Source of the DNA: Runella sp.
GTDB taxonomy: Bacteria > Bacteroidota > Bacteroidia > Cytophagales > Spirosomataceae
Reading direction: 5' to 3'
Length of the DNA stretch: 51,182 nt
Assembly: GCA_023254175.1 (NCBI GenBank)
Contig: JALQYJ010000096.1
Coordinates: forward strand, 1-51,182
Below are positions 1 to 51,182 of this stretch, piece by piece (position 1 is the stretch's first letter; the number at the start of each line of letters is the position of its first letter). The notes beneath the pieces are model-generated. The model had not been told where the DNA came from, made no database searches, and saw only the letters and a list, made by a program, of their open reading frames with translations. Both the position numbers and the translations under genes were made by a program.

Positions 1-3000
1 GAAATCGAAGAACGGCTCGATGCCTCAGGCACTGAAATAGCCCCTATTACGCTACCTAAATCTACCCAAGACACTAGTGAATCCATTGCTATTTCTTTTC
101 TAAACAGCTACCGAAACCCAGCACACGAACAAGCCATCCAACACCATTTTTTGGCACAAGGCCACCGCTATGTAAGTACTTCTACCAATTTGTACGCGGG
201 GATTAATTACCTAAAACGCACCCAAACGACCCTCGTCAACGCCTACCTACAACCGATTCTTTCGGATTATTTAAACAACATTATCGCTTCCTTTCACCAA
301 GAAAACGGACATCATTCCAACCAAACGATTAAAGTAATGACCAGCGCGGGAGGCTTGGTAAGCGCCGAAAGTTTTCAGGCCAAAGACAGCCTCCTAAGCG
401 GCCCTGCGGGGGGGATGGTAGGTGCGGCAGCCATCGCCAAACGCCTTGGTTTTGAGCGCTGTTTGACCTTTGACATGGGAGGCACCAGTACCGATACGGC
501 ACGTTTTGACGGAAAATTGGATTTAGAATTTATCACCAAAATTGAAGGCTTAGAACTCCACAATCCTACCCTCGCAATCGAAACTGTAGCGGCGGGCGGT
601 GGCTCCATTTGTTCGTTCGACGGGCATCAGCTACGCGTTGGCCCCGAAAGTGCAGGTGCCTACCCAGGCCCTGCTTGTTACGGGGCTGGAGGCCCCTTGA
701 CCATCACAGACGTCAACCTACTTTTAGGCAAACTCGACACTTCTCGTTTTGGGATTCCTGTTCGGATTGACAAAGCCAAAGACGCCCTCCAACATATTCA
801 ACATCAGATTTTTGCAAAAACCCAACAAACGATTTTGGAAGAAGAATTATTGAGGGGATTTGAACAAATTGCGAACGAAAAAATGGCCGAGGCTATCCGT
901 CGTATTTCGGTCGCCAAAGGTTTTTCACCCAAAGAATACCCGCTCCTTACTTTTGGGGGGGCAGGTGGATTACACGGTTGCCAGTTGGCCGAAATTCTCG
1001 GTATTTCAACCGTCATTCTGCCCTACGATGCAGGGCTTCTAAGTGCTTATGGTATGGGGCAAGCTTCCACTCAACGCATTGTTAATCAGCAAGTTCTTTT
1101 ACCTTTAACCGAAATTTATGGATCGCTTTTTACTCGTTTGGCCCACCTCACTGAACAAGGTACTCAACTTCTCCAGCAAGACGGCACGGAACTGATTGAT
1201 AAAGAAAATACACTCGCTTTGTTGTATTTACGTTTTAAAGGCCAAGAAAGCACGATAGAGGTGGTAGTTACTGCACAGAACACCCCTACTTTGAACGAAA
1301 TTGAAGAACATTTTTACCATAAATACCGCCGATTATTTGGCTACTGCCCCAACAACCTGGCCCTTGAGGTAGAAAGCATCAAAGTTATCGTTTCGGAAAA
1401 AGCTACCATCCAAGCGCCAATCGAAACCGCTCAATTACAACAACTTGCTAAACCCATTCACCAAACAACATACCCCGCTTACGACTGGAATCAACTACAA
1501 TCAGGGGATTACTTTTTGGGGCCTGCGGTGTTGCTCAATACTACTTCTACCAGTTTTATCCCCGAAGGTTGGCAGGCTATCGTCACGCCCACCGCGGACG
1601 TTGTGGTCACTTTGGTAGGCCAACGAAACAACATCGTTGATGCCCAAAGCGAAACCATTGATTTAGAACTGTTTACTAATCGTTTCATGGCGATTGCGGA
1701 GGAAATGGGCGCTCAGTTGCAACGAACCGCCTTCTCGGTCAATGTCAAAGAACGCCTTGATTTTTCGTGTGCATTGTTAGATGCCGATGCTGAGCTGTTG
1801 GTCAATGCCCCGCATATTCCTGTGCACCTAGGGAGTTTGGGCGTTTGCGCACGGCTTGTTCGCGAGAAAGTTAACATTGGCGTAGGTGATGTCATCATTA
1901 CTAATCATCCCAAATACGGCGGTTCTCACTTGCCCGATGTGACCCTTTTATCAGGGATTTTTACCCCCGCAGGCGAACTTATCGGCTATGCCATCAACCG
2001 CGCCCACCACGCCGAAATAGGTGGAAAAACACCAGGCTCTATGCCTCCCGATGCAACATCATTGGTAGAAGAAGGGGTTGTTTTATTGCCAACGCATTTG
2101 GTTAAAAGTGGTGAAATTCAGTGGGATACATTATCAAAATTATTTACGCAAGCTCCCTACCCTACCCGTGCTTTAACCGAAAACATTGCCGACATTAATG
2201 CCGCTTTGGCATCCCTTCGTTCAGGCGAATTAGCGCTACAACAGCTGGTTGAACTGCACGGATTGGCGAAGGTACATCGGTACATGAAATTGCTAAAAAA
2301 CAACACTTTTGAAGCCCTCCAACAAGCTATTTTACCCTTTCAAAATCGCGTATTTGAAGCGTCCGAATCGCTAGATGACGGGCATACGATTCGGGTTTCG
2401 GTTCAACCACACACTAAGGGAGGGATTTTGTTTGACTTCACAGGCACCTCTGATTGCCACCCTAACAACCTCAACGCCAACATCTCCATCATTTACAGCG
2501 CTATTTTGTACGTGCTTCGTTTGCTAGTCAATAAAAATATCCCACTTAACGAAGGTTTAATGCAAGGAGTAGAGGTTCGTTTGCCAGAAAACAGCTTTTT
2601 ACATCCCATTTTTAGCGACGAAGCCTCCGAATGCCCCGCCGTCGTGGGGGGCAATACCGAAGTCAGTCAACGGTTAGTAGATACCCTGCTCAAAGCCTTT
2701 GAGTTATCGGCATCTAGCCAAGGGACGATGAACAACTTTTTGTTTGGAAACAGCGACTTTGGCTACTACGAAACCATCTGCGGCGGTACGGGTGCAAGCC
2801 ACGGAGCTAACGGGCGTTCTGCCGTTCACCAACACATGACTAATACCCGCATCACCGACCCCGAAGAGCTTGAACGCCGCTACCCTGTCCGTCTCAAAAA
2901 CTTCGCTATCCGTGAGCATTCGGGCGGAGAAGGGCGTTGGAAAGGCGGCGATGGAATTATCCGAGAAGTTAATTTTTTGGCCCCGTTGCGCGTGACGCTC

Positions 3001-3186
3001 ATTACCCAACACCGCGTTGTCCCTCCTTACGGATTGGCAGGAGGGCAAGACGGCAAAGTGGGGCAACAAACCCTGACTCGTACCGACGGAACGCAAGAAG
3101 TCTTAGCGGGTATTTGCAGCATCGAAGTCGATGCGGGCGATACGCTTTGCATCCAAACCCCAGGGGGCGGCGGCTATGGCGATTAA
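1..3186 (+). CDS. 5-oxoprolinase / fused hydantoinase A+B family protein, 5' end cut by the window
   Basis: The frame is open from base 1, so the gene begins upstream; the TTG at 151 is not its start. About 1061 codons are visible and roughly 200 N-terminal residues are missing compared with fused 5-oxoprolinases of about 1250-1280 aa. The first part is hydantoinase A-like, with a conserved Gly-rich segment around bases 397-500 ([10 protein letters not shown], then [11 protein letters not shown], the ATP-binding region). A hydantoinase B-like domain starts near base 1665 ([21 protein letters not shown]), and the protein ends in the usual Gly-rich tail (GGGGYGD). The family hydrolyses 5-oxoproline or hydantoins with ATP in the cytoplasm. 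Both halves on one chain favour 5-oxoprolinase, but the substrate cannot be fixed from sequence. The next gene on the same strand is a regulator 66 bp downstream. Confidence 0.85.
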
Positions 3187-3252
3187 AGAAAAAGTGCTAA
3201 ATTTACCCGAATCAATCAACAGGAAGACGAAGCCAAGGCTTACAAGTTCCTC

Positions 3253-4773
3253 ATGTTTTACTCATCCGCTCATACAGTGCCACTGAACCAAGATAATATT
3301 CGCCTCGTTTTTGGACTAAAACTAAAACAACTTCGCCTCGACAAATCTCTATCTCTCAGCGATTTGTCACAGCGAACGGGGCTATCTATTTCTTACATCA
3401 ACGAAATTGAAAAAGGGAAAAAGTACCCTAAATCCGATAAAATAATTGCCCTTGCCCGCGCCCTCGAAGTCGATTATGATTCATTGGTTTCGATTAAACT
3501 CAGCAAGAAATTAGAACCCATTTCGGAGCTTCTGCAGTCAAATATCCTCACTGAACTTCCTTTAGATTTGTTTGGTATCGACCCTGCTGACTTGCTCGAA
3601 ATGCTCTCCGATGCCCCCACAAAGCTCAGCGCTTTTATCGGAACGCTGATCGAAATTGCCCGCAATTACAACATGTCGGTTGAGCAGTTTTATTTCTCGG
3701 CTTTGCGTACGTACCAAGAGATGTACGACAATTATTTTGAAGATTTAGAACAAGAAGCCGAACAGTTTTTGGCCCACTACCAAGTTCCCGAAGAATTGAT
3801 TCTGAACGATAAGTATTTGGCGGATTTGTTGGTTAAAAATTACCCCTACGAAATTCAGTTTATCGACGAAAAAAAGTACCCCGAACTCATCGGTATTCGG
3901 TCGATGCTCGTTCCACAAGGCGACAAATTACGCTTACTAGTAAGTCCTCAACTCGACGCCAACCAGCGCGCTTTTATTTACGGTCGAGAATTAGGCTACC
4001 AATACATGAAGCTCAAAAACCGCCTCAATACCACCCACTTAGTGGAAGCAGAGTCGTTTGAGCAACTTCTTAATAACTATAAAGCATCTTATTTTGCGAG
4101 TGCAATCATCATCAAAGGCAAGGTGCTAGCTCAGCAACTAAGCCACTTTTTTGACCAACCCCAATTTGATGGCGAAGCCCTCGTTCAACTCATTGACTAT
4201 TTCCACAGCACGCCCGAGTCTTTCTGCTATCGACTGAGCAACATTCTCCCTAAGTACTTTGGTATCAGTCAGTTGTTCTTTTTGCGTTTCAATAATTTTG
4301 CGGGCCAAAATCGCTTCGACCTGACCAAAGAAATGCACATTGCTCGTAAACATAACCCACACACGGTTCGAGATGAGCACTACTGCCGCCGCTGGGTTGC
4401 ACTAACGATTTTACAAGAACTCGCTGATTTACAATCCAAAGGGCAATACCATCATACGTTGTGTCGAATGCAGATTTCGCATTATATGGATACCCAAGAC
4501 GAGTATTTTGTGGTAGCTTTTGCCAAGCCCATGTCACCAACCCCTAATCTAAACGTAAGTGTTTCAATGGGTATTCGCTTGGATGAGAATGTACGTGCTA
4601 AAATTAAGTTTTTGAACAACGTCGACATTCCCAAACGTGAAGTCAACGAAACGTGTGAACGCTGCCCTTCGTTTGACTGCAAAGAACGCATGGCTGCCCC
4701 TATTGTATTGCAACGTAAACGCAAAAACGAGGCCATCCGCAAAGCAATGCTTCAGCTGAGTAATGAACAATAA
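3253..4773 (+). CDS. XRE-family regulator with IrrE-like and DUF2083 domains (RamB/ScfR type)
   Basis: This 506-aa protein begins with a Cro/CI-type helix-turn-helix (about residues 15-75; LSLSDLSQRTGLSISYINEIE). A long middle region resembles the IrrE/ImmA fold. The position where a zinc protease would carry HExxH reads GRELGYQYM, so protease activity is not expected. The C-terminal region carries a Cys motif (CERCPSFDCKERMAAP, Cys468, Cys471 and Cys476) typical of RamB/PrpC-activator-like regulators. Family members control acetate, propionate or short-chain acyl-CoA metabolism, probably through an acyl-CoA ligand. It follows the oxoprolinase gene by 66 bp on the same strand and may be co-transcribed with it. 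A regulatory link to that gene is a guess. Confidence 0.8.
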   Translation: MFYSSAHTVPLNQDNIRLVFGLKLKQLRLDKSLSLSDLSQRTGLSISYINEIEKGKKYPKSDKIIALARALEVDYDSLVSIKLSKKLEPISELLQSNILTELPLDLFGIDPADLLEMLSDAPTKLSAFIGTLIEIARNYNMSVEQFYFSALRTYQEMYDNYFEDLEQEAEQFLAHYQVPEELILNDKYLADLLVKNYPYEIQFIDEKKYPELIGIRSMLVPQGDKLRLLVSPQLDANQRAFIYGRELGYQYMKLKNRLNTTHLVEAESFEQLLNNYKASYFASAIIIKGKVLAQQLSHFFDQPQFDGEALVQLIDYFHSTPESFCYRLSNILPKYFGISQLFFLRFNNFAGQNRFDLTKEMHIARKHNPHTVRDEHYCRRWVALTILQELADLQSKGQYHHTLCRMQISHYMDTQDEYFVVAFAKPMSPTPNLNVSVSMGIRLDENVRAKIKFLNNVDIPKREVNETCERCPSFDCKERMAAPIVLQRKRKNEAIRKAMLQLSNEQ

Positions 4774-4797
4774 AAGTTCATTTTTAACCCAAAAAAG

Positions 4798-5454
4798 TTA
4801 CAAACGAAGGAGGCCATCGACCATTTCTAATTTACGGTCGGCTAGGTCAGCTAGGTGTTCGTTATGGGTCACAATGACAAACGTTTGACGGAGTTCAGTA
4901 CGGAGTCTGAAGAAAAGCTGGTGCAATTCTTCGGCATTTTTTGAGTCTAAGTTTCCACTTGGCTCGTCGGCAAACACAATGGCAGGGTCATTAATAAGCG
5001 CCCGAGCCACTGCCACCCGTTGCTGTTCCCCTCCCGACATTTGTGAGGGTAAGTGCTGCATACGGTCTTTGAGACCCAACATTTCTAACAATTCGCTTCC
5101 CCGATTCTTGATGGTAGCTTCAGGCGATTTTCCCCCAATAAAGGCTGGCATACACACATTTTCGAGGGCTGTAAACTCAGGAAAAAGGTTATGAAACTGA
5201 AAAATGAAGCCTATTTTTTGATTTCGGAACGCTGCCAATTCTTTCTCTTTGAGAGAAAACACGTTTATACCATCTATCCAAACATCCCCTTTATCAGGGC
5301 GGTCGAGCGTTCCGGCAATTTGTAGCAGCGTACTTTTTCCAGCTCCCGATGCGCCCACTATAGTCACCAATTCGCCTTGGTGGATATTAAGGTCAATTCC
5401 TTTTAAAACAAGCAAATTACCGTAATTACGAACGATTTGTCGGACTTTAAGCAT
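4798..5454 (-). CDS. ABC transporter ATP-binding protein, LolD/MacB-like
   Basis: The 218-aa protein has a full set of ABC ATPase motifs: Walker [11 protein letters not shown]-loop FIFQFHNL, signature [15 protein letters not shown], Walker [14 protein letters not shown] and H-loop VTHNE. The [16 protein letters not shown] segment and the short length are typical of the LolD/MacB/FtsE group, which powers lipoprotein release or mechanotransmission-type exporters rather than substrate import. Its permease (LolC/E-like) is not in the window. It lies 15 bp downstream of the GH25 gene on the same strand, so the two are probably co-transcribed. The convergent regulator gene ends 24 bp away. Assignment to lolD itself is likely but unproven. 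Confidence 0.85.
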
Positions 5455-5469
5455 GAGAAAAAATGGACG

Positions 5470-6261
5470 TTATTTGACACAAAGTTGCTTTAAATCTTCG
5501 ACTTCCCCCAAAAAAACATTGTAATCGACCGTACCACGAATACCATTGACGTAGCCGCTTTTTGAATGTTGCCAAAAATGAATGCGCCTATCGTCGTAGC
5601 GGTCGAGGGTCCAACCTGAATAATCAGCAATCCAGAGTGGATAATTATCTAAATTTCCTTTGATGTATCGTCGGTAAAAATCAGCATTGGTATAAATGAT
5701 GGGACGAACACCATAGTAGTTTTCAGCCAATCGAAGCCACGTAGCTACATTGGCCACTACTTGTTCGCGAGTGTAGGCATTGGTACCAATTTCAAAATCC
5801 AATACAGGAGGTAAATCACCTCGCTTGAGATGCACCAATTTTTTGAAATTTTCAAACTGAGGTTCAGGTGCTTTCCAAGGGATGAAAAAGTGATAAGCAC
5901 CTCGATAAAGACCTACTTCATCTGCTTTTTGCCAGCTAGATTTAAAATCTCTATCCACCAAAGATGTCCCTTCTGTGGCTTTGATGTACACAAATTGCAA
6001 ACGAATGCCTTCAAATCGCATCGTACGAAGGTCATTCCAATTGATACGGCCATTGTGTTTAGAAATATCTATTCCATGAATTTGAAATTTCATCGGTAGG
6101 CGAATCCCCAACTTCGAAACATGTCGCCATTGATTGATATTCAGGCAAGTATAATACCAGATTCCTCCTCCAATGAGCAGAAAAAGTCCTACTATAATAG
6201 CCCAACCCAAGGGCGGCAGAGGACGTTTAGTGGGAGTAGATGAAGTTATACGATGCGCCAT
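5470..6261 (-). CDS. Membrane-anchored GH25 lysozyme-like muramidase
   Basis: The 263-aa protein has a short basic N-terminus and one transmembrane segment (about residues 19-37, AIIVGLFLLIGGGIWYY), then a glycoside hydrolase family 25 domain from about residue 60. Visible family motifs are GIDISKHNGRINW, VYIKATEG, the catalytic pair in PPVLDFEI (Asp-Phe-Glu), and the strands IIYTN and LWIADYSG. GH25 enzymes cleave the MurNAc-GlcNAc bond of peptidoglycan; the anchor places the domain in the periplasm. The ATG at 6261 is used because the hydrophobic anchor follows at the expected distance. It sits directly upstream of a LolD-like ATPase gene, which suggests a cell-envelope function for the pair. 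Confidence 0.88.
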   Translation of the reverse strand: MAHRITSSTPTKRPLPPLGWAIIVGLFLLIGGGIWYYTCLNINQWRHVSKLGIRLPMKFQIHGIDISKHNGRINWNDLRTMRFEGIRLQFVYIKATEGTSLVDRDFKSSWQKADEVGLYRGAYHFFIPWKAPEPQFENFKKLVHLKRGDLPPVLDFEIGTNAYTREQVVANVATWLRLAENYYGVRPIIYTNADFYRRYIKGNLDNYPLWIADYSGWTLDRYDDRRIHFWQHSKSGYVNGIRGTVDYNVFLGEVEDLKQLCVK

Positions 6262-6330
6262 AGCGTGGCAAAAATAATAACAATTTTAATCCTTCAGGGT
6301 CATTTCGGTTACTTCGGCATCGGGGTCATT

Positions 6331-6549
6331 CTATTTTGATTCCTCCAAAAGCGATAAAGGAACTTCCGAAAATAAGCCTTTTGGGGTCGGAACTTGGCTC
6401 AAAAAAAACAAGACCAAGCCTCCTGCAATACCTAAATACCTATTTTGCCCCGTCAAAAAGTAGGCTACTAATGAAAACAGTGAAGCCCCCTCCGAAAACG
6501 CATATCGGTCAATTGGTAAGCTTTTATCATCTTCTGGCGAATCACCAAA
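6331..6549 (-). pseudogene. Remnant of a small membrane protein gene fused onto an alkA relic
   Basis: On the minus strand a 72-codon reading frame, open only after a stop at 6550-6552, encodes a hydrophobic segment (SLFSLVAYFLTG, then GIAGGLVLFFLSQ) and ends LLEESK at a stop at 6331-6333. No start codon suits it. Its first codons overlap, in another frame, the end of the alkA remnant, so the upstream part of the original gene was probably lost when the two were joined. The family is not recognised with certainty. No function is expected. Confidence 0.4.
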
Positions 6550-6855
6550 TCATCTATTGGAAAAATATCGGGACGGTCCATTTTCTTCGTCGGTAAGGGT
6601 ATCTAAATACGCAAGGTCAGGATGAGGGTATTGGTTGGGAAATAACGCTCTAAAACGGGCAAAAATTGAGTCCGCTGCTTTTACCGAAATTTGCTAAGAA
6701 ACAATACTTTCTAATAACGCCAAGTAAACATCTTGGTTCCAGTCTGTTTTTTAAAATTAGGCGTAGCTTCAATGATAAACGCGAGCGTAGCATCTTTGGT
6801 AGATAGGTAATGCTCAGGCAACATTTGGTAAAGTGTATTTGCCTCTAAAGGTAAT
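6504..6855 (-). pseudogene. alkA: Decayed alkA-type DNA-3-methyladenine glycosylase
   Basis: Translating the minus strand by hand gives fragments typical of HhH-GPD glycosylases of the AlkA group in three frames: MLPEHYLSTKDATLAFIIE, then NQDVYLALLESIVS, an in-frame stop, QISVKAADSIFARFRALFP, and after a jump RPDIFPIDDLVIRQKMIKAY. An intact enzyme has SIVSQQIS at the stop, so TAG replaces a Gln codon. The roughly 50 residues that normally hold the helix-hairpin-helix and end in WTAEMFL are missing between LTDEEN and RPDIFPIDD. The gene therefore has at least one frameshift, a nonsense change and an internal deletion, and runs into an unrelated frame at its 3' end. It is certainly inactive. 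Confidence 0.7.
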
Positions 6856-6979
6856 CAAAAAACGTATTTGAAAACCAGTTTTTGATTATTCGGCAAAAGG
6901 CCTGTTTTGAATACAAAATGTCATTACAAAACTTCGTGGAGAAACATTAATTTTGGCGCACGATTATTCTCAATTTACA

Positions 6980-9454
6980 ATGACAACCACCACGTTCTTA
7001 CACACACCCATTGAAACCTCGGCCACCTATTTGCTGACCGATAGCCGTCAATTGGTATTCCCACAGCAGACGCTCTTTTTTGCCATCAAAGGAGTTCACC
7101 ACGATGGTCATCAATACCTGAACGATTTGTACCAAAAAGGAGTTCGCCAGTTTGTAGTTGAAAAAAAAGCACTTACCGAGGCTCTTTTGGAACAGCTCGA
7201 TAGTTTTGAAGATGCCCAAATATGGGAAGTTGAAAATAGTATCAAAGCCCTACAAGAGTTAGCCAAAAGTCACCGAGCCCAGTTTGATATAGCTGTGATT
7301 GGAATTACAGGAAGTAACGGTAAAACGATTATCAAAGAATGGCTAAGTCAATTATTGAGTATCGATTATCGAATTGCCAAAAGCCCCAAAAGTTACAATT
7401 CTCAAATCGGCGTCCCGCTTTCTGTGTGGCAACTTAATAATTCTCATACACTTGGGATTTTTGAAGCAGGCATTTCACAGTCGCACGAAATGAAGGCTTT
7501 GCAAGAAATCATTCGCCCTACCATTGGCATTTTTACCAACATTGGCTCGGCACACGACGAAGGCTTCCGCAGTCGTAAACAGAAAGTTACCGAAAAGTTA
7601 CGGCTCTTTACCCAAAGTCAGCAACTGATTTATCGGGCTGATTATGCCGATATCGACGAAGAAATCCGTCTCATACTTAAGCCCGTCAACCCTACCTGTG
7701 AGTTAATCAGCTGGGGAACTACGGATACCTGTACAGTCAAAGTAGATTGGCATAAAGACGCTACTCAGACGTATATCGTAATGAAATCTAGCATCGAACG
7801 CTTTGATGATCAACTATTTTCAGTGCCTTTCATCGACGATGCCTCGGTCGAAAATCTCGTTCATTGCTTAATTTTAATGCTTCAAATGGGCATCCCATCG
7901 GGAGAAATTCGCCAGCGAATTTCCCGTTTAAAACCCATTTCGATGCGTCTTGAGCTCAAAGAAGGCATCAATGAATGTTACCTCATCGACGATACGTACA
8001 ACAACGATCTAGTTGGACTTAGCATCGCTCTTAACTTTCTGAGTCAGCAAGAACAACGCCCGCACAAGCAGGTGATCCTTTCGGACTTGCTCCAAACAGG
8101 ACAAAAAGAGGAAGAACTGTATGCTCAAATCAACACCCTCTTGCAACAAAAAGGTGTCGAAAAACTCGTGGCTATTGGAGAGGCTTTTGCTCGAAACGCT
8201 CACCTCATTACCGTACCTGCCGAATATCACGCAACGACTTCTGACTTTTTAAGAAGCCTAACTTCTGATACTTTTAAAGATGCCCTACTACTTATCAAAG
8301 GAGCACGGCCGTTTCAATTTGAGCGTATTGTGCACCGGTTACAGCAACGTGTACACGGAACAGTGCTTGAAATTAATCTTGATGCCCTCACACACAATCT
8401 CAACTTTTACCGTCATCGGGTAGGAAACGACACCCGAATAATGGTCATGGTGAAGGCATTTGCCTACGGAAGTGGCAGTGCTGAGGTGGCCCAACTATTA
8501 CAATTTCATCGTGTTGACTACTTAGCCGTTGCCTATACTGACGAAGGAGTGACGCTTCGCCAAAATGGGATTGAGCTTCCTATCATGGTGATGAACCCGT
8601 CGCTTTCGACCTTCGACAAATTACTAGAGTTTCAATTAGAACCTGAGATTTACAGCCACAAAATCTTAGCCGAATGGCTCGAATTTATCAACGAAAATCC
8701 CACGGCGGCTAACCTCCCTATTCACATTAAACTCGACACGGGCATGCACCGCCTTGGATTTACCGATGCCGATGTACCTCACCTTATCGAACGTTTGGCT
8801 CAGTATCCTACGCTGAAAGTAGCCTCCGTTTTCAGTCATTTGGTTGGGGCAGACGAAGCCGTTCACAATGATTTTTCGCGTTTACAGTACGACCGTTTTG
8901 TAGCAGGAACCGCCCAGCTCGAAGCAGCCTTAGGGTATCGTCCGTTACGGCATATTCTTAATTCGGCGGGTATCGTACGTTTCCCCGATTATAAACTTGA
9001 CATGGTTCGGTTAGGAATTGGGCTGTACGGCGTAGAAGTAAACCGCCAAGAACAACGCTTATTGCAACAAATTGGCACTTTTAAAACGGTGGTGTCGCAA
9101 GTGAAACATTTACCCGCAGGCGAAACCATCGGTTACAGTCGAGAAGGAGTATTAGAACGAGCATCGTCAATTGCAACCATTGCTATTGGATACGCCGACG
9201 GCTACGACCGTCGATTCAGTAAAGGTGTTGGAAAAGTACTTATCAATGGTGCTTTATGCCCAGTGGTAGGCAATGTATGCATGGATATGACGATGGTAGA
9301 CGTAACAGGGATTAACGTAGAAGAAGGCGATGAAGTACTCATTTTTGGCCCAGCCCTACCAATTTACCAGCTTTCAGAGCTCATTGGAACTATCTCGTAC
9401 GAAATCCTTACTGGTATCAGCGAGCGCGTCAAAAGGGTATTTTATAAAGAATAA
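6980..9454 (+). CDS. murF-alr: Bifunctional MurF (UDP-MurNAc-tripeptide:D-Ala-D-Ala ligase) / alanine racemase
   Basis: The N-terminal half is a Mur ligase with P-loop GITGSNGKT (about residues 100-110) and the first-domain motif TDSRQLVFPQQTLFFAIKG. The C-terminal half, from about residue 450, is a PLP alanine racemase: TVLEINLDAL, Lys in VMVKAFAYGSG, IKLDTGMHRLGF, YADGYDR and VCMDMTMVDV. One enzyme converts L- to D-alanine; the other adds D-Ala-D-Ala to the cytoplasmic peptidoglycan precursor. The fusion is common in Bacteroidota. The frame is also open from a TTG at 6953, but ATG 6980 is preferred because nothing favours the TTG. Even so, the N-terminus looks about 15 residues shorter than in related proteins. 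Both active sites look intact. Confidence 0.9.
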   Translation: MTTTTFLHTPIETSATYLLTDSRQLVFPQQTLFFAIKGVHHDGHQYLNDLYQKGVRQFVVEKKALTEALLEQLDSFEDAQIWEVENSIKALQELAKSHRAQFDIAVIGITGSNGKTIIKEWLSQLLSIDYRIAKSPKSYNSQIGVPLSVWQLNNSHTLGIFEAGISQSHEMKALQEIIRPTIGIFTNIGSAHDEGFRSRKQKVTEKLRLFTQSQQLIYRADYADIDEEIRLILKPVNPTCELISWGTTDTCTVKVDWHKDATQTYIVMKSSIERFDDQLFSVPFIDDASVENLVHCLILMLQMGIPSGEIRQRISRLKPISMRLELKEGINECYLIDDTYNNDLVGLSIALNFLSQQEQRPHKQVILSDLLQTGQKEEELYAQINTLLQQKGVEKLVAIGEAFARNAHLITVPAEYHATTSDFLRSLTSDTFKDALLLIKGARPFQFERIVHRLQQRVHGTVLEINLDALTHNLNFYRHRVGNDTRIMVMVKAFAYGSGSAEVAQLLQFHRVDYLAVAYTDEGVTLRQNGIELPIMVMNPSLSTFDKLLEFQLEPEIYSHKILAEWLEFINENPTAANLPIHIKLDTGMHRLGFTDADVPHLIERLAQYPTLKVASVFSHLVGADEAVHNDFSRLQYDRFVAGTAQLEAALGYRPLRHILNSAGIVRFPDYKLDMVRLGIGLYGVEVNRQEQRLLQQIGTFKTVVSQVKHLPAGETIGYSREGVLERASSIATIAIGYADGYDRRFSKGVGKVLINGALCPVVGNVCMDMTMVDVTGINVEEGDEVLIFGPALPIYQLSELIGTISYEILTGISERVKRVFYKE

Positions 9455-9458
9455 CAAA

Positions 9459-9514
9459 AGAATTAGGAATTAAGAGCAGAAGCAGACGTTACCTAATTCG
9501 TTATTCCTAATTCT
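9459..9514. terminator. Inverted repeat between convergent genes
   Basis: AGAATTAGGAAT (9459-9470) is repeated in inverted form as ATTCCTAATTCT (9503-9514) with a 32-nt spacer. It lies between the convergent murF-alr and GH43 genes. The arms are AT-rich and lack a strong T-run, so it is either a weak bidirectional terminator or a short intergenic repeat. Confidence 0.4.
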
Positions 9515-9524
9515 TAATTAAAAA

Positions 9525-10559
9525 TCACTTTTTCAAATTCCGTTTCTCTACCCCTTCAAAAGTCATTTTCACATCTTTGATGGAGCCATCTTCATTGAAA
9601 TACAAGTGGTCAATACATACCACACGGTGGTCGCGGTCTTTATTAGGAATAGGACGGCGATGATAAACAATGTACCAATCGTCGGTTTTGGGGATATTAA
9701 TAACCGAATGATGTCCCGCACCCGTTGCTACTTTTTCGTCCGCCACCAAAATCGTTGATTTTTTCTCAAAAGGCCCCCATACCGAATCAGCTACCCCGTA
9801 TGCTACTTTGTAGGTACCGTTTGTCCAGCCCCCTTCCGACCACATCAAGTAGTATTTACCATTACGGATAAACATAATCGGTCCTTCTACGTAGCCTTTT
9901 GGAGTAATTTCTTTCACTATTTCCCCATTTTCGAGCGGTACAAGTCCTGTAAAATCATCTTTTAGCCTAGCAATGTTACAGTGCCCCCAGCCTCCATAAA
10001 TGATGTAATATTGGCCATCTTTATCCTTGAAAACAGCTTGGTCGATGGGCTGAGCTTTGTTATAAAACTGATTGATGAGTGGCTTTTCTAAATAATCTTT
10101 GTAAGGGCCTTCGGGGCGAGAAGCTACTCCAATGCCAATACCGCCGATTTTATCGTCTTTATCGGGGTTGTTAGGGCCAAATCCTTTACGCTCGGAGCTT
10201 TGAATATCATTGGCTGAGAAAAAGAGAAAATACTTATTGTCTTTAGGAACAATGCACGGAGCCCACATGGCCATTTTGGCCCATTTAACGGCCGAAGTAT
10301 CAATAATACGCGGGTGTTTCTCCCAATTGACCAAATCCTTCGATGAAAACGCGTCTAAAAAAACTTGATCTTTATATTTAGCCGAAAATGTTGGAAAAAT
10401 CCAGTATTCTTTTCCCAAAATAACGGCTTCTGGATCAGCATACCAGCCATCAAAGATAGGATTTCCTGACGTCTTTTTCGGGGTTTGTGCCAAGCAAGTC
10501 GAAAAGGCAAGAATAGACAGAAAAAAGAGTGAAATGTGGGGTTTGGTGGTGAAAATCAT
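9525..10559 (-). CDS. Secreted glycoside hydrolase family 43 protein
   Basis: A 344-aa protein with a signal peptide (about residues 1-25, ending CLAQ) and a single five-bladed propeller domain. The three GH43 acidic residues are visible: Asp42 in WYADPEAV (base), Asp174 in QPIDQAVF (pKa modulator) and Glu226 in YVEGPIMF (acid). Family members are arabinofuranosidases, beta-xylosidases or arabinanases. Which one cannot be told, and no accessory beta-sandwich domain is present. The gene stands alone, without SusC/SusD partners in the window. The protein is expected in the periplasm or outside the cell. Confidence 0.88.
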   Translation of the reverse strand: MIFTTKPHISLFFLSILAFSTCLAQTPKKTSGNPIFDGWYADPEAVILGKEYWIFPTFSAKYKDQVFLDAFSSKDLVNWEKHPRIIDTSAVKWAKMAMWAPCIVPKDNKYFLFFSANDIQSSERKGFGPNNPDKDDKIGGIGIGVASRPEGPYKDYLEKPLINQFYNKAQPIDQAVFKDKDGQYYIIYGGWGHCNIARLKDDFTGLVPLENGEIVKEITPKGYVEGPIMFIRNGKYYLMWSEGGWTNGTYKVAYGVADSVWGPFEKKSTILVADEKVATGAGHHSVINIPKTDDWYIVYHRRPIPNKDRDHRVVCIDHLYFNEDGSIKDVKMTFEGVEKRNLKK

Positions 10560-10722
10560 GGTTTGTTTAGAGGGTTGAAAAGGCTAAATTTAAGGGTTAT
10601 TCCCCTGTTTGAAAAAAACCATTTTGTACAATCCTACCATTAAATTGAATGTAACAACATACAGTATTGCTTTTATCAATTTCTTTCCGTAACTTTTCCC
10701 AGTTTTTCTTGCACAAAACCTA

Positions 10723-11043
10723 TTGATGATAACCGATGTTTCTAAAGTCTCGATCCAAGAATTGATGCCTGAAGCCCAGGAAATAATCAGCTACGCAATT
10801 CCTACCTTTAAGTTAAAAGGAAAAAACGTGGTTCACTATGCCGCTTTCAAAAAGCACATCAGTTTGTTTCCTGGTGCATCGGGAGTACAAGCTTTTGAAG
10901 AACAGCTTACGGGTTATATCACTTCCAAAGGCACCATTCAATTTCCATTGCAGGAACCTTTACCCATGGAACTTATCTCCGAAATTGTCAAGTTTCGTAT
11001 CTCTGAAACGCTTGAAAAAGTAAGTCCAAAAACCTCTAAGTAA
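10723..11043 (+). CDS. DUF1801 (YdhG-like, frataxin-like fold) protein, short at the N-terminus
   Basis: The 106-aa product matches the core of the DUF1801/YdhG family: PEAQEIISYAIPTFKLKGKNVVHYAAFKKHISLFPG, then TSKGTIQFPL and a C-terminal VKFRISETLEK. Typical members have about 25 more residues at the front (a helix of the type YIASFPEEVQ); here the first residues run straight into the VxxxIQELMPEA helix, so the protein looks N-terminally short. TTG and ATG starts lie next to each other near 10720. The fold resembles frataxin and a role in iron handling has been suggested for relatives, but the function is unknown. The gene stands alone. Confidence 0.65.
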   Translation: MMITDVSKVSIQELMPEAQEIISYAIPTFKLKGKNVVHYAAFKKHISLFPGASGVQAFEEQLTGYITSKGTIQFPLQEPLPMELISEIVKFRISETLEKVSPKTSK

Positions 11044-11277
11044 ACACTACAAACCCAATAACTACCTTCTAATTTGCACTTAAAGCGCACGTTACCATCG
11101 GTGGCTATGGCTTTAATTTCCAACAAACCGCTCCCATTGTCCTGAAGAGTTAGGCACGTTCAGTACCTCCATTTGCACATAGCTAGTCTTTAGGGCCAAT
11201 ACCTGATACATCTTCGTCAACAGCAGCGCACGCCAAGGGGTGGCATCAATGTGAAGTTTAGAATTGCCTGAACTACC
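11041..11277 (-). pseudogene. Relic of an unrecognised gene
   Basis: Two consecutive minus-strand frames give protein-like sequence: KLHIDATPWRALLLTKMYQV... to SSGQWERFVGN (about 11277-11121), then, shifted, LEIKAIATDGNVRFKCKLEG and SYWVCSVY, which ends near 11041. Together they look like one frameshifted protein of unknown family without a usable start. The 3' end abuts the DUF1801 gene. The rest of the 302-bp gap between that gene and the response regulator shows nothing else. Confidence 0.3.
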
Positions 11278-11345
11278 CTACGCTACTTAGCAAAAGCCAA
11301 ACAAATACACTTTCCAGTATTTTTAGTTTCCATCTCATCTACGTA

Positions 11346-12041
11346 TTACCATCTCATCCTAAACCCGACTCCATGAATTCCTTCAATTTTGACAGCAGGG
11401 TCATCACACAAATACTTACGCAAGCGCGACATAAACACATCGAGGCTTCTGCCCATGAAATAATCATCGTCGCCCCAAATGGCTTTGAGTAAGTCTTCGC
11501 GTTTGATGACTTCGTTGGGTCGAGTAGCCAAATATCGGAGCACTTCAGCTTCGCGGTACGTCAGGGTATGGCTATTGTCGGCCAGTTGGAGGGATAGTTC
11601 ATCAAAGTTGAAAACATATTTTCCCACTGGCATTTGCTGTTTATCAACCGCTTTTTCAGTTTTGGCCTCTGTTCGCTGACTACGGCGCAAAAATATTTCA
11701 ATTTTGAGCATTAGCTCTTCCATACTAAACGGTTTGGTCAGGTAATCATCCCCACCAATTCGCAGTCCGTGTAATTTATCTTCCTGCAATGCCCTTGCGG
11801 TCAAAAACAGGATAGGTACATGTTTATCTTGTTCTCTAATTTTTGTTGCCAACGTAAACCCATCCAGTCGGGGAAGCATCACATCCAAGACACACATATC
11901 AAACGGTTGCTGCTCCAAAAAAGTCTCAAGTGCTTCTTGTCCATCCACGCAATGAACAATTTCGTAATGATTTAATTCGAGGTTATCTTTAGTAACAAAT
12001 CCGAGATTTGGGTCGTCTTCCACGTATAAAATGCGGGGCAT
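11346..12041 (-). CDS. OmpR-family two-component response regulator
   Basis: The 231-aa protein has a receiver domain (acidic pair EDD at 8-10, phospho-acceptor Asp53 in VLDVMLP, switch Thr81, Lys103 in YLTKPFS) and a C-terminal winged helix (about 135-230; REDLLKAIWGDDDYFMGRSLDVFMSRLRKYL). It is the DNA-binding partner of the histidine kinase encoded 110 bp upstream on the same strand. Two hairpins lie between the two genes. Direct repeats of the PhoP-box type upstream of the kinase gene are a plausible binding site. The signal and regulon are unknown. Confidence 0.9.
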   Translation of the reverse strand: MPRILYVEDDPNLGFVTKDNLELNHYEIVHCVDGQEALETFLEQQPFDMCVLDVMLPRLDGFTLATKIREQDKHVPILFLTARALQEDKLHGLRIGGDDYLTKPFSMEELMLKIEIFLRRSQRTEAKTEKAVDKQQMPVGKYVFNFDELSLQLADNSHTLTYREAEVLRYLATRPNEVIKREDLLKAIWGDDDYFMGRSLDVFMSRLRKYLCDDPAVKIEGIHGVGFRMRW

Positions 12042-12083
12042 GGTTCTATTATTTGTCGTTGGTTGGGTTTATTTACTGGTCAT

Positions 12084-12124
12084 TTTGGTTGCTCACAACC
12101 AAACCAGAGGTTTCTAAAAACCTC
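12084..12124. repeat. Two adjacent hairpins between kinase and regulator genes
   Basis: TTTGGTTG-ctca-CAACCAAA (12084-12103) is followed by GAGGTTT-ctaa-AAACCTC (12107-12124). The core GGTTGCTCACAACC recurs exactly at 25369-25382. The hairpins sit inside a presumed operon and could cause partial termination or processing so that kinase and regulator are made in unequal amounts. Confidence 0.55.
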
Positions 12125-12151
12125 GTGAAGGCAGTCGCTAACCAAGGTTTT

Positions 12152-13402
12152 TTAGGCTTTCTTCAGGGGAATTTTAAGTTTAAACTCACTTCCTTTTCCG
12201 ATTTCGCTTTTCAAATCAAGTTTCCACTGATGCGCTTTGACAATTTGCTGAACATAACTCAATCCAATACCAAAACCTTTGACGTTATGGATATTTCCTG
12301 TCGAAACTCGATAAAACTTATCAAATACCTTTCGATGATATTCGGGAGCAATTCCAATGCCATTATCCCGCACCGTTATTATCAAATTTCCATTTTGGGT
12401 AATAGTTTCCAAATGAATATCGGGATTTTGGGGAGTGTATTTAAACGCATTGTCTATCAAATTACTAACGGCATTTGACAAGTGTAGACGGTCAGCATGT
12501 ATATAGGGTTCAGTTGCGTTGAGATGGAGTGTCAGATTATTTTCATATTTATTGGCCAACGAAGAGATAATCTGATGTACATCAATCCATTCTATGGTTA
12601 AGGGCAGCGAGTTTTTCTCTGCTTTTGCCATATTCAGCACCGTTTCTACTTGGTTTTGCAGGCGTAATGCTTCTTCTTTAACAATAGAGGTATATTTTGT
12701 TAGGCGTTCAGGTTGTTCTTTAATAGCAGGGGTATTTAATACATCAGCCGCAATCCGAATCGTCGCAATAGGCGTCTGTAATTCGTGTGTCATATTATTG
12801 ATAAAATCCCGTTGCACCTCGGTCAATTGACGCTGGCGTAAAATCACAAACAGGGCATAACCAAAAAAACTAACGGCCAATAACACCAAAAACGACGAGC
12901 CTATCCACCCTTTCAAATCACTAATTACCGACATGTTTTGAGAAGGGAAACGTACTCCAAAATAATAAGGGTACTTATTCGATTTAAGCCAGTTGGCTGT
13001 TTGAGTAGGTTTCTTTTTATCATTGCGGGTACTTAGTGCGACCCCATAAAACATTTTATTGCTAGCACAATCGTAAATCCCTACTTCAAAGTCACTAACA
13101 ATGGCATTTTGTTGAAAACGGTTTTTGAGATAATGTTCTATCAAGGCGGGATCAACCATTGAATTAGTATTGACTAAAAAATAGTTAGACGAAAGTTGTT
13201 CGACAGGGTTATTGTGCAACATGACCCCGTTGAGTTTTGATAAATCGTCAGCGACTTCTTGTAGGGCTACGTGTACTCGTTGGTTAAATTGACGTTCGCG
13301 CATGTCTAATGCCTTACGTACCCAGTAAATCTGAGTGATAATCACCCCGATAATGGATAAAGTTGACAAGATGACCAAAAGGCGAATTGTATTTCTTGAC
13401 AT
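12152..13402 (-). CDS. Sensor histidine kinase
   Basis: The 416-aa protein has two transmembrane helices (about 8-27 and 168-188) around a periplasmic sensor domain of about 140 residues that is not recognised. The cytoplasmic part has the HisKA H-box with His206 (MTHELQTPIATIR), the N-box (NAVSNLIDNAFKYT), G1 (DNGIGI) and G2 (GFGIGLSYV), so the kinase should be active. There is no HAMP domain. It is transcribed towards the response regulator and divergently from the DUF1573 gene, separated from it by 214 bp containing candidate regulator sites. Confidence 0.9.
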   Translation of the reverse strand: MSRNTIRLLVILSTLSIIGVIITQIYWVRKALDMRERQFNQRVHVALQEVADDLSKLNGVMLHNNPVEQLSSNYFLVNTNSMVDPALIEHYLKNRFQQNAIVSDFEVGIYDCASNKMFYGVALSTRNDKKKPTQTANWLKSNKYPYYFGVRFPSQNMSVISDLKGWIGSSFLVLLAVSFFGYALFVILRQRQLTEVQRDFINNMTHELQTPIATIRIAADVLNTPAIKEQPERLTKYTSIVKEEALRLQNQVETVLNMAKAEKNSLPLTIEWIDVHQIISSLANKYENNLTLHLNATEPYIHADRLHLSNAVSNLIDNAFKYTPQNPDIHLETITQNGNLIITVRDNGIGIAPEYHRKVFDKFYRVSTGNIHNVKGFGIGLSYVQQIVKAHQWKLDLKSEIGKGSEFKLKIPLKKA

Positions 13403-13497
13403 AGTGCTTACGCACGTTTTATGGATAAAATAAGCAATATCGGCAATATAAGCAGAAAACTACCTACGAATATAGGCTTTTTTTGGGTTCTTTTTTT

Positions 13498-13539
13498 CTG
13501 TTAACAAAGCATTAACAAACGTTGAGTTTTTGTTAACAG
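13498..13539. promoter_or_regulatory. Candidate response-regulator box (TTAACA repeats)
   Basis: TTAACAAA occurs twice at an 11-bp period (13501-13508 and 13512-13519), matching the TTAACA-N5-TTAACA form of PhoP boxes in other bacteria. A third copy in inverted orientation makes an 11-bp perfect inverted repeat, CTGTTAACAAA (13498-13508) and TTTGTTAACAG (13529-13539). It lies in the divergent region between the histidine kinase and the DUF1573 gene, 20-60 bp upstream of a -7 box. Binding by the neighbouring OmpR-type regulator is an inference. Confidence 0.45.
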
Positions 13540-13559
13540 CTATTACAAAAATGAGCAAG

Positions 13560-13567
13560 TACTTTTG
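13560..13567 (+). promoter_or_regulatory. Candidate -7 box for the DUF1573 gene
   Basis: TACTTTTG matches the Bacteroidota -7 consensus TAnnTTTG, 50 bp before the ATG at 13617. No TTG is seen at the proper -33 distance. This is what an activator-dependent promoter would look like, with the TTAACA repeats just upstream. Confidence 0.4.
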
Positions 13568-13616
13568 AATCGTCAAACGACAGCACATTTATTCACTTAA
13601 CATAAGACATACTACC

Positions 13617-13997
13617 ATGAAAAAAGTAACTTTTCTCTCCGCTCTAACGATTTTCTTTGCAACTACCCTCGTTTTTGCTAACGTTTGGTTGGCTGCATTT
13701 GGCTGGGTAGAGACCAATCACAACTTTGGAAAAATCAAGCAAGGGAAACCTGTCTCTGCTGAATTTAAGTTTACCAACAAAGGCGAAGCTCCCTTGATTA
13801 TCGGCAAAGCCTATGGTTCGTGCGGTTGTACGGGCGTAGAATACCCCAAAGAACCTGTTATGCCTGGAGCCTCTGGAACCATCAAAGCCACTTTTAATGC
13901 TGCAGCTGCGGGGTCGTTCAACAAAACCGTTACCGTAGAATCAAACGCTGAAGGCGGTACTGTTACGCTCAGTATCCAAGGGGAAGTTATTCAGTAA
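13617..13997 (+). CDS. Secreted DUF1573 protein
   Basis: The 126-aa product has an N-terminal signal peptide (about residues 1-21; TIFFATTLVFA) and one DUF1573 immunoglobulin-like domain: HNFGKIKQGKPVSAEFKFTNKGEAPLIIGKAYGSCGCT, then MPGASGTIKATFNA and TVTVESNAEGG. The SCGCT Cys pair is a hallmark of the family. These proteins are abundant in Bacteroidota and are exported; their function is not established. It is monocistronic, with a strong terminator 40 bp downstream, and may be controlled by the neighbouring two-component system. Confidence 0.88.
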   Translation: MKKVTFLSALTIFFATTLVFANVWLAAFGWVETNHNFGKIKQGKPVSAEFKFTNKGEAPLIIGKAYGSCGCTGVEYPKEPVMPGASGTIKATFNAAAAGSFNKTVTVESNAEGGTVTLSIQGEVIQ

Positions 13998-14038
13998 TCC
14001 TACATCATTTTTTGATAGTTCTAACAGCCTGAAAACAT

Positions 14039-14073
14039 TCGGGCGGGTCTTTGATGAACCGCCCGATTTTTTT
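14039..14073. terminator. Intrinsic terminator after the DUF1573 gene
   Basis: TCGGGCGG (14039-14046), 12-nt loop, CCGCCCGA (14059-14066), then seven T residues. The T-run favours termination of the plus-strand gene. The convergent MFS gene ends at 14072, within the T-run. Confidence 0.9.
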
Positions 14074-15307
14074 ATTCGACATAATCCAAGTTTTTATGAA
14101 ACGTTTCTTCCATAAAATACAGGGAAACATACCCAATCAAAAAACAAAGTACTGCAACCAATGACACGGAGGTAATGACGCCCAAGCTAGGTTTAAGCGT
14201 TTGAAACAACGGTAACGTCAACAAAGTAGTCGCTCGAACAAAGTTGGCTACCGTAGAAGTAGCAGTCGCCCGAAGGTTGGTTCCAAAACTTTCGGCAGTG
14301 GCAGTCAAAAACATCGCAATGTAACCGATAGAGAAACCAAGTACGCCGCAGAGTGCATAAAAAGAGCTTGCCTTTTGGATACCACCGTACAAGTACACAA
14401 TGACTCCAACTAGCGTCATGGTTGTCATCACTCCAATAGCCTTTTTGCGCGATTGAAGCCATTGACTCAACAAACCACTGAACATATCCCCAATGACCGT
14501 TCCAATAAATACGTACATGACGCACTTGCCTGCTACAATATCGGGCTGAACACCCAGCGCTGCGCCAAATTCATTTCCGTAGGTGGCTATAATACCAATG
14601 ACGAAATAGGTGGGTACCCCTACTCCAATGCAACGCATATACTTCCAAAACCGTGAAGCATCGGTAAAAAACGACAGCATACTTCCTCGTTTTGAGGGTA
14701 AAATTTTGGCTTTTTCAAACATGCCAGATTCTAATAATCCTACTCGCATAAGCAACAACACTAGCCCCAAACCGCCTCCTACAAAATAGGTCGTTCGCCA
14801 ATCGAATGAGTTATTGGTCAAAAATGCTACTACGGCCCCTAGCAACCCTACGCTCGCTACAATCGACGAACCATACCCTCGTAAACGTTGGGGTAAAATC
14901 TCCGCCACCAGGGTAAGTCCTGCACCAAGTTCTCCCGCCAGCCCCACACCTGCCACAAAACGCAAAAGCGCGTACACATCAGGCGACTGAACAAAGCCAC
15001 ACAAAATATTGGCCAATGAATACATAATAATGGAACCAAACAAAACGGATAAGCGCCCACGTTTATCTGCCAAAATCCCCCACAAAATCCCTCCAACAAG
15101 TAGTCCTGCTTGCTGCCAGTTATAGATTTTCCCACCTAAAAGTGACACTTCCTCGGGCGATAGCCCCATGTCTTTGAGGCTGGGTACGCGTACAATGTTA
15201 AAAACCAATAAATCGTATACATCCACAAAGTAGCCTAAAGCAGCCACAATCACGGGTAAGCTTACTAAAGGGCGAAGCGAAACGGCTTCAGAGACAGTAG
15301 TTTTCAT
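14072..15307 (-). CDS. MFS transporter, sugar/organic-acid porter type
   Basis: A 411-aa, 12-helix major facilitator protein. The loop 2-3 motif reads GGILWGILADKRGRLSVLFGS, helix 4-5 has RFVAGVGLAGELGAGLTLVAEILPQRLRG, and the second half repeats the pattern (IGTVIGDMFSGLLSQWLQSRKKAIG). The E-x(5)-R-G signature and overall layout resemble metabolite:H+ symporters (sugar, aromatic acid or niacin carriers). The substrate is unknown. The frame also opens at a TTG at 15322, but ATG 15307 is preferred. No metabolic gene next to it points to a substrate. Confidence 0.85.
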   Translation of the reverse strand: MKTTVSEAVSLRPLVSLPVIVAALGYFVDVYDLLVFNIVRVPSLKDMGLSPEEVSLLGGKIYNWQQAGLLVGGILWGILADKRGRLSVLFGSIIMYSLANILCGFVQSPDVYALLRFVAGVGLAGELGAGLTLVAEILPQRLRGYGSSIVASVGLLGAVVAFLTNNSFDWRTTYFVGGGLGLVLLLMRVGLLESGMFEKAKILPSKRGSMLSFFTDASRFWKYMRCIGVGVPTYFVIGIIATYGNEFGAALGVQPDIVAGKCVMYVFIGTVIGDMFSGLLSQWLQSRKKAIGVMTTMTLVGVIVYLYGGIQKASSFYALCGVLGFSIGYIAMFLTATAESFGTNLRATATSTVANFVRATTLLTLPLFQTLKPSLGVITSVSLVAVLCFLIGYVSLYFMEETFHKNLDYVE

Positions 15308-15411
15308 AAAAGTGAGGTTCAAAAGGGTCGTATGGAACGCAATTACGCAAAAAGGCGTTTTTTACGAAAGTTATTTACATCATTTTCTCCAAAACCAATA
15401 CTAATTACACC

Positions 15412-15537
15412 ATGCTTGAAACTATCTTGATTGGCTTACTTTTTATGGGAGCAGTAGGATACGTGGGAAATCGAATTCATAAAGAACTCAGTCCCAAAAA
15501 GTCGGGATGTGCGAAGGGCTGCGGCTGTGAGAAGTAG
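15412..15537 (+). CDS. 41-aa membrane peptide with Cys-rich tail
   Basis: ATG 15412 to TAG 15537 encodes one transmembrane helix (about residues 3-20; ETILIGLLFMGAVGYVGN), a basic stretch (RIHKELSPKKSG) and a C-terminal CAKGCGCEK. This layout resembles FeoB-associated Cys-rich membrane proteins, which accompany ferrous iron transporters, but no feoA/feoB lies in the window. The MFS gene is divergent and gpsA follows 82 bp downstream on the same strand. A metal-related role is a guess. Confidence 0.55.
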   Translation: MLETILIGLLFMGAVGYVGNRIHKELSPKKSGCAKGCGCEK

Positions 15538-15619
15538 GTGAAAGTTGGGGATAACCGTGCAAAGCTGAGAGTTTTTTCGCAAGTTTGCGCCACAAACGAA
15601 GGAACTAATACCCCAAGAA

Positions 15620-16609
15620 ATGACATCAATCGCCGTAATAGGTGGAGGCAGTTGGGCCACCGCTATTATTAAAATTCTTTCTGAAAACAACGTCTCAATT
15701 CGTTGGTGGATTCGCGACCGTACGGCCTTAGAACACATCCGAAAATACCACTATAACCCTGATTATCTGCGTGATGTGCGCCTCAGTTCGCGCAAAGTAA
15801 AAACATTTGCCAAAATTACGGATGCGCTCAACGGCGCCGATTATGTAATTCTGGCCATTCCAGCCGCTTTTGTCCAAGAGCCTTTGGCGGCATTAACTCC
15901 GAGGCATTTTGTAGGAAAAAGGGTCGTTTCGGCCATCAAAGGCATGATTCCTCAACGGCACATTTTAGTGACCGATTGGGTAGAGGAACAGTTTCACGTT
16001 CCCATTGACCAAATGTCCGTCATTGCAGGTCCGTGCCATGCCGAAGAGGTAGCCTTAGAAAAACAATCCTACTTGACTATCGCTTCTACCAACGAGGCTT
16101 GTGCTGCCGATTTTGCCCAACTCATGAATTGCTCTTTCGTCACAGCGCACCCACTCGTTGACTTGTACGGCGTAGAATACGCGGCTGTAATGAAAAATAT
16201 TGTGGCATTGGCCTGTGGTATCAGCCACGGACTGGGCTACGGCGACAATTTTCAAGCTGTTATGGTGTCCAATGCCATGCAAGAAATCAAACGGTTTGTC
16301 GATGCCGTTGACCCCCGAGAACGTGATTTAAGCGCTTCTGCTTATTTGGGGGACTTACTCGTAACAGCGTACTCACAATTCAGCCGCAATCGTACGTTTG
16401 GTAACATGATTGGGCGCGGATACAGTGTGCAATCTGCTCAAATGGAAATGAAAATGATTGCCGAAGGCTACTATGCCGTCAACAGCATTTATGAAATGAA
16501 TAAGAAATACGGGGTAGAAATGCCCATCACCGAAGCCACATATAAAATTTTATACGAACGAGAAGCCCCCGCTTCAGAAATTGCCAAGCTTAAACTCCGT
16601 CTTCGCTAG
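15620..16609 (+). CDS. gpsA: Glycerol-3-phosphate dehydrogenase [NAD(P)+]
   Basis: The 329-aa protein starts with the nucleotide-binding motif IAVIGGGSWATAI. It has the family motifs ADYVILAIPAAFV, SAIKGM, IAGPCHAEEV, and the catalytic Lys in GVEYAAVMKNIVALACGISHGLGYGDN, then YLGDLLVTAYSQFSRNRTFG and EGYYAVNSIYEM. It reduces dihydroxyacetone phosphate to sn-glycerol 3-phosphate for phospholipid synthesis in the cytoplasm. Length is normal. A repeat-built hairpin 8 bp after the stop probably ends the transcript. Confidence 0.93.
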   Translation: MTSIAVIGGGSWATAIIKILSENNVSIRWWIRDRTALEHIRKYHYNPDYLRDVRLSSRKVKTFAKITDALNGADYVILAIPAAFVQEPLAALTPRHFVGKRVVSAIKGMIPQRHILVTDWVEEQFHVPIDQMSVIAGPCHAEEVALEKQSYLTIASTNEACAADFAQLMNCSFVTAHPLVDLYGVEYAAVMKNIVALACGISHGLGYGDNFQAVMVSNAMQEIKRFVDAVDPRERDLSASAYLGDLLVTAYSQFSRNRTFGNMIGRGYSVQSAQMEMKMIAEGYYAVNSIYEMNKKYGVEMPITEATYKILYEREAPASEIAKLKLRLR

Positions 16610-16617
16610 GTTCTATA

Positions 16618-16686
16618 GGTCAGACGATAGTCAGACCGACTACTTATTAAACTTTTATCTTATCTAGGCCTGACTACCGTCTGACC
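16618..16686. repeat. Paired GGTCAGAC repeat forming a hairpin after gpsA
   Basis: GGTCAGACGATAGTCAGACC (16618-16637) faces an inverted, slightly diverged copy GGCCTGACTACCGTCTGACC (16667-16686), with 29 nt between. Each unit contains the 7-mer GTCAGAC (or GTCTGAC) as a direct repeat. Single copies of the same unit lie at 39340-39359 and 41011-41030. Here the pair would fold into a near-perfect 20-bp stem, a likely bidirectional terminator for gpsA and the convergent gene. Confidence 0.65.
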
Positions 16687-16703
16687 TAGATGGCTCAATC
16701 AGG

Positions 16704-17234
16704 CTAAAAATTAAACCGTACCCCTAAACTCGCTTGAGGATGCACGAAGAAGATACCTGGAAGCAACTCGACATATAGCCCTGTTTCTAAAAAGCAAGAC
16801 AAAGGACTATTGGAAACAAAATATTCAGCTCCTGCCAAACCAGACCCTCCTAGAGAAATGGAATTCGTAAATTCTTTTGTGCCTGGCGAATTTCTAGAAT
16901 CAAAATAATAACGGCGTGAGTTGATTTGTCCCCCAAACCCATAATACGCTCTAAACTGTTCTTTTTTAAACAAAGCTGTATGCCAAAGGTGATTTACACG
17001 CAATGAAAAACCCGCATTTTGGTAAAAACCTTTACGGTATTTGCGGTCGCGGCCGTAGAAAAGTCCATACGTCCCAAACGAAACATCCAACGCCTTGTTA
17101 TCGCCATAGTATTTTCTAACATTGAGCCCCGAGGGCTCAACTAATTGAAATCCAATGGCCCAATTGTTGTATTGTGCGTGCGAAGCAAACGCAAGGCATT
17201 GCACAAAGAAGAGCGTAAAAATAGCTTTTTTCAT
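16704..17234 (-). CDS. Secreted outer-membrane-barrel-like protein of unknown function
   Basis: The 176-aa product has a signal peptide (residues 1-20, ending SHAQ). It continues with alternating aromatic/polar strands (NNWAIGFQLVEPSGLNVRKYY, FYQNAGFSLRVNHLW, SISLGGSGLAGAEYF) and ends in Phe (GVRFNF), the usual end of an outer-membrane beta-barrel. No family is recognised. Its start codon overlaps the stop of the DUF1003 gene by 4 bp, so the two are translationally coupled at the end of a his-operon-linked transcript. Confidence 0.6.
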   Translation of the reverse strand: MKKAIFTLFFVQCLAFASHAQYNNWAIGFQLVEPSGLNVRKYYGDNKALDVSFGTYGLFYGRDRKYRKGFYQNAGFSLRVNHLWHTALFKKEQFRAYYGFGGQINSRRYYFDSRNSPGTKEFTNSISLGGSGLAGAEYFVSNSPLSCFLETGLYVELLPGIFFVHPQASLGVRFNF

Positions 17235-17947
17235 GGGTTTGATGTTTGGTTGATTTTCTCTATTTTTTGAATGATGCTATCCATCATCTCGACTTGAATT
17301 TTCTGAATTTCAAGCAAATCTTGTTGTTGGTGCATAATTAGATAATCGACTTTTTCGTGCAATAACCGAATCTCTAATTCAGACTTTAGATTAATCAAAA
17401 AGTCTTTTTTTGCGCGTTCTCGGTCTTTTTCTTCCTGTCGATTTTGACTCATCATAATCACAGGAGCTTGTAAGGCCGCCAAACACGACAGCAGCAAGTT
17501 CAGCAAAATAAACGGATACGGGTCAAACGGTTTAATAGATAACAACCAGGAATTGATACTAATCCATAGCGTTATAACAAAGCCGAACGAAATAATAAAC
17601 GTCCAACTACCCCCAAAAGTAGCCACTTTATCCGCAACACGTTGCCCCAATGTTAAATCCGAAAAATCTGTTTCTTCAACTGTTTTAGTGAGGCTTTTTA
17701 GCTTGTGTAACGACTTAGTAAAATCTTTTTGCAACTTTAACAATTGCTCGTTGTCCTTCATCAAACAACTCGAAATATATTTCTGTCGCAATCCATTCAG
17801 TTCAGAAATCGACAATAAACTTTCTTTGGTAAAATCAGGATGTTCCGAACGAATAAAATCGTACAGGGAGCCTGTAATGTATTTCCCCGTTACTTTATCA
17901 GTAATAGGAAACGATTGTTTCGAAACATCACTAATAAACTCTTGCAT
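17231..17947 (-). CDS. DUF1003 membrane protein
   Basis: In this 238-aa protein, residues 100-180 match DUF1003: GQRVADKVATFGGSWTFIISFG, a first helix, then FDPYPFILLNLLLSCLAALQAPVIMMSQNRQ with the second helix. The C-terminus is a charged, coiled-coil-like tail (EIRLLHEKVDYLIMHQQQDLLEIQKIQ). The N-terminal 95 residues are soluble. DUF1003 proteins have no firm function. The start is 5 bp after the hisC stop and the end overlaps the next gene by 4 bp, so it appears to be carried on the his transcript. Confidence 0.85.
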   Translation of the reverse strand: MQEFISDVSKQSFPITDKVTGKYITGSLYDFIRSEHPDFTKESLLSISELNGLRQKYISSCLMKDNEQLLKLQKDFTKSLHKLKSLTKTVEETDFSDLTLGQRVADKVATFGGSWTFIISFGFVITLWISINSWLLSIKPFDPYPFILLNLLLSCLAALQAPVIMMSQNRQEEKDRERAKKDFLINLKSELEIRLLHEKVDYLIMHQQQDLLEIQKIQVEMMDSIIQKIEKINQTSNP

Positions 17948-17952
17948 GGATT

Positions 17953-19041
17953 TTAACGATTGCTTAATTGTTTTAGCGCTTCCAAAAGTACCTTATTCTC
18001 TTCGCTCGTTCCTACCGTAATACGCAAGCAATCTTCGCACAATGTCACTTTTGAACGGTCGCGGACGATGATTTTTTGTTCAATTAAATCATCAAACAAC
18101 TGCTTGGCTTTCTCAAATTTAACCAATAAGAAGTTAGCATCTGAAGGGTAAATATGCCTCACCGTAGGTATGGCAACCAACTCCTGCGCTAACCTGTCTC
18201 TTTCGGCTAAAATTTCTTTCACTAACTGATTTTTAGTTTCTACAAAATCAAGTGCTTCCAACAAAATCGCCTGCGTAGCACCGCTAAGGTTGTAAGGCGG
18301 TTTGATTTTGTTCAATACCTTGATAATTTCTTCCGATGCAAAGCACATCCCTAAACGCAACGAAGCCAACCCCCACGCTTTAGAAAACGTTTGAAGTACG
18401 ATAAGATTGGGGTAATTGTCTAATTCGTTGGTAAAAGAGACTGTCGAAGCTTCCGCAAATGTAGAACCTTCGGGAAGTTCAGCAAAGTCGATATAGGCTT
18501 CATCCACCACTACCAATCCCGAAAAATTAGCCAAAATGGCCAAAATGGACTCTTTTTTTACCAAATTTCCGCTGGGATTGTTGGGCGAACATATCCAAAC
18601 AATTTTAGTATTTGGCGTAACAGCTGCCAACACTTTCTCGGTATTAATCTGAAAATCAGGCGTCAGAGGAACTTTTATAACGGGGACATCATTAATATCT
18701 GCACTTACCTGGTACATACCATAAGTAGGCGGCATGATAAGGATATTATCTTCGCGCGGGGTACAAGTAGCCCGAACGAGCAAATCTATCGGTTCGTCAG
18801 AGCCATTTCCTAAGAATATTTGACTAGGACGAACCCCTTTGATAGGAGCAAGTTTTTCCTTAATAGCCCATTGGTACGGATCAGGGTAGCGATTCCAATG
18901 CTGCCCGTTGACCAATTGGTACGGGTTTTCGTTGGCATCCAAAAATACCCCTTCTTTGCCCGTATATTCATCGCGAGCGGAAGAATAGGGCACCAAATTC
19001 AAAATGTGTGGACGAAGAATCGAAGCTAAATCAAATGTCAT
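17953..19041 (-). CDS. hisC: Histidinol-phosphate aminotransferase
   Basis: A fold-type I PLP aminotransferase. ATG 19041 (MTFDLASILRPHI) is chosen over an upstream ATG at 19068 because HisC proteins begin this way; this gives 362 aa. Motifs: PYSSARDEY, DANENPY, FLGNGSDEPIDLL, WICSPNNPSGN, VVDEAYIDF, and the PLP lysine in QTFSKAWGLASLRLG. It makes histidinol phosphate from imidazole acetol phosphate with glutamate. It is third in hisG-hisD-hisC, 101 bp after hisD. The remaining his genes (B, H, A, F, I) are not in the window. Confidence 0.93.
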   Translation of the reverse strand: MTFDLASILRPHILNLVPYSSARDEYTGKEGVFLDANENPYQLVNGQHWNRYPDPYQWAIKEKLAPIKGVRPSQIFLGNGSDEPIDLLVRATCTPREDNILIMPPTYGMYQVSADINDVPVIKVPLTPDFQINTEKVLAAVTPNTKIVWICSPNNPSGNLVKKESILAILANFSGLVVVDEAYIDFAELPEGSTFAEASTVSFTNELDNYPNLIVLQTFSKAWGLASLRLGMCFASEEIIKVLNKIKPPYNLSGATQAILLEALDFVETKNQLVKEILAERDRLAQELVAIPTVRHIYPSDANFLLVKFEKAKQLFDDLIEQKIIVRDRSKVTLCEDCLRITVGTSEENKVLLEALKQLSNR

Positions 19042-19142
19042 TGTATTAAAAGTGGCAACCCACTTCATTGAAATTCGTAGATTAACTTATTTAATTGCAT
19101 AAAATCGATGATTTGACTGGCATTCGAACAAACCATCGTTTG

Positions 19143-20411
19143 TTATTTCAAACTACTCAATCGCAAACTCACCGCACGTTTGTGCGCTTGAAGCGATTCG
19201 GCTTCGGCCATAACTTCCACGATTGAACCAAGTTCTTTGAGCCCTTCGGGGGTAATGTACTGAATCGTAATCTTTTTCACAAAACTATCCAACGAAACAC
19301 CGCTGTATGCCCGAGCGTGACCGTTGGTGGGCAAGGTATGGTTCGTACCCGACGCATAGTCTCCGCACGATTCGGGGGTATAGTTTCCTAAAAAAATCGA
19401 GCCAGCATTGTAAATCCGTTCGCTCACTGCCTCGGCATTATCAACGCTCAAAATCAAGTGTTCCGCTGCGTATTCGTTCAGCAATTCAATGGCCTCTTCT
19501 TGGGTTTCGACCAAAATCGCCTTGCTGTTTTCAATCGCTTGGCGCGCCAGTTCCTTGCGCGGTAAAGCTTCCAACTGCGTTGATAAAGTAAGGTTGACTG
19601 CTGCTAAAAACTTTTTGTCCGTCGATACCAACAATACCTGACTGTCGGCGCCGTGCTCGGCCTGCGACAACAAATCGGCCGCTACAAACGACGGCAATGC
19701 GGTAGCATCGGCATATACCGCTACTTCAGATGGCCCCGCAGGCATATCTATTGCAACACCTTCTTTGGCCAATAACATTTTAGCCGCCGTCACGTATTGA
19801 TTCCCTGGTCCAAAAATTTTATACACCTTCGGTACCGACTCCGTTCCGTAGGCCATCGCCGCAATGGCTTGTGCCCCTCCTACTCGGAATATTTTTGTTA
19901 CTCCCACCAACTGAGCCGCGTACAAAATAGCAGGATGGTCGCTTGGAGTGCAAAGAACTACTTCGCGGCAGCCTGCTAATTGGGCAGGTACACCGAGCAT
20001 CAGCACCGTACTAAACAAGGGGGCTGAGCCTCCTGGAATGTACAAACCTACTTTTTCAATTCCCACGCTTTTGCGCCAACACGTAACCCCAGGCATCGTC
20101 TCGATTTTCTGTACGGGTTGGTGTTGTGCCTCGTGAAAAGTCTGGATGTTTTGATAGGCTTGGCGAATCGCCGCTTTTAACTCCTCCGAGAGGGCTGCTT
20201 CGGCAGCGTCAATCGTGGTTTGGGGCATAGCAATATCATCAAGGGCTATTTTATCAAATTGCAACGTCAATGCTCTAATAGCGGCATCGCCCTCGGTACG
20301 GACTTTCTCCAAAATAGGCACTACGGCTTTTTCAATATTGGCAATGCTTTGCGTTGGTCGTGCCAACAAAGCAGGCCAGTCTGATTTTTTAGGAAAAGAA
20401 ATAATTTGCAT
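19143..20411 (-). CDS. hisD: Histidinol dehydrogenase
   Basis: The 422-aa protein has the family signatures VGLYIPGGSAPLFSTVLMLGVPA, FRVGGAQAIAAMAYGTESVPKV, IFGPGNQYVTAAK, DMPAGPSEV, LLSQAEHGADSQVLLV and AEHLIL. The Zn/catalytic residues (Gln-Ala-Glu-His) are intact. It oxidises histidinol to histidine, the last two steps of the pathway. It begins 28 bp after hisG and belongs to the attenuator-controlled his operon. Confidence 0.95.
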   Translation of the reverse strand: MQIISFPKKSDWPALLARPTQSIANIEKAVVPILEKVRTEGDAAIRALTLQFDKIALDDIAMPQTTIDAAEAALSEELKAAIRQAYQNIQTFHEAQHQPVQKIETMPGVTCWRKSVGIEKVGLYIPGGSAPLFSTVLMLGVPAQLAGCREVVLCTPSDHPAILYAAQLVGVTKIFRVGGAQAIAAMAYGTESVPKVYKIFGPGNQYVTAAKMLLAKEGVAIDMPAGPSEVAVYADATALPSFVAADLLSQAEHGADSQVLLVSTDKKFLAAVNLTLSTQLEALPRKELARQAIENSKAILVETQEEAIELLNEYAAEHLILSVDNAEAVSERIYNAGSIFLGNYTPESCGDYASGTNHTLPTNGHARAYSGVSLDSFVKKITIQYITPEGLKELGSIVEVMAEAESLQAHKRAVSLRLSSLK

Positions 20412-20439
20412 AGTGACAGATAACTCGTTTTGAAACTTG

Positions 20440-21294
20440 TTAGTAAATCATCTTTTCAATCGGAATCACCAAGATTCCCTCGGCCCCTGCTTCACGAATT
20501 TTAACGATGTTGGTCCAAAAATCGTTTTCATTGATAACCGAATGTAGCGACACCCAACCTTCGGTTTTTAAAGGCACCACTGTAGGCGCTTTCATCCCTG
20601 GAAGTAACGATGCAATCTGGTCAATGGCTTCAATGGGACTATTAAGTACAATGTATTTGTTGCTTTGAGCTGCTTGTACGGCATTGATTCGGAACAACAG
20701 GCTCTCCAAAATTACTTGTTTTTCGTCCGGCAACTTCTGATTTCCGATTAAGACCGCTTCCGATTTGAAAATCACTTCCACTTCTTTCAATCCATTACTC
20801 AACAGCGTGCTACCTGAGCTAACGATGTCGCAAACGGCATCGGCCAAACCAATACTTGGGGCAATTTCGACCGAACCGCTGATTTCGTGAATTTCGGCTT
20901 TAATTCCGTGTCCTTGGAGATAATTTCCTAAAATACGTGGATAAGAGGTGGCTATACCACGTCCTTGAAGGTCTTGAACACCGTTCCACTGTGTACTGCG
21001 AGGAATAGCCAACGATAGGCGGCATTTTGAGAAGCCTAATTGATGAACAACACGTACGTTTTTGCTAGACTCAACGAGTACGTTTTCACCCACAATACCC
21101 AAATCAGCCACGCCATCTTCGACATAGCCTGGAATATCATCATCGCGAAGAAAAAGAAACTCCGCAGGAAAATTCGTCGAAAGAGACTTGAGTTTACCCG
21201 TCGAACCGCTTTCAAAACGGATACCACATTCTTTAAATAACTTGATGGAATCGTCGCTTAAACGTCCCGATTTTTGAATGGCAATACGTAACAT
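20440..21294 (-). CDS. hisG: ATP phosphoribosyltransferase, long form
   Basis: The 284-aa protein starts LRIAIQKSGRLSDDSIKLFKECGI. It has GYVEDGVADLGIVGENV, ATSYPRILGNYL and the PRPP loop region SGSVEIAPSIGLADAVCDIVSSGSTL. The C-terminal about 75 residues (residues 205-284; LPGMKAPTVVPL...) form the HisG_C regulatory domain, so it is the long form that binds histidine and needs no HisZ. It catalyses the first committed step. It is the first gene of the operon and lies behind a His-codon leader peptide and attenuator. Confidence 0.95.
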   Translation of the reverse strand: MLRIAIQKSGRLSDDSIKLFKECGIRFESGSTGKLKSLSTNFPAEFLFLRDDDIPGYVEDGVADLGIVGENVLVESSKNVRVVHQLGFSKCRLSLAIPRSTQWNGVQDLQGRGIATSYPRILGNYLQGHGIKAEIHEISGSVEIAPSIGLADAVCDIVSSGSTLLSNGLKEVEVIFKSEAVLIGNQKLPDEKQVILESLLFRINAVQAAQSNKYIVLNSPIEAIDQIASLLPGMKAPTVVPLKTEGWVSLHSVINENDFWTNIVKIREAGAEGILVIPIEKMIY

Positions 21295-21383
21295 GAATTG
21301 TTTGTGTTTAACAGTGGGTGCAGGCTCCGTTTTTGTCTTTACCCGACAAGCATGAAACCATTAAATACAAGTGAAAAACTTAG

Positions 21384-21424
21384 GAAAAAGACTACGCACG
21401 ACCTCTATCCGTCAATCATGCGTA
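21384..21424 (-). promoter_or_regulatory. his operon attenuator (terminator hairpin)
   Basis: Read on the minus strand, TACGCATGA (21424-21416) pairs with TCGTGCGTA (21401-21393), one G-U, across a 14-nt loop; TCTTTTT follows. The upstream leader segment ending GCGTA, which overlaps the leader stop codon (about 21443-21437), can pair with the same TACGC instead and so prevent the terminator. This is the classic layout: with charged tRNA-His the ribosome covers segment 2 and the terminator forms; when stalled at the His codons, segment 2 is free and transcription continues into hisG. Confidence 0.7.
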
Positions 21425-21436
21425 AGGAATAAGTAT

Positions 21437-21499
21437 CTACGCTCGCCCGCAGGCGTGGAAATGATGATGTCGAAAAAAAGCGCAGTTCGGTGTTTTCAC
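21437..21499 (-). CDS. hisL: his leader peptide
   Basis: GTG 21499 to TAG 21437 encodes 20 residues, MKTPNCAFFRHHHFHACGRA, with four His codons in five (HHHFH). It starts 16-25 nt downstream of a good promoter and ends just before a terminator hairpin, 143 bp before hisG. No ATG is available in frame; a stop lies seven codons upstream, so GTG is the only reasonable start. Its role is to sense histidyl-tRNA by ribosome stalling; the peptide itself probably has no function. Confidence 0.75.
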   Translation of the reverse strand: MKTPNCAFFRHHHFHACGRA

Positions 21500-21523
21500 G
21501 AAGAATTGTACAAATTAAAGGCA

Positions 21524-21554
21524 CAAATGTAGTTTGGTCTGGCAAGATTATCAA
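21524..21554 (-). promoter_or_regulatory. his operon promoter
   Basis: On the minus strand TTG (21554-21552), 20 nt, TACATTTG (21531-21524). Both elements and the spacing fit the Bacteroidota housekeeping promoter (TTG, 19-21 nt, TAnnTTTG). Transcription would begin about 21515-21518, just before the leader peptide. Confidence 0.65.
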
Positions 21555-21703
21555 GGATTTGTACAAAAAAGACATTTTTTAGCTAAAATTCCTTGCCTAA
21601 GAGAAATAGTAGAAGAAATACAACACGTTTCTTTTTTACGTACTATTTTTGGAAATAAATCGAACACACGTACTTTTCGGTCACTTTTTTAAAAACGATT
21701 ACG

Positions 21704-22153
21704 ATGAAAATTAAGCTTTTACTACTCGTGGCAGCCCTTTTTGTGAGCGCCAAATCGATGGCCCAATACGGATATGGCTACGGTGGCTACGGACGAGGGT
21801 ACGGAAGCGGACTCCCTCAGACTCCTAATCCTCCGCCAAAACCACTCACTTCGGATAAAATTGCTGAAGACCAAACGAAGTGGATGAAAAAGAAATTAAA
21901 ACTAAACGAAGACCAGACTATTTCGGTCGAAACCGTCAACCTTGATTATTGCTTACGAATGAGCGATTACCAAGATGCGTTTATGAAAACCCACGCCAAC
22001 ACTCGCCCTACACAGCAAGAATTACAGGATATTCGCAAGTTGGTGGACTCGTGGTGGACTGAACGGGAAGCTAAATACCAAAAAATATTGACCCCCGAAC
22101 AGTGGGCGCTTTATTTGGAAAAGAAGAAATCGATGCCGCATACTAATAATTAA
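21704..22153 (+). CDS. Small secreted protein with Gly/Tyr-rich segment
   Basis: The 149-aa product has a signal peptide (residues 1-21, ending SMAQ), a low-complexity Gly/Tyr stretch (YGYGYGGYGRGYGSG), a Pro-rich linker, and a helical domain from about residue 48 (DQTKWMKKKLKLNEDQ... ILTPEQWALYLEKKK). The helical part resembles the LTxxQ-like, Spy/CpxP-type periplasmic proteins common in Bacteroidota, but the match is loose. It is probably periplasmic or envelope-associated. A TATTTTTG box at 21644-21651 could be its -7 element. A perfect terminator hairpin follows 10 bp after the stop. Confidence 0.6.
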   Translation: MKIKLLLLVAALFVSAKSMAQYGYGYGGYGRGYGSGLPQTPNPPPKPLTSDKIAEDQTKWMKKKLKLNEDQTISVETVNLDYCLRMSDYQDAFMKTHANTRPTQQELQDIRKLVDSWWTEREAKYQKILTPEQWALYLEKKKSMPHTNN

Positions 22154-22163
22154 TCGGCTTCAA

Positions 22164-22191
22164 CTTCCCGAAAGTTAGTATTTTCGGGAAG
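22164..22191. terminator. Intrinsic terminator between convergent genes
   Basis: CTTCCCGAAA (22164-22173) and TTTCGGGAAG (22182-22191) form a perfect 10-bp stem with an 8-nt loop. A T-run lies at 22200-22206, a few bases beyond the stem. It separates the small secreted protein gene from the convergent flavoprotein gene. Confidence 0.8.
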
Positions 22192-22210
22192 TTAGGGCAT
22201 TTTTTTACTC

Positions 22211-23458
22211 CTAAGAAAATCGTAAAGGGGCAAAAGGCTGCATATTCAAACTTGTCGACTCATGAGTCACAATCTCCGAAACGAGTTTGCCAGTAGCGGG
22301 GCCGAGACTTACTCCCATCATCCCATGCCCCGTGGCAAGAGTAAGATTATCAAAACGTTCTACTCGACCAACGTACGGAATCCCGTCGGGTGAACAGGGA
22401 CGCAATCCACTCCAAACCTTCTCTTTTTCAGGAAGCTCAACTTCTATTTCGGGATAGTAATTATTGATTCCTTGCACAATTCCCCGAACTCGGTTCATAT
22501 TAATACTCAAATCTGTCCCTGCTACTTCGAGCGTTCCTGCAAAACGTAAGTCGCTTCCCATGGGGGTGGCCGTTGCTCTCGCCTCCAACATAATGGCTGG
22601 GACCTGAATGTTATTGGCTCTATTTTTTAGCATAAAGCTATACCCTTTCCCACCTTGCAATGGTAGCGAAATGCCCAGTTTCTCACTCAACACAGGCGAC
22701 CACGCTCCTGCCGCTATCACCAATTCTTCCACCTCAAACTTACCCGTACGAGTCACGACGGCGGTTATTTTTTTGCCATTTTTCTCAAAATCTGTCACTT
22801 CTTGGTTTTCGTAAAAATCCACGCCCTTAGATTTCAAATACGCTACCAAATTTTTGATGAGCAAATTAGGCGTGATGTGAGCATCACCGGGATAAAACAC
22901 CCCACCTCGTACATCCACTTTCACCTCAGGCTCAAGGTCTTGCACTTGGCGACCATCAAGCACTTCGGCTACGATACCTGCTTTGTTGGCAATCGAAGCT
23001 TCTTCGGCCATCTCATGTTCAGTATCGGCGTTTTTGTATAACATCAACAGCCCTCGCTCGTGCCATCCAAAATCTAACTCATTGGTAGCGGCAAGTTCTT
23101 GAAATAATTGCTTACTCAGCAAACTCATATCTCTCAAAACAGGAATCGAGCGTTCGACGTGTTCCTCGGTCGAATGTTTCCAAAACAACATTCCCCAACG
23201 CATCAATTCCCAACTCAAACGTGGTTTAACGTAAAACGGACTGGTCGATTTAAGCATCCAGCGAAGCCCTTTGGCAATCATACCTGGTTGTGCCAATGGT
23301 ACGATGTGGCTTGGCACAATCATACCCGCGTTGCCAAACGAACAGCCATCGCTGAGATTGCCCTGCTCGATGATGACCACTTTATACCCTGCCTGTTTAA
23401 GGTAGTAGGCCGAAAAAAGGCCACTTACTCCCCCTCCTACAATCGTAATCTTGCTCAT
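22211..23458 (-). CDS. FAD-dependent D-amino acid dehydrogenase-like oxidoreductase
   Basis: The 415-aa DAO-superfamily flavoprotein has the FAD motif ITIVGGGVSGLFSAYYLKQAGYKVVIIEQ at its start. It also has the DadA-like segment CSFGNAGMIVPSHIVPLAQPGM, the middle motif ELVIAAGAWSPVLSEKLGISLPLQGGKGYS, and the C-terminal WSGLRPCSPDGIPYVGR ... LATGHGMMGVSLGPATGKLV. DadA relatives oxidise D-amino acids, D-alanine or D-hydroxyproline and pass electrons to the respiratory chain. No neighbouring hydroxyproline or alanine genes fix the substrate. It is monocistronic. Confidence 0.85.
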   Translation of the reverse strand: MSKITIVGGGVSGLFSAYYLKQAGYKVVIIEQGNLSDGCSFGNAGMIVPSHIVPLAQPGMIAKGLRWMLKSTSPFYVKPRLSWELMRWGMLFWKHSTEEHVERSIPVLRDMSLLSKQLFQELAATNELDFGWHERGLLMLYKNADTEHEMAEEASIANKAGIVAEVLDGRQVQDLEPEVKVDVRGGVFYPGDAHITPNLLIKNLVAYLKSKGVDFYENQEVTDFEKNGKKITAVVTRTGKFEVEELVIAAGAWSPVLSEKLGISLPLQGGKGYSFMLKNRANNIQVPAIMLEARATATPMGSDLRFAGTLEVAGTDLSINMNRVRGIVQGINNYYPEIEVELPEKEKVWSGLRPCSPDGIPYVGRVERFDNLTLATGHGMMGVSLGPATGKLVSEIVTHESTSLNMQPFAPLRFS

Positions 23459-23849
23459 AATAAATTTTTGTATGGAACTCTTGCCAAGTTAGATGTCCAA
23501 AATTACGACAAGTATTGACAGCACGGTGGAAGATTTTTGACGACTTTTAATGAAATATTGACTTTTATGCCATTTTGTCGGAAAGACAAAAGGTGTTTGT
23601 TGGTCTTCGACCGACGGCTACCATAAAGAACCAAACAAAAACGTATAATAATAAAAGTTACAACAATTACTGTTATTGAAGACAACTAAGCCATCAAAGA
23701 TGTCTTGGCTAAAATCGTTTCAACGAAACTTAAATTCGCCGCTTTCAGACCATGAAACCGATGTGCTAACCTTAACAACAATTGGGGACAATGCATCGTC
23801 TTTCTAGTTTACCTTAGAGTGAGCTGTTTAATGGTTCCGACAAAAACAT
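23459..23849. other. Gene-free stretch upstream of the U32 gene
   Basis: This 391-bp divergent region holds no supportable gene in either strand. CAAAATTA at 23498-23505 is a possible minus-strand -7 box (TAATTTTG) for the flavoprotein gene, without a clear -33 element. No hairpin of note was seen. Confidence 0.5.
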
Positions 23850-23857
23850 TACCTTTG
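23850..23857 (+). promoter_or_regulatory. Candidate -7 box of the U32 gene
   Basis: TACCTTTG fits TAnnTTTG exactly; a weak -33 (TTT, 23827-23829) lies 20 nt upstream. Transcription would start near 23864. The GTG at 23857 would then lie outside the message, which supports ATG 23890 as the real start. Confidence 0.5.
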
Positions 23858-23889
23858 TGGCCGATTTGTACGATTTCAATTTTTGTCAA

Positions 23890-25137
23890 ATGAAAGCAAA
23901 GCAGACTATCGAAATAATGGCCCCTGCTGGTTCGTGGGAATCAATGATGGCTGGCATAAAAGCAGGTGCTAATTCGATTTATTTTGGTGTGGAACAGCTC
24001 AATATGCGTGCCCGCCAAACCAATAATTTTACCGTAGATGACTTGCCTGAAGTGGCACGCGTCTGTAAAGAACACAACGTAAAAAGTTACATTACCCTCA
24101 ATACGATTATTTACGACCACGACATTTCGCTCATGCGTCGTATCATCGACCAAGCCAAAGAAGCGGGTATCACGGCGGTGATTGCCTCCGACTTGGCGGT
24201 GATGAATTATTGCCGTAAAAAGGGGATGGAATTGCACATTTCGACCCAATCGAACATTACCAACATCGAAACGGTAGAACTGTACGCCGATTACGCCGAC
24301 GTGGTAGTGATGGCCCGTGAACTTACCCTCAAGCAAGTGGGCGACATCGTCAAAACCATTCATCGTAACCAAATCACGGGGCCGTCGGGTAATTTAGTAC
24401 AGGTCGAAATTTTTGCTCACGGTGCCCTTTGCATGGCTGTTTCGGGCAAATGTTATTTGAGTTTGCACTCCCACAATGCCTCAGCCAACCGTGGTGCGTG
24501 CATCCAAAATTGCCGCCGTGAGTACGTGGTGACTGACGAAGAAGGCATCGAACTCAAAATCGACAACGAATACATCATGTCGGCCAAAGACTTGTGTACG
24601 ATTGACTTTTTGGACAAAATCATTGATGCAGGCGTAAGTGTGCTCAAAATTGAAGGACGCGGTCGCGCCGCTGACTACGTTTATACCACCACCCAATGCT
24701 ATCGCGAAGCCGTGGACGCCATCGAAAACGATACTTATACCCCTGACAAAATCGAAGATTGGAAAGAACGCCTCAGCAGTGTTTACAACCGTGGTTTTTG
24801 GGATGGCTATTATTTGGGACGTAAAATGGGAGAATGGAGCAACCAATACGGCTCTGTAGCTACCCAGAAAAAACTCTACATTGGCAAAGGCGTCAAGTAT
24901 TTTGAACGCGTAGGTGTGGGGGAATTTGTCCTCGAAAGTCACGACGTAAAAGTGGGTGACAAACTCATTGTAACAGGCCCCACAACGGGCTACGTAGAGA
25001 CTACCGTCGAAGAAATTCGCCTCGGTTCGGGGGCATCAGTAGACAAAGCCATCAAAGGAAACACCGTGGCGATTCGGATTCCTGAAAAAATCAGACCTTC
25101 GGATAAACTTTATAAAGTAGTGAGCAGCGATGTTTAA
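23890..25137 (+). CDS. U32 family protein (TrhP/RlhA-like RNA hydroxylation factor)
   Basis: From ATG 23890 the protein has 415 aa and starts with the usual EIMAPAGSWESMMAGIKAGANSIYFG. The U32 signature EIFAHGALCMAVSGKC is present. Four Cys (181, 188, 204 and 208; the last two in RGACIQNC) match the set that holds an iron-sulfur cluster in the related UbiU/UbiV. Members called collagenases by old annotation include E. coli TrhP (YegQ) and RlhA, needed for hydroxylation of tRNA uridine-34 or 23S rRNA C2501. The C-terminal beta-barrel domain (VGEFVLESHDVKVGDKLIVTGPTTG) is TrhP-like. It overlaps the ferredoxin gene by 8 bp, so the two are translationally coupled. Confidence 0.85.
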   Translation: MKAKQTIEIMAPAGSWESMMAGIKAGANSIYFGVEQLNMRARQTNNFTVDDLPEVARVCKEHNVKSYITLNTIIYDHDISLMRRIIDQAKEAGITAVIASDLAVMNYCRKKGMELHISTQSNITNIETVELYADYADVVVMARELTLKQVGDIVKTIHRNQITGPSGNLVQVEIFAHGALCMAVSGKCYLSLHSHNASANRGACIQNCRREYVVTDEEGIELKIDNEYIMSAKDLCTIDFLDKIIDAGVSVLKIEGRGRAADYVYTTTQCYREAVDAIENDTYTPDKIEDWKERLSSVYNRGFWDGYYLGRKMGEWSNQYGSVATQKKLYIGKGVKYFERVGVGEFVLESHDVKVGDKLIVTGPTTGYVETTVEEIRLGSGASVDKAIKGNTVAIRIPEKIRPSDKLYKVVSSDV

Positions 25138-25354
25138 AGTCTTTCACTACCGAAACCGCTGCATCGGCTGCAATGCCTGCGTAGAGATTGCATTTGAGCG
25201 CTGGCGCATGTCAAAAAAAGACGGGAAGGCCGTGTTGTTGGGAGGCAAAGAGAAAAAAGGGATTTATCAAATTTCGCTTTCGGAAGACGAACTCCCTCAG
25301 AATCAACAAGCAGCGGCGGCTTGTCCCGTTAATGTGATTCAAATTTTGCAGTAA
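25130..25354 (+). CDS. Small [4Fe-4S] ferredoxin
   Basis: The 74-aa protein has CIGCNAC (Cys11, Cys14, Cys17) and a fourth Cys65 in ACPVNVI, enough for a single [4Fe-4S] cluster. The region between is longer than in bacterial 2x[4Fe-4S] ferredoxins and lacks a second motif. Its start lies inside the end of the U32 gene (8-bp overlap), which strongly suggests that it serves that enzyme as an electron donor. That link is inferred from gene order. A hairpin terminator follows 10 bp downstream. Confidence 0.85.
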   Translation: MFKVFHYRNRCIGCNACVEIAFERWRMSKKDGKAVLLGGKEKKGIYQISLSEDELPQNQQAAAACPVNVIQILQ

Positions 25355-25364
25355 TTCTTCGTGA

Positions 25365-25386
25365 GTCGGGTTGCTCACAACCCGAC
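25365..25386. terminator. Hairpin between convergent ferredoxin and BNR genes
   Basis: GTCGGGTTG (25365-25373), loop CTCA, CAACCCGAC (25378-25386), a perfect 9-bp stem. Its core GGTTGCTCACAACC is identical to the hairpin at 12087-12100. The stop codon of the convergent BNR gene (25375-25377) lies within the hairpin. There is no T-run on the plus side, so termination efficiency is uncertain. Confidence 0.6.
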
Positions 25387-26883
25387 CCTCTTTGAAGGTG
25401 TTAGACCTCTCCTCCGTCGAGGTGAAAAATGAGGAAAAACCCGTTCGGGCTTCGCCATTTCCGTGGTCATTTGGCGAGGTAAGCGATACACTTCCCCTTT
25501 TTGATTGGCAAAATACAAGGCCGATTCCGACGGCTGACGTGCGTGCCCATCCGCCCAAAATGCGTAAAAATCGGGATGAACATTGGCCGGCCTACGCACA
25601 TAAGAATGGTTATAGACGCTATTTTGAGTCAAAGAGGGTTGTTTTTGCCACGTTTTTCCTTGGTTATTACTCACCCACACGCCCACCTCTCCGCCTGTTC
25701 CGTAAGGCTGAGGCCCTACTTCTGCGGGGCCAATGATTTTCCAACGATTGCCACTTTCGATGTACAACGAACCCATATCGTAGTTGTGGTCCGAAGTGGT
25801 TACGGTAGAGATGTCCCACGCCTTGCCATTCCATGAAGCCACCTGCCACGTATGCGGGCCTTGGGCTGGGCCAGGGTCTGGGCCTTTGCTGGTGACGTAC
25901 AAAATAACAGGATAGCCTTTGGGAGTGTAAGCCACGTCGTTGATATATACATTTAATCCCAAAGACTGATACTCTTTGACCAATGCCGTGTTTTGAGGCG
26001 TAGCCAACGGCAACAGAACCGTTTGCCCCCCCGCATTTTGCCACGTTTTACCAAAATCGGAGGTTTCTACGTAGTACAAATTCGTTCGATAGTCGAGTCC
26101 TGCCCCTTTTTCGGTATCAGGATGCATGTTGAACGCAGTTCCAATCTTGTTTTTCCACTGTCCACTGGTCTGGTAGTGCCCTTCCTGAATGGTGCCAATG
26201 TTCTTGATTTCTGACCACTTGACCCCGTCCAAACTCGTTATAAAGCCAATCGTGCGACGCGGTTTTTTAGCACCGTACTTTAATATTCCCCGTTCGTAAT
26301 GCGTCATCAAATGAAAAAAACCGTTGCCTTTTTGGTAATAGCTTTGCAAGTACGAAAAATTAGTAAAAGCCGTTTCTTGGCCATTTTTAACAAAAGCAGC
26401 TTCTATTTTATCAAATGCGCTGATATCATACGGCTTGCGGCTGCGGTGAATATACGACGGGCGTTCTACCCCGTGCGAAGTCGAAAATACCCAAATATAG
26501 CCTTGGGCGTCGATGTTCAAGACGGGATTATCGTGGGCGTCGTCGGTGGCTTTGTCAAGTACGATGGTGGGTTTTGAAACCAGCCCCGTTTGGTGGTCGT
26601 AAAAGGCGATTTCGTGTAAAAGGCTTGGTTTGGAAGCTTTGGAAGCCCCTCCGTAGCAAAAAAACGTTTTGTTTACCTTTATACTATACACTGCAAAAGG
26701 ATTGTGATTAGAGGGGTAAGTTCCCAATCCTCCGCTGTATTTGTGGACGTATTCGTTGTCTAATTTACCAATATGATACCAAATACCCCGAAAACCGTCG
26801 TCGGTTTGGTTGAGGGTTTGTGATTGCAGCGATGACAAACACAAAACGGTAAATGCAATGGCGTAGAAAAAGGTGTTTTTCAT
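25375..26883 (-). CDS. Secreted BNR-4 propeller protein (possible polysaccharide lyase)
   Basis: The 502-aa protein has a signal peptide (residues 1-22, ending LQSQ). It then has a BNR-4 type seven-bladed propeller beginning DDGFRGIWYHIGKLDNEYVHKYSGGLGTYPSNHNPFAVYS, with Asp-box-like repeats such as TSDFGKTWQNAGG and SNNQGKTWQKQ. The opening segment and conserved His/Tyr/Arg residues recall the ulvan-lyase-like PL24/PL25 propellers, so a lyase or binding role on an anionic polysaccharide is plausible. The last about 20 residues are basic, look unlike the domain and run into an intergenic hairpin repeat that supplies the stop. It is 31 bp downstream of a heparinase-like gene on the same strand. 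Confidence 0.7.
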   Translation of the reverse strand: MKNTFFYAIAFTVLCLSSLQSQTLNQTDDGFRGIWYHIGKLDNEYVHKYSGGLGTYPSNHNPFAVYSIKVNKTFFCYGGASKASKPSLLHEIAFYDHQTGLVSKPTIVLDKATDDAHDNPVLNIDAQGYIWVFSTSHGVERPSYIHRSRKPYDISAFDKIEAAFVKNGQETAFTNFSYLQSYYQKGNGFFHLMTHYERGILKYGAKKPRRTIGFITSLDGVKWSEIKNIGTIQEGHYQTSGQWKNKIGTAFNMHPDTEKGAGLDYRTNLYYVETSDFGKTWQNAGGQTVLLPLATPQNTALVKEYQSLGLNVYINDVAYTPKGYPVILYVTSKGPDPGPAQGPHTWQVASWNGKAWDISTVTTSDHNYDMGSLYIESGNRWKIIGPAEVGPQPYGTGGEVGVWVSNNQGKTWQKQPSLTQNSVYNHSYVRRPANVHPDFYAFWADGHARQPSESALYFANQKGEVYRLPRQMTTEMAKPERVFPHFSPRRRRGLTPSKRVGL

Positions 26884-26914
26884 TAGTTTGGGGGTTGTGA
26901 TAGAATAGGGCTTC

Positions 26915-28798
26915 TTATCTCCTCCAGTCTTTCAACGACGGTATTTTGGTATCGTCATTCACCGAAATACCGTCGGGAATAAGCTGAATATTAATAATTT
27001 GAGAGGTATTAGAAGGAAGCGTCAATTCAAAACCCACAAGGGTTGTGCCAGGATTAGGGGCATCGTAATCGTGGGTAGGTTGCGTCGACCACGTTTTAAG
27101 GGTCACACTAGCGGGTTCCATGACTCTGAGCAGCACTCGTTTCCCGTTTTGGAACAATTCAGCGCTACTGTTGGTACCTATTCGTACCTCCGCAGGTGTC
27201 AGCATGGCCCAGCGCAGTACCGTTGGTTTGTCAGAAGTCGTAATTTCGTCTTTTACCACCACGTATTTTTGGTCGATAATCGCTACTCCACGCTTGGCCG
27301 CTGCCACTGCATTTCGGTACACCGATGTCATATCCGTAGTGGCGCTCAAAAACACGGGGCGTTGGGTAACGCTGGTGATTCGCGCGTAGCCGTCTACGAG
27401 TTGAAAACCATTATCGAAGGCCAACGTACTATGCGACAGGTTGTTATACCGATATACCTGCCAGCGTTCGGCCTCTTGTTCTCGTCCCCACAATTTCACT
27501 CCTTTTGATTCCAACGACTCATAGTCTTGCATTCCAAAGTCCATGCTCCAACGTTCGCCCAAGGCATCCATCACAAACGAACCAATGTCCATATGCCCAT
27601 GATTGACCGAAGGCGACCCCGCTTTTAGCCCCACGTAAATGGCCTCAGGGTCGACCCACGAAGTCCGCATAAGCGCGACGGGGTTTTTGCCTTGCCCCAC
27701 CCATATCAATGCACTTGGCGCAGGAGCCGTGCTGATTTTCAGGTTTTTCCCCCAAATCAACGCCGCAGGAAGGATACGATCTTTGGTAACGGAAGGGGAT
27801 AAATTTTCAAACGCTTTTTTCTGTAAAAACAACAAAGAGGCATCATTGGTACGTTCGGCAAACCAGCACAAGGTAGGATTAAGCCCGCCCGAGCCACTTC
27901 CCGCATCGGAATAGTTGAAGGTTTTGCCCGACGTCCCGACCATTTGTTGCACATAACTGCCCGTATTTAAAAATCCACGCCCCCGCGACAATCCAAATTC
28001 GCTGCCCAAAGCGCGGTTGATAGCGCTCAAAAACAACACGTTAAAGCTCGTACCGTAGCCCCAATAGCTGTATCCTTCGGGATAAGCGCCGTCGGGGTTG
28101 TAGTCTTCCATCGGGAGTTTGATAGATTCGATGGCGCGGTCGATGATTTGTTTAGCCAATTCAGGTTTATCTTCAAAAATCGCTAATGCGCCGTAAGTCA
28201 TGCCTGCATTGCACACCTGATTCCAGTTATGTGATGCTTTCAGCCAACTATTGTACTTGGCATCCAACGAAGGTTCCAAACCTTTTTTCAAAATAGCATC
28301 TCGCAAAATGGGCAGCGAACTTTTTTGAAGGTCGTAGTACAGCCAATCGTAGCCAATCGCCACGGCCATCGTCATTTCGCCCACATCCAAAAAATGTGAA
28401 GGATTCCAATCCGAAAACTGCGCCACGGTCAGCAGTTCGGTCTCTGCTCGCTTTAGGTAAGCGGGGTTTTTGGTGGTACGGTAAGCATACGACAGGTAGA
28501 AAATTCGACGCAATGCCTCCCGCGATTTGTCCAACAACCGCCGTCCAATCTGTATTCGTTGCAAGGGCTCAAGAGCAATCATGTTGTCGCACTCCGTCAC
28601 AATGCCTTGGTGGAGTTTTGCCCAGTATTTATCCGAAGAAACATTTTTTAAAATCTCTTTTTCTTCCCCTTTCAGCAGCATGATTCGCGGGTGAGCAGGG
28701 AAGTTGGTGGTAGGAGAAAGGTGTTTTAGCTGTGCTTGAAGGGTGAAATGAAGGAACAAAACGCCCAAAAAACTGAGTAGAAATGATGGTTTTTTCAT
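26915..28798 (-). CDS. Secreted heparinase II/III family polysaccharide lyase-like protein
   Basis: The 627-aa product has a signal peptide (residues 1-22, ending LQAQ). It has an alpha/alpha toroid (about 50-340, with HNWNQVCNAGMTYGALAIF and YPEGYSYWGYGTSFNVLF) and a heparinase II/III C-terminal beta-sandwich marked by GSPSVNHGHMDIGSFVMDALGERWSMDFG. The Tyr and His of these motifs correspond to the catalytic region of PL12/PL21-type lyases. Such enzymes cleave uronic-acid polysaccharides by beta-elimination in the periplasm. It heads a two-gene unit with the BNR protein. Sulfatases and SusCD are absent, so the substrate remains open. Confidence 0.8.
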   Translation of the reverse strand: MKKPSFLLSFLGVLFLHFTLQAQLKHLSPTTNFPAHPRIMLLKGEEKEILKNVSSDKYWAKLHQGIVTECDNMIALEPLQRIQIGRRLLDKSREALRRIFYLSYAYRTTKNPAYLKRAETELLTVAQFSDWNPSHFLDVGEMTMAVAIGYDWLYYDLQKSSLPILRDAILKKGLEPSLDAKYNSWLKASHNWNQVCNAGMTYGALAIFEDKPELAKQIIDRAIESIKLPMEDYNPDGAYPEGYSYWGYGTSFNVLFLSAINRALGSEFGLSRGRGFLNTGSYVQQMVGTSGKTFNYSDAGSGSGGLNPTLCWFAERTNDASLLFLQKKAFENLSPSVTKDRILPAALIWGKNLKISTAPAPSALIWVGQGKNPVALMRTSWVDPEAIYVGLKAGSPSVNHGHMDIGSFVMDALGERWSMDFGMQDYESLESKGVKLWGREQEAERWQVYRYNNLSHSTLAFDNGFQLVDGYARITSVTQRPVFLSATTDMTSVYRNAVAAAKRGVAIIDQKYVVVKDEITTSDKPTVLRWAMLTPAEVRIGTNSSAELFQNGKRVLLRVMEPASVTLKTWSTQPTHDYDAPNPGTTLVGFELTLPSNTSQIINIQLIPDGISVNDDTKIPSLKDWRR

Positions 28799-29219
28799 TA
28801 GTGAATGCGTACTAAATTAGGAAGTTGCTAGATGCGACAAAAGTACGCTTTTTAGCCGATGCACGATAGTACGGGCGTATTTCTCGTACTCACTATTGCG
28901 AGGCTTCTAGCCTTAGAAGAGAAAATGAAAAGCGAGAAGCCCCATAATACAAAGACACGAACGAGATACTTCTTTACAACTTGGTAAGGAAATAGTAGAT
29001 TTGAACACAATAGTCAAAAAATCGCCACAGAAAGCGTCCAATCGAAATTAAGACAAAACATCAGACAAATGTTACAATTACACAGTTACCCGACAGACAT
29101 TAAGTAAAAAAAGGCGGAGGAGAGCCAAAAACCTCAATTCATGACCCAAAACCCCACTAGCCTATCAGAAATATGGTCACAAACGGCTCCAAAGTTGATT
29201 TTTTTGGTAAAAATAATTA
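28799..29219. other. Gene-free stretch between heparinase-like and 58-aa genes
   Basis: This 421-bp divergent region contains no credible reading frame. CAAAAGTA at 28838-28845 is a possible minus-strand -7 box (TACTTTTG) for the heparinase-like gene. An imperfect inverted repeat rich in GCTTCTAG/GAGAAGCC lies around 28908-28945. Nothing else was seen. Confidence 0.45.
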
Positions 29220-29249
29220 TTGGAAAATTATAAATAAATCTTACCTTTG
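29220..29249 (+). promoter_or_regulatory. Promoter of the 58-aa protein gene
   Basis: TTG (29220-29222), 19 nt, TACCTTTG (29242-29249): an excellent Bacteroidota-type promoter. The message would start near 29256, leaving a leader of about 95 nt. That leader includes a 16-codon frame (ATG 29287, MFKIAFLLKPNIASNK) which may be a leader peptide or chance. Confidence 0.6.
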
Positions 29250-29350
29250 GTTGAAAATAGTAAAAAAGTTGTATTGATAGTAAAAATGTTTAAAATAGCT
29301 TTTCTCCTAAAGCCCAACATTGCTAGCAATAAGTAATTTAACTACACAAA

Positions 29351-29527
29351 ATGGCTAAAAATCGCAATGTTGGAAAAAGTCAAAAAGACTCTTCTCGACT
29401 TATCACCTGCCTAGTAGCAGATCCCGTTAGAAGTTACAGTATCACTTTCGATAGTGAATTGCTTGCGTTGAAAAAAGAAAAATACGGGAGTCGCCTCATT
29501 GTTCCTAGTGACGAACAAGTGAGTTAA
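29351..29527 (+). CDS. Hypothetical 58-aa protein
   Basis: ATG 29351 to TAA 29527 encodes a basic N-terminus (MAKNRNVGKSQKDSSRL) followed by ITCLVADPVRSYSITFDSELLALKKEKYGSRLIVPSDEQVS. No transmembrane segment or known motif is visible. A consensus promoter lies 100 bp upstream and a desaturase gene starts 81 bp downstream, so it may be the first gene of a short operon. The family is not recognised. Confidence 0.5.
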   Translation: MAKNRNVGKSQKDSSRLITCLVADPVRSYSITFDSELLALKKEKYGSRLIVPSDEQVS

Positions 29528-29608
29528 CCTCATTTTCCAGACGCTTCTATCTGTCAACGATGACTAACCGATTCGACTTAAACCGTATATTAATAATTTA
29601 AACCAAGG

Positions 29609-30715
29609 ATGAAGGAAAAAGTGAAATTTTCGGCTTCAGAAAAGAGCCTTTTCTTTTCGGTATTGAAAAAACGAGTTGACCAGTATTTTGTTGATAACAA
29701 TATTTCGAGGCATGCTAACCAACGGATGGTAATTAAAACGATTGTTTTACTGAGTTTATACATTGTTCCATTTTTGATTTTTTTGACAGTTCAACCACGC
29801 TTCTCTATTAGTCTATTTCTGTGGTTTTTAATGGGTTTGGGTATTTCTGGTATCGGAATGAGCATTATGCACGATGCCAATCATGGTGCTTACTCTCAAA
29901 ATCCGCAGGTGAACAAATGGTTGGGATACACCATCTATTTTGCAGGGGGAGGCGTAGCCAACTGGAAATGGCAACACAATTTATTGCATCATACTTATAC
30001 CAACGTCGTTCCGATGGACGAAGACATCCGTGATCGAGGTGTCGTTAAGCTTTCTCCTCATGCCGTTGCCCAGTCGGTTCATCAGTTTCAATGGATATAC
30101 GCCTTCTTTTTTTATAGCTTGATGACGCTCTACTGGGTAATTTTGAAGGATTTTAATCAGTATGTTTCATTCATACGTTCGGGAGTTAACTCGCATTCGG
30201 CTGCCGATAATCGGAAAATGCTGATAGACCTTATTCTCTTGAAAGTGCTGTATTTTGGTATATTATTGGGTCTGCCAATTTGGGCTTTTCATCTTCCTTG
30301 GCAGGAGGTTCTGTTGGGTTTTTTACTGATGCACTTTACATCAGGCTTATTACTTACAGTCATTTTTCAATTGGCTCACACGGTCGAAGGAACCCAACAC
30401 CCGTTGGTGGAAGAAAATAACACGATTGCCAAAGATTGGGCAGTTCATCAATTGGAAACAACTGTTAATTTTTCGCCTGATAATGCGTGGTTGTCGTGGT
30501 ACATTGGCGGGCTTAATTACCAAATTGAGCACCATCTATTTCCTAAAATTTGTCATGTACATTACCCAAAAATTGCACCTATTGTCAAGCAAACAGCCGC
30601 TGAATTTGGTCTTGTGTACTTAGAAAATCCTTCATTTGGGGAAGCGCTCAAGTCGCACGTATCGACTCTTAAACGTTTTGGTCGCCTTCCGAGTCCAGTA
30701 GAAGCTATTGGATAA
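29609..30715 (+). CDS. Membrane fatty acid desaturase, front-end type histidine boxes
   Basis: The 368-aa integral membrane di-iron enzyme has the three His boxes HDANH (88-92), HNLLHH (123-128) and QIEHH (305-309), and hydrophobic helices at about 43-60, 70-87, 163-180, 205-230 and 232-255. Gln in place of the first His of the third box is typical of front-end (delta-5/6-like) and linoleoyl-CoA-type desaturases. There is no fused cytochrome b5 domain, so an external ferredoxin would supply electrons. It introduces a cis double bond into lipid acyl chains, often in response to cold. A very stable terminator follows, and the next gene, convergent, encodes a cold-shock-domain protein. Confidence 0.88.
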   Translation: MKEKVKFSASEKSLFFSVLKKRVDQYFVDNNISRHANQRMVIKTIVLLSLYIVPFLIFLTVQPRFSISLFLWFLMGLGISGIGMSIMHDANHGAYSQNPQVNKWLGYTIYFAGGGVANWKWQHNLLHHTYTNVVPMDEDIRDRGVVKLSPHAVAQSVHQFQWIYAFFFYSLMTLYWVILKDFNQYVSFIRSGVNSHSAADNRKMLIDLILLKVLYFGILLGLPIWAFHLPWQEVLLGFLLMHFTSGLLLTVIFQLAHTVEGTQHPLVEENNTIAKDWAVHQLETTVNFSPDNAWLSWYIGGLNYQIEHHLFPKICHVHYPKIAPIVKQTAAEFGLVYLENPSFGEALKSHVSTLKRFGRLPSPVEAIG

Positions 30716-30725
30716 TTTTATTTTT

Positions 30726-30760
30726 CAGACCTATAAGGTTTTTGAAACCTTATAGGTCTG
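30726..30760. terminator. Perfect 16-bp hairpin between convergent genes
   Basis: CAGACCTATAAGGTTT (30726-30741), 3-nt loop, AAACCTTATAGGTCTG (30745-30760). It can terminate both the desaturase gene and the convergent cold-shock gene. No T-run is needed on either side given its length. Confidence 0.85.
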
Positions 30761-30772
30761 GCCTTGCAAAGC

Positions 30773-31231
30773 CTAAGCTAGCTTTTTAACATTGATGGCA
30801 TTTAACCCTTTTTGATTCGATTCAACGTTGAACTGCACTCTATCTCCCTGAATAACAGGCTCTTTGAGTGCATGAATATGTACAAAAATACTCTTCTTTG
30901 TTTTCTTATCCGTGATAAAACCGTAGCCTTTTTGTTCGTTAAAGAAATTAACAACACCTTCACGCATGGAGAGCGTTGGGGCTTCCTTTTCGTCGCCTAA
31001 TTCACTTTGGGAGTAATCTTGCACCTTGGATGGCTTTCGTTCAGCCATCGGCACTGGGGGAGTATCCGAAAGATTGCCATATTCATCAACGTACGCAATC
31101 ATATCTTCTAGGGCTTTCCCTTTGTTAGAATTAGCCTTTCGTTCTTCTTTTTTCCCTTCTTTATCCTGACGTTTCTTTAATTTTTTCTTTTCTCGTTCTT
31201 TTTTGCCAAATGTTATCTTGGATCCGCTCAT
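30773..31231 (-). CDS. Cold-shock-domain RNA-binding protein with basic N-terminal extension
   Basis: In this 152-aa protein, residues 1-40 are very rich in Lys/Arg/Glu (KKEREKKKLKKRQDKEGKKEERK). Residues 88-152 are a cold-shock domain: EGVVNFFNEQKGYGFITDKKTKKSIFVHIHAL, with RNP1 KGYGFI and RNP2 IFVHI. The extended form is found widely in Bacteroidota and is distinct from the 65-aa CspA type. It should bind single-stranded RNA or DNA, perhaps unfolding mRNA structures at low temperature. Its neighbour, a desaturase, is also often cold-responsive. Confidence 0.88.
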   Translation of the reverse strand: MSGSKITFGKKEREKKKLKKRQDKEGKKEERKANSNKGKALEDMIAYVDEYGNLSDTPPVPMAERKPSKVQDYSQSELGDEKEAPTLSMREGVVNFFNEQKGYGFITDKKTKKSIFVHIHALKEPVIQGDRVQFNVESNQKGLNAINVKKLA

Positions 31232-31475
31232 AAATGACGTTGGTTTTTGGTAGTGTTTAATGTAAAAAAATGACTTGAAATATTGGCCTACCAGTGAATT
31301 AACGTAAAACGATGTCGCGGCTTAGATTAATTGTCTAGAACAATTGTAAGATGTGAAGTTACAAAAACAATAGATATCGGTATGCTGTTTGTAAAAATAG
31401 TACTAAATATTGGTTTTCCCTGCCTTTTAGAGTTGTTTTTTAGAGGAAGCCCCAATGTCAGGAAGAACTTTTAAC

Positions 31476-31517
31476 AGGAAAACCCACAAAAATGACCTAT
31501 TTTCGTAGGTTTTCCTA
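31476..31517 (-). terminator. Hairpin downstream of metG
   Basis: AGGAAAACC (31476-31484) and GGTTTTCCT (31509-31517) form a 9-bp stem with a second inner hairpin ACCTA/TAGGT (31495-31511 region). It lies 20 bp beyond the metG stop. The T-rich stretch on the minus side is short, so the call is moderate. Confidence 0.5.
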
Positions 31518-31536
31518 GTTACTTCGATTAAGTTGG

Positions 31537-33594
31537 CTACGAAATTGGCGCTCCTGCCCACACGTTTTTGTGAGGCTCGAGGAGCGAAAGGCTTCCATCA
31601 CGGTCTTCGGCCATAAGAATCATGCCGTTGGATTCTTGTCCCATAATTTTACGAGGAGCAAGGTTGGCAATGAAAGTCACTTGGCGACCAATCATTTCTT
31701 CAGGAGAAAAATGCTTAGCAATTCCGCTTAAAATCGTGCGTTTTTCAAAGCCGTCGTCCACCAAAAACTTCAATAATTTATCGCTTTTCGGTACGCGCTC
31801 GGCTTCCAAAATGGTACCAATACGAAGGTCTAATTTAGCAAAATCCTCGTATTGAACCGTTGCTTTGAGCTCAGGGACGGTTTTGGTGACTAATTCATTC
31901 ATTTTCTTTGCGTCGTGCAGTTTTTGTATTTGTTTTTCGATGACTGAGTCCTCAATTTTTTCAAATAATAAGAAGGCTTCGCCAACGGCTTGTCCTTCCG
32001 ATAGGAAGTCGTTTTTGCCTGCGTCTGCCCATTTTTGGTGGCTGATTGACAATTGGTTGCGTAACTTTTCGGCCGTAAATGGCAAGAAAGGTTCGCTGAC
32101 AATCGCTAAGTTGGCGACAATCTGAAGCGCAACGTGCATGATGGTATTTACGCGCTCGGTGTCGGTTTTGATAACCTGCCAAGGTTGGGTTTCGGCCAAG
32201 TATTTGTTGCCTAGTCGCGCCAAATCCATCAATAGCGCTAAACCTTCTCGGAAACGGTAGTTTTCGAGTGCTTCCCCAATTTTAATAGGAAGTTCGGCCA
32301 ACGAAGCAAGGGTATCGCGGTCAAAATCCGTCAGTTCGCCTAGAGCAGGTACACAACCGTTGCAGTATTTGTGCGTCAAGACAACGGCACGATTCACGAA
32401 ATTTCCGTAAATAGCTACCAACTCGCTGTTGTTGCGGGTTTGGAAGTCTTTCCACGTAAACTCACTGTCTTTAGTTTCGGGAGCGTTGGCAATTAACACG
32501 TAGCGAAGCACGTCTTGCTTTCCAGGAAGTTCTTCCAAGTATTCATGTAACCACACAGCCCAGTTGCGCGAAGTTGAAATTTTGTCGCCTTCCAAGTTCA
32601 TAAATTCGTTGGCAGGAACATTATCAGGCAGCAAATACTCATTTCCCATCGCCATGAGCGTAGCGGGGAAAATGATGCAGTGAAACACGATGTTGTCTTT
32701 GCCAATAAAGTGAATGAGTTTGGTATCGTCGTTTTCTGATTTTTTCCACCATGAATCCCAGCCTGCATCGGTGCCATTTTTCTGAATCAACCAATCTTTG
32801 GTGGCCGAAATGTAACCAATCGGCGCTTCAAACCACACGTAAAGCACTTTTCCGTCGGTATCGGCAATAGGTACTTTGATACCCCAATCCAAGTCGCGGG
32901 TCATGGCACGGGGCTTCAAACCTTCTTTCAACCACGATTGGCATTGGCCAAAAACGTTGGTTTTCCATTCTGTATGGCTTCCGACGTACTTTTCTACCTC
33001 GGGTTGCATTTTGTCCAAAGGTAAGTACCAATTTTTGGTCGATTTCAAGACGGGTTTCGACCCCGAAAGTGTTGAATGGGGTTCTTTCAACTCCATCGGA
33101 CTCAGGGCAGTTCCACAACGCTCGCATTGGTCGCCGTAGGCGTTAGGGTTAGCACAAACAGGGCACGTTCCAACGATGTAACGATCGGCTAAAAACTGCT
33201 GAGCTACCTCGTCGAAATACTGTTCACTGGTTTCTTCGATGAAACCGTCTTTGTCATAAATGGTCTTAAAAAACTCTTGCGATGTGCTGTGGTGGACAGG
33301 CAAACTGGTGCGAGAGTACACGTCGAACGAAATCCCAAAATCAGCAAACGATTTTTTGATTTGGGTATAGTATTTATCAACGACTTCTTGGGGAGTAATC
33401 CCTTCTTTCTTAGCACGGATAGTGATAGGCACTCCGTGTTCGTCGGTTCCGCTGACGAAGGCAACGTTGGCTCCTTTGGCACGTAAATAACGCACATAAG
33501 TGTCGGCGGGTACATAGCAACCAGCCAAGTGACCGATATGGATAGGACCGTTGGCGTAGATGAGGGCCGCCGTGACGGTGTATTTCTTACTCAT
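31537..33594 (-). CDS. metG: Methionyl-tRNA synthetase
   Basis: ATG 33594 ([25 protein letters not shown]) is chosen over a TTG five codons upstream; this gives 685 aa. The class I signature is HIGH (19-22) and the second is KISTS in [12 protein letters not shown] zinc-knuckle [17 protein letters not shown] is present, so it is the four-Cys form. The C-terminus carries the tRNA-binding OB-fold domain ([31 protein letters not shown]) found in dimeric MetRS. It charges tRNA-Met in the cytoplasm. It lies 47 bp after smpB on the same strand. Confidence 0.96.
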
Positions 33595-33641
33595 GGTATC
33601 GAATGTCAAATTTGAGGGTGCAAAAAATAGTAAAAGGAGTT

Positions 33642-34082
33642 TTATTCCTCCCCACGGCCTCGTTTGAGGTCGCGTTCTTTGATGGATTCGCGTTTGTCGT
33701 AGAGCTTTTTCCCTTTGGCAAGGGCAATCTCCATTTTACAAAGACCATTTTCATTGATAAAAAGGCGCGTCGGAATAATCGTCAACCCTTGGTCTTTTAG
33801 TTTGGCAGCTAGTTTTTTTAGCTCTCTTTTTTGTAACAACAATTTACGGTCTCGTACGGGGTTGTGGTTGGCATACGTCCCTTTTTCGTACGGAGAAATG
33901 TGCAAGTGATGCACATAAAGTTCATTGTCAAGAAAAATACAATAGGCGTCCGTGAGGTTGGCTTTTCCGTCGCGAATGGATTTAATTTCGGTGCCAGTCA
34001 AGACAATCCCGGCGGTATGGGTTTCGAGAAAAAAGTACTCAAACGAAGCGCGGCGATTGCTAATATCGATGGTTCTGCTCAT
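33642..34082 (-). CDS. smpB: SsrA-binding protein SmpB
   Basis: The 146-aa protein has the family core [42 protein letters not shown] and [29 protein letters not shown]. It ends in the basic C-terminal tail [22 protein letters not shown] that enters the ribosome decoding site. It binds tmRNA for trans-translation of stalled ribosomes. No tmRNA gene was found in the window. It precedes metG with a 47-bp gap and may share its transcript. Confidence 0.95.
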
Positions 34083-34541
34083 TTTTTAAAGCTAAAAACT
34101 TTTCAAGTATTACAAATGAAAAGGCTGCGAAGTTAATAATTTCCTTTTGTTAAACCTTATCGAAAGCCCGTTAGTCGCTATTACACGATAAGAATGGAAA
34201 AGGTACCGCTTATGCATTGACACCTACGAAGGCAATACCAAACTAATTATTGAGAAAACATCGGATTTATGGCCGACAATAGCATTTTTGGTGGAGTTGA
34301 CGTCGAACGAAAGCTGTCTTTTTACTTTAATTATAGCATCACTTTAGAATTATTTAACAATTATATAGTTATTTAATTGATTGATAATGAATTAATTGTG
34401 TTATAATTGACAAAAAATAATCAAGAAATACCAAAGAAAGTCTCACTTTTAATCGTTCGGGTAATTTATTATTTTAAACAATAACAAAAAAAGAAAAGTT
34501 ATAATTTATATATTATAATTTATATTCCTTACAATATCTAC
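34083..34541. other. AT-rich control region upstream of the phototrophy cluster
   Basis: A 459-bp divergent gap between smpB and crtY. No gene is supported. From about 34320 the sequence becomes very AT-rich, with runs such as AATTATATAGTTATTTAATT. No clean TAnnTTTG box was found for crtY, so its promoter is unresolved. It may depend on an activator or alternative sigma factor. Confidence 0.4.
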
Positions 34542-35771
34542 ATGTCAATCCAACTTCAATCGGTTATTTCAGCACCCCCAGCTTCATCTTTCGATTTTAC
34601 AATTGTGGGGGCAGGTGCTTCGGGGCTTTGGTTAGCTTTGGCCTTGTTTGAAGAAGGACTGTTGGAAAACTTGACGTTATGTATAGTGGAAAGTGATGCG
34701 TCAAAGCATAACGATAGAACATGGTGCTATTGGGAAGTAGCAAGTCCCCAACCCAATGTGATGGTGAGCAAGTCGTGGAATTCAATTTATAACCCCCATA
34801 ATTTGTTATCTCGTAATGATTTGTTGCCTTATTCATATTATCATATTCGTAGTGCAGACTTTTATAAGAGTATAAAACAGCAATTAGCCACCTGCGCTAA
34901 CATTACTTGGTATACTTTGACAGTCGCAGAAATTGAAGTGCAGTCTCACAGGGTTTTAGTAAAAACTGTAGATACGTCTTGGTACAGCAGTCAAGTATTT
35001 TTATCAACTCAATTGCCCGTAAGAGGTCAAAATTTAACTGATGGACTCTCTGATTTTCTAAGCCAAAAAGAGAGAAAAAAGAACGCTCCCTTCTTATGGC
35101 AGTCTTTTGTTGGTTGGCGTTTGCAAACCTCAAGTCCCATCTTTGATGATACATGTGCTACTTTGATGTGTTTTGATATTCCACAGCAAAACAGTACTCA
35201 GTTTATCTACGAATTGCCGTTTTCGGCTTCGGAAGCATTGATAGAAATAACACGATTTGGACAAAACCAGCTTACATATCAAGAAGCAGAAATACTTTTA
35301 AGAGAGTTTTTAGAGAAAAAGAATATTGATTTCAATATTCTTGAAAAAGAGCATGGAAATATTCCAATGACAGCTCAGTTTGATGTGAGGCGTAAGTATT
35401 TAGAGGCTGAAACAAGAGTAATTTATATTGGAACCTTAGGGGGGGCTATTAAGCCTACTACGGGTTACGGGTTTAAGCGTATGCAAAACTATGGAAAGGC
35501 GCTGGCAAAAGCCCTTAGAGAACAAAAACCCCTACCTACAATGCGGAGACTAAACCGATTCAGATTCTATGATCACCTGCTTTTGCGTATTTTGTACAGT
35601 TCTCCCCATAGGGGAAAAGCGGTATTTCAACGGTTATTCGAGACTCAGCCAATAAGTCGTGTTTTACGATTTCTTGACGAAGAAACGACTATTTTGGAAG
35701 AAATACTTATTTTCCTTCGTCTACCCATTCGACTATTCCTTCGTTCTTTACTATCTTATTGCTTCAATTAA
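34542..35771 (+). CDS. crtY: Lycopene beta-cyclase
   Basis: The 409-aa flavoprotein has the dinucleotide-binding motif DFTIVGAGASGLWLALALFE (residues 18-37). It also has the CrtY/CrtL signatures DRTWCYWE, FVGWRLQT, MCFDIPQ, FIYELPFSASEALIE and the C-terminal GGAIKPTTGYGFKRMQNYG. It closes both ends of lycopene to give beta-carotene at the membrane. Its stop codon overlaps the start of blh (TAATG), so the beta-carotene it makes is channelled genetically to the enzyme that cleaves it to retinal. Base composition is more AT-rich than the preceding housekeeping genes. Confidence 0.9.
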   Translation: MSIQLQSVISAPPASSFDFTIVGAGASGLWLALALFEEGLLENLTLCIVESDASKHNDRTWCYWEVASPQPNVMVSKSWNSIYNPHNLLSRNDLLPYSYYHIRSADFYKSIKQQLATCANITWYTLTVAEIEVQSHRVLVKTVDTSWYSSQVFLSTQLPVRGQNLTDGLSDFLSQKERKKNAPFLWQSFVGWRLQTSSPIFDDTCATLMCFDIPQQNSTQFIYELPFSASEALIEITRFGQNQLTYQEAEILLREFLEKKNIDFNILEKEHGNIPMTAQFDVRRKYLEAETRVIYIGTLGGAIKPTTGYGFKRMQNYGKALAKALREQKPLPTMRRLNRFRFYDHLLLRILYSSPHRGKAVFQRLFETQPISRVLRFLDEETTILEEILIFLRLPIRLFLRSLLSYCFN

Positions 35772-36634
35772 TGAAATACATTCATTCTGTCCTGTTTAAT
35801 TTACAGGTATTATTACAGGCTTTACTAATCGGACTCTTTTTATGGGCTGACTGGAATGAGACGGCACAAGCAATCATCTGCGGAATGCTGTTATGTAGTG
35901 TTGGGATTCCCCACGGAGCCAATGACCATCTGTATCGTCAAAGTACTACCAGAGGAGGTTTAGTCAAGTTTACAGCACTCTATTTAGGCGTAATGGGGGG
36001 GTATTTGGCTATTTGGTGGTTGGCTCCTACTTTTGCTTTACTTATCTTTTTTATTATTTCACTTCACCATTTCGGTCAGTCAAATTTTGAAAATATTTCC
36101 GTTTGGTATCCCCCTTCTTTGTTATGGGGTACTTGGTTATTGGCGCTTCCTGTTATTATTCACTGGGAAGAAGCTATGGCTATTTTTAGTGCAATGATAA
36201 ACAGTGGCAGTAAAGAAGTAGTTTTGACCGAATTGTGGAGATGGCGTATTGGGATTTTTTTAGCGTTCGCGTATTTGTCAGTGTTGGCGTATTACGAACC
36301 TAAAAATTTTAGGCGTTACGCATTGCAATGGATTTTAATAACTATTTGGTATTGGGTTACCCCTTTATTGTTTGGGTTTATTGTTGTATTCTGTTTATGG
36401 CATTCGCTGCAATCCCTCCAATACCAACTGATTTACTTTCAAACAACTCAAAAAGGTACACTTTTGGAATTTATAAAGGCATTGTTTCCTTTTGGCCTAT
36501 TGGCTTTGACTAGTTTTGGTATCTATGTTTATTACAGAGGTTTTGTAATAAGCGAAGCTTTCATATTACTATCGTTAATCACGCTCCCTCACATATTCGT
36601 AATGCATCGTTTGTACGGAGTAGTTCATAAGTAA
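35771..36634 (+). CDS. blh: Brp/Blh-family beta-carotene 15,15'-dioxygenase
   Basis: The 287-aa integral membrane protein carries the conserved His residues of the family: SVGIPHGANDHLYRQ, SLHHFGQSNFE, FCLWHSLQSLQYQ and TLPHIFVMHRLYG. Start ATG 35771 overlaps the crtY stop in TAATG, the typical sign of translational coupling. It splits beta-carotene into two molecules of all-trans retinal, the chromophore of the rhodopsin encoded 760 bp downstream. Confidence 0.9.
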   Translation: MKYIHSVLFNLQVLLQALLIGLFLWADWNETAQAIICGMLLCSVGIPHGANDHLYRQSTTRGGLVKFTALYLGVMGGYLAIWWLAPTFALLIFFIISLHHFGQSNFENISVWYPPSLLWGTWLLALPVIIHWEEAMAIFSAMINSGSKEVVLTELWRWRIGIFLAFAYLSVLAYYEPKNFRRYALQWILITIWYWVTPLLFGFIVVFCLWHSLQSLQYQLIYFQTTQKGTLLEFIKALFPFGLLALTSFGIYVYYRGFVISEAFILLSLITLPHIFVMHRLYGVVHK

Positions 36635-36763
36635 GGGACATACTTTTACTGGAGTGAGGCTACGAATATATTCCTAAAATATTTGTTTAACTTTTATAGA
36701 AAATTTTTTAAACAAAATAGAAAATGACTTGTTTATATAAATATACCAATAAATAGAAAAAAT

Positions 36764-36952
36764 ATGAAAATTATTAAAATCATTTCGCCGTTTCTTTATT
36801 TGTTTATGGTACTATTTGTAGTTTTTCACAATACGGGGTACCAGATAAGTCGTATGTTAGAAATACCATTCTTACTTTATGTTCTGCTGGCATTGGTAAG
36901 TTTCTTTGTAATTCGGTCGGTGATAAAACAAACGTCAGTATCCAATCAATAA
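36764..36952 (+). CDS. 62-aa two-helix membrane protein of the rhodopsin cluster
   Basis: ATG 36764 to TAA 36952 encodes two hydrophobic helices (about 5-22, ISPFLYLFMVLFVVFHN, and 33-52, MLEIPFLLYVLLALVSFFVI) and a short polar tail. It resembles no family known to me. It lies in the same orientation between blh (130 bp) and the rhodopsin gene (445 bp). The ATG is preceded by an A-rich stretch typical of Bacteroidota translation starts. Whether it takes part in phototrophy is unknown. Confidence 0.55.
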   Translation: MKIIKIISPFLYLFMVLFVVFHNTGYQISRMLEIPFLLYVLLALVSFFVIRSVIKQTSVSNQ

Positions 36953-37397
36953 ACGTACAAATTTCTTCGCCAACTTACGCCTGTCCCTATTTATGTACTT
37001 GACCATAAAGTAGTTGTTTTCGCCAATAAGAGAGTGGTAGGCCTCAGGCAAGTTGGTGATTAATTTAAAAAAATTTAGTTTATAGAAATAAAAATATCCG
37101 TTTCGTTATGAATTTGTTACACTTTTATGTCCAATTTTTACTCTATTTTGTTGAAAATTAAAGCTGTTACTGCTTACTATAAAAGTATATAATAAAATTA
37201 TTTTTTTGTATTTTTTTAAGTCAATTCTTTGTTTATTGTATTCTAAAGTATATACATTTTGTGTTTTTTGTTTTTGTTTAATTTTCAGTGTACAAAATAT
37301 TAAACAAAATACACAAATATTTTCTTTTATAAACATAACCTAAAGCCTACGAACTAAATCTAAACTTTTTTTTCAACCTTTAAATCCATTTTCATTC
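36953..37397. other. Long AT-rich leader region of the rhodopsin gene
   Basis: A 445-bp gap, strongly AT-rich from 37060. A 76-codon minus-strand frame at 37106-37336 has a composition expected by chance in T-rich DNA and is not called. The region contains a candidate rhodopsin promoter (37229-37260), which leaves an untranslated leader of about 130 nt. Confidence 0.4.
37229..37260 (+). promoter_or_regulatory. Candidate rhodopsin promoter
   Basis: TTG (37229-37231), 21 nt, TACATTTT (37253-37260); seven of eight -7 positions fit TAnnTTTG. The next base is G, giving TACATTTTG. It is the best promoter-like site between the 62-aa gene and the rhodopsin and would allow expression separate from crtY-blh. 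Confidence 0.35.
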
Positions 37398-38147
37398 ATG
37401 GAATTCCTAAACATTTTATTAGACGGTGCGCTCGCCGCAGGTGATTACATCGGGTTTACATTTTTTACTGGCTACATGTCTATGTTAGCTGCTTCTATTT
37501 TCTTTATTGTCGAACGCGGTACAGTAGCCGATAAGTGGAAAACCTCCTTGCTTGTTTCCGCTCTAATCACGTTTATTGCTGCGGTGCATTATTTTTACAT
37601 GAGAGGCGTATGGCTCGAAACTCACACTTCGCCTACCCAGTTTAGATACATTGACTGGACTCTGACTGTACCATTAATGTGTATTGAGTACTATCTTATT
37701 TTGCGTCCAGCAGGTGCAAAAAGCGGCATGCTTGTTCGGCTTTTGTTGGGTTCAATTGTCATGTTAGTTGCTGGATACATCGGAGAGGCAGTGAGTCCTG
37801 AATCAAACGTACTTTGGGGGGTTATTTCGACCGTTGGATGGGCCGCTATCATTTATGAAATATACATGGGAGAGGCTTCGAAGGTAGCTGCTTCATCTGA
37901 TAGCCAAGCAGTTAAAGATGGTTATGCTGTATTACGTTGGTTTACCCTCGTAGGCTGGGCTATCTATCCTATTGGCTACATGTTACTTCCTGGCAATCTA
38001 TTGAGCGGTTTCGTAGATGGAGTAGATTTGACCAAAAGTTCACCAGTTGATTTAGCGTATAACATTGCCGATGCTATCAACAAAATTGGCTTTGGTTTGG
38101 TAGTATATACTATCGCAAAAAATGCTACCCAGGCAGCCAAGTCATAA
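37398..38147 (+). CDS. Proteorhodopsin, green-type light-driven proton pump
   Basis: A 249-aa seven-helix microbial rhodopsin. Helix C reads RYIDWTLTVPLMCIEYYLIL: Asp86, Thr90 and Glu97 form the DTE triad of proton pumps (acceptor Asp, donor Glu). Met94 sits at the spectral-tuning site (Leu105 in green, Gln105 in blue proteorhodopsin); Met there is usual in Bacteroidota and indicates green absorption. His64 matches the proton-acceptor-associated His75. Lys229 in AINKIGFGLVVYTIAK binds retinal. NDQ (sodium) and NTQ (chloride) motifs are absent. The protein pumps protons out across the inner membrane. With crtY and blh nearby, the chromophore can be made from lycopene. A terminator follows. Confidence 0.95.
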   Translation: MEFLNILLDGALAAGDYIGFTFFTGYMSMLAASIFFIVERGTVADKWKTSLLVSALITFIAAVHYFYMRGVWLETHTSPTQFRYIDWTLTVPLMCIEYYLILRPAGAKSGMLVRLLLGSIVMLVAGYIGEAVSPESNVLWGVISTVGWAAIIYEIYMGEASKVAASSDSQAVKDGYAVLRWFTLVGWAIYPIGYMLLPGNLLSGFVDGVDLTKSSPVDLAYNIADAINKIGFGLVVYTIAKNATQAAKS

Positions 38148-38197
38148 GCAGCAACTGTTTAATTAAAATATTGAAGTTAGGTTAGGGTTTAAGAGTT

Positions 38198-38231
38198 AAA
38201 AGTGTAGCTACCTCATGGAAGCTACACTTTT
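38198..38231 (+). terminator. Rhodopsin gene terminator
   Basis: AAAAGTGTAGCT (38198-38209), 10-nt loop, AGCTACACTTTT (38220-38231), followed by T residues: a perfect 12-bp stem. The following about 200 bp to 38442 hold no gene I can support. Confidence 0.88.
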
Positions 38232-38442
38232 TGGTTTTTAGCAATAGGTTATTTTTTTTTACTTCCCGTGTCCTCTATCATGCCTGTCTAAATTTCGGGG
38301 GAAACCGTCTTTTGGCTTTAACATAATTAAAGCAAGTAAAGCGGTGTATTCATGTTCTATATGAATACAGTCTTTTGAGTAAAATTGTGGTGGAAGTTCC
38401 GCACATTGAGTAAATAAAAGGTAAGAGAAAGCTGAAGGGGTT

Positions 38443-39000
38443 TTATTCCTCAAACGACAATTTCCAAACTCCACGGAGGTCGTTGAGAGCATAACCTGTG
38501 GCTTTGTCGAAGCGGTATTTTTGCTTGATGGTTGAAAGTGTCGTGGATTTAATCTCCGATTTGGGGTCGCCGTGGCACTGGAGGCAGGTAGGCATCGCTA
38601 TCCGAATCGGTTTGTAGTAAATCGCCCCTTTTGGGGTTTGGAGGAGAGTATCTTTGGGAGAATTAGCCGAAGCAAATAAGTTCAACAATTTGCGTTCAAA
38701 AAGCGACGCTGCGTTTTTAGGGTTGCGGTTTTTTGATGAAATGCGCTGAATACGAACACGGTACTTCTTTGATAACGAGTCGGTGAGGGGTATGGCTCGC
38801 TCGCTGCAAAAATCAACTGCATAGTCGGAACCTCCTTTTTGAATCGCCCCTAGTAAATTACGAACAAGCACTTGTTGCGCTTGTAGGCTAAGGGAGTCTC
38901 CAAGTTTTCGGTAGTCAATAGGAGATTGAGAACTAGGCTGAAAAGCCGTAGTAATAACAGCTATCACAAATAAAAATCCTGCCGCAAGTACCGATTTCAT
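38443..39000 (-). CDS. Periplasmic DUF3365 (Tll0287-like) haem-binding protein
   Basis: The 185-aa protein has a signal peptide or anchor (about residues 1-20). It has a DUF3365 domain with SDYAVDFCSERAIPLTDSL and RISSKNRNPKN, and a c-type haem site CLQCH (Cys139, Cys142, His143) in IRIAMPTCLQCHGDP. The family is PAS-like and is seen as a sensor or redox module; here a single haem c is likely attached in the periplasm. A 32-aa membrane peptide is encoded directly upstream, and a CRP/FNR-type palindrome precedes both, which suggests redox- or oxygen-responsive expression. Confidence 0.8.
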   Translation of the reverse strand: MKSVLAAGFLFVIAVITTAFQPSSQSPIDYRKLGDSLSLQAQQVLVRNLLGAIQKGGSDYAVDFCSERAIPLTDSLSKKYRVRIQRISSKNRNPKNAASLFERKLLNLFASANSPKDTLLQTPKGAIYYKPIRIAMPTCLQCHGDPKSEIKSTTLSTIKQKYRFDKATGYALNDLRGVWKLSFEE

Positions 39001-39009
39001 AAATGAAAG

Positions 39010-39108
39010 TTAATTAGAATCTTTTTTCGGAAACGCAATTTTGTACAATACCCAGCCGAAGCCCACTAACAAATGTAACATAACAACACCAAAGAAAAAA
39101 GCTGCCAT
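39010..39108 (-). CDS. 32-aa single-helix membrane peptide
   Basis: ATG 39108 to TAA 39010 encodes MAAFFFGVVMLHLLVGFGWV followed by LYKIAFPKKDSN: one membrane helix and a short basic tail. It lies 9 bp before the start of the haem protein on the same strand, so both should be on one message. Tiny helices of this kind accompany respiratory complexes in many bacteria. I cannot assign a family. Confidence 0.5.
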   Translation of the reverse strand: MAAFFFGVVMLHLLVGFGWVLYKIAFPKKDSN

Positions 39109-39161
39109 TTTTATAGATATTTAATGTGTTACAAAAGTGCGCTGCTTTCAAATAAAAAACT

Positions 39162-39175
39162 GTGACATTGGTCAC
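39162..39175. promoter_or_regulatory. CRP/FNR-type palindrome
   Basis: GTGAC-ATTG-GTCAC is a perfect 14-bp palindrome (TGTGACATTGGTCACC in context), of the TGTGA-N-TCAC type bound by CRP/FNR-family regulators. It lies 54 bp upstream of the 32-aa peptide gene (read on the minus strand). The regulator is not in the window. Confidence 0.45.
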
Positions 39176-39339
39176 CTCGGAAATAACTTGGTATTATATA
39201 CATGATACAGGCGTTCGGCTAAAACTTGCATACAGTGAATAGTTGAAGTTTGGTCAAATTCAGACTATTGCTTGTTTTATAAGTCACGCTGGTGAAGATA
39301 GTGAGAATCAGACTTGGAGTATATAGGCTCATTGTCGTC

Positions 39340-39359
39340 GGTCTGACTATTGTCTGACC
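39340..39359. repeat. Single copy of the GGTCTGAC repeat
   Basis: GGTCTGACTATTGTCTGACC, 18 of 20 bases identical to the copy at 41011-41030 and the complement of the unit at 16618-16637 with one difference. It overlaps the end of arsC: the last codons (Gln-Val-Arg-Gln) and the TAG stop at 39347-39349 lie within it. Confidence 0.6.
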
Positions 39360-39958
39360 TGGTCAAAGGCCCATTTCATTTCCGTTGCAATCTGCCGACA
39401 GCGGGCGTCGTAAGTAGCGCTTTCTGCGGGAGTATCGTCCGAAACCTTGGGGTCGATGTACATAATTGGAAGGCGCTTTTCTGCTCCTGAAATAAAAGGG
39501 CAATTGGCTTCGGCGTGATCACAAGTCATAATAGCAGCAAAACCTTGACTTGGATTTGGGGCTTGGTCATAAACTTTGGAGAAAGCTATGATGGGTTGCG
39601 ACGAAGCATCAAAACTGATTTTATAAATGGGGTTTTCAGATTCGGTAGTCTTTGTTACTTTCAAACCTGCTCTCTCAAAAGCCGCAATTGTACGAGGGTT
39701 ACAGGCGGTGGTTTCTGTCCCTCCAGAAAAACAACTAACATTTTTAACGCCAAAATAGGCGGCTGCCACTTGTGCCCACACTTGTCCTAAATGACTGCGA
39801 CGGGAGTTGTGCGTACAGATAAAGGTCAAATGAATAGGGTCTTGACTGATTATTTTAGCACTGATATAGTCGACCAGTGGCTGTAAAACAGCTTGGCGTT
39901 CAACGGATACCTCGGCGAGATGGAGTGAGTCAAAATACGTTTTAAGTGGGGGCTTCAT
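39347..39958 (-). CDS. arsC: Arsenate reductase, low-molecular-weight phosphatase type
   Basis: The 203-aa protein has the phosphatase loop [11 protein letters not shown] with Cys48 and Arg54, and a long form with [17 protein letters not shown]. Cys residues in this C-terminal part could form the disulfide relay typical of thioredoxin-linked ArsC. It reduces arsenate to arsenite. Its ATG overlaps the acr3 stop by 4 bp. The C-terminus is encoded by a dispersed repeat. Confidence 0.85.
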
Positions 39959-40989
39959 GGTTTAAATTTATGGGTTTGTTTGAGGGCATAATTAACAAAG
40001 AGAATCAATACGGGGACTTCGATGAGTGGTCCAACAACTGCGGCAAAGGCCGCCCCTGAATTGATACCAAATACCGCGATTGCAACGGCGATACCAAGCT
40101 CGAAGTTATTTCCTGCGGCAGTGAAAGCAAGCGAAGTAGCTTTTGCATAGTCGGCTCCTGCTTTTTTGGAAAGATAAAAAGCTGATAAAAACATAATGCC
40201 AAAGTAGAAAGTCAGTGGAATCGCAATACGAACTACGTCAAGCGGAATTTGAACAATCAGCTGTCCCTTTAAACTAAACATGACGATAATAGTAAGTAGC
40301 AAAGCGACCAACGTAATGGGACTGATTTTAGGCAAAAACACCTGTTCAAACCAACTACGGCCTTTTAATGCCGTAAGACCATAACGAGAAATAATGCCCA
40401 ATAAAAACGGAATACCGAGATAGATAAATACGCTTTGTGCTACTTCTCCAATCGTTATGTTGACCTCGTACCCTTTTAAACCAAAAAGAGGGGGCAGTAC
40501 CGTGATAAACACCCAAGCATACACCGAGTAAAATAATACTTGGAAGATGCTATTGAATGCTACCAGCCCTGCGGCATAGAGGCGGTCGCCGTTGGCTAGG
40601 TCATTCCAGACAATCACCATCGCAATGCAGCGGGCAATACCAATCATAATTAGCCCCGTCATATATTCGGGTTTGTCGGGTAGGAAAACAACGGCCAAAC
40701 CAAACATTAATAAAGGCCCAATGATCCAGTTTTGAACCAATGAAAGGACCAGAATTTTCCCATTAGCAAATACTTTGGGAAGTTCTTCGTAGCGGACTTT
40801 GGCCAAAGGTGGGTACATCATTAAAATAAGGCCAATAGCTAACGGAATGTTGGTGGTACCTACATTAAAACTGTTAATAAATTCTTCCGATTTTGGGAAA
40901 AAGTATCCAATGCCTACGCCTATAAGCATGGCTAGGAAAATCCAAAGAGTGAGGTAGTTGTCTAAAAATGAGAGTTTTTTGTGTGTCAT
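39955..40989 (-). CDS. acr3: ACR3-family arsenite efflux carrier
   Basis: The 344-aa, ten-helix protein has the family hallmark [20 protein letters not shown] with the essential Cys in helix 4, the start [22 protein letters not shown], and the helix-9 region [20 protein letters not shown]. It exports arsenite from the cytoplasm using the proton gradient. It lies between arsR and arsC in one operon. The start of arsC overlaps its stop by 4 bp. Confidence 0.93.
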
Positions 40990-41010
40990 ACGAATGCAAG
41001 GTTAGGTTAC

Positions 41011-41030
41011 GGTCTGACTGTCGTCTGACC
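41011..41030. repeat. Single copy of the GGTCTGAC repeat between arsR and acr3
   Basis: GGTCTGACTGTCGTCTGACC lies in the 45-bp gap between arsR and acr3, 4 bp past the arsR stop. With the copy at the end of arsC it flanks acr3-arsC as a direct repeat about 1.67 kb apart. Confidence 0.6.
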
Positions 41031-41034
41031 GATT

Positions 41035-41376
41035 TCAGCAGCACGATTGTGATTGGCAAGATTCGTTTTTTGCTAAATCAGCAAATACCCCAAAACGAGC
41101 GATAAATTGGTTAAAAATCTCCCAGTTGATGCAGTAGCAAGAGGTTTTTCCTTCGATAGTTCCTTTGATAAGTCCTACCGCTTTCAGTTCTTTTAAGTGC
41201 TGTGAAACAGTAGCTTGGGCGAGCGGAAGCCCTTCTACAATTTCGCCACAAATACAGCTTTGTTGCTGGGCTAAAATTTTTAAAATAGCGATTCGTGCGG
41301 GGTGGGAAATAGCTTTGGCCAAATCAGCTAAAGCTATTTCATCGGTTGCAAATTCCAGTTTTCGGTTAATTGCCAT
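41035..41376 (-). CDS. arsR: ArsR-family arsenic-responsive repressor
   Basis: ATG 41376 gives 113 aa ([21 protein letters not shown]); the frame is open further upstream, but that part would cover the promoter and operator. The winged helix includes [15 protein letters not shown], the metal-binding [10 protein letters not shown] (Cys41, Cys43), the recognition helix [19 protein letters not shown] and the wing GKTSCYCIN. Extra Cys pairs occur at 80/82 and at the C-terminus (CQSQSCC). It should leave its operator when arsenite binds. First gene of arsR-acr3-arsC. Confidence 0.92.
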
Positions 41377-41390
41377 TATATTGTATTTTA

Positions 41391-41424
41391 TATCGCAAAT
41401 ATACGATAAAAAAGATTGTAACAA
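41391..41424 (-). promoter_or_regulatory. arsR promoter with embedded operator
   Basis: On the minus strand, TTG (41424-41422), 18 nt, TATATTTG (41403-41396), an exact TAnnTTTG box. It is framed by the inverted repeat TATCG (41408-41404) and CGATA (41395-41391), so a bound repressor would cover the -7 element. The ATG follows 14 bp beyond the operator. Confidence 0.65.
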
Positions 41425-41478
41425 AAAACACCTGCTCCAAATATTTGAGAGCAGGTGCACAAAAAAGGGTAAAGTAAA

Positions 41479-41610
41479 TTATTTTTTTATTGAGCAGGTT
41501 GAAAAACCAAATAGGGTATAAAGCGGGCAAAAGCTCACTAAACTAGTGAGAGTAAACACAACTGCAACTACCCAAGCGATGATAACTATGGTTCCAGTTA
41601 TGAACGATAT
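41479..41610 (-). pseudogene. N-terminally truncated DUF2892 membrane protein
   Basis: The frame ends TLTSLVSFCPLYTLFGFSTCSIKK, the clear C-terminus of a DUF2892 (YgaP-C-like) two-helix membrane protein. The first about 10 residues of the family are missing. No ATG, GTG or TTG in frame precedes the first helix except inside the thioredoxin gene, in another frame. It is either a relic or is translated from a non-standard start just after the thioredoxin stop. Intact relatives sit with rhodanese and thioredoxin genes, as here. Confidence 0.5.
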
Positions 41611-41930
41611 TAGTGAGAAGTACGAGGCAATTGATTGACAACATGCTCCAACTGCTTTTTTTGCACTACCCCTGACTGCCTCCAAACGGGTTCCCCTTTT
41701 TGGAACACAATGAGAGTAGGTACACTTTGAATTCGGTAGGCTTGAGCCGCTGCGGGGTTTTTATCGATGTCAATTTTAATGACCCGTACGCGGTCGCCCA
41801 TTTGTGTTGCAAAATCTTTCAAAATTGGAGCCATCATTTTACAAGGACCGCACCATTCTGCAAAAAAATCGACAACCACTGGGGCATTTCCATTGATAAT
41901 TTCTTTGAATGTTTCTTGTTTTGCTTGCAT
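41610..41930 (-). CDS. Thioredoxin
   Basis: The 106-aa protein has the WCGPCK active site (Cys27, Cys30), FFAEWCGPCKMMAPIL, IDIDKNPAAAQAYRIQSVPTLIVF with the cis-Pro, and no signal peptide, so it is a cytoplasmic thioredoxin. It follows a rhodanese and two small membrane proteins on the same strand. The ars operon begins 230 bp further on, so it could serve ArsC as reductant. Confidence 0.92.
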   Translation of the reverse strand: MQAKQETFKEIINGNAPVVVDFFAEWCGPCKMMAPILKDFATQMGDRVRVIKIDIDKNPAAAQAYRIQSVPTLIVFQKGEPVWRQSGVVQKKQLEHVVNQLPRTSH

Positions 41931-41989
41931 GACTTTAATATATTTTTTGTAAGTTGCTGGTTGTTAGTAGTTAATGCGTACTTTGGCGC

Positions 41990-42202
41990 TTAAGATAGAT
42001 CTGCTCTATTCTTACATGCAGACTGCACTAAGTCTGCCCCTAAGTAGCCTAATATTGCTCCATACGGAACCATGGTTTGCCACTGCGATTTGATAGGGCA
42101 GGTACCGGTGACGCAGCCAATTTCTTTCCAATACCAATAGCCTCCAATGACACCAATACCCGCGCCAATCCATGCCCAATTGATTTTACTTAACTTCCTC
42201 AT
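41990..42202 (-). CDS. DUF6132-like small membrane protein
   Basis: ATG 42202 gives 70 aa, MRKLSKINWAWIGAGIGVIG followed by GYWYWKEIGCVTGTCPIKSQW and a second helix (VPYGAILGYLGADLV). The CxxxxCPI motif between two helices is typical of a family often placed with rhodanese and thioredoxin genes. Its start overlaps the end of the previous gene by 17 bp. A role in thiol or sulfur handling at the membrane is inferred from context only. Confidence 0.65.
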   Translation of the reverse strand: MRKLSKINWAWIGAGIGVIGGYWYWKEIGCVTGTCPIKSQWQTMVPYGAILGYLGADLVQSACKNRADLS

Positions 42203-42425
42203 AAACAGTTTCTTCGTGAGAGTATGTTTTTGATTGACGATAGTTGGGTGAAGCACATCCGTTTGCACCACAACAACCTACATTTAGTACTGCTTGAAGG
42301 GCAAACAATCCTCCCATTAGACCTAATAAAGGCTGACGGTCGGCAAAGGCGGAGTAGATGAGCCAAAGACCCATACCCATGCGTAGTATCCGCATTAAAT
42401 CCCAATTTCTAAGTAGTGTAGGCAT
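42186..42425 (-). CDS. Small membrane protein with CCGANGC motif
   Basis: The 79-aa product contains two hydrophobic helices (MRILRMGMGLWLIYSAFADRQ, PLLGLMGGLFALQAVLNVG) followed by CCGANGCASP and a polar tail. Such DUF2892-like proteins with a C-terminal CCG motif are common in Bacteroidota beside rhodanese genes. It begins 63 bp after the rhodanese gene and overlaps the next gene. Function unknown. Confidence 0.65.
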   Translation of the reverse strand: MPTLLRNWDLMRILRMGMGLWLIYSAFADRQPLLGLMGGLFALQAVLNVGCCGANGCASPNYRQSKTYSHEETVYEEVK

Positions 42426-42488
42426 TTGATTATTCTTTGTTAAAAATGTGTATTTGAACTTTTTGCCTCTCGGTCTTTATCAACTTGC

Positions 42489-42815
42489 CTAATATGGCCA
42501 ACTCATCATCCCTCCTGAGAGATTATAAACTTTTTCAAAGCCCATATCGCCCATTACTTGGCAAGCTTTACCACTTCGGTTTCCACTGCGACAATATACA
42601 AAATACGTTTTGGCTTTGTCTAATTTAGCAATTTTTTGTTGGAAGTCCATACTCATTAAATCAATATTGACAGCTCCTTTGATAGCCCCTGAACGAACTT
42701 CTGCCGCTGTGCGTACGTCGATGATTGCGGCGTTAGGAGTTTCAGAAATCAATTGCTTAAACGTACTAGCATTGACATTTTCGTAATTTTTTTTGGTTTT
42801 GAAAAAGCTAAACAT
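42489..42815 (-). CDS. Single-domain rhodanese
   Basis: The 108-aa protein has a rhodanese domain: AAIIDVRTAAEVRSGAIKGAVNID, the active-site loop YCRSGNRSGKA with Cys75, and VYNLSGGMMSWPY. It transfers or carries persulfide sulfur in the cytoplasm. It heads the minus-strand cluster rhodanese - two membrane proteins - thioredoxin - DUF2892 remnant. Confidence 0.9.
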   Translation of the reverse strand: MFSFFKTKKNYENVNASTFKQLISETPNAAIIDVRTAAEVRSGAIKGAVNIDLMSMDFQQKIAKLDKAKTYFVYCRSGNRSGKACQVMGDMGFEKVYNLSGGMMSWPY

Positions 42816-42944
42816 GGCTTTGTGATGGTTAAGATGGTGAATGTATGGTACAAAGGTCGGTAGTAAAACTGAGAGGTAGAGTGATATTTGTTACATATGA
42901 GTAGAAATAATCCTAAAAGAAACTTAAAGCAATAGTAAACTCGA

Positions 42945-43922
42945 ATGAAAAAACACAACCCCATGAAATCCATCTTATCTTTGCGTCTTGTTTTTGGTAT
43001 AATCGCTCTCTTTTTCAGTTGCACTATGTCGCATTCGCAAACCGTCATTTCTCTTTGGCCCGATGGACAAATTCCCAATGACTTAAAAAACCGTACCGTT
43101 CAGGAGAAAATTGAAGTCGGAAATGACGGCGTTTTGCGTATTAGTAATATCGTTTTACCCACGCTATCGGTTTATATGCCCGAAAACCCAACGGGGGCAG
43201 CAGTGGTGATTTGCCCAGGAGGAGGTTACCGCATTGAGGCATCTGGCCACGAAGGAGTAGATGTGGCGCAGTGGTTTAATAGCTTTGGAGTGACGGCTTT
43301 TGTGTTAAAATACCGTTTACCTGACGATGCACTTTGGTCTAATAAACACGAGGTAGCGCTGCAAGATGCGCTCAAAGCCATGCAGTTGGTTCGTACCAAC
43401 GCCGCCAAGTACAAAGTAGATCCCAATCGCATTGGCATTATGGGCTTCTCTGCGGGAGGGCATTTGGCGTCTACGGTAAGTACACATTGGCAATCAGCAC
43501 CTTTAATGACAGGACTGACAAATCTTCCGAATGCTGAAATCTGTAAACCCAATTTTTCGATTTTGATATATCCTGTCATTAGTTCGGGACCTTTCAAACA
43601 CGCAGGTTCATTTGAGTTGTTGTTGGGTAAAAACCCCTCTGCCGAACAAATAGACTATTATTCTAGCGAAAAGCAGGTAAGCGCAAAAACGCCTCCTGCG
43701 CTTTTGGTACATGCCACCGACGACAAAGGTGTGCCCGTAGAGAACAGTTTAATGTATTACGATGCCCTTCGGAAGTTTAAAATCCCTGCTTCTATTTTGG
43801 TGTATGAAAACGGTGGACATGGTTTTGGGCTAGGTAAAAAACAAAAAGGTTCGGTCAAACATTGGCCCGAGGGTTGTAAAGCATGGATGGAAGGAATGGG
43901 GCTACTCGAATCAAAAAATTAG
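42945..43922 (+). CDS. Secreted alpha/beta-hydrolase (acetylxylan-esterase-like)
   Basis: The 325-aa protein has a signal peptide (cleaved near MSHSQ, residue about 32). ATG 42963 is an equally good start that gives a more typical signal length. The BD-FAE-type alpha/beta hydrolase core shows the oxyanion region VVICPGGGYRIEASGHEG, the nucleophile elbow GFSAGGHLAS (Ser), Asp in VHATDDKGVPVENS and His in NGGHGFGLG. Relatives deacetylate xylan or feruloylated sugars in the periplasm. It stands alone, divergent from the rhodanese gene. Confidence 0.85.
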   Translation: MKKHNPMKSILSLRLVFGIIALFFSCTMSHSQTVISLWPDGQIPNDLKNRTVQEKIEVGNDGVLRISNIVLPTLSVYMPENPTGAAVVICPGGGYRIEASGHEGVDVAQWFNSFGVTAFVLKYRLPDDALWSNKHEVALQDALKAMQLVRTNAAKYKVDPNRIGIMGFSAGGHLASTVSTHWQSAPLMTGLTNLPNAEICKPNFSILIYPVISSGPFKHAGSFELLLGKNPSAEQIDYYSSEKQVSAKTPPALLVHATDDKGVPVENSLMYYDALRKFKIPASILVYENGGHGFGLGKKQKGSVKHWPEGCKAWMEGMGLLESKN

Positions 43923-44129
43923 AATCCACTAAGCACTACAGTATCCATCTACCTGTTAGTAATTTACTATATTATCAGTAACCTAACAAAGTTAGGTTCT
44001 AGTATTTTTTACTTTAGAAATAAGACTAATTTGCTGATAATCTGACATTTAAAACCAAAAAATAACGATTAACGACTAACAGACTGTTACTTGAGCATTA
44101 TTTGTATTTAAAATAAATCTAAATAATGC

Positions 44130-44161
44130 TTGTTTCTTTTGATTGTTTGAGGTTACCTTTA
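44130..44161 (+). promoter_or_regulatory. Promoter of the TonB receptor gene
   Basis: TTG (44130-44132), 21 nt, TACCTTTA (44154-44161; seven of eight consensus bases). It lies 43 bp before the ATG. The preceding 200 bp hold no gene and no FUR box that I can see. Confidence 0.45.
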
Positions 44162-44203
44162 CATCGTTATTTATAATTAGTCTATAATTAAACTAATCTG
44201 GCT

Positions 44204-46633
44204 ATGAAATATTGGATTTGTACACTTCTAAGTTGGGTGGGGGTGAGTCAAGTAGTTTTAGCACAAAAAGCAGTAATCAATGGAAGAGTGACTGAAAAAT
44301 TGACAGGGGCTGTTGTGGGCGCGAATATAACCTTGAAGGGTACCGTGCGAGGAGTGCAAACCAATGCCAATGGGGAGTTCGTAATTAAAGGTCTAAAAGA
44401 AGGGGCGTACACAGTGTTGGTGTCAAGTGTAGGATTTGCTAAAAAGGAAACAAATGTGTTGCTGAAAGAGAACGAAGTCAAAACACTTGCATTTGAGTTG
44501 GAAGAAGAAACCTATACCCTGAAAGATGTACACGTGGTAACGAGCCGAGGCGTAAGGGGGAATGAACACTTGGCAGAGGTGGAAGGGTATACTATTAATG
44601 CCACTAAAAAAAATGAGCTGATTGTACTTAATAATCTTAATGCCAACTTGGCGATGAACAACAGCCGTCAGATTTTTGCCCGTACGCCAGGCATTAGCGT
44701 TTGGGAAAATGATGGCTCAGGAGTACAACTAGGAGTTGCATCGCGGGGGTTGAGCCCTAATCGATCGTGGGAGTTCAATACCCGTATGAATGGCTATGAC
44801 ATTACGCCTGACCCGATGGGGTATCCTGAAGCGTATTATACGCCTCCGATGGAAGTTGTCGATAAAATAGAAATTGTAAGAGGGGCTTCTTCGCTCCAAT
44901 ACGGGTCGCAGTTTGGAGGGTTGATGAACTTTATTTTACGCAAGCCCGATATTTCAACTCGTCTAACGGTGGAGTCGCAAAACACGACGGGCAGCAATGG
45001 GCTATTTAGTACCTTCAACTACGTTGGAGGGACGGAAGGGCGCCTTAGTTATACCACTTACTACCAAAAACGTTTGGGGAACGGTTGGCGCCAAGATAGC
45101 CGATTTACTACTGACCATGCACACCTAGAGTTGAGTTATGCCGTGTCTAACAAACTGAAAATTGGCGCAGAAGCTACCTATATGATGACCGAAATTCAGC
45201 AAGCGGGTGGCCTGACAGATGCGCAGTTTAAGGCCGATGCGCGCCAAAGCCTTCGTTCGCGCAACTGGTTCAGCACACCTTGGTTCATTCCGAGCATCAA
45301 TGCAGAATATATTTTTAGCCCAAAGGCAAAACTGAGTTTCAAAGGGTTTTCGACCATTGCCGAACGTAACAGCGTTGGGAATGTACGCCCTATCACTGAA
45401 ACCGATGTCCTGACTTCGACGCGCCAAGTGGATAGAGATTTTTATACTACGTTGGGAGCTGAGGTACGCCTCTTGACGGACTATAAATGGTGGGGTAAAG
45501 AAAATACATTGGCCGCAGGGCTTCGGCATTTTCGGGGAAAAATTGACCGTAAACAGCAGGGGCGTGGCTCCAATGGAACCAAAATGGACTTTGAACTTGC
45601 CGAAGGTAATTACCCTAGAAACCTTGATTTTGCCAACATCAATAATGCCGCTTTTGTAGAAAATATTTTTCGCTTCAACAAACACTTTTTGATGACAGCT
45701 GGAGCTAGAATTGAAAGCATTCGGTCAACGATGGAAGGGCAATTTGGTCTCTCCAACAACACACCTGTTTTGTTGAATCCTATCTCGCGTTCTCGTCAAT
45801 TTTTACTATTAGGTGCTGGACTTGAGTACCATGTAACACCTCAGTCGGAGATATATAGTAATATTTCACAGGCTTACCGCCCTGTGTTGATTTCGGATTT
45901 GACCCCGCCTGCTACGTCAGATATTATTGATGAAAACTTACAAGATGCCCGTGGGTATAACTTTGACTTGGGTTACCGTGGTAAGGTGGGAAATTTTCTA
46001 AACTTTGACCTAGATTATTTCTATGTTAATTACAATAATCGTATCGGGACAATTACCCAAACAGATGCCTCTGGACAACGGTACCAATTTAGAACTAACT
46101 TAGGCCGTTCGGTGAGTCAGGGAGTAGAGGGATATGTGGAGTTTGATCCAATTACGGCATTTTTTAAGCAGTCTCAATGGGGCTATTTGAGTATTTTTGC
46201 CTCAGTAGCTTACATTGACGCCACATACCGCGATTTCAAAACGACTTCGGTGGTGAATGGTCAGGTGGTTGAAGGTAACTTGGCGGGTAAGCGGGTAGAA
46301 AATGCACCACGTACCATTAATCGTTTTGGAATAACATACTCAAAAAGAGGGTTTTCAGCTACTTGGCAGTTAAGTGATATTGGTAAAGCCTACGCTGATG
46401 CAAGCAATACTGAGACCCCCAATGCAACTGCGACAACGGGGAGTATCCCTGCTTATCAAGTACAAGATTTCTCAGCAAGTTTCAAATTTTTGAAGCATTA
46501 TAACGTCAAAGCGGGGGTTAATAACTTGACTGATGCACGTTATTTTACACGGCGAGCAGGAGGGTATCCAGGGCCAGGTCTTATGCCGGCCGATGGGCGA
46601 ACATTTTATGTGAGTGCTGGAATTAAATTCTAG
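44204..46633 (+). CDS. TonB-dependent outer-membrane receptor, FecA-like
   Basis: The 809-aa protein has a signal peptide (residues 1-20) and an N-terminal carboxypeptidase-regulatory-like domain (about 25-100; VINGRVTEKLTGAVVGANITLKGTVRGVQTNANGEF). The plug domain has the features NARTPGIS-like (FARTPGISVWENDGSGVQ), VDKIEIVRGASSLQYGSQFGGLMNF and a 22-strand barrel that ends YVSAGIKF. The plug and barrel resemble ferric-dicitrate and siderophore receptors. It has no SusD partner, so a metal chelate or small ligand is more likely than a polysaccharide. It is monocistronic, with its own promoter and a strong terminator. Confidence 0.88.
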   Translation: MKYWICTLLSWVGVSQVVLAQKAVINGRVTEKLTGAVVGANITLKGTVRGVQTNANGEFVIKGLKEGAYTVLVSSVGFAKKETNVLLKENEVKTLAFELEEETYTLKDVHVVTSRGVRGNEHLAEVEGYTINATKKNELIVLNNLNANLAMNNSRQIFARTPGISVWENDGSGVQLGVASRGLSPNRSWEFNTRMNGYDITPDPMGYPEAYYTPPMEVVDKIEIVRGASSLQYGSQFGGLMNFILRKPDISTRLTVESQNTTGSNGLFSTFNYVGGTEGRLSYTTYYQKRLGNGWRQDSRFTTDHAHLELSYAVSNKLKIGAEATYMMTEIQQAGGLTDAQFKADARQSLRSRNWFSTPWFIPSINAEYIFSPKAKLSFKGFSTIAERNSVGNVRPITETDVLTSTRQVDRDFYTTLGAEVRLLTDYKWWGKENTLAAGLRHFRGKIDRKQQGRGSNGTKMDFELAEGNYPRNLDFANINNAAFVENIFRFNKHFLMTAGARIESIRSTMEGQFGLSNNTPVLLNPISRSRQFLLLGAGLEYHVTPQSEIYSNISQAYRPVLISDLTPPATSDIIDENLQDARGYNFDLGYRGKVGNFLNFDLDYFYVNYNNRIGTITQTDASGQRYQFRTNLGRSVSQGVEGYVEFDPITAFFKQSQWGYLSIFASVAYIDATYRDFKTTSVVNGQVVEGNLAGKRVENAPRTINRFGITYSKRGFSATWQLSDIGKAYADASNTETPNATATTGSIPAYQVQDFSASFKFLKHYNVKAGVNNLTDARYFTRRAGGYPGPGLMPADGRTFYVSAGIKF

Positions 46634-46649
46634 ACCTAAGTGACGAGTG

Positions 46650-46696
46650 CTTCAAAGGGGGTAAGGCTAATTCAATCAGCTTTACCCCCTTTGAAG
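46650..46696. terminator. Long hairpin after the TonB receptor gene
   Basis: CTTCAAAGGGGGTAAGGCT and AGCTTTACCCCCTTTGAAG pair over 19 bp (one G-T) with a 9-nt loop; TTGTTTTTT follows. The remaining stretch to 46866 holds nothing recognisable. Confidence 0.88.
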
Positions 46697-46866
46697 TTGT
46701 TTTTTGGTAAGTAATTGCGCAAAATTAGTTTTAATTACTTCCAGGCGGTCGGTCGGCTGCCGTCAAACAGAATGATGTAAGGTAATTTCAAACACCTACT
46801 TACAGCGTATTTAGCTTAAAACAGAACTTTCGGGAGGGTTTCTACAAAATTTTTCGATAAAGGTCG

Positions 46867-46897
46867 TTGCAGGTCGGGAAAATCCTTTTTAAGTTTA
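46867..46897 (+). promoter_or_regulatory. trpB promoter
   Basis: TTG (46867-46869), 20 nt, TAAGTTTA (46890-46897; seven of eight). The message would begin about 30 nt before the ATG at 46935, leaving no room for an attenuator. Confidence 0.45.
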
Positions 46898-46934
46898 GAG
46901 GTTCATATTCCTAATCACGTTAATTCCTTAAGTC

Positions 46935-48305
46935 ATGTCGGAAAAACAATACAAAATCCTACTTAACGAAGATGAAATCCCAAGACACTGGTACAATATT
47001 CAGGCAGATATGCCTAATAAGCCACTGCCGCCTTTGCACCCCGCCACCAAAGAACCTGTAGGGCCAGGCGATTTGGCTCCCTTGTTTCCGATGGAGCTAA
47101 TTAAGCAAGAAGTATCCCAAGAAAGATACATCGAAATCCCAGAAGAAGTACGCGAAATCTACAAACTGTGGCGTCCAACACCTATGTTCCGTGCGCATCG
47201 CTTGGAAAAAATGCTGGACACGCCCGCAAAAATCTACTATAAATACGAAGGCGTAAGTCCATCGGGTAGCCACAAAACCAACACCGCGGTGGCACAGGCG
47301 TACTACAACAAGATGGAAGGCGTAAAACGCATTACCACCGAAACAGGCGCAGGGCAGTGGGGAACGGCCTTGGCCATTGCGTGTCAGATGTTTGGCATTG
47401 AGTGCGAAGTGTTTCAGGTGCGTATCAGCTACAACCAAAAACCGTATCGTAAAGCCCTCATCGAATCGTTTGGGGCCAAAATTTTCCCTTCCCCTTCGGA
47501 GCTAACGCAGTCAGGACGGAAGATTTTGGAACAATACCCCGATACCCCAGGAAGTTTGGGAATTGCGATCTCGGAGGCAATTGAGTGTGCCGTTCAGGAC
47601 GAAAATTGCAAGTACGCCCTCGGAAGCGTACTGAACCACGTATTAATGCACCAGACCATCATTGGCCAAGAGTGTTTGGTGCAGATGGAAAAAGCAGGCG
47701 ATTACCCCGATGTCGTCATTGCACCGCTGGGTGGTGGCTCCAACTTTGCAGGGATTTCGTTTCCATTCTTACACAAAAACCTCACCGAAGGTAAAAACGT
47801 GCGCGCCATTGCGGTGGAACCTGCTTCGTGTCCTAAGCTTACCAAGGGTGAATTCCGGTACGACTTTGGCGATTCGGCTGGTTTTACGCCGCTGTTGCCG
47901 ATGTATACCTTGGGTCATAACTTCCGCCCTGCGGCTATTCACGCGGGCGGTTTGCGTTACCACGGGGCGTCGGTATTGTGTTCGCAGTTGTTGAAAGATG
48001 GCCTTATCGAAGCCAATGCCATTCAGCAGTTGGAGTGCTTTGAGACAGGAATAGCGTTTGCCAAAGCTGAAGGAATTATCCCTGCACCTGAGGCTACGCA
48101 CGGCATTGCGCAGGTATTTAGAGAAGCGCAGCGTTGCAAAGAAGAAGGTAAATCTGAAACGATTTTGTTCAACCTTTGTGGCCACGGTTTCTTGGACATG
48201 CAGGCGTACATGGACTATTTCGATGGCAAACTCTCTGACCATTTCTTGACCGACGATGAATTGAAATCGGGCTTAAAAGAACTAGAGGGCTATCCAATGG
48301 CCTAA
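46935..48305 (+). CDS. trpB: Tryptophan synthase beta chain, TrpB2 type
   Basis: The 456-aa protein is longer than canonical TrpB (about 400) and has the TrpB2 hallmarks: RPTPMFRAHRLEK, PLP Lys114 in SPSGSHKTN, TTETGAGQWGTALA, APLGGGSNFAGISFPF, and EATHGIAQVFREA with the extended middle region. TrpB2 joins indole (or uses O-phosphoserine) to make tryptophan, usually without TrpA. It stands alone here, which fits a salvage role; the classical trp operon is not in the window. Confidence 0.93.
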   Translation: MSEKQYKILLNEDEIPRHWYNIQADMPNKPLPPLHPATKEPVGPGDLAPLFPMELIKQEVSQERYIEIPEEVREIYKLWRPTPMFRAHRLEKMLDTPAKIYYKYEGVSPSGSHKTNTAVAQAYYNKMEGVKRITTETGAGQWGTALAIACQMFGIECEVFQVRISYNQKPYRKALIESFGAKIFPSPSELTQSGRKILEQYPDTPGSLGIAISEAIECAVQDENCKYALGSVLNHVLMHQTIIGQECLVQMEKAGDYPDVVIAPLGGGSNFAGISFPFLHKNLTEGKNVRAIAVEPASCPKLTKGEFRYDFGDSAGFTPLLPMYTLGHNFRPAAIHAGGLRYHGASVLCSQLLKDGLIEANAIQQLECFETGIAFAKAEGIIPAPEATHGIAQVFREAQRCKEEGKSETILFNLCGHGFLDMQAYMDYFDGKLSDHFLTDDELKSGLKELEGYPMA

Positions 48306-48324
48306 TACTGAAGGGGAATTTAAA

Positions 48325-48365
48325 AACAACAAGAGGCTGTCCCAAAAGGATAGCTTTTTGTTGTT
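48325..48365 (+). terminator. Terminator-like hairpin after trpB
   Basis: AACAACAA and GCTGTCC pair with GGATAGC and TTGTTGTT around a 5-nt loop (48325-48365), with a bulged GAG opposite TTT. The stretch to 48551 shows nothing else I can name. GAGGCTGTCCCAAAAG is also seen at the ends of several insertion sequences, so a mobile-element origin is possible. Confidence 0.6.
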
Positions 48366-48551
48366 TATGGGTTGGCTCTACTGTAATAAATCAGGGTAAT
48401 TGTCGTACGTCTTTGTTGTCCGTCAACTTTTGTTTCATAGCTCACCTTTCAAAAGAATTAATACAAAAATACCCGTAAAAAGTGAGATTTTAAAGACCCA
48501 AACAGCCCATATTCATTCAACTACTTCACCCGCCATTGAGCCAAACGCCTG

Positions 48552-49808
48552 TTACCAGCTGGCTTTCTTGATTTCTTCGTTTAGTCGTTCAATAATTTTG
48601 GGCAAATCTTTGTCAACAAGTTCTCTAAATCGCTTTTCAATTAATTGTTCAATGTCGTTACTGTCATTTTCGAAATATTTTTCAATGTCTGTCTTAGTTA
48701 ATATTTGCTTTTGAAATGCCTGGTGCCATTGAGGTCTTAAAAGTCCGTTTGCCTTTACAACCTTTGTAAATACGTCATTATGTTTTTTGTAAATGTTGTA
48801 AAGTTTCTCCCTTGCTTCTTGTTCACCAACTCCAATTTTACAATCAAACGTAACTTGATTATTTCTTAAATTGAACTCAAAAATAAACATCCAATTGTCT
48901 GTAAGGTTGTCTGTTTGTGAAACAAGTCCATAGTCTTTTAGTGCTTGTAAGTTGTCATATAAATAGTTTGGTTGGAAACGAATATATGTTTTGTTACTTT
49001 GAAAAGGTCGTATAGATTTTTCGCTTGAAACAAGGTTTTGAATTTTGTTCCAGATTTCACTACTGTCGGTTGGAACGGAATATTTAAAAACAAGGTCAAA
49101 TGCTGATTTGTATTTTTTGTAAAGTTGTTGAGCAACTTTTTCTATTTCTTCATTCTTATTTAGCATAGATTTTAATGTTTGTAGATATTGTTCAAATACA
49201 AAACGAGTTTTATCAGCAAGTTTTAGTCGTTGACTTGAAATAACCTGTTCAATTAGTTTTATAATGTGTTCATAATTTAGTTGAACATAAATATCTTGCT
49301 CACTTTCTGATATTTGCTGGTCATAAAGCGATAAGTAGATATAGACTTTATGTTTGAAGTCGGGATACTCGATTTCAATAAGTTTCCTATATTTTTCAAG
49401 TTGTCCTTTTTTCTCTGGCGAATAAATCTTATTTTCAATTACAATACAAAATTCATTTTTGCGTGAAATAAAAACAAGGTCAATATTTTTATACTCTCGT
49501 CTAATTTCTAAATCGTCAAAGTCAAGTTGAACGAAGTCAAAAACAGACAATCCTGTTTCATTTCCTAAATTCTGAAATTGGTTTTCTTTGAAGTATATTT
49601 TAATAAATTCTTTCAAAGCAAAGTCACCTAAATTATGGCTTTCAGTTGGGTTAAAAAACCAAGCCAAAAAATTGGAATGCTGCAATTCTTTGTGTGATAC
49701 ACGCAAAATGTCCATCAGATTGACTTCTTCGTTCACAAGGTTTTGCAAACTTGTAAAGTCTTCGTCAAGTATTAATTCTTTTAGTTCTGTTTCTACGTTA
49801 TTTGTCAT
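48552..49808 (-). CDS. PD-(D/E)XK nuclease superfamily protein
   Basis: The 418-aa soluble protein has a conserved N-terminal motif HSNFLAWFFNPTESHNLGDFALKEFI and then a PD-(D/E)XK nuclease core: Glu101 and Asp110 in EIRREYKNIDLVF, with Glu125 and Lys127 in FCIVIENKI, and GQLEKYRKLIE as the following helix. The C-terminal half is helical and not recognised. Family members are often orphans linked to defence or mobile DNA. The gene is more AT-rich than its neighbours and lies beside a recombinase relic, which suggests transfer. DNA cleavage and an anti-phage role are possible but not shown. Confidence 0.7.
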   Translation of the reverse strand: MTNNVETELKELILDEDFTSLQNLVNEEVNLMDILRVSHKELQHSNFLAWFFNPTESHNLGDFALKEFIKIYFKENQFQNLGNETGLSVFDFVQLDFDDLEIRREYKNIDLVFISRKNEFCIVIENKIYSPEKKGQLEKYRKLIEIEYPDFKHKVYIYLSLYDQQISESEQDIYVQLNYEHIIKLIEQVISSQRLKLADKTRFVFEQYLQTLKSMLNKNEEIEKVAQQLYKKYKSAFDLVFKYSVPTDSSEIWNKIQNLVSSEKSIRPFQSNKTYIRFQPNYLYDNLQALKDYGLVSQTDNLTDNWMFIFEFNLRNNQVTFDCKIGVGEQEAREKLYNIYKKHNDVFTKVVKANGLLRPQWHQAFQKQILTKTDIEKYFENDSNDIEQLIEKRFRELVDKDLPKIIERLNEEIKKASW

Positions 49809-49890
49809 TTTACGGTCTTTTCGTCATGGTTTCAGGTAACAGACAAAAGGGTTAATTTTAAGGCTAATTTAAACTTAAAATTTAGCATGA

Positions 49891-50339
49891 CAAAAAAAGA
49901 ATGCTGATGAGCTACGGGAAAATACGCTCATCAATCACACCATTAGAGAAGTGCCTGGTTTTCAGGAATTAATTCGCCGTTTTGATGGTCTTCGTTTTCT
50001 GTTAAAAACCGAAGAACTTCCTTATAGCTATCTTCATTTACCTGCCATACAAAAAGATTATAAACTACCCGTTGTGCTGAGCAAGCAGGAAGTTTGGTTG
50101 ATGCTCAAAGGGGGTACTTTGCTTAAACACAAGGTATTAATCGGTCTGACGGATGTGGGCTTCGCTGTTTGGAGGTGCGTAGTGTACGTTTGGCAGATTT
50201 GGATGTACAGCCACCCAAAACCTTGCTACGGCGTTACCGATGTTGTGGCGAAGGGAATTTGGTAACGATTGAGGTTTTTGGACCACGAGGCCCGCCTGCC
50301 TATGGGCATTGGCGAAACCCAAAGCACCTGTCTTGTTAA
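49891..50339 (+). pseudogene. Remnant of a tyrosine recombinase fused to a transposase end
   Basis: The first part (to about 50145) reads ELRENTLINHTIREVPGFQ ... LPVVLSKQEVWLMLKGGTLLKHKVLIGL, the middle of a XerC/D-type tyrosine recombinase. After a frameshift the sequence continues GCGLRCLEVRSVRLADLDVQ, the box I Arg region. The catalytic remainder is missing. Instead, about 45 codons (LLRRYRCCGEGNLVTIEVFGPRGPP...) look like the C-terminus of an IS91-type transposase. These elements often carry both genes, so an internal deletion probably joined them. No intact element ends were seen. It is inactive. Confidence 0.5.
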
Positions 50340-50423
50340 TTAATGGTATGAGTAGGGAATTTTGTGCACTAAACCAAACAAAAACCTATGAAAATGGTGC
50401 ATAAATAGACATAAAAACAAAAA

Positions 50424-50441
50424 AGCAGGTCAAAACCTGCT
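50424..50441 (-). terminator. Terminator of the small unknown gene
   Basis: AGCAGGT, loop CAAA, ACCTGCT, followed on the minus strand by TTTTTTG. A typical intrinsic terminator. The stop codon of the preceding gene (50430-50432) lies inside the stem-loop. Confidence 0.8.
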
Positions 50442-50636
50442 ATAGGTGCAGTTGCCCGCCCGACGATAACTCCATAACAAAAGAAAAGGGTTTGGTGAGC
50501 TCTCACCGCCAGGCTGGCCGCCCGTCATCTCTTTCATGGCTTGGCCTTCGGCCACCACGAAAGCGTAGTTATTGGCGGCTGGCCTTATGTCCACCGTGTC
50601 GCTGTATGCCTTGTCAATATTGAGTTTCTGCGTCAT
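50430..50636 (-). CDS. Small protein of unknown function
   Basis: ATG 50636 gives 68 aa (MTQKLNIDKAYSDTVDIRPA, then ANNYAFVVAEGQAMKEMTGG, QPGGESSPNPFLLLWSYRRA and GNCTYSRF); the frame opens 32 codons further up, but that part is Lys/Phe-rich and less gene-like. No signal peptide or membrane helix is visible. The end of the coding sequence runs into a proper terminator, which supports a real transcript. The GG and QPGG segments recall leader-core boundaries of peptide precursors, but no modification genes are present. Not recognised. Confidence 0.4.
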   Translation of the reverse strand: MTQKLNIDKAYSDTVDIRPAANNYAFVVAEGQAMKEMTGGQPGGESSPNPFLLLWSYRRAGNCTYSRF

Positions 50637-50806
50637 TATCTGCTGTTTTTGTTGGGCTGTGTATAGGTGTATTTTTATTTTTTTTAAAGCGTTGGGAAAT
50701 TTTTTAAAAACAATTTTTCTCTGCGTTGGCAAAGCAAGCCCTTTTGCAATTTTTGGACTGTGCGTTGACTAGTGCGAATTGAAAATGTGCTTTTAGCGTG
50801 GGCTCT

Positions 50807-51182
50807 TTAGAATGCTTCATTTTTTGAACTTGGTTTTGTACTGAAATTTCCTTGTTGTTGTAGAATTAGCTCATAAGTCATTATTTGACTGTAGAGGTTT
50901 ATATAATTGTCCTTGGTCACATCTTCATTTGAAACAAATCCGCCTTTTAAATAGCTGCAAGAAGATGATGGCATTTGTTTATTCGGGTTCCAGCCTGTCC
51001 CAGAGTAGAAGAAAACTTGATAACTGCCGTCTGGAACATTAAATGTAAACGAATTACCTCCTTTAATGTAGGCGTGTCTTACAACATTACCATTAGAGTT
51101 CTTAATAGAAACCAGTACATCTCCACTGCCACCAGTAAAAACCTTGATTTTTGAACAACTCCAGTCAGAGCAATAATTGCTT
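50807..51182 (-). CDS. C-terminal part of an unrecognised protein, cut by the window end
   Basis: The minus-strand frame is open to the window end and stops at TAA 50807-50809, giving 124 visible residues. It shows a beta-rich domain (KIKVFTGGSGDVLVSIKNSN, FTFNVPDGSYQVFFYSGTGWNPNKQMPSSSC) and a tail GGFVSNEDVTKDNYINLYSQ ... ELILQQQGNFSTKPSSKNEAF. Similar endings (GGF, then GNFSTKPS) occur in conserved hypothetical proteins of Bacteroidota. The start and remaining domains lie outside, so no function is given. Confidence 0.6.
   Translation of the reverse strand, partial: SNYCSDWSCSKIKVFTGGSGDVLVSIKNSNGNVVRHAYIKGGNSFTFNVPDGSYQVFFYSGTGWNPNKQMPSSSCSYLKGGFVSNEDVTKDNYINLYSQIMTYELILQQQGNFSTKPSSKNEAF

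Follow-up and report, generated by a model that had tools for sequence, protein, structure and literature searches.

The hisGDC operon of Runella sp. is very likely controlled by a ribosome-mediated transcription attenuator, whose mode of action is most probably the classical one. The attenuator lies on the (-) strand of the window, the whole stretch of 51,182 nucleotides that was analysed, and all features described below are on this strand. Ribosome-mediated attenuation of hisG had been proposed from sequence inspection, and we favour it because of the anatomy of the region, its conservation, the folding of the leader with the ribosome in different positions, and the recurrence of this layout across many Bacteroidota. 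Pfam domains identify hisG, encoding ATP phosphoribosyltransferase (20440..21294; PF01634 and PF08029), hisD, encoding histidinol dehydrogenase (19143..20411; PF00815), and, as the third gene of the operon, a class I/II aminotransferase (17953..19068; PF00155), which from its position is probably hisC. Thus, the operon 3' of the leader makes histidine, the amino acid of the leader codons. The upstream region contains a TTG at -33 (21552..21554), matching the consensus, and, after a spacer of 20 nt, the -7 element TACATTTG (TAnnTTTG; 21524..21531), elements which we take to be of the Bacteroidota promoter type. The parts of the promoter TTG-N20-TACATTTG, as described by the sequence-only reading, are thus located at 21554-21524. 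A scan with the promoter consensus gave three matches versus 2.3 expected. In an alignment of nine Runella sequences, representing nine of the 12 leaders found in the genus (all except L003, L004 and L008), seven of the eight columns of the -7 element are invariant, as are nine of the 20 columns of the spacer. The order of promoter, leader ORF, pairing segments and terminator before hisG is likewise as had been claimed, with 142 nt between the leader stop codon and hisG.

The leader ORF (21437..21499) starts with GTG, ends with TAG and translates to VKTPNCAFFRHHHFHACGRA, corresponding to the 20-aa peptide with HHHFH recognized in the sequence-only reading at 21499-21437. The regulatory codons, His-His-His-Phe-His, occupy positions 21455..21469. 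hisG is present in all 13 genomes of the genus, and the leader ORF in 12 of them, with a single match per genome, located at hisG. The GTG start, the length of 20 codons and the TAG stop are unchanged in 12/12 leaders. Among the nine aligned sequences, 49 of the 63 ORF columns are invariant; in the stretch from the terminator to hisG, which contains gaps, the corresponding figure is 8 of 96. Codons 12 to 14 alternate between CAT and CAC where they specify His; codon 12 is changed from His to Arg in three leaders and codon 14 specifies Phe in four. Eight of the 12 leaders have five His codons, the window has four, and L002-L004 have three. Alignment of the regions upstream of hisG from relatives had been suggested as a check, and the His run is retained in 12/13 genomes. 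The exception is genome G008 (locus L005), where no leader was found upstream of hisG despite a HisG that is 93% identical.

The RNA contains four segments that can pair in alternative ways. Region 1 (CTGCGCT; 21479..21485) pairs with region 2 (AGCGTAG; 21437..21443) in the minimum-energy fold, which also includes, within the 1:2 stem, a CGCC-UGCG-GGCG hairpin with a UNCG-type loop (21444..21455), and the terminator. UNCG loops are known to be stable. Region 2 is identical in 12/12 leaders and includes the stop codon, and it can pair either with region 1 (1:2) or, downstream, with region 3 (2:3); the stop codon was therefore correctly placed in the segment that would switch partners. The sequence-only reading did not include region 1, the hairpin at 21455-21444 or the two TTTGTACAA palindromes around the promoter. 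Region 1 reads CTACGC in 10/12 leaders, CTGCGC in the window and TTACGC in L009. The 1:2 pairs are nearly constant across the 12 leaders, with a G-U pair instead of A-U in the window and, in L009, a region 1 that begins with a different base. The nested hairpin differs only in L012 and L013, which have UACG in place of UGCG; either loop is of the UNCG type. When pairing between the start-to-His and post-His segments (1:2) was compared with shuffles, it was stronger than in shuffles in 8/46 leaders tested from Runella and other Bacteroidota.

Region 3 (21414..21425), which is both the 3' side of the putative antiterminator and the 5' arm of the terminator, can pair with region 4 (21392..21403), and the resulting stem is followed by a run of five T (21385..21389). 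The sequence-only reading described a 9-bp terminator with a T-run; hairpin and T-run are both present, but the stem has 12 pairs in the full fold, from 21425 to 21392, rather than nine. The hairpin 21424-21393 folds alone with -13.4 kcal/mol, and the energy of the window terminator was reached in 3/300 dinucleotide shuffles of the downstream region. The hairpin at 21393-21424 was missed by a simple terminator scan. Among the Runella leaders, a hairpin that reaches -7 kcal and is followed by a T-run is found in 7/12, versus zero to three in ten shuffle sets, and at -10 kcal in 1/12, versus zero to one in the shuffles, so that the set of 12 is not far above the shuffles; five of the 12 (L002-L004, L012 and L013) have no distal hairpin that combines this energy of -7 with a T-run. 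L012 and L013 retain the stem, but its tail is CCCC. In L002-L004, when compared with 21384-21443 of the window, the terminator has been lost by an apparent deletion between GCGTAG repeats, and the T-run is now behind the 1:2 stem. Mostly since L002 lacks the stem, none of the 36 columns of the terminator stretch is invariant in the nine aligned sequences; among the seven leaders having the stem, an alignment that leaves out L002-L004 (without stem), L008 and L013, 12 of the 30 stem-loop columns are invariant. Across seven distinct sequences, 90% of 70 cells are paired in the 3:4 stem, versus 26-44% when one side is slid. Eight of its ten pairs are variable, with the change confined to one side in every case. 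Because no pair has changed on both sides and partner shuffles equal the observed values, the 3:4 pattern is one of compatibility rather than covariation.

For the antiterminator, GCGTA (21442-21438) can pair with TACGC (21424-21420). These segments are where the sequence-only reading had put them, but in the window the duplex is weak by itself (p 0.23). The 2:3 pairing is found in 85.7% of 42 cells, versus 16.7-66.7% when slid, the highest value being at slide -2. No pair is altered on both sides in the Runella leaders, and partner shuffles reach the observed values. The duplex test covered 46/69 leaders, namely the ones whose hairpin reached -7. The 2:3 duplex beats shuffles in none of the seven Runella leaders (p 0.085-0.455); over the whole set, complementarity between the post-His segment and the 5' arm of the terminator has p<0.05 in 26/46 leaders, none of them from Runella.

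Folding of the leader in both states had also been suggested as a check. We folded the RNA up to the terminator loop after removing an assumed ribosome footprint of 30 nt and everything upstream of it. With the ribosome on a His codon of the window, the expected number of pairs between region 3 and upstream bases is 5.5-7.7 of 12; with the ribosome at the stop codon it is 0.0, and the terminator probability is 0.96. The same holds for L006, L007 and L009, with 4.1-7.4 pairs on the His codon and 0.0 at the stop, and for L105, L112, L113 and L121 from two other families, with 7.8-10.9 and 0.3-2.1 pairs, respectively. These masked folds agree with a switch, but the equilibrium folds do not show it: in the full-length RNA, the terminator of the window prevails even with a stalled ribosome (0.92-0.96). 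The decision would therefore have to be kinetic, as it is in classical attenuators. In RNA folded without a ribosome, region 3 of the window pairs upstream (8.0 of 12), and the terminator has a probability of 0.61 in the window and 0.00 in L006; such folds suggest that the ribosome-free idle state may give read-through.

From these parts and fold outcomes, we infer the following course of events. Transcription would start about 20 nt upstream of the GTG, as judged from the promoter, and a ribosome would initiate on the 20-codon leader. When charged tRNA-His is ample, the ribosome would reach the stop codon and cover region 2, leaving region 3 free to form the terminator with region 4, and hisG would stay untranscribed. 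When charged tRNA-His is scarce, the ribosome would stall on HHHFH, with region 1 covered or cut off; region 2 would then pair with region 3, the terminator would not be formed in time, and the polymerase would enter hisG. Where a congener lacks the distal terminator, its role may be taken over by the 1:2 hairpin and the T-run that follows.

Leaders of this kind extend beyond the genus. In the family, hisG was found in 148/150 genomes, and of the 135 non-genus matches, 57, hand-picked from the places listed, had their upstream regions read. By a strict test, a leader is present in 6/57 of these regions, from three genera, and absent in 51/57; the reverse strand gave one and the shuffles a mean of 0.64. 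An F-R-H motif is common to the Runella leaders, the leaders of genus g5 and one leader of g19. In a sample of the phylum, hisG was found in 171/198 genomes (the own genus included), and regions were read for 80 of 169 non-genus matches, again hand-picked from the places listed. Outside the family, a His-rich leader ORF within 230 nt was detected in 50 of the first 60 regions, from 11 of 18 families; the reverse strand gave one such ORF and the shuffles averaged 0.84. A slightly different scan gave 51 of the same 60. These 60 regions are skewed, since 58 of them have a HisG at least 43% identical to that of the window. Twenty further regions with a distant HisG (about 30-33%), including 14 from family f16, yielded no leader. 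All in all, outside the family the leader is found in 50/58 loci with HisG at least 43% identical and in 0/22 with a more distant HisG. The latter are L139, L140 and L269-L288, from families f14, f16, f27, f29, f34, f36 and f38. A leader throughout the whole phylum was consequently rejected, and we narrow the claim to lineages with window-like HisG because the distant-HisG loci gave no leaders. A terminator of -10 kcal or better follows 36/51 leaders outside the family, versus zero to two in ten shuffle sets. Of 590 named hisG loci, the scan kept the best 80. A leader is present at 57 of these, versus one on the reverse strand, and a terminator reaching -10 at 21; no leader was found at five Dyadobacter loci. 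Thus, ribosome-mediated his attenuation is well supported as being common in a large part of Bacteroidota, and the rarity of such leaders outside Gammaproteobacteria, implied by the sequence-only reading, does not hold for that part of the phylum. In L015, L021, L023-L025, L044 and L063, the leader ATG is 4 nt past TAnnTTTG, a distance so short that these may be leaderless mRNAs. Three loci of family f22 (L134, L137 and L138) have ten His codons, a GTG 4 nt past TAnnTTTG and no clear terminator.

A second architecture is found in Algoriphagus, Pontibacter, Marivirga, Rufibacter and others, where the leaders (20 picked by eye among L170-L206) end in HHFHHSS or close to it. In these 20, ATTCCTC...GAGGAAT or a similar pair of repeats encloses the stop codon. 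The resulting hairpin folds in 19/20 with -3.5 to -9.3 kcal, the miss, L192, being due to the wrong place having been located, and a downstream terminator reaching -10 is absent from all 20. Such hairpins are in line with a different mechanism for Runella, in which the 1:2 hairpin is itself the terminator or a pause platform, a His-stalled ribosome in its loop keeps it open, and the 3:4 stem is dispensable. The near-invariance of the 1:2 segments in 12/12 leaders fits this explanation, as does the arrangement in L002-L004, L012 and L013, where, alone among the 12, a run of five T stands 4 nt past the 1:2 stem (-11.7 to -12.1); L006 has four T at this place. However, a T-run 4 nt off the stem makes a poor terminator by the usual rule, and the window has an interrupted T-run (ATACTTATTCC) behind 1:2 and a good 3:4 terminator downstream of it. 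Furthermore, a ribosome at the stop codon would mask the 3' arm of 1:2. A stable segment after the His codons was rejected as a general feature, as it beats 95% of shuffles in 5/69 leaders, which also speaks against this mechanism. We consider it unlikely. Somewhat less likely still is an action of the leader ORF on translation or via Rho, with the ribosome exposing or hiding either a Rho site or the start of hisG, in which case the 21393-21424 hairpin would be incidental. It would account for the five Runella leaders that have no distal terminator with T-run and for several leaders of other lineages without an intrinsic terminator at -10 or better, but not for the strong intrinsic terminators of the relatives outside the family, and the gap between the stop codon and hisG is long and poorly conserved. 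That a chance His-rich ORF stands next to an unrelated terminator is highly improbable: the stability of the whole-leader fold is not greater than that of shuffles (z -0.52), as this would predict, but conservation of the leader ORF in 12/13 congeners is the decisive argument against it, joined by the excess over shuffles in the first 60 loci outside the family.

Attenuation by alternative pairing thus remains the preferred reading for the window. For the group as a whole, we tentatively consider a history, possible although more doubtful than not, in which the His leader is old in the Bacteroidota lineages with window-like HisG and the platform converting stalling to control has been repeatedly replaced. 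It would have taken the form of a distal terminator in many lineages, e.g. Chitinophagales, and of a single stop-enclosing hairpin in the Algoriphagus/Pontibacter type and in Runella subclades. In the Runella subclades, a deletion between the GCGTAG repeats would have joined the 1:2 stem to the T-run. A stalled ribosome would directly block such a stop-enclosing hairpin, with no need for an antiterminator.

Two TTTGTACAA palindromes flank the his promoter. The upstream one is TTTGTACAAA (21558..21567), and the second, TTTGTACAA (21506..21514), lies in the 5' leader, 53 bp from the first; both are invariant in the nine aligned sequences. The pair is present in the same 12/13 genomes as the leader, and four genomes of the genus have one further pair elsewhere. 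They are possible operators of a regulator. TTTGTACAAA is about seven times commoner than its reversed control in its own genome (48 versus 7) and several times commoner in each of the 13 Runella genomes. Because 15 of the 17 sites read are within ORFs, this excess is mostly explained by coding sequence. Moreover, of 13 regions upstream of the DUF2805 gene, six could be read, and the site is missing from two of these (L242 and L244). The idea that TTTGTACAA serves as a global operator and that DUF2805 (PF10985) is its autoregulated binder was rejected on these grounds. The close congener G008 (L005, L251), in which hisG has neither leader nor palindrome pair, has a DUF2805 homologue that reads with one internal stop.

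Rfam searches at the gathering cut-off gave no match in the whole window or in 20 representative loci, and a search of 351 bases up to E 10 gave four matches, none relevant and RF00514 not among them. The T-box covariance models had no match in the window or the 351 bases, and BLAST of the leader against plasmids found none. The hisL leader of Enterobacteriaceae (RF00514) resembles that of Runella in its run of His codons in a short ORF, a terminator before hisG and candidate alternative pairings. By contrast, the Runella leader has no match to the covariance model and is distinguished by the GTG start, fewer His codons, the UNCG hairpin and the Bacteroidota promoter. Among the matches listed in a literature search, no description of his leaders across Bacteroidota was found. 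Vitreschak et al. (2004) reportedly named Bacteroidetes/Chlorobi among the groups with candidate attenuators, and priority for Bacteroidota his attenuators may lie with them. For Flavobacterium psychrophilum, a member of the same phylum but of another family, 'strong clues' for leader-peptide attenuation before amino-acid operons were described, as was a hisG 5' element present in other Flavobacteriaceae and without Rfam match; a leader peptide within this element is not stated in the excerpt of that paper (PMC9723704). A his attenuator in this phylum is therefore not unprecedented, having been reported in part for Flavobacteriaceae (PMC9723704). The leaders of our family f7, probably Flavobacteriaceae, have a different terminator sequence, ACCCGTTTGAG...TCAAACGGGT. 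In another phylum, some Firmicutes have his attenuators described in PMC9413887 as containing 3-5 consecutive His codons with a terminator and an antiterminator before his operons, and by this description they are like the Runella leader with its His codons, its terminator and its putative antiterminator. Bacteroid-trp RNA (RF01692), which PMC2864571 includes among probable cis-regulatory RNAs of Bacteroidetes, has no match to the window or the 20 loci.

The reach of his leaders in Bacteroidota and the turnover of their expression platform are worth following. Amino-acid attenuator motifs were described in PMC3766115 as possibly of gammaproteobacterial origin with few transfers. His leaders in many Bacteroidota families would point to a control that is old or was invented more than once, and would supply a family absent from Rfam. 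They would also give a handle on transcription-translation coupling in Bacteroidota, where Shine-Dalgarno use differs. The genus Runella itself shows an expression platform that has been lost and perhaps replaced.
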